Below are positions 1 to 64,000 of a stretch of 64,000 nt of DNA, piece by piece. Where the stretch lies: contig OX485805.1 of NCBI GenBank assembly GCA_950295325.1, positions 35,265,501-35,329,500 of the forward strand. Reading direction: 5' to 3'. This DNA is from Polytrichum commune (Eukaryota > Streptophyta > Polytrichopsida > Polytrichales > Polytrichaceae). A model generated the notes under the pieces. That model saw nothing but the letters and a program-made list of their open reading frames with translations, searched no databases and was not told the origin of the DNA. A program made the translations under genes and the position numbers. Position 1 is the first letter of the stretch; each line of letters starts with the position of its first letter.

Positions 1-799
1 CCAAGGGTGCCCATGCTGCACATTTGAACATGAATTCTCAAAAACATCATGGTGTTCAACCAATTCGAAAATTGGACTTGGGGAATAAGTTGATTCTAGG
101 TAGGGTTGCCTTTGACATACTAATCGAATATGGAAGGATGTAGCTGAAATATGTGTTTTTGTGCTTGGAGTAGCCAAGTTTGGGCCTCTTGGGTGCTTAA
201 GGGTTAAGTTGCACTTGTATTTCCTTGAACAATCTTTCGCAAGTGATCGAACAGAGTGTAAGTGGAGGTCATCTATTTCTGCTCATCAAAGGCTTTCCAA
301 TGGCGCCAAAAAACACCATGCCTACTAGACTCATCATTTGTGAGATCAAAAGAAAACAAATGAAACCGAGTACCGGAGAAAAGAAGGTAGATGTGCCTAA
401 TTTAGTTCTTATCTTAATCAAAACACTTTATATTTGAGTGGTATGTAGTTTGGTGTGACTCCAATAATGGTTATCCAAAAGACATATGTTTTCAAAAGAT
501 TGGACTGTGATATCAAGATATGAGAATCATTCTAGACACAAAGTCAACATTATTTTTATTTTATTTTTTTGGGAAAGGGACCTACATGACCATTTGATAT
601 GCACAAGAATCTCCATAATTAATAAGATATTTATATGAGCACCAAAATTTATGAGGAAAGTGACCATGGCCCGATTTGGATTTGCTAACCATCTTGTACT
701 AATTGCGTGTTTCACATCCCAAGAGTAGTGGGCTAGTTGAAAGTTTAACTATTTAACATCTATCTACCTTAGATTACACTAGCTATAGCTATGAATTCT
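1..799. other. Non-coding, no gene recognised
   Basis: AT-rich sequence with only short chance reading frames, none with a recognisable motif. A 330-bp-scale tandem repeat begins at its right edge. Confidence 0.5.
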
Positions 800-2070
800 A
801 ATAACCTATTGCTCATCCAAGAAAACATGAGGGTTATCAGATGGTGTCGCCTATTTTAATCCATGAGAACATGGTATCCTCCATAATTCCCATATTATGT
901 TCACAAGCTTATCGGTTATGACCGATAACCAATTCGAATAGGGTGGATGATGAGCCTCATCCACTCTTCTCTTGATGGTTATCTAATCCATAATGATAGA
1001 GCAAGATGTTGACCCATCAATAACCTCCTCTGCCTTCTCCATTATCTGAAGAGGGTCTTCTAGCTAGCTAACCTACTCGTGGAACTGAACATACAAAAAC
1101 ACACACACTTTTATCTTAACAAATCGGTTGCTCATCCAAGAACACGAGGGTCATCAAAATTCGTTGCATATTTTTAATCCGTGAAAACTTGATATGATCC
1201 ATAATTCCCTATATTTTGTTCATGAGTTGATCGATTACGACCAATAACCAATTCAAGTAGGGTGGATGATGAGCCTCATCCACTCTTCTCTTGATGGTTA
1301 TCTAGTCCATACTGATAGAGCAGGATGTTGGCCCATCAATAACCTCCTCCTCCTCCTCCATTATCTGAAGAGGGTCTTCTAGTTAGCTAACCTACTTGTG
1401 GAACTGAACATACAAAACACACACACTTTTATCTTAACAAATCAATCGGTCACCCAAGAACACGAGGGTTATCATAACTGGTTGCATATTTTTAATCCAT
1501 GAAAACAAGATATGACCCATAATTCCCCATATTTTGTTCACAAGTCGATCGGTTACGACCAATAACCAATTCGAGTAGGGTGAATTATGAGCCTCATCCA
1601 TTTTTTTCTTGATGGTTGTCTAGTCCATAACGATAGAGCAGGATGTTGACCCATCAATAACCTCTTCCTCCTTCTCCTTCTCTTCCATCATCCGAAGAGG
1701 GTCTTCTACTTAGCTAACCTACTCGTGGAACTGAACATACAAAACACACACACTTTTATCGATCTCTCACCCAAGAACACGAGGGTTATCAAAACTGGTT
1801 GCATATTTTTAATCCACGAAAGCATGATATGACCCATAATTCCCCACAGTTTGTTCACGAGTTGATCAATTATGACCAATAACCAGCTCGAGTAGGATGG
1901 ATGACGAGCCTCATCCACTCTCCTCTAATAATAGAGCATGCCAAGTGCCCATCAATAGCCTCCTCCTCCTCCTCCTCAATTGTCCAAAGAGGGTCTTCTA
2001 GCTAGCTAACCTACATACTAACTCGTATAGGGAGCCGAACAGACGAATGCACACGCTTTTTCTCTTAACA
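800..2070. repeat. Tandem array, about 318 bp period, four copies
   Basis: Four diverged direct copies begin near positions 811, 1130, 1449 and 1765, so the spacing is 316-319 bp. Each copy holds a block reading roughly CCAAGAACACGAGGGTTATC, then TTTTTAATCC, GACCAATAACCA, a GATGAGCCTCATCCACTC block, and an end block GAACTGAACATACAAAACAC followed by ACTTTTATC. The fourth copy is the most degenerate and lacks part of the middle. A short CTC/TCC-rich stretch varies in length between copies. No protein is conserved through the copies. Confidence 0.85.
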
Positions 2071-2271
2071 ACAACGGTGGTGGTTCGAACTCAGCCACTG
2101 CTCTCGGATTTCGAGTTCCTTTTTCCGAGCCTTTTGAATTTCAAAAACCGCACTTGGAATCTTTTTGAAATTAAACAAATGCGCACTCAATGACCATTGG
2201 GTGCACTCGAAGCCTTATTGTCCGCACTACAAAAAGCTCCTTGCCGGATGCCCAACTACGAGAATCACTTC

Positions 2272-2515
2272 CCCACTACGTTCCAAAGAGCACTCACTTA
2301 TCATCATTCTTTGTATGTCGAAGTAGTGTAGTTTGCACTAAAAGATAGACGGTTGATGCCATAAACGTTGGGAAGTTGGTGGGGGTTGGTCCCTTTTCTA
2401 GAGATCATGACCCACTAAGTTTCAAAGAGCACTAATCTATCATTCTTTGTATGTTAAGGTAGTGTAGTTCGCACTAAAAGATAGAAGGTTGGTGGGGGTT
2501 GGTCCTTTTTCTAGG
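2272..2515. repeat. Tandem duplication, about 138 bp unit
   Basis: Two direct copies begin near 2272 and 2410. Both contain CCAAAGAGCACT or TTCAAAGAGCACT, then ATCATTCTTTGTATGT, TAGTGTAGTT, CACTAAAAGATAGA and GGTGGGGGTTGGTCC. The second copy lacks a short piece around the word GATGCCATAAACG. Confidence 0.75.
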
Positions 2516-3981
2516 AGGAGGAGGGCCCTGAATCAAGTTAATGAATTCCATGCCAAACTGTCATAACATTGCTCCGGGAGTTCACATGTCATAACACTAT
2601 TAATTTGCACTTTATTGGTACTTAAAAAGGGTTGGGAGTTCACTAATATGCTATAGGAGTCAACCTCATCGAGTTGAGGAAGTTGGGAATCCCAACATAA
2701 GGGAGAGATTATACACACTTGATTCGTCTCCCTCTGGAACCCATAGAAGTGAGGATTGGATCCATGTAATGTTATGGCCAATTGAAACACATCCTTGTGA
2801 AAATAAAAATTATAAAAATTATTTTGTGGAAGCAAAAGATCTCTAGAAAGGAGAGTGAGTGATCTTGGCCCCAATAGGTAGGTACTTTGGCAATTGACCC
2901 ATTCCTGGTTTTATCATCACAAATTGCGACTAAGCCTCGTGACCGAGTCCGATCACAAAATATAAGTTGGGCATAGCCGCCCATTCGATCCAATCCCAAG
3001 TGACACGGTTCTCAAGACAACCAAGAGCCTACAAAACGCTTGCAAATGTGAAAGCATCATAAGAGAGTAAAGCGTATGGAGTTTGTCTTCGTTTCTAAGT
3101 GCTTTATACAACATCAAACAAGGATTTCATTCTTCAACTTGCATGTTTCTTAGGCTGACTGGGATATCCAGTAACAAACCTAGTTTTGTGTTGGCCTCGT
3201 ACGAGTCTTGTTAGAGTTATCTCAAAAAAGGTGAGATAGAGGGTGAAACATAAGAATAAGTTTCTAGTTTCACATGCAACTTTATTTTTGTTTAGTTTAA
3301 TTCCCCCGTGTTAGGACTTATGAACAAACACATGATCAAAGAGCCTTTCCTTCTATTCTTGACCTCACCCGATTTTGGTCCTGAGTCGATTTTCTCTTGG
3401 GAACATGCAAGTTGAGCTTGGAGGTTCTCGGGAGCAGTGAAGGTGGTGGGTGTGGCCTCTACGTATTCAAAATTATGTGTTGGAACTAGAGAGTTTATGG
3501 CTCACACACCAAAGACAAGATGCATCTTGAAACACTTGATGCTTGCTTTGTCCTTTCAAGGTGTAGTCCAATCAAATGTCTGTAACCGATGCTTTTATGC
3601 AATTATCACGAAGGGAAGACTAACATGTTTTTATTTTACTTTACCTTGGTCCACCAAACTGTGCATCGAAATTGGTGTGTTCAAACATGCATGACTCCCA
3701 CATGACTAATGCCATTTCCCTCAAAGATGCTATAATACTCGGACGCACTTAGGGCTACAAATCTCGCTCCTTGACATCATAAACATTATTTAAAGATTCT
3801 CAAATGAATACAACGTCATATCAACGAAAAATTAACGACTCTCATCACACATAGGTAGAATCACATCGCGTTTTTGTTGGATGGATTCGAGATACATGCT
3901 CGAATGCAACAATTCCCTCTCGCCGCTTTTGGACCATCTTTCCAAGAAACGGAGAATCAAAACCCTCTAAAGTTAGTGTAC
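2516..3981. other. Non-coding spacer upstream of beta-tubulin
   Basis: No coding region with recognisable motifs on either strand. The frames of 60-110 codons found here share no protein family that I know and have no splice-supported continuation. Confidence 0.5.
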
Positions 3982-4010
3982 ACTAACTAACTAACTAACT
4001 AACTAACTAA
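3982..4010. repeat. AACT microsatellite
   Basis: About seven direct copies of the tetranucleotide AACT/CTAA, lying some 320 bp upstream of the beta-tubulin start codon. Confidence 0.9.
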
Positions 4011-4326
4011 GTCCTCACCCCCACTACACCATTTTGCGACCTACCACACACCATTTGCGACCTCCCAACCAGCCCCCCACAGCTGTACCTACAGCCCGGT
4101 CACAGAGCTAACCCTCTTCTTCCGCGCCTGACGCTCTCAACTGAGAACCCTGTCTCTTGCATGTTCTCGCACCATCTTCTTCTCTTCGCTTAGACCTCCT
4201 TCTTGGTGGCCGGAGCTCCCACTGTCACTCGCATCGCGCTACGCTGTCTCTCCGCAGCCTGACCTGCTCCTCCTCCGCTCCATTTTGCAGCAGCTCAACC
4301 CCTTCCGGGGCTCGTAAGTCGTCAAG
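4011..4326 (+). promoter_or_regulatory. Beta-tubulin promoter-proximal region and 5' leader
   Basis: C/T-rich sequence directly before the tubulin ATG, typical of a plant 5' leader. Two near copies of CCATTTTGCGACCT / CCATTTGCGACCTC lie at about 4029-4065. If transcription starts upstream of 4161, the mRNA would carry a 10-codon upstream frame (ATG at 4161, stop at 4191-4193). I could not place a TATA box or start site with confidence. Confidence 0.45.
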
Positions 4327-6349
<2,023 letters not shown>

Positions 6350-7559
6350 GAGTGATGTGATGTGTACTCGTAGAAGTTACAGCATATGTAGGCTATATTT
6401 GACAGGAGTTTCTGTCTATGACGCCTTTTGGTTTGTAGTTGCAAGTGTACCTCATTGCATTTGAGTAAATTCTGAACCATCAACTCTGGACTTTAGCATG
6501 TACCTTTACTGTTTTTTGATGTATGTTTCTTGAGAATGATTTCTGAACCTACGAGTTGAATTGCTGTTCCCAGTGCTCTTTCCTAATCCTCTAGGAAATT
6601 CTGGTGTTGTTTCCAACTTGCATCTGATCTTTTCATGGACCCAGTTACTTATACTTACTAAGAACTTGTCCCATGCAAACGCATCTAGAGTGGCGCTATG
6701 TGACCAAGCAGGTTGGGACTTTAATATCATGTTTAGCCTCCGAAGACGATGTACTGTGCAGCCTACTCTCCCTTTCGGAGACAACACATTAGTTGCAGGA
6801 GGTTCCTGATAAACATTGATTAGTAGATTAGTGTTTTCTGATACTTGAAGTCAGGCTGATTGGATCTACCCAAGCTGAAATATGTGGTATTTGTACAGTG
6901 CGGAATGCCGAGGCCTGTGTTTCCATGTTGCTTATCACTGGCTTTCGACTTCGTCTGTTTATGTTCTTCTCTCCTTCCCGACTGTCCGTAGACTAGCTCC
7001 TTGGTTCTGTTTCATTATACCAGCAGGGCATAAGTAAATGGAATGCAGTACAAATTCATCTACCGAGAAGGCAATTTTGACTCAGCGCGATTTGGCGAGT
7101 GGTGACTTCACTTGTGGTGAAGCTGCATAGTGATAAAGTCGTCAGCTGCTCTTCCAGGTAGATCGTAGCTCATATGTAAGCGGACTGCACTGAATTCGAG
7201 TTCTCGGCAAGATAAGTCAACTTGTTGGCTTCAATAACGTTAAAGGCTTTGGGTGTAAGTGGAAGGTTCTTTTGGGAGAAAACCCGGAGTGTACACGGTT
7301 AGTGAAACCTGGAGGACAACTCTGAGCAACAGGCCCACATTCTCTAGCTCAACTGTTCAAGGTTAGCTACTTGATCCACTAAGTCTAAATTATAAGCGGT
7401 CTCATTTAGGTGTAGAGTACAGCCTTGTTATTTCACTACACGGGAGGACATCTCTTGCCATGGAGTTCATCAACTTAAGGGAGTTCACTTAATTCACTCT
7501 CAGATTTATAGTTCATTGTCACTAGATTACTCTATTATGAACAACTTACAACAGCAACA
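6350..7559. other. 3' regions of two convergent genes
   Basis: The beta-tubulin 3' UTR runs into this stretch from the left and the kinase 3' UTR from the right. I see no further gene and cannot place either poly(A) site with certainty. Confidence 0.5.
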
Positions 7560-8910
7560 TCAGACTGCAGCTGCCACTTGTAAAATGATGCATGTACAGT
7601 TCAAAGGAATATCACTTGTGGAAGCGATCACATTGGCAAGTTCATTTAGGTTATTAGGTACTTCATCAAGATGCGAGTTTGACATCTTGAAGTGGGAAGC
7701 ATTCATATTTGTCAAAGGGCTTGACAGCAGAAAAATGGTGAATGATAATGGAGTTGCACAGATGTACAATCGCAACTCTGGTATGCAGTTTGGGAATGGG
7801 AAAGACGCATCGCAAGGGGTTTCAGAACTAGGTACGTACTTGGTATTGTTGGCTCGCTTTTTATAAGGAGGTGGCTCGCCAGGCTTGTAAAGGCCCACAT
7901 TGTTCTTGGGTGATAGCTCAGGAAGTGTTCGATGGCTCTTTGTTCCTTTCATACTTCTTGTTTTTATACTGTGCGCCTGCATTTTCCAACCACTTGGAGG
8001 AGTGAGTACATACATGATTTCTTGATATTCATGAAACTTGTAATAGGCTAGGAGTCCAGTCCAGGGCCTTAAATGAGTATCCTCAAAGTCACTTTCAGAA
8101 GACTTTGTTCTTATGACAGTTGTGGTGTGTCATACTTCATACTTGTATCGGTGAACTAAACTTGTACCCAATCGGTGTAATCAGATATCCAGACATTTCT
8201 AACTTTTGATGTATGGCTATGTGTTTGTAATTTCAACGAGATGAAGGTGAAGACATGAGGATCATTTGGTTATAGAGTTGAATCAAACATGGGGACATCT
8301 AGGGCTGCTCTCTGCTCACACCTTGGGGGTCTGCAAACGTTGATTGGTCTTGAGATTGGTGCTGTTTGCATTGTTTAGGCAAGGCGGCTTGGGAGACAGC
8401 ACAGAGAGGTTGTAGGGATTTTTTATGGGAGGTAGACCATGGGCAAAGTCCATGCAAGTCTCCTCAGTGCTGTCCCTTTGTGTGGACCCTGCTTCAGGGG
8501 CCAAGTAGTTGGAAACCGCTGATCCCACTGAGGTATGTGTGGCTGGGCTATGCATGTCTGCAAAGTTGGAGAGAGGAGTTGAGTCCCCCTCTCGAGCTGC
8601 CTCTCTCTCATCCTGCATACAAGGGAATTCTCAAATGAGTTTCTAATGTTGCGATTGATTATTTTTGAGCGCAAGTTACTGACTGTCTTTGTTCAATTAC
8701 AGATCAGTGTGGCTCCTATTTGGGTTTTCAGCAGTCCTCACCTCCTTGGCAGACTTGGAGGTGCTGCTGACGTTGGGCACCTGCAAGACGCTAATCATGG
8801 ACTGTGGAGAGCTGCTGGTGCTTTGATTTTGGTTACTTGGAGCCTTGTCATTGACACTCACCTTCATGCTGTCTCGCTGCTTTGTATTATTCGCCTCCTG
8901 TGCAACCAGC
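7560..8910 (-). CDS. Predicted C-terminal tail exons of the MOK kinase
   Basis: Three or four exons that fit as the low-complexity tail of the kinase encoded just upstream on the same strand. Reading the minus strand they are 8862-8910, 8742-8780, 8322-8612 and 7560-7976 (stop at 7560). The last core exon ends with two bases of a codon and 8910 supplies the third (AG+G, Arg); the later junctions are phase 0 with splice-like ends (GTGAGT, GTGAGG and GTGTGA donors; TTGCAG, TATGCAG and AAATGCAG acceptors). The tail is rich in Ser, Asn, Gln, Pro and Lys and includes GLPPIKNPYNLSVLSPKPP and NVGLYKPGEPPPYKK. The 81 bp between the first two exons is itself open in frame, so 8742-8910 may be one exon. 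I recognise no domain. A stop-terminated alternative exon at 9896-10052 is also phase-compatible. Confidence 0.5.
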
Positions 8911-10141
8911 CTGCCAGCCACATGCCATCTCCATGTAAGCTTTGTCATGTGTGAAACAACTCATCTTTGTAAACTGGAACTGCATCAAAAGAAACCTCCC
9001 ATGTCAGCCTGTATAGTGCCTTTCCAAGTGTAAATTATCTAAAGTGGATGCATGCAGAATGCATTACATTTCAGGATGGACGAGACTAAGATCTTCTTTT
9101 TAAAGAAACTGCAAAGGTTTGAGTGCATGATTTTTAATTTTCTTCCTATCCTACTGCTCCTTGACTCTTTTTCATTTGGCAGTCACTGAATTGGACATAG
9201 CTTTGTCTCATATCAATCTTACATTAGTTGCGGTCTTTCTTTAAGCATTCCATGTTGGAGGCTCTGATTTTGTAAGTTCAACCTTTAAATCTCTTACATA
9301 TCTTGCTTTTCGAATTCACTCTGGAGAATTGAAGGGCACGAGGCATGCAATGGAGGTTTGGAGGCACTTCAAAATCATTTCGCTTTCTGTCCTAAGTTTG
9401 CTTATATGGATAATAAATGAACCTGTTTTAAGTAATTTATGGCAAGGTTGTCAACCATGGGTAAGAATCAGTTCTTGACTTTACTGCTGTTTTAACAAAA
9501 AAATTGGAGTCAGATTTAACAGATACATGGCTTCATCTTTAGTTGATCAACCCTTTTCCCCTAACCATACATCAAGGCAGACCTGCTCCATACCAACACT
9601 GCAGGGGGCTTTGCAGTTAGAACAATCGTTGAATGCCTTAAGTGGGATCACCTAGATTCTTCCATCCAAGTCATTCGACCACTATTCAAGATTATGCACA
9701 TCTGGTCACGATTGCTTCTAAATGTGATTCTAAAGTAACAGTCTGAGCCAAATGAAGTCCTTTTACCCTTGGATCATGTTGTATTCTATTTTCTTCTATT
9801 TTCCTGTCAATTCTCCAACCCTTTATGAGGCATAACCTTTTTGTTCGTTTCTACTAACCTTATAGATGACGTCAAAGTATATGATAGGATGTGAGTTATA
9901 TTGGAGCCACAAGGTTTTGAAGTGAAAATGATGGTAAGGCATCCATGATGGCAGTAACCAATCCAAATCTAAGCTCCAACCAGATCACATGATTGCATCT
10001 TGAGTCAGACTGGTAAGGATGTAATTTTGTGATCTTGGATACCCTGTCGCTCCTGTTAGAAGGCATCCTATCAGAAGGCAATGCCGCCATAGTTTACTTG
10101 TCAGTATACGTTTCTAACACTACTTTTTATTTGAGACTTAC
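8911..10141 (-). other. Predicted long intron of the kinase gene
   Basis: A 1.23 kb gap between the last kinase-core exon and the first predicted tail exon. It starts with GTAAG after 10142 and ends with GGCAG before 8910 on the minus strand. It could hide a further exon; 9896-10052 is one candidate, with an AACAG acceptor at 10053 and an in-frame stop. Confidence 0.4.
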
Positions 10142-12819
10142 CTTGGGGAGGGGCGCACACTATGACTGCGATTTGCATAAAGAAATGCTTGCTGCAGCTT
10201 ATCTTTCTCCCTGAGCTCTTTAAAGTAGATGTGTCTGAGTGCTTGTCTGGCTGACAACCTGCAGGTGAGATGTTCATGTCATGTAACCATGTATTCCCAT
10301 ATGGGTTCCTGTGATGTGTCTTACATAGATCTGATTGGGGGGTCGAGCTCCTCTTCTGTGTGCAGAATCTAAGAGTATCCTACACAACGAAACTAATGAT
10401 CATCTGCATTTGAGGATCAAAGGAGAGGTGAACTCACCGATCGTCAGGATTGTATGCAAGCAACTTGGTGAGCAGCTCCACGCATGATGCTGAAGCATGT
10501 GGTATGAGTCGAGCAATTCCTGTGCCATCTTGCTGTGGAAATTTGAAATCTGCATGCTGCGATCTCCTGGCAAGACGTTCCAGTAAGTTGTTATTATTTA
10601 TGACCCACCTGTTAATTCTTGATAGTAGCTTTCAAAATATAAGTACACCTTCAAGTTATGTCGGTGAATGCAAAAGTTGACTTGCCTCTTCATTTTTTCA
10701 AGCAACTGCATAGGTGGTGTCCCTAAAATTTTATGTATCTTCTGAATCTGGTCTAGCTCATTGTTGCCTGACATGCTCCAACCATGTTCATATTTCAGTT
10801 TCTATCTTTTGCCATTACTTGGCCACCTAATTATCCCTCGTCAATCATTTTTGATATTAGTCATGGTTGAGAAACACTTCAGTGCATGATTTGAATGTTT
10901 GGTTTCAAATGGAGGATACATTAATAGCAAGGGGGCAGCAGTGGGGCTTACCTGGGAATAGGGGAAAGAGGCTAACGATTTCAAAGAAGACGCAGCCCAC
11001 TCCCCACATGTCCATCTTGTAGTTATAGTATCCATCTGTCAACAAGCATTCTGGTGCTCGGTACCTGTTCCACATATTAAACAAAGTTAACAATAGTCTG
11101 TAACAAGTTGCTGATTTCTTTATGTAAGCTTGACTCTTGCCACCTTAGTCCAAAGGTTGGATATGAGAATTCTCAACTAAGAGATCCTGCTTTTTTTTCT
11201 TTATATGTGATAAATCAATGCAATGGATTTGCATAGGCTTCTGAAGTTTCAGGTTACTTAATGAACAGTCCGAGAAAGGGCAGGAATCTTGAAAGACAAC
11301 GTGAATGGTTCAAAGAAGCTGAAGTTTATATGAAAAGTGTGACATCTTCCCCAAGAGAGATGGCAGGTTATGATGGATAGTGGAGATGGGCCTAGGGGTT
11401 ACCAGCGGGTGGAAATGTATTCGGTGTATGGCTGTTTTGAATATACACCTCGGCAACTTCCAAAATCCGCAAGCTAAGCACACCCACTCCCACCCATCAG
11501 CTGCAACATGAAGAAATAATCGCACGTGATGGATTGAACTTAACTGTAGTGTTCATGTAATGTATTCCTGCACGACGTACTGAAATAATTGGACTGTTCA
11601 GGCAGTGGCACAAGTGATGTAGTTTACCTTTAGCGAATCTTCCATGATGAGAATATTTTCTGGTTTTATGTCGCGGTGGAAGATTCCATTCCTGTGCATG
11701 TGGTCCATTGCTGCATTTCCCAATAGGCCGAATATCCATCAATGAGTAAATGACAGCAATGATTAAGTAATGCCTGCATTTGCACTAAATAAGCATTGAG
11801 ATTTTCCTCTTGTATGTCGGAATCTGCTTTGACAGTGTGGAGTCTGTGTTTCCGATCTGTTCTTCAAAGTGATCAATCTCATTGACTGCTGGATTGTGTT
11901 TGTACAGGTGGGCAAAGAACTTTGCAAACCTTTCATGAGCTGATACATGAAACTTCTGATGCGATCGTCGGCTAAGTAGTTGCGACGGCCTCGAATGAGC
12001 TCGTATATGTTCATGTCCATCAGCTCGAAAACTAGAGCAAGTCTTCCGGATGGCTGATCGCTGTTTCCACAGCCCCCCAACATACATTTGCAAACATTTT
12101 ACCTTGAATTTCATTACATTTAAATGAATGGTGTTATGCAACTCTACACAAATGTTGGACTCTTGCATTTACTGTCTTGATGGAACTGTTGCATAATGCA
12201 TGTACATTTTGTGAACAAAAGAGAAGAATGACATACAAGAGGACTTCGAGAAGCTTGATGACATTTGGATGAGGTGACAGCCTCTGCAATGCCTGAATTT
12301 CTCGCAAGCTGGTCACCTGGTCACCATCCCTCCTCACCTCTGTCATTTTAGATGATATCCCAGGTATGTGTGGTGTGTGTTTTTGTCTATAGAGATTTGG
12401 TTGCGGCTCTCTTGCACAAGAAGTCAACTACAAGATAATTAGGGTTAATAGTTTACACGGTTGCTTCTGTAAATAATCAGAGCGTCGGTGATCCAGCTTT
12501 AGGTCTACACACAATAAATTTGATAGTTCTGTACTGGGAGATGTTGTGGAACGACAATTTGCTGTAAAACCTATTCGATGCCAGTCATTTGTTAGAGATG
12601 CATGTTCTTCAATCTCATAGTTGTGCTTTCATTTACTTTATATTCAGAGAGTCGAGAGTGAACAGTGTACACTGGGCATTGAAACGTTATGCACCTGCTC
12701 GATGTTGTTGAAGTTGCTCTTCATACACTTGATGGCCACATATTTGTTTGTTTTGATACATTGTGCCTTCAAGACCTCTGAGAATGTGCCCTCCCCTTTC
12801 TTTGCTAGCATACGATATT
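10142..12819 (-). CDS. MOK: MOK-type (RCK family) protein kinase, catalytic domain in nine exons
   Basis: Serine/threonine kinase of the MAK/ICK/MOK (RCK) family, whose members act in cilia and flagella. Exons on the minus strand are 12695-12819, 12237-12316, 11930-12060, 11628-11710, 11403-11473, 10952-11064, 10686-10767, 10438-10566 and 10142-10258, about 310 residues with matching phases at every junction. Visible landmarks, in order, are the Gly loop GEGTFSEV, VAIK lysine, LREIQALQRLSPHPN, ELMDMNIYELIRGRR, catalytic HRDIKPEN, DFGS, the TEY activation motif in PYTEYISTRW, YRAPECLLTDG, DMWGVGCVFFEI, LFPG, NELDQIQKIHKILGTP, and subdomain XI ending YNPDDR. MDMNIYELIRGRR and APECLLTDG match MOK rather than the plant MHK type. 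All catalytic residues are present. One intron appears to use a GC donor. The first coding exon lies further upstream and is less certain. Confidence 0.92.
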
Positions 12820-13297
12820 CTGACAGTTGGCCATATCATCACCCAAAATAGAATCAAGGTCTTGACTTCATCAGCTCCTTTATTCATATGTCTAATGACA
12901 AGGAGATGAGAAACTAACTAAACTGTCGAATCTATCAATTGCAGCTTCGAGAGTTGAATGCCGAGCATTTCCGTTGAGGATGGCCTAGGTGATGCCACTG
13001 AAATTTAGGTCACTGCAATTTTTTTTTTCGTTCTATTTATGAAATTCGTCGAGTTTGTTACTTTATGTTTTTATGAGGATTCGACATGGCCTCCAGATTC
13101 GCAAGCCTGAATACGTCATGGTTATTGGAGAATGTCATGTCAGCCCTGTCAGGGGCAGAAGGATTGAAAGCATGACTATTAAGCAACTGTGCTCATATGC
13201 CTGACTTGGTAAGTATCTCCAACTACTTGCATGTACAAGCTTGCTGTAAAAAGGATGGAGATGACTCAGAAGATTCACACTCCAGAATTTCAACCAC

Positions 13298-13319
13298 CTT
13301 TCAAAATCACCAACGCCAT
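13298..13319 (-). CDS. Candidate first coding exon of the MOK kinase
   Basis: A 22-base exon reading MALVILK plus one base, with a strong plant start context (AAG before ATGGCG) and a GTGGTT donor. Joined to the AA that opens the exon at 12819, it completes a Glu codon and gives LKEYRMLAKKGEGTF, a sensible kinase N terminus. The 478 bp intron in between has stops in all relevant frames. Short first exons are hard to prove by eye, so this is only the best candidate I found. Confidence 0.35.
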
Positions 13320-16300
13320 CTTCTCCAACTCTCTAACTTGCAGCGTGTAAATCACCTAAACACGACCTGTATATGGTTTGATTAAGCACACACTATGTAC
13401 AGAGAATATTGAGCAAGTGACTAATGAATCCTACCGCAACTGACAAATTCAGTTGGTCTTCTTGAAGGGACAGGTCGCTTAACGCAATCAGGATGGCTTC
13501 AAATTTGCTGCACCAGATATGAGCTTCAGGAGCACCAGGCTTCAGCTATATAGAACTTTTGAGTGAGCTGCCTACTCATTTTCTCAATAGATCATGTGAG
13601 TCCATCCATTAATAAACAGATGAGTCTTCTTTTTGATGGATGTTCAATATGGTGGTCATTCAACAAGCTCTATTTGAGATCCTGTCTTCATGACTACGTT
13701 GCTGTTTCGGATGGTACGTTGCGCAAATAAAATCTATTAACATTGATGTGCTATGGGAAATACATTTTGATCCACATACACTTGTTTAGGGTCGACATTT
13801 CAGCAGGAATCAACTGAGAAGTAATCCAGAACCCAGCTTTCAGATATTCTAAATTGAATAGGGTGCCTTGGTGATGTTGTGAAAGCGCTGCGCCGTGTAT
13901 GGCAAGAATGAAACAAACAGATAGAACACATTTGATCAATTTGATAACCATTTGATAAATTCACATCATTGACAAAGTGAAAGAGGGTTTGAAGTAAGTT
14001 GAAAGCAAGGGGGGCATCTCATCATCACCAATTGAAGGTGAAGAAAGGGAGGAGAATTTACTGTGCATTGTTGTGTCTTTGAGTAAAAAGGTGAGGCCGA
14101 GGGTCGTTGGCGGGCTCCAGAAGGGGGTTGGAGGTAGACCAGCCTGGACATGGCGCTGGGTACACACCGTACTCTCACATCCCTGAAATCCCCCCCTCAA
14201 TGTATGCCTCCTAGGTTGCAAATTTGCCTCATGCTTTCAACTGTCATTCACGTTGTCTTCTTGCCACCTCAATCGCCTACTTTCCACAGCTTTTTATGTC
14301 TGCCCTAAAACTTTACACCTTCTTTTGACTCCCCACTGAGGAATGCCATAGACACGAATAATCATTTGCGATTTAATTCAACCCGACCGTAATGGCTATG
14401 GTTTCACAAACGTATCTGAAGACTCTCTACCCTGTATGCTGTTGTAGAGTTGCAAAATTAGGCAAGGTACGTCTCTTCCACATATCTGTCTCTGCAAGGA
14501 TTTCAACAGCTTTTACAAGAGGATTAACAGAATTGAATGAGAAGCCTGTCTCTTGTAGTGCCCAGGCAACAACTGTGAGATGATGTTTGCTTGAGAATCT
14601 TCCTGTCAAACATGCAAGGTTATAGTGCAAGAACACTAGGGCATGAAGTCATGAGATGCAGGATTGGTAGGTGAAGATTGATAAGCTTACATGTACAGGA
14701 GGAATACCTATTTGCACACGGGGGAAGAGAAGAAGTGTTAGAAAGCAGTTAACCGTCAATAGAGTTCAGCTGAAATGGACATGTTTTGAACTCATGAGTT
14801 GTATTGTCAACACACTAACTATGGCGACACTGATATCGCCCAGTACTTTGGTTTATCATTTGGATATACACGTTGCTGTAACTTTTGAATAAGACTGACA
14901 TTTCTTTTTATCAAGTAAGTCAAATCCAGTTCTTTGATGTGCATATTTATGTTATCTGGATGAAACTTGATATTCTCTTAAAAAATGGCATAGTAAAGCA
15001 TAAACTCCAAATGGTAAATCATTCTAAAAGGAGGTGTTATTAGTGTAGTTTGGCTTGCAGATCAGTGTAGTTTGTTTTAGCAAGTTTGTAGTGTGCCTCA
15101 TGTCTTACCTCCATGAAACCTCTTACTAAGCTTTTAGCTTGGCCCATGCATGATCCGTGCAACCGCATCTACCACGTGTCGACTATTGCCCCATCGGCTA
15201 TTGCTGCATGGAAATGTGTTCCAAGAAGACCAAGATCCTTGGTATGATAGACGTCCGATTCATTTTACCTGGCAAGCTTGTAGCGCAACCTATGTCTTAC
15301 CTCCACAATACTTTTTACCCAAGCTCTTAGAGCACATTTCCATGTGCCAGCGAAGTCAGTGGAAACTAGTAGATGACCCAAAAAAATTGGATCGAAGTGT
15401 GTCTAATTTATTTTGGAAAACAAGAATTGGCGTTGGCACAATTATAGGGTAAAGTTGAAGTTGAAGAAGGGGACTTGTACAATTTGGATTCAAAACTTGA
15501 CTTATATTTGAGTGGAAAAAAAATGAGATTTGCATAAACCTCTCGGTTTGGATCATGATTGTCGTATTTTACATCCATTTTTCTCGGTGTGACATATTCT
15601 TATTGTTCAAACCTTGCCCAAAGTCTTCACTTTTCAATATTCTTATGTTATTTTTTTTCAAGAATATCAAGATATATATAGATTATGAATGGCAATACAA
15701 CAATACCCAAATCAATGTGCATTTATCTCGTCTATGACAATCTTATCCTCCTAAACATATCTAGAAACACACACACACACACACACATAAAATTTGCTTC
15801 CTACATTCCATTTTCAAAATCAAGGAAGCAACGTGGCTACAAACTAATGTAAATAAAAATGGAAAGAAAATGTGTAAGACCAGACTTAAAAACCTCATGT
15901 GGCAAGCATGGTATGGATCCAAGCTTGAAAACCCAACAAACCCCTTTTAATTTACACCTAAACACGAAAAGGGGATTTTACACTAAAAACCTCAAAAAGG
16001 CATATGATAATTACCCTCTTTTATTTTGTGGGGGGATAGAACAAAGCGTGGTTATAGGTAACAACTATACCACATGCCTTAGTTCCAAAGCTTTTGTGGA
16101 GTCGATCCTAGCTTCTTCAGATCAATTTAAATTTGTGGACACACATAAATTCCAACCTCACAAACTTGAGTAGTATATGGAAGCAAATAACAAAAAGTAA
16201 CCAAAACAAATGCACTAAATATGGTATTTAGTGCTCTCATATGGCATTTTATGTCACCGTGGTAACTATTTTGACAACACTTCTTATGTCTAAGGTTCAA

Positions 16301-16866
16301 CTTACTTTCAGTTCATCCACTTTTGATATATGTTGCATCTTAACATTCCCTTGATGAAATATGATCATGCATGATTGACATTTGGATGAACAATCACTTA
16401 CTAAGTGATAGTAATTGCAACATTGTAGATCTATAACAATTATTTTCCAATAAGGAATGACAAGTAATGTTAGGTTTGGATTTAATGATGGTGATACTAC
16501 ATGGGTGGTTTGCAATTGGTATTGAGCAAGACAAATAGGAATTGGTGACCCTAAAAACAATAATTAGTGTGGTGTGTTTTGATGTGCATTAACTTCAATA
16601 AGGCCTTTCTACGTTAAGTCTTGGACTCACCTTCGTCTCTCTTTGGAGGGGTTGCGGGGCTCAAACCCTGGCTTCTCGCTTTCTGTGTTCGCAGCAAGCG
16701 AGGACTTCTCCTCCGCACCGTCTTCTGTCGTCGTCGTCGTCGTCGTTGTCGAGGAGGGCTCCGGGGTCCGCAGCCAGGCGGGCGGGCGGGAGGGGAGAGA
16801 AGGGGAGAGGCATTCTTGGGAAGAAGGAAACGAGAGAAGAAGAGGGCTTCAGAGTTACGAAGCGAA
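13320..16866. other. Divergent intergenic region, no gene recognised
   Basis: Spacer between the kinase (minus strand) and succinyl-CoA ligase (plus strand) genes, so it should hold both promoters. An AC microsatellite lies at 15766-15788. A CGTCGTCGTCGT run at about 16726-16748 sits in the likely 5' leader of the ligase gene. Two loosely similar blocks carry a TGTCTTACCTCCA word near 15100 and 15295. The other frames show no recognisable protein. Confidence 0.5.
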
Positions 16867-17865
16867 ATGAGAGGGATTGGGCGAATTGGGAGGCAAGTGG
16901 GGCGATGGCTGGCGGGGGAGGAGCAGCGGAGGGGTTTCGTTTCGGAGCTAGGGCGTCGTGAGCTCTCGACGCAGCCACCGGTGTTCGTGGACAAGAACAC
17001 GCGCGTGATTTGTCAAGGGATCACGGGCAAGAATGGCACATTCCACACGGAGCAGGCCATCGATTACGGAACCAAGATGGTGGGGGGAGTGACGCCGAAG
17101 AAGGGCGGGACGGAGCATTTAGGGTTACCGGTCTTCAACTCCGTGGCGGATGCTAAAGCTGAGACGAAGGCCAATGCGTCGGTCATCTATGTGCCGCCAA
17201 AGATGGCGGCTGCGGCCATTTTGGAAGCGGTGGAGGCGGAGCTTGACCTTGTGGTGTGCATTACGGAGGGGATCCCGCAGCATGACATGGTGAAGGTGAA
17301 GTCGGCTCTTTTGTCACAGTCGAAGACGAGGCTGATCGGGCCGAATTGCCCTGGTATTATTAAGCCTGGGGAGTGCAAGATAGGTATCATGCCTGGGTAC
17401 ATCCATAAGCCCGGGAGGATTGGGATCGTGTCTCGGTCCGGGACATTGACATACGAGGCGGTGTTCCAGACCACTGCTGTAGGGTTAGGTCAGTCGACGG
17501 TGATCGGTATTGGGGGGGATCCTTTCAACGGGACCAATTTTGTGGATTGCCTGGAGAAGTTTGTGAATGATCCACAGACGGAGGGCATCATCTTGATTGG
17601 AGAGATTGGAGGCTCGGCCGAAGAGGATGCTGCACAGTTTATTAAGGATTGTGGAACTCAGAAGCCAGTAGTGTCTTTCATTGCAGGGTTGACTGCACCG
17701 CCCGGGCGGAGAATGGGGCATGCTGGAGCTATCATCTCCGGAGGCAAGGGTACAGCTCAGGATAAGATTCAAGCACTGAGAGCTGCAGGTGTAACTGTGT
17801 GCGAATCGCCCGCCCAAATTGGAGGGACTATGCTGCAAGTGTTCCAAGAGCGTGCCCTAATTTGA
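16867..17865 (+). CDS. Succinyl-CoA ligase alpha subunit, mitochondrial
   Basis: Alpha subunit of succinate-CoA ligase (succinyl-CoA synthetase), which with the beta subunit interconverts succinyl-CoA and succinate with nucleotide phosphorylation in the mitochondrial TCA cycle. One uninterrupted frame of 332 residues. The first about 35 residues, beginning [17 protein letters not shown], are Arg-rich without acidic residues at the start, as in a mitochondrial presequence, ending near RRELSTQ. The CoA-binding Rossmann part follows ([36 protein letters not shown]). The ligase part then has [38 protein letters not shown] and the active-site [10 protein letters not shown], with phospho-histidine at about residue 285. 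The frame stays open upstream to 16621, but with no ATG, so 16867 is the start. Intact throughout. The absence of introns is notable. Confidence 0.96.
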
Positions 17866-20800
17866 TGGAGTGAAAAGTCCATAGCTGAATGCATTCTTGA
17901 ACATCGGAGCTCGGTGAGTTTATGGAATAGCCTAAGTGGAGTATTGACCAGTGGCACTGGATTTTCCTCTTGCCCAACGTACCTTCCTTGCAGTTGGATA
18001 CGAGAGTCTTGGTAGTTATTTTCAAGCTCGCACTCGTTGGCCCATTGGTTCGTATGGTGGCTGACGGGATCGTATCGCCTAATGAGGCCAGGGGAGTAGG
18101 GTTTACTAACACGATTGCCGTGATGTGTACTCATTCCAGTGTGGATGGTGCAATTTTGGTGGATCATGTGTCTGGGTTGGACAGTGAAGATGTTAGACAA
18201 TTGCACAGTTGATTGCTGTGATCCTTTTCTTCAGTGTGGTTATGAGTCTACCACACCAGCAGCTTGTGAGAATTGACTGTGCCCAACTCTCTTAGCTGAT
18301 GCCATTGTATTAGCAGGGAGGTCACCCGACCTAATAATATATAATGGACAAGATGGTTCAAGGTTTGAACGTTGTGAAGATGTTTTTATGTGGTCATCTT
18401 GTGTAGAACTTACATATATTCCTACAGCAGAATGTGTATTCTTTCGGTGACAATCACAGGTGATTTTTTTTTTGGTTTATGACATTTAATATGTTTATTC
18501 ACGCCACGAAATTCCACACTTCCTAATTAGAGTGAGAAATTCAGCACCAAATCCTGTCATCATTCATATTGGGCTTATTTCTTTGAACCTTTTGACTGAC
18601 CTGCATAGCTAAGTCTGCAGGAACTCTGCTGGGTAGTTAATTTAGTAGCTAATGACATTGCAGGTCTCACTTGTCCCTGGAGTGTCAAGGATTTTTGTCA
18701 TAAGGTACATGCTCATTACCATTAAGATCTTGCCCTACTATGCTTTCCTGTGAAGGCTGTGTTTGTCCAGCAGTTAGAAGCTCACTCAGTGAGGAAGGAA
18801 GCTTTGAGATAAGAACTGTCAAATGAGTTCTCGCTAAGATTCCTAGACAAATGTGGAAGTAATTATTCAAAGTTGAATTGCTTGATGAAGGTATATGGGC
18901 TTCAGATGGATACATTGAGCATTTCAGCATACCTCTGGAGGGGTTTTGAAGTAGAATCAAAGTTGCATAGGCATATTCAAATGGAGCAATTGATAGTCTT
19001 GTCTAATTGAGATCCTATTGCCCAGCCATTTGATGGGAGTGAGCTCATGAAGTTCAATGCAATTTGTGAAGTTATCTGTCCAAATCTTAAATCGTCTCAA
19101 CAATGCAAGTGATGGCTCCATATTGTAGAGCTTTCATCTGGACAACTGTTAAATGAAGATGGACTCCTCAAGTTCGACTACCTCTGACTGTAGACAATTT
19201 TCTGAAATGCTTTTAGATGAAGCAAGCGATTTGAAATTTGAATATGCCTTGTAGAACGCGTAGAAAGCTTGGTGTTAATTGTGAACTTTACCTCAGCTGG
19301 TTGAGGGCAAAAGCTTCAGATTTTTTTTTCAAATCTTTGCCTGAATTAGTAAATAACTATCTTTGAATTCTGAATGTTACATAGTGGTGTGAAGCATAAC
19401 AATGCATGTCAATCAGAATGCCCTTATTCAATCCTAAGGTATGTAATCACCGGTCTAAAGTGGTCGAAAATTTCTAAGAGTGCAGGTGCCAATTCACAAG
19501 TGGTTGTGAAAGCGTTTTGGGAGCCTGGTTGGACGTTAAGGTAGAGGATGTTAATTCCACTCTTTCTCAAAAGTGCACTCTATGAACGCTACTTAATCCT
19601 GTAACCATTTGAATGTCACTGGTGCAAAATGTCACTGGGGCTGATTTGGGTGAAAGACGGGGTTGGTTTGGATGAAAAGCATGGCACCTTTGTGAGAATG
19701 CAGGGTTGGTCTTGATGCATCCAATATTTCCACACTCACCGCCTCTGCCAAATACCCAAATTTTGAACAAATGTTATATGCTTTACCTATGTAAATATTT
19801 TTCCCAGGACTAACTCTTTCGGCAAGGCTTTGTTAATTTAAGCACTGATTGGGTAGTTTGGCTGTGTCGATTCAAGCTTTAAGCAAGTGTTTTCGGCCAG
19901 GTTGTTTATGTTTGTACATGTATTCAAGCAAGGTCTTAGTGTGTCTGACTTGTATTCCTCATTCTAATTGAAATTTTTGTTCTGGTTGAAATTTAATTCT
20001 TTCTCATGCCAGGCTCAACTCTATGTGCTGTTGTGATGCAATCGCATTTGTGCAGCAACGAGTGTTGGAGTCCTGATGGAATCATGTGTGTGCCGTTCAT
20101 CACAAATGTTCATCTCCAAGAGCTGGAGATTTTTGTGCCAAAAGTGTGATGCTAAGCTGTGTTTCAAGGGTGTGGCAGGTTGCATGGGTGCTGGGGTTGG
20201 TTGTTGGACGACCTGTAGCTTCTCTCCCCCCTCCCTCCCCCCCCCCCCCCCCAAACCCATGCTACACAGTAGAGTTATTGCAGTGTCCAGGAAGATTTTT
20301 GGACATAATTGGTCAATATCCTAGTGTTTCCAAGTCCAACCGGTTACATGTGATTTTTTGGGTTTTCTTGGTATAATGGAGGTATATTCCATAGATTCCT
20401 CTCAAATAGTGGGTAAATTTCATGAAGTCTTGAACTTCAACCAGTTCTTTTGAGAGAATTTTAAGATCGAAAAACAAATATGCACACAGGACCGTTGTCC
20501 TAAATCTTGGATCGGCCTATGCAAGGCTAGCTTGGCTCATCCATCCTAATAGGGTTAGCTAGAAAGTTTGAGAGGTGGGAAGAGGAGGTCCCAAAATTTG
20601 CACCCAATTTTTAAAATAGGCTCCAAAACACGATGAGGTAGCCAACTCTTAATAGAAAGTTTTCTCAAAGAAGGATCAAACCTACGATTTCATCCCTCTT
20701 TGATGGGACTTTCTGGATAAATCTACTGTTCGGGGAGATTTTCGGGCATAATCAATTGAGATCCTAGTGTTTCCACGACCAACTGGTCACATGTTGACAT

Positions 20801-22560
20801 CTTTCAGTTTTTCTTGGTTAAATTGAAGAATTTTCTGAAAATTCCTCCAAATGGATCAGTAATATTACCTGAAGTTCTGAATCAAACTGGTTATTTCTCA
20901 AACTCCAGCGGTGCATCTGGAACTTGCAGTCTGTTCTTCCTTTTCATTGATGCTGGGGGTTGAAATAACATGGGTTAAAATTGTGTGTCACCAAAGGGTC
21001 ACCAAAGCCAAGTTTCTGGATGTGACTGTCAGTTGTATACACGAGGTGGGGGAGATGATGACAATCGGCAATTGCACGATCCTCCTCCTTTCCTGCGAAA
21101 TTGCCGACAATCAGCAACCTCCTCCTCTCCTGCAGCGAAAGTACCTTGATTAGTGGTTCTCATGTATCGTCATAATCCTTCACAGTGCAATTGCTGTTAT
21201 AAGGTGTGTTGCCAATGCCATTGATTTCACTGAGTTCCGACTTACTTCCACTCGTACTTCATGGTAATCCCAATTTACGTTTACATGGCCAGGCAATCCT
21301 TCAATTCTGCTCCTAAAATGTGCTCAATGGACCAGGCTTAATTTTTGTGTGCAGGGTGACATCCATATCCTCTTCCCCTACCAGCCTCCGCTTCGTGAAA
21401 CAAAATCTTACAAGCAAGCACACACAGCGAAAACATTGATATATGCATTGTTGTTGCGACAACAAAGATTCATACCCACTGACAACATGAGGTAGAAATA
21501 CCATAACCCGTTAACCACCCTCTCGCCGTGCACTAGATCGCCATCATAATGGTGAAGTGCCATTTCTAAAACTGATCATGGCTCAGCGGCAACTTCAATG
21601 CGTGTACACTTAGTGTAGCCAATGGAAGTCAAGTGTTAATGTACTCATGAGGTAACCGATTTAGGCGATGTTTTGTATGGAAATGCGGATTACCGTGTTC
21701 GGTGTAGGGAGAATCTAGTGAGCGAGTAGGGGTTTGGACAACTTTCCACTTTGAAAAATTGTAGCATTTTTTGTATAGGGCAGAAAATTATGAAACAACC
21801 TGCATTCTTCACAAATCCTTCTCGTCTATCTTGGAAAATCATCTCATGATTGTGAGACCAGATCTTTTGTGCGAATCACCTTATTTTCACGGGTTATGGT
21901 ATTTCTACCTTACATTGCACATATTAATTCCATGCACTTGTAAGATCAGGCAACTCGCACCAGTGAGTCAATCCGGTAACTTTGAGGTACAAAAGGCTCA
22001 GGGCTTTGCTGCGCCTCAACAGCCTCTCATCTTTCAACGTGAAGTCCTCTACTGCAACCTATTGCATTGTGCTGGTTAAGTCTAACTCAGTATGATCCAT
22101 TAGTAGCACTCTTCACGCCGAGATGAATGAGTGAGTGATTGCTGGTTCACTTACTGCACAAAACATAAGCTGTCCTTTCACACTGCAAAGAAAATTAATT
22201 GCCATCCACCCAAAAATAAAACCAAAACGGAAAGTTTGTAGTTTATTACCGTGGATTCTAAGTTGCTGGTTTGTTTAATTTTTGTCTGCTTCATCTGTCA
22301 TGGTGACATACAACGGATCCTGAACCCCATGTGGGTGCTCACTGAGTCACTGTGCCTGCTAAAAGTCTTCTGTAAGGTGGGATGCATTGACGTCGAGTCT
22401 TGGTACATATAGGAGAGAAAAGGCATAATACAAATATTATTTTGGCAAAAGTGATACACTAAATGATTTAAACAAAGCATAGGCAAAAATACTGATCGAG
22501 TAGTGTTTGCTTTGCTTAGTATGCAAACCCTAAAATGTTGTGATTTGAAGTACATTTTTT
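17866..22560. other. 3' UTR then non-coding spacer, no gene recognised
   Basis: Begins with the 3' region of the ligase gene. A C-run (about 20226-20252) lies inside it. Two diverged direct copies, near 20275-20390 and 20730-20850, share CCTAGTGTTTCCA, a CCAAC-GGTCACATGT-like stretch and TTTTCTTGGT. No coding region is supported. Confidence 0.5.
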
Positions 22561-23227
22561 TAAAAAATAATTCAGAAATTATTTTTTAACATAAATTCAT
22601 TTACTTTTAATTAATTAATCAATTAATTAAATTTATAGTGGATATGTTTTTAAGTTCATTGAAGGAGGATATGGGTGAGTTCAACAACGTAGCCATGCTT
22701 AGTAATCAATTATTTCAAAATATTTTAGAACAAACTTCATTTAAGCATTGTAGTCATGAATTTATTGGAAAGACAAAAAACTGTTGGTTTCCTCTCAGTT
22801 CTCAATACCAAATGATTTACCAAGAATGTTATTTTTTATTTTGAATCACTGAATTACATGCTTTTCCTCCAAAAATAATGTTTGGATAAGATGTCATGTA
22901 AAAAAGTATTTTCATTATTGAGCAAAGAGTTGTTCAAATAGGACTTTTGAAAAAAATTAAAATGCCCGTCCACGTCCCATGGTTCATAAGGCATAGAAGG
23001 GAACGTGGAAAAATATGAAAAATTTGCTATATCCCTTGATTCAGAATAGAATTAATTGATTATACATGAAAAAAATGTGTAGATGGGACATTATGTATGG
23101 ATGATAGGGGTTCACTACTTGGAAATTTTCAAATAAAAATATCATCAAAATATTAAAATAAATACATGGGACTCTATTGAGAAATAAAAAAACTTGAGGA
23201 AGTGACAATTGGACAATGTGTAGAATA

Positions 23228-23717
23228 TTGTAACGCGCTAGTAGTGCGAACAAGGCTATTACGAAGCCATAATACCACTAGTAGTGTCAGCAAGGCTCTA
23301 AAGTAGTCTTAGTGTAACATGGGCCATTATTGGTACATGTTGACTAGAACGAAGATAACGATAATTTAGAATGAATTTCAAGTAAAAGCATAGAGTAGAG
23401 TTCATTATAATTGTTAATAATGAACATTTTTTTTAATACTTAAACTTAAGACAACCGGGCGTGGTGGGGAGGTATATAAAAAGTTGTTACGCAAGAGTAA
23501 GGGTTCTTTTATCTGATCTCGTAATTGGGTGGTTCATGCCATAATACACTTAAAGTGATCTCAATAGTTCAAGCTAAGTTAGCTTGTTATATTGAACCTT
23601 GCTTTGATACCAATATCAATACTCATGTTACAGTAAGATTGCTTGATAGCCTTGCTCACACTACTAATATTACTATGGCTTCATAATAGCCTTGTTCACA
23701 CTCTTAACGCATTACAA
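23228..23717. mobile_element. Inverted pair of short LTR-like ends (TRIM-like fossil)
   Basis: About 105-bp related sequences face each other: one reads forward from 23228 (TTGTAACGCG) and the other reads on the minus strand from 23717 (TTGTAATGCG). Both include GAACAAGGCTATTA, GAAGCCATA and a TGTAACATG ending. Just inside the right copy, 23601-23612 on the minus strand reads TGGTATCAAAGC, close to the initiator-Met tRNA primer site of plant LTR elements. That suggests a small TRIM-type retroelement remnant, though an inverted-repeat MITE is the other reading. There is no coding sequence and it is not complete. Confidence 0.35.
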
Positions 23718-25352
23718 TCAACCACAAGCATTTGGGGGGCCCACAAAAACTTTGGTTGAACACACTCAAACTAGTTGGAAATTCAACCCAACCCAACCCA
23801 ACCCAACCCCCTGTGCGGCCCCCCCCCCCAAATATGACAATCAAACATTACGTAAAATTATCAATGAGACAATTGGACACATGTAGACATAAATAATTAA
23901 AAATATAAATGTATAAAAATCATATCATAAATTTTTATTATAAAAATATAGCTTATCAAATGAATAAAATAAAATATTAAATGAAAAGACATGATGTACA
24001 ATAATAACATAGATACATTTTGTAATGCATGGCATATCTTGAGAAAATATGTTATTTACCCTACAAGCCCTATAATTTACGCATTAGCTAGTGATGCTTA
24101 ATAATTTATTACACTACGCAAACTACAACTCATAGTTTTTATAAGCAACACCTCAACTTCACGATGTGATGGCATTCGCTTGAACCTCAGGTTTTGCATA
24201 GTAATCATGTTCATGCATTTATTAAATATTAAGATGTTTATGAAACTTAAAAATCTTTGTGAATAAGTTCAATTTATGCAACGGGCCAATTATAAATTTG
24301 CAAGTCAATAAAGTACATGAAATAGAAATGTATAAAATCATAATAAGATCCATGTAAACACCTTTCCAAAAAAATACCTACATCATACCCACCACGCCCC
24401 GAGCAACAAAAAAAGTTGACCACAACACATAATACTTTACTACTTGGAAGTATATCTTGCATTTTGAGGAATCAAGATTAAAAAATTAACATGCATATTT
24501 TGATTGCCTTGAATTATTCAAAATACATGATATTTCTTGAATTAAAATACGGTAGGGAGATTTAATTGAAAAATTTGCAAGCTATTGCGGTATGACCCTG
24601 CATTAAATGTGTCATCTTTTAATAAAATTTAATCATCATAACTAAAATATTATAAAATTCATGTGTTGGAGAAAGAATTTTTATTAATTAGATTATAATA
24701 TATAAATAAGTTTTAAATAGGTTTTAAATAGGTTTTAAATTTTAAATTTGAAGCCTTGAAGTTGATAATAGTTTTGAAATTAAAACGTTCCCAAGTTGAG
24801 ATAGACCCAAATAACAAAAAAGTTGATTATGCCATGTAGATATGAAGATCTCATAAGAAAGATATATTAAGTTGGATTTAGATTATGATGAAGCTATCAT
24901 GCCCGCCATTAAAGCGACGATAATGTCTGCCAAAGTGGTATATATTACTCAATAATGCTTATTTTATAAATGTATTTGATGTTGTTAAGTACTTAACTTA
25001 TGTTTTAAAAAATGCATTTTGATAATGTGTAATAACATGTTCAATTTTAGAAACTTTACAAGTTTTAAAGATTCTAACAATACATATATTTAATATTAAA
25101 GTGCATTTATCTAACAAGGCAACAAACAACTCTCGAAATCGGATACATTAACAGTGACATAATTTGTCATGGATATGCAATTTAAGAGGAAAGTTTATTG
25201 AGACGTAGAATAATAGATAGCGAGTCATAATTCATTAGCTAGAATTTTTAAAAGTCATAAGACTTAAACAATAAAAAATCGTCGGTGATGAAAGAGACTA
25301 TAGATTATAAAATGAAAGTAGAAAATTTGCCAAGAGATTGGACCTCACACTC

Positions 25353-25684
25353 GGGGGGGGGGGGTAGTCATTGGTTGGAGTAGCAATATACGTGCGAACA
25401 AATGATAGGGTATTTTTAAAACATGGGGGCAAAAAATTATAAATGGACTTAAGAGTAATATAGGGTATCAAAAATGGCACTGGACATCTTTAAAGTACTA
25501 TAGGGTATGGAATAATAGGTAATTTGGAATTATAAGTAATGCAAGCCATTTTTCTATTAACCCAAAGTAAAAAATTACATAATGATAGCATGTGAAAAAA
25601 AGAAGAGAATTGAAAATAATACCCCCTATAAAATAGTGGTTGTTCGCACCTATATCCTTAACTTTTTAACACAGTGCCCCCCCC
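25353..25684 (+). repeat. G-run/C-run-bounded dispersed repeat, copy 1
   Basis: A 332 bp sequence opening with a long G run then TAGTCATTGGTTGGAGTAGC and ending AACACAGTG plus a C run. It matches 60192-60520 in inverted orientation over its whole length, including the words GTGCGAACAAATGATAGGG and GCACTGGACATCTTTAAAG. It is non-coding, probably a non-autonomous element of unknown class. Confidence 0.85.
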
Positions 25685-28300
25685 TCGAGACCTCACAAGG
25701 TTCATATACGTATGATTTCTGTATTATGTGATTATGAAAAAATACATATTTTAACATTAAATTATATAAATTTTCAATATCAATATTTGATGGATAATTT
25801 TAATATTTCAAATGACTTAATACTTAAAACAATTCAAGTGTAATCTAACACATTACATTACTGTCATAATTTTTGTAAACTTGTTTTTGACTTTAGAAAC
25901 AAAATGTCATGGCAGAAGTGCATTACGAACTAGACACTAATAGGCAATTATTGAACTTTTGCGTTTCACTTGCACATACAAGTGGATGATATGATTGTGA
26001 TGCCCAAGTGAAAAATTTTAATTATTTTATAGCAATTTAAATGTAATACCTCACACATTGGCTTTTTCCCTTTTTTAATTGGTGTGCATTTCAAATATAA
26101 TATTTGTTCAAGTTGATGACCTTCTTGCAATGAATTTGTTACCTTATATTTTGAAATAAAAGTATTATATTTTTATGATTGGAGAGTTTAATTTGTCCTT
26201 ATGAGATAAAGCAAATTCTCAGGCACATCAATTAGATATATAAAGAAGAGTTCACCCCTTGGGTTTGTTTCCATGATTTTATGCAACATTTATTTTATTC
26301 AAAAATAAATGTCAGCATTTAATATATACATCCAATGTGAACAACACATAAAACATTAAGTCATTCTGATTCAATCATTAAATGCCCAAGATGTGTATGG
26401 AGAGATATCAAATTACAATTATACAATGTTTGAGCTTATACAAATTGCCTATATTCAAATACATATCACATAAATTTAATCAATATTACTAAATGTAATT
26501 TTTTAAAATCTAAATGATTGAGGTAAGCATGGACCAAGTCAAATATTATTTTGTGACTTATTAGAGATTAAAATTTGATATAAAAAAATGTCACAAATTA
26601 TATGTTGACCCATTATATGTCCTTTAAGGATTAGATTGCATGTGCATTTTGTTGGAAACCAAGACAAACCTAGATCTCTGGATTGCAAGAGATCATAATC
26701 AAGGGCAAGCTAGAGGAATATGTAAGGTTTAGGTATCTAAAAAGAGTTTGCATTTGTTTAGGAGGAGTAATAGCACGGAATTTATTTTCTTGCAGAGAGA
26801 AACAAATTCTAAGGGGAGCCCAAATTTTTAATTTTCATGAATATGGAAATTGCTACAAATTTTAAAGTGGTAAATTTAGGGTAACACATAGTTTATTTAT
26901 AGGTTAACCCATAACCACTCATATACATTCTAATGCTTGGCTACAAGAGTTGTCAAAACTCTTATGAGGGTAATCAATCACAAACCACCACCACATAAAG
27001 TAGAGGCGTCTGCTCCCGATGAAGACCCCATCGGCAATCTATGGGGTACCAAAATTTTGATAAAATTGGGGCTGACATTCGATCAAGTCGGAACCAATAG
27101 TGCCATGATACATGTCTTGGTTTTGAGTGAGAAGGAATGAGCGGTTAAAATGAGCAGTTATGGCATACTCTAGACAATGGTAATATGTTCAAACCAACTT
27201 TTGGCTTCAAAATTCACAGTAATTTAAATTAAAGGAATATTATTACCGAGAGTTTTCCAATCCTCCGAATTTCAATCTTCTTACACATAAAAAAATTGCA
27301 CCGCCTTATACTGTTCTTGATTTGACGTAGAATCTCCGAAGTGATCGGTTATAGGCGCCTCTACTATAAACCTTAACTTTGTTCGCCCAACCAATATAGA
27401 TCTCATCCATGTTGGCATTACATGACCCTAGTGAGCGGTTAATGATGGATGCCTCGACCTTAATGGTATGAGTCAAGAAGAATGAAAGTTGAAATAAAAT
27501 GAACTTAATGCAATATTTTATCTCAAAAAACTAGTAAGATTTTATGGAAATATGGGCACACGATTGAAAAATAAGTGTAAAAAGAGTTCATGTCAAACTA
27601 AACCACAGTTGATACAAAGGATGCTAGCCTATACTTTCCTTTGCCCTTAAAGCTCCCTTCCCGTGCCACTTAGGAATCGTACTTAAACAGCATAATTGTA
27701 GTTTCTGCTGGATGATTTTCATTTGTACCATCATAATCTTGGATGATTATTTTTCCTTATACTAAAGATTGCACCAATTTTAGTTTATCATCAAAAGATA
27801 ATCCAAAAGAAATGTTGCAATATACACATTACGAAATGTGCGCCAATTGTTTTATGATAGAAGTGTACAAAACTACTAGTAGATTTACACAAATGTAAGA
27901 ATATAACAAATCCGAACTGTTTTTTTTTTTTTTAAAAGTCTAATAAAGAACTATAGTTCATGAAACAAAAGTGTTGTTACATTGTCACAAAAACAAGTCA
28001 ACCTGCAATGAATTTGTGTGATGTAACATTGTTGTTACAAATTGACCTACAAAATCGATGCATGGTTGTACTACATGTGTTACATGAAATATAACACATC
28101 ATGTGATTGACAAAACATGAAGGTATGTGGCAAATTTGTGCAAACAAGAGAGAATATCATATCTAGATCATTTTTTCTTTGAAAAATAAAAATCGAAATA
28201 AAGGTAGAGATCAATGCGTCATAGAATCTTCATAAAACAAACAACGATTTGTATTGTAAGCATATGGCATAACAAAAGCAATCTATCTACATTAGTGAGA

Positions 28301-30600
28301 GAAGGGCAAGTTACAAACCAATTATAAAATTTCATCCGCATTGCCCGTCACAAAACTCCTCCTATTTATCAAGGTTTTAGTATTGTTTTGGAACTGAACA
28401 CTTGATAAACTCCTTTATTTGCGATTGTTGACAGATGAGGCAATTGTCCAACAACCAAAATTGTTAGTGGAGTTGAATGTGCCCATGTAGTTAGTTTTTG
28501 CTCTCACTTAAATAACCCAAAACACCAGGGTACAGACTCTCAAGGAAGGCTTAACTAGTGTCTATTACAGGCATTCGTCACTTCATAGTTCATTAATTAG
28601 ACCAAAGGGTTGCTGTCTTCACTCTAAAACACGACTGGTATATCTTTCACTCTCTTTCTCTCTCTTGGTTTCCTCTCACTGTATCTCATTCAGTAGGGTA
28701 TGTGTGTCAGTCTCGGTAGTAACCATCTCGTCATGAGATTTTGTAGAACAATAGTCAAGAGAGAACAATAGTCTTTGAGTAACACAATTGTCTTTGATAA
28801 CCATTGGCCAATGCATCTTCAATTCAAGGCAATTCCTTCATTACTTGGTCAATGTTAATTCCAATGCAAAACAATTGTTCATTCCTTATCTTCAAATTTA
28901 GTCTCTACTCACAACTTATGCAATTAACCATTATCAGTCAAGCTATAGCCTTGGTCGCCCTGCACAACCTGCAACAACAACAACAACCAGGGTAACACAC
29001 AAGACAATAGTTGATAGGATTAAATCGCATTCCATACTCAAAGATCTCTCCTCGTGACTAATTATCAATTAAAACTTAATTAAGATTAGATTAACTTATG
29101 CCTAGATAACATTTATGAACCAAAGTTAATTCTATCCCTCTTGCACTTGATCCCTCTTACAATCCTTACTAAGTTCTCTAATCAACCGATCAGAAGTGAT
29201 TTCTCATCACCTCGGTTGATTGAGATCCCTCTTAAATTCCATTCTTCTTAATTACAACACTACCAGCCTACACTCAAGATTTCACTATAATCTTCTTAAG
29301 GCTGAACTATGTTATTTTAACTTCACTCTCTGCCTCTCACAGGCTCAACAATAATAATTTCACCCTGTGGACTGGCCTTTGGCCTTACACTTCCTCATGG
29401 TGCCTATCTCAGGCCTTAACAATAGTCAATAGTTTTCACTCGGCCTGACGCTTGGCCTTACGGCTCTTTACAGCCTATAGTAACTCTTAACTATAGTCTA
29501 TAGTTTTACTCACAGGCTGACACTTGGCCTTCTCACTCCCTCTATCACTCTCTCAGGGTGAAACACCTTCGCACTTAGCAAGCTCTGCTCCTTTTCTCAC
29601 TACTCCTGAGGGGACCAATTTCTCTCTCACGACATCATCAGATTATAGTTTTCTTCTCCCTCTTACACACTCTCGCTCCTAGTTTCACTCGATCTCTCTT
29701 CTCAATTGGTGAGACCCTCGTCACACTTCGCCTACTTCGGCCACAGATTTCACTTGAACTGTCGCTATTCACTTACACTCCGAACATAGTTCTACACAAT
29801 TTCTCTTAAGGGAAATTATGATCGCCCAATGCTTTCGTCTCTCAGACTGAAGGCGATTCCTCCCTCATACGATAGTTCTTCCTGCGCAACAATCTTCACT
29901 TTCGCTCTCTGATAGATTTCCCTCTCCTGCTCTCAATAATCAGTGTGCACTCAATCACAGTTTCAATGACATTACTCACAAACTTATCCTACTCTTTTCG
30001 TTCCAGAATCTCTCCTGTATTGCCCCGAATGTCTAATACTCCGCTCTCGTCACTCACTCCGCACTGGCTCTTATTCGTAGGTTGTTTCTTATCGACTCCT
30101 CAGTCAATCACAAACCCCTCAACAAATTATAGTTATCCAATTCCTCACAATCATACTATCACCGCAATTAGATCATTCACCGAAATGACAATTTACAAAA
30201 ACATGAAACAAAGTCTGGCAATCCCATAATCACTACAGTAATTGCTCAGTTTCTCCGAAGATAGTTCCACTATTAACCTCGCACAATTAGTGTCGAGGGA
30301 GACAAGACAATTGGTTTCCACAGTGCGCTCAAAAAATCATCAAAGTAATGTCTGGCTTCTCCTTCCTCGGCCGCCCTCTTACGGAGGCGAGGAGAAGATA
30401 GTTTTCATAACTACCTACTAGGGCCTCCTATGGCCGTAAGACTATAGTTATAACTACCTACTGAGCCTATAGTTCAACTATTTTCATTCACCTGGATGAG
30501 TTTCATCCCAGCTTCTACCCTAAGCCTATAGTTGAACAATTCGGCCAAAATTTTTGGCTTACAGCCCACAATAGGTAGGGTCACATACCTTGAATAAAGT
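28301..30600. other. C/T-rich non-coding block
   Basis: The plus strand is strongly pyrimidine-biased, with recurring words such as CTATAGTT, CTCTCTC and GGCCTTA at about 28650-30560. A CAA run is at about 28971-28987. The frames are short and low in complexity. It could be the inside or end of a degraded large repeat, but no domain, primer site or terminal repeat could be shown. Confidence 0.4.
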
Positions 30601-31950
30601 AGGCATTGCAAAACCATTCTTCCCCGTTGGCCACCCTAGAATGATCTTGGAAGGTCCTATGTGAATGTCAAAGCTTTGACAATAGTTAAAGCCACATCTT
30701 ATAAGTTTGTACCCTATCCAACCATATATATATATGTGTTTAGAACATCAAGTTGAGAAGTACCTTTCAACGATTCCACCATTCTAATGTCTCCAACTCG
30801 GATATTATAGTGTTTATGTGATGAGGTGTCACAAGAACGGAGTTTTTCCAACTTGATCACTTACTGAGATCCATACTTGGGTGGGTGTATGGACTTTACT
30901 AGTACACCATCAGAAAGTTACTAGGAATCCCACATGTTAAACTTCTGAGGACCCTTGCTATGGAAACTAGGCATTGTCAGATCGAATCCCATTCTTTTCA
31001 TAGGGATACTTGTGAAATTCAAATTTGGATCCAAATGGTAGACATCGTATGAAAAGTAAAAACAAAATTCAAGAAAACATTTGGTATATAAATTTTAGAA
31101 TCAAAGGGAGATATGCCCCCCAATAGTTAACACATTAAACCTCCTCATAAACCAAGCAGTTGGAGGGACAAATACACTAGAAATCCCAACCAGTGAAATT
31201 CGGAAATATTTCATAGGTTAGAGATTTTGTCCAAATCCACTCCAAAAAATTAAATTAAATAATCCCTTGGTTTTCAACCAGAAGGCTTGAAACATACTTA
31301 AAAAATCAAGACATTTGAAACAAATTTGCTAACCCAAACCCTTAAAAACCACTCTCAAATTGGATGATCACAACCAAGTCTTCCTTATGAGATGAGGCAA
31401 TTCCTAGTTTGGTCCAACTTTTGAAATCATCGGCAAAGCTGGAAGTTCCCACAATAGGTTGGGCCTCATAGCAAGCAATTATCACTGTAATATAAGTGGG
31501 CCTCGTTTGGTTAATTATCATGCCTATATCCGAGTGGTACCCTAGTTTGTGCTTAGGTGTGAATCTAAAAACTAACACCTAAATGACATGTGTTTACAAA
31601 AGATTGGACTACATGTTCAATATTTGTTGACTATCCTAAACTCATTAATCTATAATCATGTTTTTTTAATGATTATTTAAATAATTTTAATGATTTAAAT
31701 AATTTTATATTGGGAGGAGGGGGGGGGGAGGGATTCTATGTGACCAAATCATGGCCCCATGGATGTCACCTTCGGAAATCCATATGAATACAAGGCGGAC
31801 TCCAAATATCTCCAAGTTTGTATACAACTTCTCCATGCACATGCGCCCATCAACAAAAATTTAGAATGTGCAAATCAGAGTTGTTTTTTTAAGTTAACAG
31901 GGAAAAGTAACCATTTAATACCCCACCAACCTTTATGACCAAGAGCAGTC
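30601..31950. other. Non-coding spacer
   Basis: Nothing recognisable on either strand. A short TA run lies at about 30725-30735 and a G-rich run at about 31718-31731. Confidence 0.45.
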
Positions 31951-31953
31951 TTA

Positions 31954-32443
31954 GGGCCACTTCACACACGAGACTGAGAGCCCGTGACCGTTACACTTCA
32001 AGCACTCTCATTGGTGGAAAAGGCGAAGCCGGTCCAAGTTCACTTCACACTACGCTTGAGGGACCAACAGAGTTTGTGAATGCAAGATCGATGTAACGTC
32101 TACATGGATTCCTACGTGGCATCAAATGGATCGTGTTTCATGGTCACTTGGACTAACCTCAAAAACCACCTCTTGGAGGTAGGCCTAACACAAAACCGGG
32201 AGACCGTGGCACTCCAAACCGTTGGTTTCTTCTACTTTATCATGTGTGAGGACCTGCATGAATAGACATTCATTGAAATAGCATTTGGTTGAGGGCCCGG
32301 TTACATATGACTTCACGCTACACTTGAGGGTCCGTGACCACACTACATGAGTTTGGACGTGTCTTGGAACGGCCTTCAGACACTTCCTTTTGGGCTCTCA
32401 CAATTTCATGGTCACGGCTCTTGGCTCGTGTGTGAAGTGGCCC
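31954..32443 (+). mobile_element. PIF/Harbinger-like MITE, copy 1
   Basis: A 490 bp element with inverted ends GGGCCACTTCACACACGAG and its complement, flanked on both sides by TTA (31951-31953 and 32444-32446). A 3-bp TTA duplication with G-rich ends is the hallmark of PIF/Harbinger elements. There is no transposase inside. The sequence right of it (32447-32700) is shared with the copies at 35 and 37 kb. A 105 bp stretch is then tandemly duplicated at about 32600-32806. Confidence 0.85.
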
Positions 32444-33699
32444 TTAGCCACACACATATCACAACATCCTGCGATGCTTGTACTCTTTATTTGCACTCTA
32501 AAATTGGCATCTCTTTTCCTTCCTTCCAATTTGTGGCAACGGACCGCTAGCTCCAAATAAACCGGTTGAGTTTGAGAAAGAAATAACCAGTTGTAATTCA
32601 CAACGTCACAAAAAATCACCCACCGGTTTACAGCAATCTATGGAATATACCCCAATTTAGTAAAAGAAAAAACCCCCGAAAAGATATGAACTCGTGTAGC
32701 CTGTTGGTTGAAAGTCACCCATCGGTTTAGAGGAATCTATGGAATATACCCCAATTTCGTAAAAGAAAAAAACCCCGAAAAGATATGAACTCGTGAAGCC
32801 TGTTGGGAGCAGAGTTCGGGAAGTTTTTGAAGCCTTAGTGGCTAATTGCCGGTAGGTGCTACGAAGGGTCAGATTTTGTCCAATTTACATCGGCAAGAGC
32901 TGGTCTTTTGTAAAATCAATCGGCCAATTGCCTATATTTTCATATTTTCATTGGCCAATATCCGATTAAATGGAATCGATATCGGCACTAATTGTTTAAA
33001 AAATGTATGAAAAGTTATTAGAAATCATTTCTTAGTACAAAATCTTGAATAAGTGAAAAGAAAGGCATGTTCAAAATTTTTAATTTGAAGAGTTAATATC
33101 CTTGGCAGGAATTGAACCTAGCAATGCCTTCACCGCATGAAGGCCAAGAGTCCCCCAATTCTTCATAGAAGCAATTGGATTTGGTCATGGAAAGCATAAT
33201 TCAAAAAGTTTACGGTTTAGGGTACTTCCTCAAGTGCATCATCAGATGCCCCAGACAAATAGCGCTCTGGATGCTTCCGGCTGAAATCCAGTAACTGACA
33301 AGAAGAATCGGCTACATTTCCGGGACATTTACTGGTCCATCGGCTAATTGCCGGAGGATTGAAATTACAGTCGGATTGCCATCCGATGGTTGGAAATTCG
33401 GACCGGCCACGAGGGGAAATCCATCGGCTGATAATGAACTAGCCGTCGGTTTTCCCCAAACATAGGTTGGGAGTTGGGCCGATTATGTCCCAAAATCTGC
33501 CCGGGCACTGACTCATCATGGAGTTGCCGACAAAGCACAATATTTTTTCTGACACCAGTGACGTGGATGTCAGACCATGTCTCTGGAAGGCAGACCATGT
33601 CTCTGGAAGGCGACTAAAGAGGGAGTAAGCGAAAGACATTTGCATGTTGCTTGAGTGATTGTTTCTCAATGTCATCATTTGTTATTGAAGGTGAGGTGG

Positions 33700-33726
33700 G
33701 TGGATGGATGGATGGATGGATGGATG
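33700..33726. repeat. TGGA/GATG microsatellite
   Basis: About six direct copies of GGAT/GATG. Confidence 0.9.
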
Positions 33727-33768
33727 AGGGGTACGCTCGTATGTGATAACTCCATGTTGTCGGTTTGA

Positions 33769-34272
33769 GGGACACTTCACACACGAGCCAAGAATTGTGA
33801 TCACGAAGTTGTGAGAGTTCAAAAGAAAGTGTCCAAAGGCTGCTCCAAGACACGTCCAAAATCATGTAGTGTGGTCACGGACCCTCAAGTGTAGTGTGAA
33901 GTCATATGTAACCGGGTCTTTAACCAGATGATATTTTGATGAATTTCTATTCATGCAGGTCCTCACACATGATGAAAGAGAATAAACCAACGGTTGTGAG
34001 CGTTCGGAGTGTCATGGTATCCTGGTTTTGAGGTAGGCTTACCTCCAAGAGGTGGTTTTTTGAAAATAGCCCAAGTGAACATGAGACATGAGCCATTCGA
34101 TGCCATTTAGGAATCCATGTCGACTCTATTTCCATCTTGCATTCACTTATATACTTTGTTGGTCCCTCAAGTGTAGTGTGAAGCGAACTTGGACCAGCTC
34201 CGCCTTTTCCACCAAAGAGAGTGCTTGGAGGGTAATGGTCACGGGCTCTCAGTCTCATGTGTGAAGTGGCCC
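33769..34272 (-). mobile_element. PIF/Harbinger-like MITE, copy 2 (inverted)
   Basis: 504 bp, the reverse complement of copy 1 along its length, with ends GGGACACTTCACACACGAG and CATGTGTGAAGTGGCCC. The right flank is TTA and the left flank is TGA, a TTA target duplication with one change. Confidence 0.85.
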
Positions 34273-34734
34273 TTAGTATGTGGTCACTCTTTTTAACTAG
34301 GCGTCTATATTTGCATGGGATGTCGGTAAGGCTGGTAGTTAAGAATGGACATCAAATAGATACATGTCATGATGAGATGGACTACCGTAGGTTGATAGCA
34401 AGTTGGGCAGGAAATATCCAATAATTAATTTATCTTAGAAAAAGAAAAGACTTAGACGAGCTATATAAACATTTATGAAAATTTAGGTAGATATGTACAT
34501 ATATGTTCATTTATTTATTTAGGCACATACCGTATCCTATGCTCAACTCCATGTATTATAACTTCATTTTCATTCATTCATGGCGGATAAGTACGCGACG
34601 TTAACCTTTATGAGTTTAGGAAGTCTTCTCAATGTGCTAATTAAGGTGGTGAACTTTTTCTTTTGTGTGTCGTTGGTGCTCATGTTAAGTAGAGGTTGTT
34701 TGAGAATTTGCAAGCATGGCTACGAAGCAAAGGC

Positions 34735-35009
34735 AAATCAATATGTAGTGTTGTTACCACCCTGCCATGCTCAACACTAATTTTCAATTCTTTGACAATT
34801 AGTGTTAGACATAAATGTGCTGCTACCTTCCCTACTGCCACCTCCCTTATTATATCCTTCTGTTTTTCCATATCCTTACTAACACTAAATTCAAACATGT
34901 AACTGCCACATATTACCATAGTTGATATTTAGTGTTTGAGTTTACATTTAATGGTACTTACTTTCATAGGGTTACTGATATTTCGTGTATGCATTCGTAT
35001 TTAGTGTAT
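34735..35009 (+). repeat. Left inverted arm next to duplicated unit A
   Basis: About 275 bp whose reverse complement, diverged, lies at 36690-37000. Shared words include GTTGTTACCACCCT, AATTAGTGTTAGACATAAAT, CCTTACTAACACTAAATTC and ATTACCATAGTTGATATTTA. ACACTAAAT/ATTTAGTGT palindromic motifs recur through it. Confidence 0.75.
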
Positions 35010-36648
35010 CAAACACTAAATATAATCATATTTAGTGTAGGGCTCAATAGAATTGTGAATGAATCGCCAACAAAAAAAAACGCGTGATGTTGTTCAAGAA
35101 AGGCGACATGATGGAAAACAGATCGAATGCGAGAAGGTCGGCGGGAGCAAATAGCCTTCAAGTCTACTACTACTTAGGGCCACTTCACACACGACACTGA
35201 GAGCCCGTGACCATTACACTTCAAGCACTCTCATTGGTGGAAAAGGCGGAGCTGGTCCAAGTTCGCTTCACACTACGCTTGAGGGCCCAACAGAGTATAT
35301 AAGTGAATGCAAGATGAATGTCTAAGTCTACATGGATGCCTACGTGGCATCAAATGGATCATGTTTCATTGTCACTAGGACTATTCTCAAAAACCGTCTC
35401 TTGGAAGTAGGCCTAACACAAAACCGGGAGACCGTGGCACTCCAAACCGTTGGTTTCTTCTACTTTATCATGCGTGAGGACCCGCATGAATAGAAATTCA
35501 TTGAAATAGCATTTGGTTGAGGGCCCAGTTACATATGACTTCACACGACACTTGAGGGTCCGTGACCACACTACATGAGTTTAGAGGTGTCTTGGAACGG
35601 CCTTCAGACACTTCCTTTTGGGCTCTCACAATTCCATGGTCACGGCACTTGGCTCATGTGTGAAGTGGCCCCTTAGCCACACACATATCACAACATCCTG
35701 CGATGCTTGCACTCTTTATTTGCACTCTAAAATTGGCATCTCTTTTCCTTCCTTCCAATTTGTGGCAACAAACAGCGAGAACGGACCTCTCGCTCCAAAT
35801 AAACCGGTTGAGTTTGAGAAAGAAATAACCAGTTGTAATTCACGACGTCACGAAAAATCACCCATTGGTTTTAGAGGAATCTATGGAATATACCCCAATT
35901 TCGTTAAGAAAAAAAAAAAAAACCCCGAAAAGATATGAACTCTCAGCTCGTGTGTGAAGAAGTGGCCCTTACTTATATGCACACGTACGTCGCTCGTAGT
36001 ATGATTGGCTCCGAACTGAATCCATCCCCATTCTCATTCTGCGATGCATTGCAAGTTGATCTGTACGTATGTGTTCATGCATGCATGCTTGCTGCACGTA
36101 CACGTACACGTATCATACATGGAGATTGCCATGGAGATTGCTGAGTCATGGATGACGAATACATGGGGTCCGAGTTGCTCACCTTTCAGGCTGTCATTTA
36201 AGGTACGTGCTGTTATTCGGTCGCCTTTTGCTCATGCTCTCCAGCTTTTAATATACCGACCACTTGTGTGCGCTTGTTTGACGAATTTCATTCAACGTTC
36301 AACTCCGAATCCAAACTGCCACGCGACGTTTCCCGATTTCAGGAACGAAAATCGGATGTCGATTGACATCTACGTTTTCTACCAAGAGGTCACCTCGATG
36401 TCGCATGTTCTAGTAGTACGTGTCGTGTTTCAATATTGGAAGTGTGAATTGACGTGTGTGGTGTTTGCTTTGTTTCCTTCACAAGTCACACTACATGTCA
36501 AAATCTAAATTGTGTGGTTTATTTTTGTGCAAGTTTTTGCATGTCAGATGTCGAAAACGTGCAAAGAGTTTCGTCAAACATACACGCTGCTACCGATTAG
36601 GTTTTACATCACGACAACACTTTGTGTCGCGTTAGTGAAATCCACGAT
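35010..36648 (+). repeat. Duplicated unit A (about 1.64 kb)
   Basis: Direct repeat of 37001-38668. Both begin CAAACACTAAATATAATCAT and end GTGAAATCCACGAT. Each contains a MITE (35177-35672 in A), a shared right-hand segment, a second solitary MITE right end (to 35968) and a non-coding GTACGTGCTGTTATTCGGTC block. Unit A lacks about 86 bp that unit B has at about 38004-38090, with a CA microhomology at the junction, consistent with a small deletion in A. Confidence 0.85.
35177..35672 (+). mobile_element. PIF/Harbinger-like MITE, copy 3
   Basis: About 496 bp, flanked by TTA at 35174-35176 and 35673-35675, with ends GGGCCACTTCACACACGA and CATGTGTGAAGTGGCCCC. It is part of duplicated unit A. A second right end, CTCGTGTGTGAAGAAGTGGCCC then TTA, ends at 35968 and shows that more than one element end is stacked here. 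Confidence 0.85.
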
Positions 36649-36689
36649 AGTGTAAGCCCAAACCTAATTTTTTTCTTGAAAAATTCCGC

Positions 36690-37000
36690 CCAACTTGCTA
36701 TCAACCTACAACTACACAAAATACGAACGCATACACTAAACATCACTAATCCTATGAAAGTAAGTAACATTAAATGTAAACTCAAACACTAAATATCAAC
36801 TATGGTAATATGTGGAAGCTACATGCACGAATTTAGTGTTAGTAAGGATATAAAAAAAATAAAAAATAAAATAACAATGATAAAAGGAGAAGGGAGGTGG
36901 CGGTAGAGATGGTGGCAACGCATTTATGTCTAACACTAATTATCAAAGAACTGAAAATTAGTGTTCAGCAAGATAGGGTGGTAACAACACTAAATATAAT
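36690..37000 (-). repeat. Right inverted arm between units A and B
   Basis: Diverged reverse complement of 34735-35009, so unit A sits between two inverted arms while unit B has no arm on its right. Confidence 0.75.
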
Positions 37001-38668
37001 CAAACACTAAATATAATCATATTTAGTGTAGTGCTCAATAGAATTGTGAATGAGTCGCCAACAAAAAAACGCGTGATGTTGTTCGAGAGAGGCGACATGA
37101 TGGAAAACAGATCGAATGCGAGAAGGTCGGCGGGAGCAAATAGCCTTCAAGTCTACTACTACTGAGGGCCACTTCACACATGAGACTGAGAGCCCGTGAC
37201 CATTACACTTCAAGCACTCTCATTGGTGGAAAAGGCGGAGCCGGTCCAAGTTTGCTTCACACTACGCTTGAGGGACCAACAGAGTATATATGTGAATGCA
37301 AGATGGATGTCTAAGTCTACATGGATGCCTACATGGCATCAAATGGATCATGTTTCATGGTCACGTGGACTATTTTCAAAAACCGCCTCTTGGAGGTAGG
37401 CCTAACACAAAACCGGGAGACAATGGCACTCCGAACCGTTGGTTTCTTCTACTTTATCATGCGTGAGGACCCGCATGAATAGAAATTCATTGAAATAGCA
37501 TTTGGTTGAGGGCCCGGTTACATATGACTTCACACTACACTTGAGGGTCCGTGACCACACTACGTGATTTTGGAGGTGTCTTGGAACGGCCTTCAGACAC
37601 TTCCTTTTGGGCTCTCACAATTTCATGGTCACGGCTCTTGGCTCGTGTGTGAAGTGGCCCCTTAGCCACACGCATATCACAACATCCTGCGATGCTTGTA
37701 CTCTTGATTTGCACTCTTTTCCTTCCTTCCAATTTGTGGCAACGGACCGCTAGCTCCAAATAAACCGGTTGAGTTTGAGAAAGAAATAACCAGTTGTAAT
37801 TCACGACGTCACGAAAAATCACCCATCGGTTTAGAGGAATCTATGGAATATACCCCAATTTCGTAAAAGAAAAAGAAAAAGAAACCCGAAAAGATATGAA
37901 CTCTCGGCTCGTGTGTGAAGTGGCCCTTACTTATATGCACACGTTGCTCGTAGTATGATTGGCTCCGAACTGAATCCATCCCCATTCTCATTCTGCGATG
38001 CAGGCACAATAATGAATCGATCGGGTGTGGAAACACTGAATCTCGACCTGGGGAGAAGCGGATCTGCCCCTTCGAATGTCAGAAACTCCATTGCAAGTTG
38101 ATCTGTACGTATGTGTTGCTGCACATAAGTTACACGTACATGGAGATTGCCATGGAGATTGCTGAGTCATGAATGACGAATATATGGGGTCCGAGTTGCT
38201 CACCTTTCAGGCTGTCATTTAAGGTACGTGCTGTTATTCGGTCGCCTTTTGCTCATGCTCTCCAGCTTTTAATATACCGACCACTTGTGTGCGCTTGTTT
38301 GACGAATTTCATTCAACGTTCAACTCCGAATCCAAACTGCCACGCGACGTTTCCCGATTTCAGAAACGAAAATTGGATTTGATTGACATCTACGTTTTCT
38401 TCCAAGAGGTCACCTCGATGTCGCATGTTCTAGTAGTACGTGTCGTGTTTCAATAGTGGAAGTGTGAATTGACGTGTGTGGTGTTTGCTTTGTTTCCTTC
38501 ACAAGTCACACTACATGTCGAAATCTAAATTGTGCGGTTTATTTTTGTGCAAGTTTTTGCATGTCAGATGTTGAAAACGTGCAAAATGTTTCGTCGAACA
38601 TACACGTTGTTGCTAATTAGGTTTTACATCACAACAACACTTTGTGTCACGTTAGTGAAATCCACGAT
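37001..38668 (+). repeat. Duplicated unit B (about 1.67 kb)
   Basis: Direct copy of unit A in the same orientation, offset by 1991 bp. Similarity ends sharply after CCACGAT at 38668, where different sequence follows from that after unit A. Confidence 0.85.
37166..37661 (+). mobile_element. PIF/Harbinger-like MITE, copy 4
   Basis: 496 bp inside unit B, flanked by TGA on the left and TTA on the right. The ends are GGGCCACTTCACACATGAG and CTCGTGTGTGAAGTGGCCCC. As in unit A, a second solitary right end (GGCTCGTGTGTGAAGTGGCC plus TTA) ends at 37926. Confidence 0.85.
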
Positions 38669-40589
38669 GAGACATCTGCAAAAACTGGATTGGAAATCGG
38701 ACCTACCTTGATTTAGTTAGTGGCTATCGGAAGCGCACGTTATTTGATTTTGGTTTTTTTAACGATATACGTAGGTTCTTCCAATTGTGTTCATTATTGA
38801 GTGTAGAGTAGCGATTTCATTTTTGAAGACGTAGTCCAATCTCTTTCAGCACGTGTGTCTTTAAGATGTTTGTTCTTGGATCCTCACCGAACCCCATACC
38901 AATCAAATCTAGGAGTCCGAATAAAAAAAACAAGACACTCAAGACCCATCTACCTTACTTGTCATACACGTTGTTCTTGGAGAGCTCCCAATGAGCCGAA
39001 TTTTTGTGATCCCTTGAAACCACGAGCCGTTTTTCTTGAACTACATGTTTGGATTCATTTAATTACTCCACACACAATAGTGAACACGGTTGGTAGGACC
39101 TATGTATTTAGTAGACGAAGCTACAAACGTGCACTTACGATAACCATAACCAAATTAGGGGAGGTCTGATTTTCAATCCGGTTTCTGTTGATGCTTCATC
39201 GTATATTTTGTAGGTACAACATGTATTCAAAGACGTAAATTTGATCAATAGAAGATAAAGAACAAGCAAAATAAAACCAAATAACACATGCATGTGTTAC
39301 ATGATTGGGCTCTCAACCAGATGCTATTTCATTACCATCCTATTCATGTGGGCTCTTCTACACAATAAATTATAATAAACCAAGAGTTGTAAGATTTTGA
39401 AGTAGTATGGTCTCCTAGTTTTGTCACTTGTGTTAGATCCACCTCTTTGAGGATGGCTTCACGTAAAGTCTAGTAGATCATGAAACATCATCATCATCAT
39501 CTATTACATGCCATGCATGACTCCACATAAGTCAGGGCATGTTTATGCCATTAGGCCACGGCTCTTGAGAATCATTTTCTCATTGGTTGAGAGAGTCATG
39601 GGGCCCCACTTTAGGTTTACGTGGGGGCAGTTTTTGATTACAACCCATAACATTTTGAATGGAGAAATCTACATGGGATCCCACATGGCAAGCATGGACA
39701 ATGTTGGCCAGGATTGTAGGGGAATTATTCGGGACAACTCTTGAAGGGTAGGCCAGGCGGAATGTGCAGCGGGACCCGGGAGACAACCCATGACAAGTTA
39801 TCATATTGTGCAGTACACAAAACTAATTTTTCTAATTCATAGCCCATACATAGAGCTTGAATGCTCAAAACTTCCTAGTTTAACATATACAAACACCAAT
39901 ACACAAACAAAACTGCAAACACTTGCTTTCTTCTCTCCCTCATGACTCTACATTCTTATATCTAAGTAAAGTATTGTGAAGTTCTTTTCAATGGTCCCAT
40001 CAGAGTCTACGCCAAGGGCTTGTGACCTCCAAAAGACTTTGGACGATAATCATGGACTTCTCTATGCTCTCATCCCAAAAGCGGGGTAGAATGATCATTC
40101 AAGAGCCTAATAATGGCCTAATAATGCCTACCCTGTAAACATGCGCTTACTTCATGCTTCCTCGACCCCTTCGGCCCTCGTGGTACGGTCTCTGCAGTTT
40201 CCACCAACGGGAGATTTTAGATTTACACGGGCACGGGCCCTCAAGCTCAGGTGTAAAGTGGCCCCAATAATACTGTAATAATAAGTATCTGCACATCTGC
40301 TTACAAACTGAAACTGGGCCACTGGGGACAAGCGAATCTGAGCTTGCTTTGAACCTGGTCAAGCTCAAAGGCAAGGCTTCTGATTGCACATGGAACACTC
40401 AGGACTCGAACTCCTCATATTCGACAATCGTTCTGACTCCTGCCCGCCAACTGCATCATCCTGTGTCAAAAGATTTCAGAACAGTTGCCAAAAAAGATTA
40501 TTCGTCACACAATTAAATTGTCAACCTGAACAAATATATAAACAATTAATTTTGTTTATATTTATATAAACATCGTGTGCTTGCATTGT
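38669..40589. other. Dispersed repeat remnants, no gene
   Basis: About 38755-38960 is similar to 60800-60990 (TTCCAATTGTGTTCATTATTG then a GACGTAGTCCAATC-like word). About 39290-39620 is a degraded inverted relative of the 490 bp MITE family. A related right end, GGTGTAAAGTGGCCCC, is near 40250. A CAT/ATC microsatellite lies at about 39488-39502. Confidence 0.5.
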
Positions 40590-41200
40590 GGTGGTGTTAA
40601 TGTTGTTCCAAAGTATACTTCACAGTTGCATTTGAGAAACCTCTTGAGGTGGAGATGACGGGAGATAGAAAGAGTTCCATTCTTTAGCAAGAAACGCCTC
40701 CTTTAGTTGATCAAATTTGGAGTTTTGATGGCACCGGATTATCCCTACCTGGAGAGATGGAAGTTTATGCCACTTTTGCTCTGGCAATGTAGTTGAAGAA
40801 CACTTTCTATTGAAGTGTATAGAGCATTGGTCTACATTAGAGATGCGTTTCCTTATCTCACAATATTATACTAGGTGGGTCTCAAGTCATTCATCCAATT
40901 GGACCGTCAAGTTAATATTGGTCTCTATCTTACCGAGGCCACTGCACTCTATTATTTTCCTAGGAATTGGCCTTTTCGACAACCATCTTGACGTACTTTT
41001 GGCTTCCGGGACACAGTGAAGGGCACAGTGGACAAATGCACAGCTGTGCTGGGCAGTGACAAACTCGAGGACCACGAAAATGCGGACCCAGGACACTTGG
41101 AGTCCCACGTGACACGAGTGATCGTGTTATCCCATCATGCTTCTTAATTTCTTTGGATTTCGATTACTGACACATGAGTTACCATTGGGGGTTTTAGTTT
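40590..41200 (+). repeat. Inverted repeat arm 1 with a Cys/His protein fragment
   Basis: Matches 43065-43830 in inverted orientation. Translated forward near 40760-41019 it reads CHFCSGNVVEEHFLLKCIEH and then SLEMRFLISQ-like and LPRPLHSIIFLGIGLFDN segments. CxxC followed by H and C is the pattern of a zinc-binding patch seen at the end of many LINE reverse transcriptases. The source family is not certain. Confidence 0.75.
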
Positions 41201-42500
41201 TTTTTCTGAAAATAATTGTCCCCGAGCTCAACATAGCGATTAGCATTTTCACCCTCACCACCGGTACATAACATTATTCAACCACGTGGGTCATCTCACT
41301 AATCTTGGAATAAAGCAACTATATTTTGTGGGTCCCAGGAGAAAAGTAGTAATGTTTAGTGATCGTTCATACATTGAAGCTGGCATTTTGGAAACTTTTA
41401 CTTGGAGTTATATTCTTTGCACTATTCACAAGAAGCATTGTTCATTAAGAATATATTCATAGCAACGCTATTTATTGTTATTGAAGAAACCGACATTATT
41501 CACAATGTTCATGCACGTTCATACCAGCAATATTCACTGTTCATACTGGTGCCAACTTCTTCCTATTATCTATGTCTCTTCCCATGAAGGTAAAACCATG
41601 GAGACCCTATTATATGCTAAATTTAGATTATGGCTAAATTTAACCATCGGGCTGAATAATGTTATGTAGGTTTTGTGAACATGTACCTTATTTCTTCAAG
41701 GCCGTTTTACACACGTGTGACATGACCAAGGGCCAAGAGAAAATTTGTATAGGGTGAGTGTCTCGTGGTCGTAGACCATGGTTGACGATGCGAAGCCATG
41801 ACCACAAGAAACTAACATCATTTTTTCTCATCACTCTTGGTCACTAGGACATAAGTACAATGGACTTAAACCGGGACATAGTGTTTATAATGGGAAATTA
41901 ATATTTAAAACGCTAAAATAAGATTTGCTAAAAATAGGTCTTCTTTGACAAGTTCTTCTTCATTTTTGTTGTGACAACTTATTTGGATTCTCTAGTCACA
42001 AAGTCCAAGTGACCACCACAAATCATCCATTTATGAACATGTAGGATTCCATATCACTTTCTCATCCACTTTTTGATATAAGCATTCTTAATTTAAGTGA
42101 TCTTGTGTGGAATAAAGCAAGACCGCCACTCATCTATCAACTAATGAGAGAATTTAGAAAGCAGTGGTCATGATCCGTGATTACTGGTCTAAAAGAGCTT
42201 TCATTGTAACCCCTTTTTTTCTCTCTCTCTCAAAAATCACATTCTTCGGGCTTTCACTTCCACCCCTCACCTCATCAAAATTTGCAATTTCCCATAATAA
42301 TATCATGCAAGCCCATCCTACTCACATTTGCTACGAAATGAAGAAAACTTGAAATATTCTAAAGGAAATTGTCTCTAACCGCCGACGCGGTTGGAGTTCC
42401 CCATGATTTCTACAATTGCAACAACTCTTGGTTTCTCCTTAAGGGCCCGGCTGGTAACTCTCCCTTTTCAAATAGTTCGTTCTATATCACTTCAAACCAT
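41201..42500. other. Spacer between inverted arms
   Basis: AT-rich with short frames only. No gene or repeat with clear ends was found. Confidence 0.45.
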
Positions 42501-42652
42501 GACATTATTCAAATCCATAACAATGTTTTGTGGGACTGACAGTATTCCACAGGATATTCCCCACGTTTAGACTGAATGTGGGAAGTATTTGGGAATATTT
42601 TGAGAATATTGCCAATCCCACAAAACAATGTTATGAATTTGAATAATGCTAT
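42501..42652. mobile_element. Foldback MITE, degenerate copy
   Basis: A 152 bp inverted-repeat sequence: the left arm begins GACATTATTCAAATCCATAA and the right arm is its imperfect complement. Words such as TGTGGGAC-GACA-TATTCC are shared with the perfect hairpin at 56688-56833, so the two are one family. Confidence 0.65.
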
Positions 42653-42659
42653 AACACTT

Positions 42660-43050
42660 CTAATGACATTGATATACTGTATATTCTAAGAATCCATGGT
42701 CTTTCAAATGCTTTATAATGCGATAGCAACTCCAAAATAATGTTTCACGAAAATGGTGTAGCAAATCCAAACCAAGTTCCAAACACAGTGATTCATGCAA
42801 GTGCTACAAATGGTTGTTACCCTTGGGTGGACCCTGTGACTGTGCCCTCAACTCAAGATCCTCCGCGGTTTCATTTTGTTATAAGTAATAGTCGAAGTGG
42901 CGCTCAACGTCAGAGTAAGGGTGACTTTACACTAGGGCCCACGACGAAAGAAACTCCAAACTCAAGCAAACTTATCACATAACATTATTAAGCAGTGTGC
43001 GTTCGTTCATGTAGGCCCTGAGAATATAACCATGGGATGCCCCAACCTAG
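42660..43050 (+). repeat. Direct repeat flanking the LINE region, left copy
   Basis: About 390 bp similar to 48765-49160. It includes GATATACTGTATATTCTAAG-like and GGTGTAGCAAATCCAAACCA words and the left end of a MITE relative (GGGTGACTTTACACTAGGG from 42919, preceded by TAA). It is cut off at the start of inverted arm 2. Confidence 0.7.
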
Positions 43051-43064
43051 TATGTAAACCCCAA

Positions 43065-43830
43065 TGATAACTTATGTGTCGGTAATCGAAATGCAAAGAA
43101 ACTGAGAAGCACGATGGCACAACATGACCACTCTTGTCACGTGGGACTCCAAGTGTCCTGGGTCCGCATTTTCGTGGTCCTCGAGTTTGTCACTGCCCAG
43201 CACAGCTGTGCATTTGTCCAGTGTGCCCTATTTATCCCTTGGTGATTTAAAATTTCGAGTTGACACCTTTGATCCCAAGATCTCAACCCTTAAAAATAAC
43301 GTTTTCAGGCCAAAGCAGTGGATCCGACGGATAGAATTTGTCTGTGAATTTGTTCATCTGCTTAAGTAACTCAGTAACACACGAAACTCTCTGCTCATCT
43401 GCATGCTGTCATGTCCACCGGCAGTGAAATGGAATTTCATTTTGAAGTCCCAGAAGCCAAAAAGTGCATCGAGACGGTTGTCGAAAAGGCCAATTCCTAG
43501 GAAAATAATAGAGTGCAGTGGTCTCGGTAAGATATAGGCCAATATCAACTTGACAATCCATTTGGATGAATGACTTGAGACCCACCTAGTATTATATTGT
43601 GAGATAAGGAAACGCATCTCTAATGGAGACCAGAGTTGTGTACGCTTCATTAGAGAGTGTGCTTCAAGTACGTTGTCAGAGGAAAAGTGGCATAATCTTC
43701 TATCTCTCTAGATTGGGATAGTCCAATGCCATCAAAAATCCAGATTTGATAATTTGAAGGAGGTTTTTCTTGCTAAAGAATGGAACTCTTTTCATCTCTT
43801 GGGGAAGAAACTAGATCACCTCCACCTAAA
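43065..43830 (-). repeat. Inverted repeat arm 2 with the same Cys/His fragment
   Basis: Reverse complement of arm 1 with about 190 bp of extra sequence (about 43235-43430). On the minus strand it encodes LEMRFLISQYNTRWVSSHSS and LPRPLHSIIFLGIGLFDN, as arm 1 does. Its Cys/His patch has drifted (CHFSSDN, LMKR). Confidence 0.75.
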
Positions 43831-43839
43831 TATGTACAT

Positions 43840-46800
43840 GCACAACCTTACTACACCAAAATCAAAACTCGGATCACTACCCCGTTAGCCTAGACCTTAG
43901 TCCGAACATACTAGTCTGTAAAACCGATAACCCCACAACACACACCCCAAGAATTACATGCCCCATACCACCAAAAAAACGTCCAAAAAATGATTCTCCA
44001 ATTCCAAGAGGCCACAAACCTTACCACACAATCACTCACACGCATACTAGATACTCCACATCTACACCATACAAATTGGGAAGAAGACATAATTAACATA
44101 CTAAGCACATGTATCGAAAAAAGTGCCACAATACACAAAAACCCATGCACTACCATACAGACCCCACCAACAAGGAGGCTTCCTCCCACGTAAACAACAG
44201 AAAGTGTGGAAGCACCACTTTCAAACCTACCATAGCATAAGAAAAACAATTCGAACAACACACACCATACCATGTGCAAGTTGGCCAAACCACTAAGGTA
44301 TCTAGCAACAATACACCCTCAACAATATGACCATCCCCCCACCCCCACTAATGACGCAACGGTAAAAAAAAATGGATTGAAGAGCTCGCAGCTATAGGTC
44401 GTACAACTAAGAAGCCTACAAAATCACCATTGAACAAACCATCATTAATTGTAAAAATAAAAAATCATCACAAAATATGGACTCCTACTAATTACTAAAA
44501 TTTAAAATTAATAATAATAATAATAATAACTTAGCCCATCCACAAATACGCCCCTAGATTGCCTCAATGATACAAGTATTAACATACTCACAAACCCAAT
44601 AGACATAGCACAAGAAATCCTACAAACACAACAAAGCTTTTTCAAGATGAAAGCATCCCTATGCGATGACCCCACATATATCCGACAATGTGCAAATGCA
44701 CAGTCTGCAAATACCCATGGCATGACCAAGATGGATTCATCATCGAAAAACGAGGCCCCCACAACCCCACAATATCGGAGAACTTCTCCCGAAAGGTGTT
44801 TGATAACAATCTTTATATTTTATATTTTTATATTTTTATTTGAAACTAGGGGGAAAACCTTGGGACTGGACAACATCTCAAATAAAATCCTCAAGGCCCT
44901 CCTCCCAACCTTCCATTATATGCTATATCTCTTCTTTTGACAATGCTAACACCAAAAATACATACCCCAATATTGGAAACACAATAAAACAATACTCCTC
45001 TACAAAAAAGGCGACCGACAACTACTCACCAACTACAAACCTATCACCGTAGCCAACACTATCTATAAACTCTACACTAGCACGCTCACAACCCTCCTCA
45101 CAAGCTATGGCAAAAAACACAAAATAACACACTTCAGTCATGAAGGGTTTAGACCACAAAGAATCATAACAAGACAAATCCAAATGATAACGACAGCACT
45201 TGAAGACGGCCGCCTAACCAATAAAGACATATAACTTACCTACATAGATTTTTAAAATGCCTTTGGCTCCATAGAACATGCAAGACTCCTTGCACTAATG
45301 GAAGATCTAGGATGCCCCCTAGACACCATTGAATTAATAGGAAACATCTACACAAACTCAACCACCTCCTTTCATGGAAATCACTTTGGCACAACCTCAC
45401 CCATTCAAATTAATAAAGGGACCATTCAAGGGGACACCCTAAGTCCCTACTTATTTTTCATATTCTTAGACCCACTCCTCCAATGGCTAGAAAAATATAA
45501 CATAGGATATGACTTCAAAATATCATCAGCCATGTGCATATGTTGACGACCTAGCCATCATCACCGATAATATACTACACATTCAACCACAAATCCACAA
45601 ACTCCAAAAGTTCTAAATAATCTCATAATGGGCACATCTAGACCTTAACCTCTCCAAATGCGCAATCACAGGATGCCCAAACAAATCAAACTTAAAACCC
45701 ACCACCTTCAAAGCATACATACATGCACAACATATTCACTTCAAAAATAAACCATACACAAACCTTGGTATCCACCTAGTCCCCTCGCTAAAATGAAACA
45801 TCCACAAAGACATCCCCATGGAAAAGGCAAGAAAACAAAGCAAACTACTAATGACCTCCCCCACCACAATTAAACAAGAAACCCACATACTAAACGCAGT
45901 CATAAAACTAGGCATAGCATACACCTACTATGTAGTCCCATTCTCTAAACCAGACATCAAGAATCTTGACAAAATCCTCAGTAAACTAACTAAAGAAGTA
46001 TGTAACCTACCCAAAAGCATAGTGAAGATCCTAATCCACCTCTCCAATGAAGACTTCGGTATTGATACCACCTCCATCCTCCTTAACTAGATAAATTGTA
46101 ATGGTGAACAACTACTAAACACCCTCAACGACCAAGGCCAATTAGGCCAAATCTACCAAGGCCTGACCAAATAAATCACAACAAAACATGGAGGGTCCTA
46201 CCACCTCTCACACCTAGAATACCAAGCATGTGCAAGATCACCCACAACTCAAAAAATTTACCTACTTGAAAGGGAATATGAGATCCATGTGCATACCAAC
46301 ATTGAAAAATTTCCCATTAAACAAACAACAATAGAACACACATGGACACAAACTGCAAGCTACGCCCTCTTCTCCGAAGAACAAAAATATACTCCCATAA
46401 AATACCTCAACAAACTACACATGTATAACATCACTACCCTCAACCAAATTTAAAACCCAAACACCCAACAATTTTTTTCCCCCAAGGAATTCAAATAAAA
46501 ATTCAAAGCCACCCCAAAAATAATAAAAGAAGCCCTAGCGCAAGCTCAGCTACTATTCCCACATAGCCCACCAATAACTCACAATCTCCCCACACAACGA
46601 GTACCAACACACACCCCACCCACAAGCAGAGTAACCAAATGGACCCCACAATTGGAAAACCAATACAAGGCATAATAAACAACAAAACTACAATATATAA
46701 AGACAAATAGGGAGCAAAAGCCATAAAGCAACATAATCTATGCCATTGGAATCCCCCCCCCCCCCCAATCAACACGACAAAATAGGTAGAAGCCTCACTA

Positions 46801-48700
46801 CTCCTTCATCATCACAATATCACCCTCGACCACAATATATTTATATTCCACAAATTCCTACAAAGCAAACACAAAACAAACACCATGACCACATACAACT
46901 CATGCATAAACTTTACACAATGTAAGGACCGCATATTCTTTTGCCCACCTATTAAAGCCCCAAACCTCACATTAACTACCAAGGAATGCAACCTAGATAA
47001 AGACATCATTGCTACCAAACCCACCATACAAATAAAAGGGACATAATCCAATATCTACGACCAAACTAGAGCATACATTTGAAGTATGCCACTCACAAGA
47101 CTACAATGGCTATGGGAAATATATAACCAAAACCAAACGCACCCTATGTTTAACTTCTTAAATCCCCCGCCCCAAGACTTTGTCACTGAAATTCTATGGC
47201 TAATCCAAAAATATATTGCAATCCTCCCAAAAAAAACCAAAAAAACATAACCCAAATAACAACCACCATACTTTACACCCCTCAACCCTACAAACCCTAA
47301 TAGAAACCTACAACATTACACATTTATACTACTCCTCACCCCTCACATGCCCAACAACACTCACTTAATATAACTCCACACACAATAGAGACACAATATT
47401 CATATCAACAGGAGTCGCACACTCATCAAAGTGGGGAGGTAACGGCCTAGCCCACCCCCCAAACTTCAAATTTGCCATAACATCAATCCACTGGGCATGA
47501 ATGACAACCTTGGAAAACCACAACACCACAACCATCATCATTCAACCATAAAGAGAACCACCTCCCTATCACCCACGCATACATACACACGATAATAACC
47601 ATTCCACCTAACACCACACAATACGACCTCACACTAGAATGGCCAAAATAACTACATCAATTAGAAAACCAATATGCCACCATAGTATGCATACACAATC
47701 AAAATTCCCCACCAGGCAACCCACAGACATTCAACACACTGACATCCAACATCCATCTTCCCAACACAACCACCTAGATAAATTACTCATCGTTGCTATA
47801 ATCAACCAACTAACATGGTCCACACACAAAATTACAATACAAAAGTCATAGCCCACACATGCATAATAGGCAATGAAATTGCGGACCAACTAGCAAATGA
47901 TGGATCCCTCCTAGACAAACCCACCAACACTCCCTGGATACATACGGCCCATACTACGCCATACTAGCTCAATAGGGTCCCAACCAGTACCCACACAGGC
48001 GCTATACACAACCTACAAACTTACATCAACAAAGAACACATGAACCAAGAACTAGGGTTGGCCCAATCCAAATTCACATATATAAACGAATGAATATCCA
48101 ATGACCAAATCAACCACAAACTCTCCAACCAATTTTGGAAAACTCCCGGGATCACAAACGCCTAGATTACACAAACTCTCAAATTCCGATACGCCCAATA
48201 TATGGGTAACCACCATAAAAATATCTTTTGGCCTAGCTTCCACCCAAACCCGAACTGTACACTATGCCCCAATAATGTCATTGACACATGGCCACACTTA
48301 CTCTTTACATGCTCAAACCCCCACATAAAAGGACTACAAATAGCACACCGCAATAAAGCAGTACACCAAATCGCGCACACATTACAATCAAATAAATATA
48401 CAAGATATTACACACTTGTCAACGCATGCAACCAAAACTCTAGACCCCAAGACATCATAGTACCACAATGGGTACTCCAATGCGCATGCCCCACTATGCC
48501 ATGCACATGCCTAGCTAGACTCAAACCGACATATTATGCATATTAGGCACCCCCACAAATTGCCAGCCCCCCCCCCCCTTAGATGTAAGGCCCCACACAC
48601 TTTAAATTAAAGGAACCCATCTTCCGATAGGAAGCAACTACCCTCACCGTGATGCCTAATTAAACATGAACACGGTAGAGAAGAACGAGCTCCCATTCAT
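43840..48700 (+). mobile_element. 5'-truncated LINE (non-LTR retrotransposon), degenerate
   Basis: Domains lie in the order expected for a LINE. The last piece of the endonuclease (SDHYPV, near 43873) is followed by reverse transcriptase: YKPITVANTIYKLYT (about 45030), LTYIDF (about 45238), GTIQGDTLSPYLF (about 45419) and the catalytic YVDDLAII (about 45538). The thumb includes HILNAVIKLGIAYTYY. RNase H ends with HTCIIGNEIADQLANDG (about 47850-47907), and the last part is a C-x2-C-x9-H-x4-C patch (48255-48311). Stops and frame changes break the frame many times, so it is inactive. Most of the endonuclease is missing, as in 5' truncation on insertion. The sense strand is strikingly rich in A and C. 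The 3' end is uncertain, between about 48550 and 48750. Clade: L1/I-like with RNase H. Confidence 0.85.
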
Positions 48701-48764
48701 GTCAGTGTATAAACTAAACCCTGACGCTATTCTTATTTTATCTAATTATTTCTACATCACTTCT

Positions 48765-49160
48765 AATATTTCCAATGATGTTGATATACAAAATATTCCT
48801 AGAATCCATAGTCTTTAATATGTTTTATAATGCGATAGTAACTCCAAAATGATGCTTCTTAGAAATGGTGTAGCAAATCCAAACCAAAGTTCCAAACACA
48901 ATGACTCATGCACGTGCTACAAATAGTTGTTACCCTTGGGTGGACCCCGTGACTATGCCCTCAACTCAAGATCCTCGGAGTTTCATTTTGTTATTTGTAA
49001 TAGTCAAAGTGGTGCTCAACGTCACAATAGGGTGACTTTACACTAGGGCCCAAGACCAAATAAACTCCAAACTCAAGCAATCTTATTGCATAACATTAAT
49101 AAGTAGTGTGCATTCGTTCGTGTGGGCCTTGAGAATATAACTATGGAATGCCCCAACCTA
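48765..49160 (+). repeat. Direct repeat flanking the LINE region, right copy
   Basis: Diverged copy of 42660-43050. Here the MITE relative that it contains continues to its right end. Confidence 0.7.
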
Positions 49161-49526
49161 GTGCAAATTCAAACTAAATTTGAGTCTACATGGTATCCTA
49201 CATGGCATCGAGTGGATAATGTTTCATGGTCTACCGGATATTTCATTAGACCCATCAAAAAGAGTCAGGTCTAATGCAAAAGTAGGGGCCCCAATACCAA
49301 GTAAATTGCCATTAACTCCTATGAATATTATATTGCCGTGGTGGGTACCCAAACCCAAACATATGTTGCGGTTCCTCAATATGGCCCTCTCTCACTTTGC
49401 ACAATGCTTGAGGGCCCATCAATTGCATGATCAAATTTCTATTTCCCACGGAACGACCTTTGGATGATTTTCAAAGACCCATACATTTTCTTGGTCACGG
49501 CTATTGGTTTGTGTGTAAAAAGGCCC
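49030..49526 (+). mobile_element. Diverged PIF/Harbinger-like MITE
   Basis: 497 bp, the same length as the 32-37 kb family. The ends are GGGTGACTTTACACTAGGGC and GTTTGTGTGTAAAAAGGCCC, followed by TTA. Internal words (TCTACATGG-TCCTACATGGCATC and GTTTCATGGTC) match the family, so this is an older member. Confidence 0.65.
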
Positions 49527-49529
49527 TTA

Positions 49530-50940
49530 GTCTTGTGGCCAATCTATACTGATGCGTGCAATTAGGTTGCCTTTGCATATAAGTTGCATCTTTACTACTG
49601 CAAATTACCTAAGATCAAAATCATATCACTAAGTCATACACCAGTTGAAAACTATGCCCAAAAAGACCACAGCCAAAATTGGTTGCGGTTCTTTTGATCA
49701 GCCTAATCCACAATCGCCATATGACTACATGATATTTCTTTTTCATTTTGCGACTGTAATTTTAAAGTTTTCAAGGCGTATAATATACCGTTGGAAAAGT
49801 ATTTTCAAGACCTTTCCAGCAAAATATTAAAATTTTCCAAATTCCTAGAATTTCAATCTCTAAACCAAAAGAAATATATGCAGTTGTTTAGCAACTGCAG
49901 ATCAGGTTGGTCAAAAGAATTGCAGGCGATATCAACTGCAGTTCTTTTTTGACATAGTTTTATGCTAGTGTTATAACTTTGGTTCTTCATACATATATCA
50001 ACCATAGTAAAATTATATATCTTTGTAATTTATTAGTGTGGTAATATAATACCAAACTAGTGTGGAACGTTGGTAAATTAGTGTAGGGAAGTTAATTGCA
50101 AAGGTGCATGTGTGGTTTGGGCAATCGCAATTGTAGGTGTTCCCATTGTTGTGAAACAGTAGAATAGTGAAGCACTAAAGCACTGGGGCAGTTAAACAGT
50201 GCCCATCCCAAAGCTCAATGTGAAATGGAGAAAGGGAAAGGGATGTAGTTTTGATGAGGGAAAGAAAAACAATTCTAAGCAATGCCGTAGTACCTTTACC
50301 ACTTTGGTTATTGACATGAGAATACTTATTATAAATTATAGTTCTGGATTCAACAGTCCTGGAGTTAATAGGAACAAATCAAAAAAATGTTAAAAGACAA
50401 GTTTCAACAAAGTTGGGGATTTCTTTAAATAGTTTAATTAGTGTCGAAGTGGTAAAGGTACTATGGTATAGGCCCACAAAAAATACCCTACCAAAACACT
50501 TATAAGTAAAACTACAGTGATAATAAACACAAAAAAATAGTTTATTACATCATTATCATGGTAGTTTAAAATCTCAATACTCACTTAAAATACACTCCAC
50601 TTAGATAACCCATTATCACAAGTGGTTCCTTAGAAAACCCATTACGACATGGATTGAATTTCCCAAGTGTGTATGTATGTATGTATGTATATTTTGTGTG
50701 AATAGAGAAAAACATTCTCAAAAAAACATTCTTTGGAGATTAACACCATTTGAGGATTGCATGTCAATAGTTTTCATGTGACGTGAACACAACGATTGTT
50801 GGGAAACCCACTCACTAGTTGGGAGATTGACCATGAGCTCAATGATGAATCATAAATCATACAAGGAACCCAAATCCACTTTTCAAAACAACATCATATA
50901 GTAAACTTTGTACACTCCCCCCAAAATATATATATATATA
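49530..50940. other. Non-coding spacer
   Basis: AT-rich, no gene seen. It carries a TGTA microsatellite at about 50671-50690 and a TA run at about 50928-50942. Confidence 0.5.
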
Positions 50941-50942
50941 TA

Positions 50943-51269
50943 CCGTAACACCATAGCAGGTTCGTTCTTAAATAATTCCAAAAAAAAAACGAAAAAAATC
51001 AGAAATTCCAGGCCATGAAGAACGAAATTATGGAAAATTATATTATGAAAAGAACGAAAATCTAGAAAGTTGGTTGAAGCAGACTCTGTTGAAAAAATCA
51101 ATTTAAGTTGTCATCCCAGTACATCTACTCTGTTCCAGGACGAATTATTATTTTTCCTCAAAATAGAAGAACGAATTTCAAAAAAATCTATTTTTAGCAA
51201 ACGAACCTTATTTTTTCAAAAAAAATAAATATTCGTTCGCCAAGTGATGAACCTGCTATGGTGTTACGG
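50943..51269. mobile_element. MITE with TA target duplication (Tc1/mariner-like)
   Basis: 327 bp with inverted ends CCGTAACACCATAGCAGGTT and its complement, identical over about 20 bases and flanked by TA on both sides. The interior is A/T-rich with no coding sequence. A TA duplication with such ends fits a Tc1/mariner-type non-autonomous element. Confidence 0.75.
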
Positions 51270-51271
51270 TA

Positions 51272-52491
51272 CACACACATACTCAAAAAGGACCTCCAAC
51301 TGGTGCTAAGGGGCATCAACCCCAAACCCAAGACCATGTGGTGGTGTTGTGGGACATGAGGGGTGAAAGTTGGGCTTCCCAAAATCCTGCACCGAAAGGA
51401 TGGTCTCAACGCTTTATTCCATCACTATTCAATAACTTCTTTGCAAGACAACATATAGTAGGAGTATTCAACTTAGGTCATTACTAGAGAGAGGGAATGA
51501 TCACATACAAGCGTACCTCTCATTCATCCACCCAAAACACCCTAAAGTAGTATGCAGCCCGGATGTTCTTATTTTTAGTTGAGTTGACACCATACTTAGT
51601 TTTAAAGACCTCAAATTAGTCTAACCCAAGGCATTTGAGATGAATCAACAACAAACCTATAGGGGTCATGTTTTGTTGTTGGATGGATGAGATGTTCGCT
51701 CGTATGTGAGAATTCCTTCTCATGGGGCTGACACTAAGTGTGACTTATAGATCCACATGCGGCAAGGGTGAAATTGTTTGGTGGGTATTATCTTGGTGAC
51801 GAACAATTTAATGACCCATTCAATTAGCCAATTCTCTGATTCTTTTGCATATTTTGTAGTACGATCTCGTTACTTTGAGAGGTTGGGGTAAGTCATTTTC
51901 ATGTACCGTAAATTTAACATAAATCAACAGGCGGCTTGTTGCAAGAGTGCTACACCATGTAACTATCCTCCACAAGTGGCCAACTCTAGTTGGTTGTCCG
52001 ACCAAGGCCAAAATTTTGCTCGTTTCAAATACCATCTCAACATGCGCAACCAAAAATCCATTGCAATGTGGTTTAACCTCCAAACATTTTCAGAACTCCA
52101 CAATGCAAAACATACATACACAAAATAGATATGCACTCAAGAGCGCCATGAATTGCTTTTATTGCAAAGTCATTGACTGATGGTATATAATTTATACCAT
52201 GGTATCTTAGAAACAACACATACTTAATCTCATGGAATTTATAACAACTTATATTATTTTGAACTCAAAGTCACATGTTGTGTGGACCTATTTTATTTTG
52301 AAACCACTTCAGTTTTTTCAAAACCATCAATTATGAAGACCCTATCTTTGGCCACATGTAGTTTCTAATTTTCAAGGAGTGTTGGGCCCGGGTTCCCTCT
52401 CCCCTTCAATGAAGACAGTGATCAAACACTTATTTATCTTCATGAAAGCACTTTGAAGGCTTGTTTCAACATAGATCAAGCATTTCAGTAC
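51272..52491. other. Non-coding spacer
   Basis: Short frames only, without recognisable motifs. Confidence 0.45.
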
Positions 52492-52493
52492 TA

Positions 52494-53825
52494 CAGTCTA
52501 ACCTTGATAATGTCACCCTTGTTAATAGAACACCTTGATATTGTCACCTAAAAGTTTCAAACCGATTTTCATAGTGTAAAACTCCCTCGTTATTATCCCT
52601 ATCACCCTTGGTAATGTCACTATTTTTTTTCCAAAATGCGTAGTGTAAATGTGATAATACCAAGTATGGATGGATTGTATGTGATGGTTGGATGGATAGA
52701 TTGTAGTAGCCGAAAGGGTCATGCGCCGCCCCTGTGATACATTCTAACCTTGATATTCATGGTGAGGTCAAGAAAGTTATAGATGGGTTTAATGCTTTTG
52801 TACTCTCCCATATCACTATCTTGTTCCTTCCACCAAATGTGACTTCAGTTGTTCAACCTTTGGATCAAGGAGTGATTGCAACATTCAAAATGTGCTATAA
52901 GGGCAAGCTTGTTGTCTGGACTTTGCAACAAATTGATAACAACTCAAATGAAGATTTGAGGAAAGTGAATGTTGATCTATTTCAAGCTATGCTATGGTGT
53001 GTGGCGGCATGGCATGAATTAGATGATCTAACCATTAGAAATTGTTGGAGAAAGTCCTCCATATTGCCTACAGAGTGGAATGCAGATATCAACAATTTTG
53101 ATGAATGTATGAAGTCCAAAATGGAGGAAGCAACTTTGGAAATGGGCAATCTCATCGCCGCATTGAATTTGGGTTTGGATGTCGAAGGCAAGCCTGTAGA
53201 AAAGCTTTGTCCTTTGGAATACATAAACATGGAAGGTGAAGATGATTTTGAGGTGGAATATTCTATTGAGGAGCTTGTGCAATTAGTGCAAGATGGCGAA
53301 CAAGTTCTTGATTCCATGGAAGTAGACCCATTGATTGTTGATAGCAGTGATGATGAGTCTAAAGTAGTGAAGCTAAGCGATGCACAAAAATATGCTAAAG
53401 ATGTTTTGAATTTTATGGCTAGCCAAGGTACTCAAATTTTCAACACTCTGGAGTTGTTAGGAATGGAAAAAATCCATGACAAACTCATTAGAATTGGTGT
53501 TGCACATTTAACATCAACAAAACAATGTGACATTAGAAGCTTCTTTGACTCTAGTGAGAGGTCTTTACCTGATCTCAATGACACATTATGATGTGCTCTT
53601 GTTGTTATTCACAATTTTGAATTAGATTTTACATTCAAAAACATTGAAGTCTTGTATTTGTTATTTTTTTTTACATTGTAATTTTATTTTGATTTTCTTC
53701 CTTTTTTTTGATAATATCACATTATGCACAAATCTTCAAAATGTGACATTATCAAATATGTCACACCTTGTTTATATCACTCTTTTTGGTGAAACGGATG
53801 GTGTGACATTATCAAGGTTAGACTG
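52494..53825 (+). mobile_element. pogo/Tigger-like DNA transposon, internally deleted
   Basis: 1332 bp with perfect 23-bp inverted ends starting CAGTCTAACCTTGATAATGT, flanked by TA on both sides (52492-52493 and 53826-53827). Further copies of a TTGATAATGTCAC-like motif lie inside each end: near 52531 and 52607 on the left, and near 53707 and 53742 on the right. They are probably transposase binding sites. The interior holds only the C-terminal part of a transposase. Confidence 0.88.
52734..53591 (+). pseudogene. pogo/Tigger-like transposase, C-terminal fragment
   Basis: A 285-codon open frame with no ATG near its left end. It opens just before FLPPNVTSVVQPLDQGVIAT, the conserved stretch that carries the third catalytic Asp of pogo/Tigger (DDE_1) transposases. 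The rest resembles the acidic C-terminal part of that family (for example EEATLEMGN and DSSDDES). The helix-turn-helix DNA-binding region and the first two catalytic Asp motifs are absent, so it cannot be an active transposase. The frame from here to its stop is intact, which implies either recent loss of the front half or slow decay. Confidence 0.85.
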
Positions 53826-54344
53826 TAATTTGAGAATGGTGTTGAAGGTGTGCATGTGTCATGTTCAAATGATGGAGGTAACTTAGTAGAATTTTGCATC
53901 AAATGGTTGCTCCCATGTCAAGGCCTAATTTGTCATAAACCCATCGTCGTGAGTCCATAATTTTGCATGCATTTTTTTTTGTTTTCTAGATAAATATCGG
54001 CAAACTATGGTTGCTAAAATGGTAAGGGTGGCTTTGCTCTGGGGTCCAAGACCAAAGAAACTTCAAAATCGAGCAATCGTGGATCCAGATCAAAGGTAAT
54101 AGAATATAAATTGGCGCTAATTTGGCATTGTTGTCCTGTCAAATCTTAGTAGTCCCCCGCTCAAGGAGTTACTGCTCCAAGTTTGAGAAACCAATCTTTA
54201 AACTTGGATCCGATCTTGAATTTGAAATTAAGGTCCACTAAAGGGTATTTTGTACCCCAAGTTTCTTGTACCTAGACCCATGTGAAACATCCCAAAAATG
54301 TCTTCGATTTTATTATCACAATTCAACAATTTCTTTTTTATATA

Positions 54345-54354
54345 TACACACACA

Positions 54355-54404
<50 letters not shown>
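54345..54404. repeat. CA microsatellite
   Basis: About 29 near-perfect CA dinucleotides, with one AAACA interruption near the left edge. Confidence 0.95.
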
Positions 54405-54405
<1 letters not shown>

Positions 54406-54409
54406 TTAA

Positions 54410-54543
54410 TGGGCCGTAGAGTGGGCCTTGCAATATAAAGTCCATAGGTCCACTTGTAGGGCCCAAATTGGAAATTCTACTTTAAAGTGGGCCTTCCAAA
54501 TGGGCGTAGGGACTTTATATTGTAAGGCCCAATCCACGGCCCA
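54410..54543. mobile_element. Short hairpin MITE
   Basis: A 134 bp inverted repeat. Left and right arms of about 34 bp (TGGGCCGTAGAGTGGGCC, then CAATATAAAGTCC) differ at about three positions. The GGGCC and TATAAAG words recur in the sequence to the right (54640-54870). Confidence 0.7.
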
Positions 54544-54950
54544 CTTGGGCTTAAATGAATTATGCCCTTGCTTGAACTAAAGTCATAAAGTCATAAAGTC
54601 ATAAATGACTATATGATGGAAGTTGGGTGAAGTGGGCCGAAGGTGCGAAGTGGGTCTCCATAAACCCTTGACCCAATTTTTTGGCATCGGCCCATTTCTT
54701 TCCCTCCAAAATGCCACCATGTCACCCGCCATGTAAGCTTTAGGAGAAGTGAGCCGACTCTCAATATAAAGCCCTTGGGCCCATATAAGGGCCCATTTGG
54801 GCAATCTAAGCACTCTCATTGGTTGATGCCTAGGGTTTAGAAATGGGCCCTAGAAATGGGCCCTAATATAAAGTGCCCCTTAGGTTGCCCACGTGTTCCA
54901 AACCACAAGATTAGAACATAAATGTGTCTCTATAATAAGGCCAGACAGAG

Positions 54951-55800
54951 GTGGCTGCCAAGACCCCCAAAAAAAGCCCTTCTCGACCTTTAGGGGTTAA
55001 TGTAAACCCACCAAGTTACAAATCACGTGGCATCCCTTCATGTTCACGTCAATCACAAAGCCAGCCTGCCACCCGTACACAAGCAGACCAAATTGCCACG
55101 CTGGCACACCACCTGGCGCACAGTCAGCATGCTCTTGCATTCGAGAACTGTACCCCACATGCGGGGTCATGGGCACAAGCTGGAGCCAAGGCAAGGCATG
55201 TCATGGCATCTTTGTGCTTGGGCCAATACAAAGGGTGGGGTTTATGAGTAGGGCCCCGGGTTTAAGGAGCTTGGGGATATGGCACTCTAGCTACTCCGCA
55301 TCAAGGGGTGCGGAAATTTCATAGAAGTTGCCCTAAATACCTCCGGTTTTCTAATGTGGTTTAACTTTACTTAACGGATGTAAACATTACTTAATTAGCC
55401 GACGAGATGTGTTCATGGGCGTTGCAATAGATTCGAGAATAAATTAAGTCTCCGGATGCCGGAATCCCAGTGTTTCATGCTGAATTTGAAGGTAGGGTAG
55501 ATGAATATAGTTCATTAATTGGGTAATGTTATGGAGTTTGATCTCTTTGCGCTTTTGAACGAAGAGGAATTGACGGTTTTCAGTCAAGAGCATTGGTCAC
55601 TGCAGAAGATGTATTGCATTGATTATCTTGATTAATTATATGATCGTATTAAGACTTTCAGCCAATGGGGAACTTGAGAGTTGAGTTTATTGTGAAGTCG
55701 AGGTGAATAACTTTTGAATTTTCAAGTGAAACTTGGAGATGACTTAGAATGGGTTCCCTTTCAAAAAAGAACATTTTAGACTAGCATATATGTTTTTACA
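54951..55800. other. Non-coding spacer
   Basis: A GC-richer patch at 54950-55260 has overlapping open frames on both strands, the usual effect of fewer AT-rich stops. No frame has a known motif. Confidence 0.4.
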
Positions 55801-55819
55801 TGATAGATACCATTGTAGG

Positions 55820-56540
55820 CCACTTTCCACATTAAGGTGCGTTGGTTTATTAGAGACACTTCCGACTCCACGTGCATTTTTTACTATGGATCTATGCGAG
55901 ATATGTCGCATATGGTTAGCCATTGCAAGTCATGCAAAATTATCATTTCAAGTTCCACAACCGGGAGTTCTCAAAATGCAAAAGTCACAAATTGTTAAAG
56001 TGAAATTCATCTTTCATCTTTAAATGATCACACAAGCCCTCACACTCCCCTCATGAAGACCTCCCAATTAAATGTGTTGTCTATTGAACCTAGAATAGTT
56101 AACATGCCTTGAGCACATAGAGCAATCTCATTGTACCACGTGTCATTTTAGTGTCAAATCTTATTTACAATGTGTCCCATATGCCACTAAAATGTAAGGT
56201 ATGTAGATCTACAATGGACACTCCCAACTCCACATACACGTTTAGCCATTGAATGGGACGGCAGAATGTCTTGTTCGATTACCAAGTATGAATCAAAAAA
56301 TGGCGTTTCAGGTGTCAAAATCGGAGTTGAGATGCAAAAGTCATCAAATAAATCAAGTGAAGATTCTTTCATTCTTTTTATGGTCACATAGGCCCTACCA
56401 ATTGTGTTAATTGCTAACCTATAATGATGTCCTTATTTCAAGCACATAGTCCAATCTCATCGTAACACATGTCTTCTTGGTGTTTATTCTTAACTACAAC
56501 CCTTGCCATATACCACTCAAAATTTTAAACTACCTAAGGT
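55820..56540. repeat. Diverged tandem duplication, about 390 bp unit
   Basis: 55830-56200 and 56210-56540 share blocks in the same order: ACTCCACGTGCAT / ACTCCACATACACG, GTTAGCCATTG, an ATGCAAAAGTCA word, a GGTCACATAGGCCC-like word, and GAGCACATAG-CCAATCTCAT-ACACGTGTC. Related single blocks occur near 57480-57690 and 60850-60990. Confidence 0.6.
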
Positions 56541-56687
56541 ACTAAGGCCTTAAAGTAACACCTTCCTTTTTGATGACACCTATTTTTCATCCATAAGCCG
56601 TCAACAAATGCATGCAACAGTGCCAATGAGTAAGTCATTATTGAAAGTGATTAATCATGTGCAACATTAAGTACAAAATAGCACCAA

Positions 56688-56833
56688 AATAACATTATTT
56701 AGATCCATAATAGTGTTATGTGGGACAGACAATATTCCATGGAATATTCCCACAATGAGACTATACATGGTGAATATTCCATGGAATATTGTCTGTCCCA
56801 CATAACACTATTATGGATCTAAATAATGTTATT
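56688..56833. mobile_element. Perfect hairpin (foldback MITE)
   Basis: 146 bp made of two 62-bp arms (56688-56749 and 56772-56833) that are exact reverse complements, around a 22-bp loop. The arm starts AATAACATTATTTAGATCCA and ends with GAATATTCCATGGAATATTC, which is itself a palindrome. No coding sequence. A degenerate relative is at 42501-42652. Confidence 0.9.
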
Positions 56834-57726
56834 AACTTGGCCATTCATAGTAGCGGTTTAAGATGGATACAAAGATTATTTAAGAAGAGCACCAACTTTG
56901 GCCAACTACAATGGCTAACTAGGGATCTATCGTCTCAACAAGGCAATGTAAGAAGTGATCCACAAAAGGGGACAACACCTACATTTTAATAGAAGATCCT
57001 CACCAACAATAAGGTTGATTATGTGGTGATTCTCACCTAGTAATCCAATATCAATGGACCCCCCACCCCTAGTGGAGAGTAAAAGGCTCATTTCTTAGAA
57101 CGACTTTGTGAATTTATGTAAGTTTCATATGAATTTTTTTTGAAATATTAATGTAGACTACATATAGACTTTATATTCCATCATTTTTTAATTAAAAAAT
57201 TCAAGCTACTTAACTTGCTTGAAATAGAAAAAAAATCTTACAATGTCGCTTTAAGGCATGAGTACCTTAGTACCACTCGATGAAGGGCATGCATAAGGTG
57301 GATGAGGCTAAAATGATCACTTTACAAACTAGCCCACTTCTACTAGGATATGAAACACACAATTAGTACAATATGGTTAGCAAATCCAAATCAAGACCAT
57401 AACCACTTTCCTCATAATTTTCAAAATTCATATGATGATCTCATTCCTTATATCAAAGTGTAGTTTCTCATACCCATTAAACGATCACATAGTCCTTTCA
57501 CCCCCCCCCCCAACACACACACCAACTACATTCGCTATTGAACCTAAAATGACTATCATATTTTGAGCACATAGTCCAATCTCCTTCAAACACACGTACT
57601 TGTTGTATCCATCCTTTAGAGCCACACCAAACCACACACCCCTCAAATATAAGTGCCCTAATAAGAAAGAGTAACCAAATAGGGGTTTCCTACTTTTACA
57701 TTTTCTTATCCCCCGGCGCCCGTGCA

Positions 57727-58071
57727 ATGAACGGGACGAAGCGGCCACTAGTTACAAACGAACCGGTTGAAGTTCAAGAGTTTGGGTTCATCATCGATCA
57801 CTTTAAAGGAAGTTATGGAGCATATATACTTACTCCAAACCGACAAGGAAGAAAGACCGAAAACAATGTGAACGGGGCGAACCGGCCACTAGTTACAAAC
57901 GAACCGGTTGAAGTTCAAGGCTTTGGGATCATGATCGACCACTTTAAAGGAGGTTACGGAGCATATATATTTACTCCAAACCGACAAGGAAGGAAGAAAG
58001 AGCGGAAACAATGTGAACGTGTGAGCGGTTGGACGTGGGAAGCAAGCAGTATCATAGAGGCACGAGGGTGA
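57727..58071 (+). CDS. Unknown small frame with internal 141-bp duplication
   Basis: A 114-codon ATG frame encoding two tandem 47-residue repeats, each with RPLVTNEPVEVQ, IDHFKG, YGAYI and TPNRQGRK, then a short tail. I recognise no family. The repeats differ at about 12 positions, most of which change the amino acid, so there is no sign of protein-level selection. It may be a duplicated non-coding repeat that happens to stay open. Confidence 0.2.
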   Translation: MNGTKRPLVTNEPVEVQEFGFIIDHFKGSYGAYILTPNRQGRKTENNVNGANRPLVTNEPVEVQGFGIMIDHFKGGYGAYIFTPNRQGRKKERKQCERVSGWTWEASSIIEARG

Positions 58072-58380
58072 TGAGCGAAACGGCCCAAATGGCGCGTGGG
58101 GAATTTGTGATAGGTCGATGCATGGCCAAGTGGGAAGTTGGGGAGCAGCTCTAGTAAGCTGTGGGGCTTGGGGTTGTCGGTGGCTGTCAGAAAAGCTGTC
58201 ATTCTAGCATCAGCATCACGTACGATCCTGTGCATTGAATCACGCTGCCCGCACTCCGTTTATAATGTGCAAGTCAAGATAGGCGCCACCGGACCCCCCG
58301 AAACGAGAAAGCAAAGAGAAAGAAAGAGAAGGACAAAGAAAGAGAAAGCGGCCTTACGATGGCCTTCAATGGCTTAAGGG

Positions 58381-60168
58381 GGGCCACTTTGCACACGAGA
58401 CTGAAGGCCCGTGACCGTTCTATTCTAAGATCTCTCATTTGGTCGAAAAGGCCGAGACCGTCCAGGTTCACTTCACACTAGAAAGCATTACGATGGCCTT
58501 TGATTCAGTTGTCATTGCTCAATAGGGGTCACTGCACACACGAGATTGAAGGCCCGTGACCGTTGTATTCTAAGATCTCTCATTGGTCGAAAAGGCCGAG
58601 ACCGTTCAAGTTCATTTTGACACTAGAAGGCCTTATGATGGCTTTCGATTCGGTTGGCATTGCTCAATAGGGGTCACTTCACACTCGAGATTGAAGGCCT
58701 ATGACCATTGTATTCTAAGATCTCTCATTGGTTGAAAAGGTCGAGACCGTCCAGGTTCACTTCACACTAAAAATATATTATGATGGCCTTTGATTCAGTT
58801 GTCATTGCTCAATAGGGGTCGGTTCACGCATGAGATTGAAGGCCCGTGACCATTGCATTCTAAGATCTCTCATTGGTCGAAAAGGCCGAGACCGTTCAAG
58901 TTCATTTTGACACTAGAAGGCCTTATGATGGCTTTCGATTCGGTTGGCATTGCTCAATGGGGGCCACTTTGCACACGAGATTTGAAGGGCCATGACCATT
59001 GTATTCTAAGATCTCTCATTGGTCGAAAAGGCCGAGACCGTTCAAGTTCATTTTGACACTAGAAGGCCTTATGATGGTTTTCAATTCAGTTGGCATTGCT
59101 CAATAGGGGTCACTTCATACCCGAGATTGGAGGCCTATGACCATTATATTCTAAGATCTCTCATTGGTCGAAAAGGCCGAGACCGTTCGAGTTCATTTTG
59201 ACACTAGAAGGTCTTATGATGGCTTTTGATTCGGTTGGCATTGCTCAATAGGGGTCACTTCACACTCGAGATTGACGGCCTACGACCATTGTATTCTAAG
59301 ATCTCTCATTGGTCGAAAAGGCCGAGACCGTCCAGGTTCACTTCACACTAAAAAAACATTATGATGGCCTTTGATTCAGTTGTCATCGCTCAATAGGGGT
59401 CAGTTCACGCACGAGATTGAAGGCCTGTGACCATTGCATTCTAAGATCTCTCATTGGTCGAAAAGGCCGAGACCGTTCAAGTTCATTTTGACACTAGAAG
59501 GCTTTATGATGGCCTTCGATTTAGTTGTCGTTGCTCAATGGGGGCTTTGCACACGAGATTTGAAGGCCCGTGACCATTGCATTCTAAGATCTCTCATTGG
59601 TCGAAAAGGCCGAGACCGTTCAAGTTCATTTTGACACTAGAAGGCCTTGTGATGGCTTTCAGTTCAGTTGTCATTGCTCAATAGGGGCCACTTCACACAT
59701 AAGATTGAAGGCCCGTGACCATTGTATTCTAAGATCTCTCATTGGTTGAAAAGGTTGAGACCGTCCATGTTCACTTCATACTAGAAGGCCTTACAATGGC
59801 CTTCGATTCAGTTTGTCATTGCTCAATAGGGGCCACTTCACACATGAGACTGAAGGCCCATGATCATTGCATTCTAAGATCTCTCATTGGTCGAAAAGGC
59901 CGAGACCATCCAAGTTCATTTTGACATTAGAAGGGTGAAACCTAAGGGTCCAAAAAATTTATCATGGGTGAAAAGTCTACATATATTCCTACATGATGGA
60001 ATACGGATTATGTTTCACGGTTTTCTAGTATTTGTGTTAGGCACACCTCTAAGAGGTAGTAGGTTTGACATACCATGTCAGTTAAACAATCGGTACAACC
60101 TTTGGATGAGAGTCGAAGGCCCTCACAATTGCATGGTCATGGCCTTTGGGTCATGTATGAAGTGACCC
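58381..60168 (+). mobile_element. Harbinger-like MITE with its left end amplified into a satellite
   Basis: Eleven tandem units start near 58381, 58525, 58670, 58815, 58959, 59106, 59251, 59396, 59540, 59684 and 59829 (spacing 144-147 bp). Each opens with a form of the MITE left end (GGGCCACTTTGCACACGAG or a variant), continues with GGCCCGTGACC, TCTAAGATCTCTCATTGGTC and GAAAAGGCCGAGACCG, and closes with a linker of about 45 bp ending TTGCTCAATAG. After 59935 the remainder of the MITE follows once (GGATTATGTTTCACGG, CACCTCTAAGAGGTAG, and right end GTATGAAGTGACCC at 60168). Units 3-5 pair best with units 7-9. Confidence 0.88.
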
Positions 60169-60191
60169 TAGGATACTTACTTGAGTTCTCA

Positions 60192-60520
60192 GGGGGGGCA
60201 GTGTGTTAAAAAGTTAAGGATATAGGTGCGAACAACCACTATTTTATAGGGGGGTATTACTTTCAATTTTTTTTTTTCCACATGCTATCATTATGTAAAT
60301 TTCTACTTTGGGTTAATAGAAAAATGGCTTGCATTACTTATAATTCCAAATTACCTATTATTCCATACCCTATAGTACTTTAAAGATGTCCAGTGCCATT
60401 TTTGATACCCTATATTACTCTTAAGTCCATTTATAATTTTTAGCCCCCATGTTTTAAAAATACCCTATCATTTGTTCGCACGTATATTGCTACTCCAACC
60501 AATGACTACCCCCCCCCCCC
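60192..60520 (-). repeat. G-run/C-run-bounded dispersed repeat, copy 2 (inverted)
   Basis: 329 bp, the reverse complement of 25353-25684 with few differences, 35 kb away. It has the same run-of-G and run-of-C borders. Confidence 0.85.
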
Positions 60521-63430
60521 GAGCTTGAGTTATATGGTCGCTCCTCTTAATCAAACATCTAGTAGGTAAGTTGAGTGGCAATGCTTGTAGGGCATCATTG
60601 TGTGTTACCATGAGACTGAACTAAGGTATGTGGGTGCTATTCGGTCCATTTTCCATGTTTAGCAACTTCTATCAATTGTATTTACACAATGAAACATGTG
60701 TTGCATTAGTGAATTTGAAGCATGAGCAAAAAATATGTTTGAAAATTAGATCTTTCTTGATTTAATTATTGTTATTGAAAATCGATGTTTGTTGATTCCT
60801 TACTTGAATACATAGGTCCTTCCAATTGTGTTCATTATTGAGTGTGAATAAGCTAACTTAATAAAATTTGAAGATGTAGTCTAATATTTTTCAAACACAT
60901 GGCCTTATGGTATTTGTTCCTTGATCATGGTGAAGCATACGCAAATCAAATATAAGTGTCCAATTAAGAAAAATAATTGAATAACACCCCACACCTTTTG
61001 TGCTCAAACTATAATCATCATTTTAGGTTCAATTGCTAATACTTGGGAGGGTCTATGGGATTGCTTAAGAGAACGAGAATCTTCACATTGAGCTCTTATA
61101 AACTATGCATCTCAACTTTGATTTTGAAACATGATTGGACAATCTATGAGGTTTGTAATTTCTAAACAGATGATACACATCTTGGTCCAATCCAATGGCC
61201 AAAATTGTGTGTGGAGCTGGAAGCGCCTACAATAGGCCCACATATGTTATACGTTGTACAATGTGTGCACCAATCCCTCCAACTTTCCTCCTAGGCTTGA
61301 ATATTTTCCACCATGTAAATTTCTATTGGATGGTATCATCTAACACCCTATCATTCTATATAAATTTTAGAGTTGCATAATTATAATCACCCTATCTTAT
61401 TTATAAGTAGTAGAAATTTTGTGTGAACAATCTGCACATACATTACGCATTCAACACACTATGCATACATTACACTACGCATATATTACTCTGCACATTA
61501 CACACATACTATAAACTTTAGCATATTGCGTATGATTCTTGAACCCCCCAGGAAACCCTAAGCAAGCCAGCCAACCCTTCCATCGCATGATGATGGTACT
61601 TTTCATCCAAACGCGACCGTTTCAATGAATCCATCCACATGTCCACATACATTTTGCCTATTTCTCATCCAATGCCACTAATGGCAAATAATTTATGTTG
61701 AACCTATAAATAAATATATCTAAATTATATTCTATTATAATTATACTTTACATCTAAATAAATAAATAAAACCACACTGTACATTACGTATAATTCCCAA
61801 ATTCGCGTTTAGAGGACGCAATTGTATATCACCTACTTATAGGGTGGACATTGGATACAATGTGGGCCAAGTAGTCTCTCTTGTGTTGAAATACAACTTT
61901 ATATTTAGGAAAACATGATTATCATTATTGGTTCTGACTAAAATATTCCAACCTTGCGACCATTGGATTTTCTCAAAATATGTTGCAATACATTCTTTCC
62001 ACATCTTCATAGTGGACTTGGATTCCAAATCCAAATGTTCAGTCAAAACAAAATAAATGTTGGTGATAGTGGGTCAAATGCCTTCAACATCTAGGGCGGG
62101 TATGAAAATTTCAAGTTCTTTAAAATGCACCTTGGGGAAAATAAAGGCTACCTTGCACGGGGGGTGCACCTACACTTGATTTAAATATACACGTGTAAGA
62201 ACCCATGTTTAAGGGGGGGTTTATTTACCTTCCTTTGTTGAATATTTTCCACTCTATAAGTAGGAGGATATTGGATACATGTCGAGATCACCTTCAAACC
62301 CTCAGCAAGCTTAGACGGTGTAACCCGCTGCTGACCGGTTTACATGGAAGTTACTCCCACCAAAATTAGTTTCTCTTAGTTTCCAAAACTTGTGAAGGTG
62401 TCCGTTAACTCTTTGTTGACTAATTCTTGTAATCTTTAATTTACTGCTCTTGAATCCTCTTGGAATCGTTGACCTGAGGTTACAAGTTTATGTTCCCCGA
62501 AATCTAATATTAAAGTGCTCTCTAAGAAACTACTTTCCCTAGTTCTTAATCATCTATTCGCTCTTGCATCTTTCATGGTTTGAAAGATATCGCAAGATAA
62601 TCTTATTTCTTCAAATCCGGAATGTTGTATTTTAAGATCCCTTTTATAAATCTCCAAGGAGAAAGTGCCTTAGGTTTTCAAGGTTATGTTCCCCGAAATC
62701 CTAATGTCGAGGTTAAGTGTTTCAAAGGAAACTCGAAATGTTGCATCCAATATCTTTCATGGTTTGAATGCATCTAATCTTCATTACTTCCCAAGAATAT
62801 TCCGAGAATGTCTTCATAAAGAGTTTCTAGTTCAAAACATATTCTTTAACATTATGAAAATCTTGAGAATCATCTTGTCTCTTTAACCTCGATTATATTG
62901 TGTTGATGGTATCCTTGGTCCTTCAACATTCCAAATTCACTTGAGAATATTTGAGGGATTAGAATCCTTGTTGATTCTAATGTATATGGTAAACCGATTT
63001 CTACTCAAAGATGTTTGATTACTATCACCCTCATTTATGAGTTATTAAACTCATGGCCTAACTTTCCCCAAGTATTCCCCTTAGATGCTTTGAAATCCCC
63101 TTAGGCTAATTCCCTTTGATTTGGATTTAACACCGTGTAATAATTTAATATCTAGTCATACCCGGTATGACGTGATGGTAAGCAGGTAAGCCCGCAACTT
63201 ACCTTCCTCAAATATGAGTGACTTGTGCTTTTACTGTAATGATCTATCTTACTTGGCCGGCTCGAGGTCGGGGATTAACTCGAGTGTACCGCCGAATGAG
63301 ATTTCCTCCTCTCTGTAATTATTTCCCTTCGGGTCCTTCGGCTCGAAATTCTCCTTCGTCAAAGGTCTTAGTTACCGGAGCAAACTTAATCCGAAGCTTT
63401 GACTAATTTGCCTTAGTGTAATAACATGTG
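60521..63430. other. Non-coding spacer with weak repeats
   Basis: About 60640-61000 is a diverged copy of the block near 38750-38960. A loose TACATTACGCAT-type repeat lies at about 61435-61530. Two TTATGTTCCCCGAAATC words occur near 62488 and 62684. No gene recognised. Confidence 0.45.
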
Positions 63431-63437
63431 CTAATAT

Positions 63438-63690
63438 CCTCCGAGTTAGGATTTGAGAACCTCGGCTAAGTATTTTAACACTTTAGAATGCCCTCCGAGT
63501 TAGGGTATGTATTTGCCTTGGCTAGCTATCTTCGTGCATGATTGTCTTCAATGCCCTCCGAGTTAGGGCTCGAGTATACCTCGGTTAATCGCAATGGTAG
63601 CTCTAATGCCCTCCGAGTTAGGGCACGAAAACCTCGGCTAATCGCATTAGTATTCCAATGCCCTCCGAGTTAGGGCTCGAATGCCTTGGC
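63438..63690. repeat. Five short tandem repeats with hairpin potential
   Basis: CCTCCGAGTTAGG begins at 63438, 63492, 63555, 63610 and 63662 (spacing 52-63 bp). Each is followed by a CCTCGGCTAA-like word, so CCGAG can pair with CTCGG within each unit. The units become more alike toward the right. Confidence 0.8.
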
Positions 63691-64000
63691 TAATTGAACT
63701 AGCTTGAGAGAGTGCTAGAGGCTCCGACACTCATGTAGAGTTTGCGTGTTCAAATGAAGTGTATTAGGTGCCTTAAGTTTGGCCTCTTATATAGTGTTCA
63801 ACATCTATCTTTAATTAGATGTGGCGGTTAGGCCTAACTTCCCCTAATGCCACATGTTCATTTAGGCTATTTTTATCCATGTATCCGGTTACAGTCTAAT
63901 TTTAGGCTACCCGGATCTATTTACAGCAGTTATAATGTCCGAATGTAAAATGTACTTGTGAAGTTCATTCGTTGGATTTCTTGGCTTAACCTAGATGTGC

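Follow-up and report, generated by a model that had tools for sequence, protein, structure and literature searches.

The window, by which we mean the whole analysed stretch of 64,000 nucleotides, contains open frames that we take to resemble beta-tubulin (4318-6349), the succinyl-CoA ligase alpha subunit (16618-17865) and a pogo/Tigger-type transposase (52710-53591). It also contains a tandem array that runs into a complete MITE, and the features of this locus are as follows.

58350-59934, plus strand: array of 11 units, delimited by Tandem Repeats Finder, word spacing, and unit and consensus alignments.
58350-58379, plus strand: first copy of the linker, which the other copies exceed in length by about 12 bp; contiguous with the single-copy host flank.
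59788-59829, plus strand: last linker copy, with the left target-site duplication TAG as its final three bases.
59830-60168, plus strand: resident MITE, complete, 339 bp, by end-to-end alignment with 29 dispersed full copies.
59933-59934, plus strand: inner breakpoint of the proposed founding duplication, GG common with host flank 58350-58351.
60169-60171, plus strand: right target-site duplication TAG, by triplet comparison beside the MITE ends.

The 11 units are arranged head to tail, each of about 145 bp with a shorter first one, and each is composed of about 42 bp of linker followed by about 103 bp of MITE left end. Tandem Repeats Finder called the array at 58380-59934 with a period of 145 and 10.7 copies, and the initial annotation let it begin at 58381; given that the shortened first linker copy belongs to the array, we place its start at 58350. 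The annotation was right in counting eleven units with a MITE left end in each: a 16-bp word, TCTAAGATCTCTCATT, occurs 11 times in the array with spacings of 143-146 bp, and the MITE parts of units 1-10 are 86.8-93.7% identical to the start of the family consensus, while unit 11, whose MITE part is the first 105 bp of the resident MITE, continues into that one complete element. Pairwise identity among the units ranges from 79.7 to 95.9% (mean 87.3%), and an assembly artefact was rejected because the units differ by 4-20%. Satellite DNA is characterized by long or numerous arrays of one monomer, and for a single array of 1.6 kb 'satellite' is too strong a word; the monomer is homologous to part of a MITE and the source element is present, as in a MITE-derived tandem array. 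A separate 141-bp tandem duplication of two units (57728-58019) lies about 330 bp to the left, within an open frame of 172 codons.

The genome searched comprised 408 Mb, with the window on contig C3; 40 MITE loci were examined, and alignment of 29 full copies gave a majority consensus of 347 bp. Segment 59830-60168 aligned with consensus positions 1-347 from end to end at about 84-84.9% identity, inside the range of the other full copies (82.5-89.9%), confirming the proposal that the same MITE continues after the array. Its identity to the consensus is 93% over the first 103 bp and 81% over the remainder, and the best other genomic copies (77-79% identity) start at about 59830 when aligned to it. 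The MITEs of about 490 bp in the window (starting at 31954, 34272, 35177 and 37166), with which the annotation proposed to align the units, were rejected as the source and represent a more distant subfamily, the closest family being that of 347 bp. The consensus ends are GGGCCACTTCACACACGAG and a near complement, and terminal inverted repeats are present (positions 1-38 against 347-312, 89%). Within the left end, positions 5-29 and 88-112 form an imperfect direct repeat (80%). Identical TTA or TAA triplets stand on both sides of 13 of the 29 full dispersed copies, and in the remaining 16 the flanking triplets depart from TTA/TAA pairing on one or both sides. The TTA/TAA target-site duplication is thus seen at dispersed copies, whereas the window copy is flanked by TAG on either side, a difference that counts against the account proposed below. 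In the part of the Medicago study that we draw on (PMC2213677), the TIR motif G(N)5GTT was used for PIF/Harbinger elements; our consensus starts GGGCCACTT, with C replacing the G of GTT, and is one base off. For the earlier label 'Harbinger-like', then, the duplication and the inverted repeats speak in favour and the motif against, and we provisionally name the element PIF/Harbinger (Tourist-like) from its 3-bp TTA/TAA duplication and its form.

The most likely source of the linker is the host DNA at the insertion site, because its core was found nowhere else, TAG stands at the MITE edge and the first copy adjoins single-copy flank. A genome-wide search with the 37-bp linker core at up to 3 mismatches gave four matches, all of them inside the window array; this search is of limited sensitivity, since it recovered only 4 of the 11 known array copies and missed 7, and diverged copies elsewhere would escape it as well. 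In a search with one unit as the query, in which scoring was limited to the best 40 of 1967 candidates, all 39 listed matches beyond the array had ended by query position 106 and did not reach the linker. Host flank 58031-58380 matches only itself in the genome. The resemblance between linker and left host flank that the annotation had pointed out was borne out, with the word TTACGATGGCCTT at 58354-58366 and 19 of 21 identities between 58350-58370 and the outer part of the linker, a score reached by none of 2000 shuffles. The linker was also considered as a piece of the MITE and rejected, its local alignment being no better than those of 500 shuffles (p 0.34 and 0.41 for the two strands). Given that TAG precedes the MITE part in 8 of the 10 units U2-U11 and directly follows the right end of the resident MITE, the inner edge of the linker is probably the original insertion flank, and the linker would be older than the MITE insertion. 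The local linker core, the single-copy flank and the TAG on both sides agree with the suggestion that the founding duplication captured a MITE end together with its flank. If instead the MITE had hit a pre-existing satellite, or its end had been derived from one, the linker core would not be expected at the window locus only (at up to 3 mismatches), nor the MITE end to be dispersed with other flanks in 29 full copies; we found no evidence for such a satellite, nor a 145-bp monomer widespread without MITE homology, and consider this origin extremely improbable. To the right of the resident MITE, a repeat at 60182-60529 begins after 14 bp and has a 95% identical inverted copy at 25344-25695; the two ends of the repeat carry G/C runs, each with CTTGAGTT beside it, and the repeat may be a further small DNA transposon whose target duplication is 8 bp long.

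We regard it as highly likely that the array is an ordinary short tandem duplication spanning a MITE end, enlarged by unequal exchange, and one of many such events in a genome rich in short tandem duplications. A PIF/Harbinger-type (Tourist-like) MITE would have inserted at a TAG site, and about 145 bp around its left end, reaching 42 bp into the flank and about 105 bp into the element, would later have been duplicated in tandem. At the joint, host 58350-58351 and MITE 59933-59934 share GG (about 2 bp), and the shared run near the unit joints of the window is 2 bp in 7 of 10 and 1 bp in 3 of 10. Judged from the joints, the founding step was most likely the repair of a staggered break by near-blunt joining. 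Schiml et al. are said to have linked short tandem duplications, in 2016, to the repair of nearby opposite-strand nicks. Such an origin is likewise described in the part of PMC8355091 that we draw on, where, as in the window case, the duplicated segment is short and its joint shows little or no sequence sharing; by contrast, the overhangs of 43 bp in mouse cells in that source are shorter than the 145-bp unit, and for the window we infer the route.

From this first duplication the array would have grown to 11 units by unequal exchange, and one block was probably copied four units away. Similarity is greatest between units four positions apart (U3/U7 95.9%, U4/U8 95.9%, U5/U9 93.7%), with a permutation p of 0.007 for the four-unit offset and of 0.046 after picking the best of six offsets, giving moderate support to the copying of a block of at least three units over that distance. 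Two versions of the MITE part are intermixed through the array, a TTTTGAC variant in U2, U4, U5, U6, U8, U9 and U11 and the family state CTTC-AC in U1, U3, U7 and U10 (U10 with one extra adjacent base change). Because the resident MITE, as unit 11, has TTTTGAC and none of the 29 dispersed MITE copies does, the variant points to exchange that involved the resident MITE as well. A uniform tandem array would also result if rolling-circle amplification of a circular DNA with the junction had been followed by reinsertion next to the MITE. However, the array is bordered precisely by the very flank and MITE that its units repeat, and at another locus (L062) a dimer of identical units fits stepwise local growth; we consider the circular route quite improbable. 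The units share a 21-bp invariant core, ATTCTAAGATCTCTCATTGGT, a run that is unlikely by column shuffling (p 0.002). Since column variability in the array follows that of the dispersed MITE copies (Spearman 0.36, p 0.0002) and changes among units are mostly transitions (102 versus 21), inherited composition and mutation bias, rather than functional conservation, may suffice to explain this core; no function of the array is apparent.

The window array is not unique, and arrays of the same kind occur at other copies of this MITE, at both ends and inside the element. A 27-bp MITE word at up to 2 mismatches had 863 matches in the genome, and a second array was among the matches listed; further arrays were found by paired-word searches and by end-word searches able to see both ends. 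Because the gapped searches depend on short exact words and cover periods of about 62-163 bp, the array set is incomplete. The matches followed were those with MITE sequence, some MITE matches being left out (e.g. C1:40840147, C2:4323411, C5:17126268 and C3:35004665). Two types of array were seen, internal ones that repeat part of the left end and flank-capturing ones that repeat host flank plus a MITE end, among them the following.

L054, L056, L067 and L070: internal arrays with repeat lengths of 77, 88, 83 and 42 bp, respectively.
L059: flank-capturing, 110 bp, 13 copies.
L060: flank-capturing, 153 bp, 5 copies.
L066: flank-capturing, 156 bp, 4 copies.
L092: flank-capturing, 68 bp, 12 copies.
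L097: flank-capturing, 108 bp, 7 copies.
L079: flank-capturing at the right end, 126 bp, 5.9 copies.
L085: flank-capturing at the right end, 78 bp, 5 copies.

At L092 (positions 1546-2361 of the locus) the twelve 68-bp units stand beside a full-length MITE and consist of about 45 bp of host flank and only about 22 bp of MITE end, with TTA before the MITE part in each.

Capture of flank was scored automatically at 25 loci, namely the window and 24 of the 40 array-search loci, since in the other 16 the arrays were internal, insertions lay side by side or, in L064 and L073, no array stood out clearly. The threshold was 13 bp or more of repeated flank, and 14 of the 25 loci passed it, at left and right MITE ends (right: L079, L085 and L086), with L065 ambiguous because its repeated flank passes through another unit. 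The window was among the 11 that failed: its first linker copy is degenerate and so short that the test extended the flank by 0-2 bp, although the locus passes by local alignment and by joint alignment (14-18 of 20 bases). L058 failed as well, though about 11 bp look alike. Repeated flank and repeated MITE add up to the period within 3 bp in 9 of the 14 passing loci; the sum misses by more than 3 bp in L066, L093 (where about 27 bp of the period are unaccounted for) and L095, and is not computable in L065 and in L061, the latter having no full MITE directly after the last unit. L078 and L084, which were in the test, and L081, L082, L087, L094 and L096 resemble insertions nested in or adjacent to one another and were kept out of the array count. 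The same triplet is found on both sides in 9 of 20 loci (window, L058 in its first unit only, L059, L079, L085, L089, L092, L093 and L095), and the triplets are unlike in the other 11, partly since no true far end was found. By joint alignment with shifts allowed, the run shared by host, joint and MITE was 1-3 bp in 11 of 12 other loci, which include L017 with its 412-bp period, and 4 bp in L066, where the shared run becomes about 7 bp when the host copy may contain mismatches. The joints of L085 and of L062, a two-unit case, match the host at 20 of 20 bases on one side and the MITE at 20 of 20 on the other.

The comparisons with known systems given here draw on parts of the papers cited. Xstir and miDNA4 of Xenopus are MITE-derived satellite DNAs (PMC9659126, PMC12628747) and, like the window array, are tandem repeats that a portion of a MITE gave rise to or carries; their repeats are element sequence or internal repeats, whereas the window unit includes host flank and is found at one locus. 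Coral CMITEs also form MITE tandem arrays, in one case with similar intervening sequences (PMC2872659), but they are full-sized and of piggyBac type, while the window array repeats one end plus flank. The Medicago PIF/Harbinger element MtPH-A6-4 has 60-bp subterminal tandem repeats (PMC2213677) and resembles the window case in being a plant PIF/Harbinger element that has tandem repeats next to one end or both; its repeats lie inside the elements and are subfamily-wide, whereas the window array contains host DNA and is private, so that the internal arrays found here (e.g. L054 and L056) are closer to MtPH-A6-4 than the window array is. In the parts of the open-licence literature searched, we came across no account of arrays that combine host flank with one MITE end. 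Taken singly, the window locus is otherwise ordinary. Because the ancestral sequence is known from the MITE and the insertion is marked by its target site, the first duplication is readable almost to the base; as one genome holds many such loci, young arrays become directly comparable in their founding joints, divergence and copy numbers.

The initial annotation saw in this locus the birth of a satellite from a transposon terminus, a reading that would make the terminus special and that our results do not support; the locus holds one short array, like arrays occur elsewhere, and background density could account for them. With thresholds of period 60 or more and score 150 or more, Tandem Repeats Finder gave 12 arrays unrelated to the MITE in 277,234 bases; the window holds 3 of them, the 40 MITE loci 1 and the 44 loci L054-L097 the other 8. 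Their periods total 1,912 bp, placing about 0.7% of positions within a founding unit, and the 80 ends of the 40 MITE loci would therefore be expected to yield about 0.55 terminus-spanning arrays; one was seen (L017). There was no sign of an excess at MITE ends among these 40 loci, a small and non-random sample taken mainly by similarity rank. L017 was taken by rank; L031, L032, L033 and L053 were chosen for a nearby second match and yielded no array in this count. In five of the 40 loci besides L017 (these four and L015) another MITE piece of like orientation lies nearby; the count covered arrays called by Tandem Repeats Finder. The other MITE-end arrays could thus be accounted for by the general density of tandem arrays in the genome.

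MITE ends might be break-prone or mis-processed in transposition, in which case arrays would be commoner there than elsewhere. The many arrays at both ends of one MITE superfamily would fit this, as would the imperfect 25-bp direct repeat of the left end, which could explain the internal arrays of 77-91 bp. By contrast, the repeated flank reaches from 13 to about 78 bp outside the MITE tip and the repeated MITE 22-144 bp inside, as measured in the captured-flank loci except L061 and L065. Because the repeats extend to either side of the tip, the founding joints lie away from the transposase cut site. Together with the single terminus-spanning array at L017, this leaves break-prone ends an unlikely cause. 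We are similarly doubtful that the ends of this superfamily are true duplication hot spots, where independent arrays, from identical dimers to 13 copies, would leave their founding joints legible by comparison with the MITE and its target duplication. Elsewhere in the window, positions 809-1926 hold a tandem array of 318-bp units in 3.5 copies.
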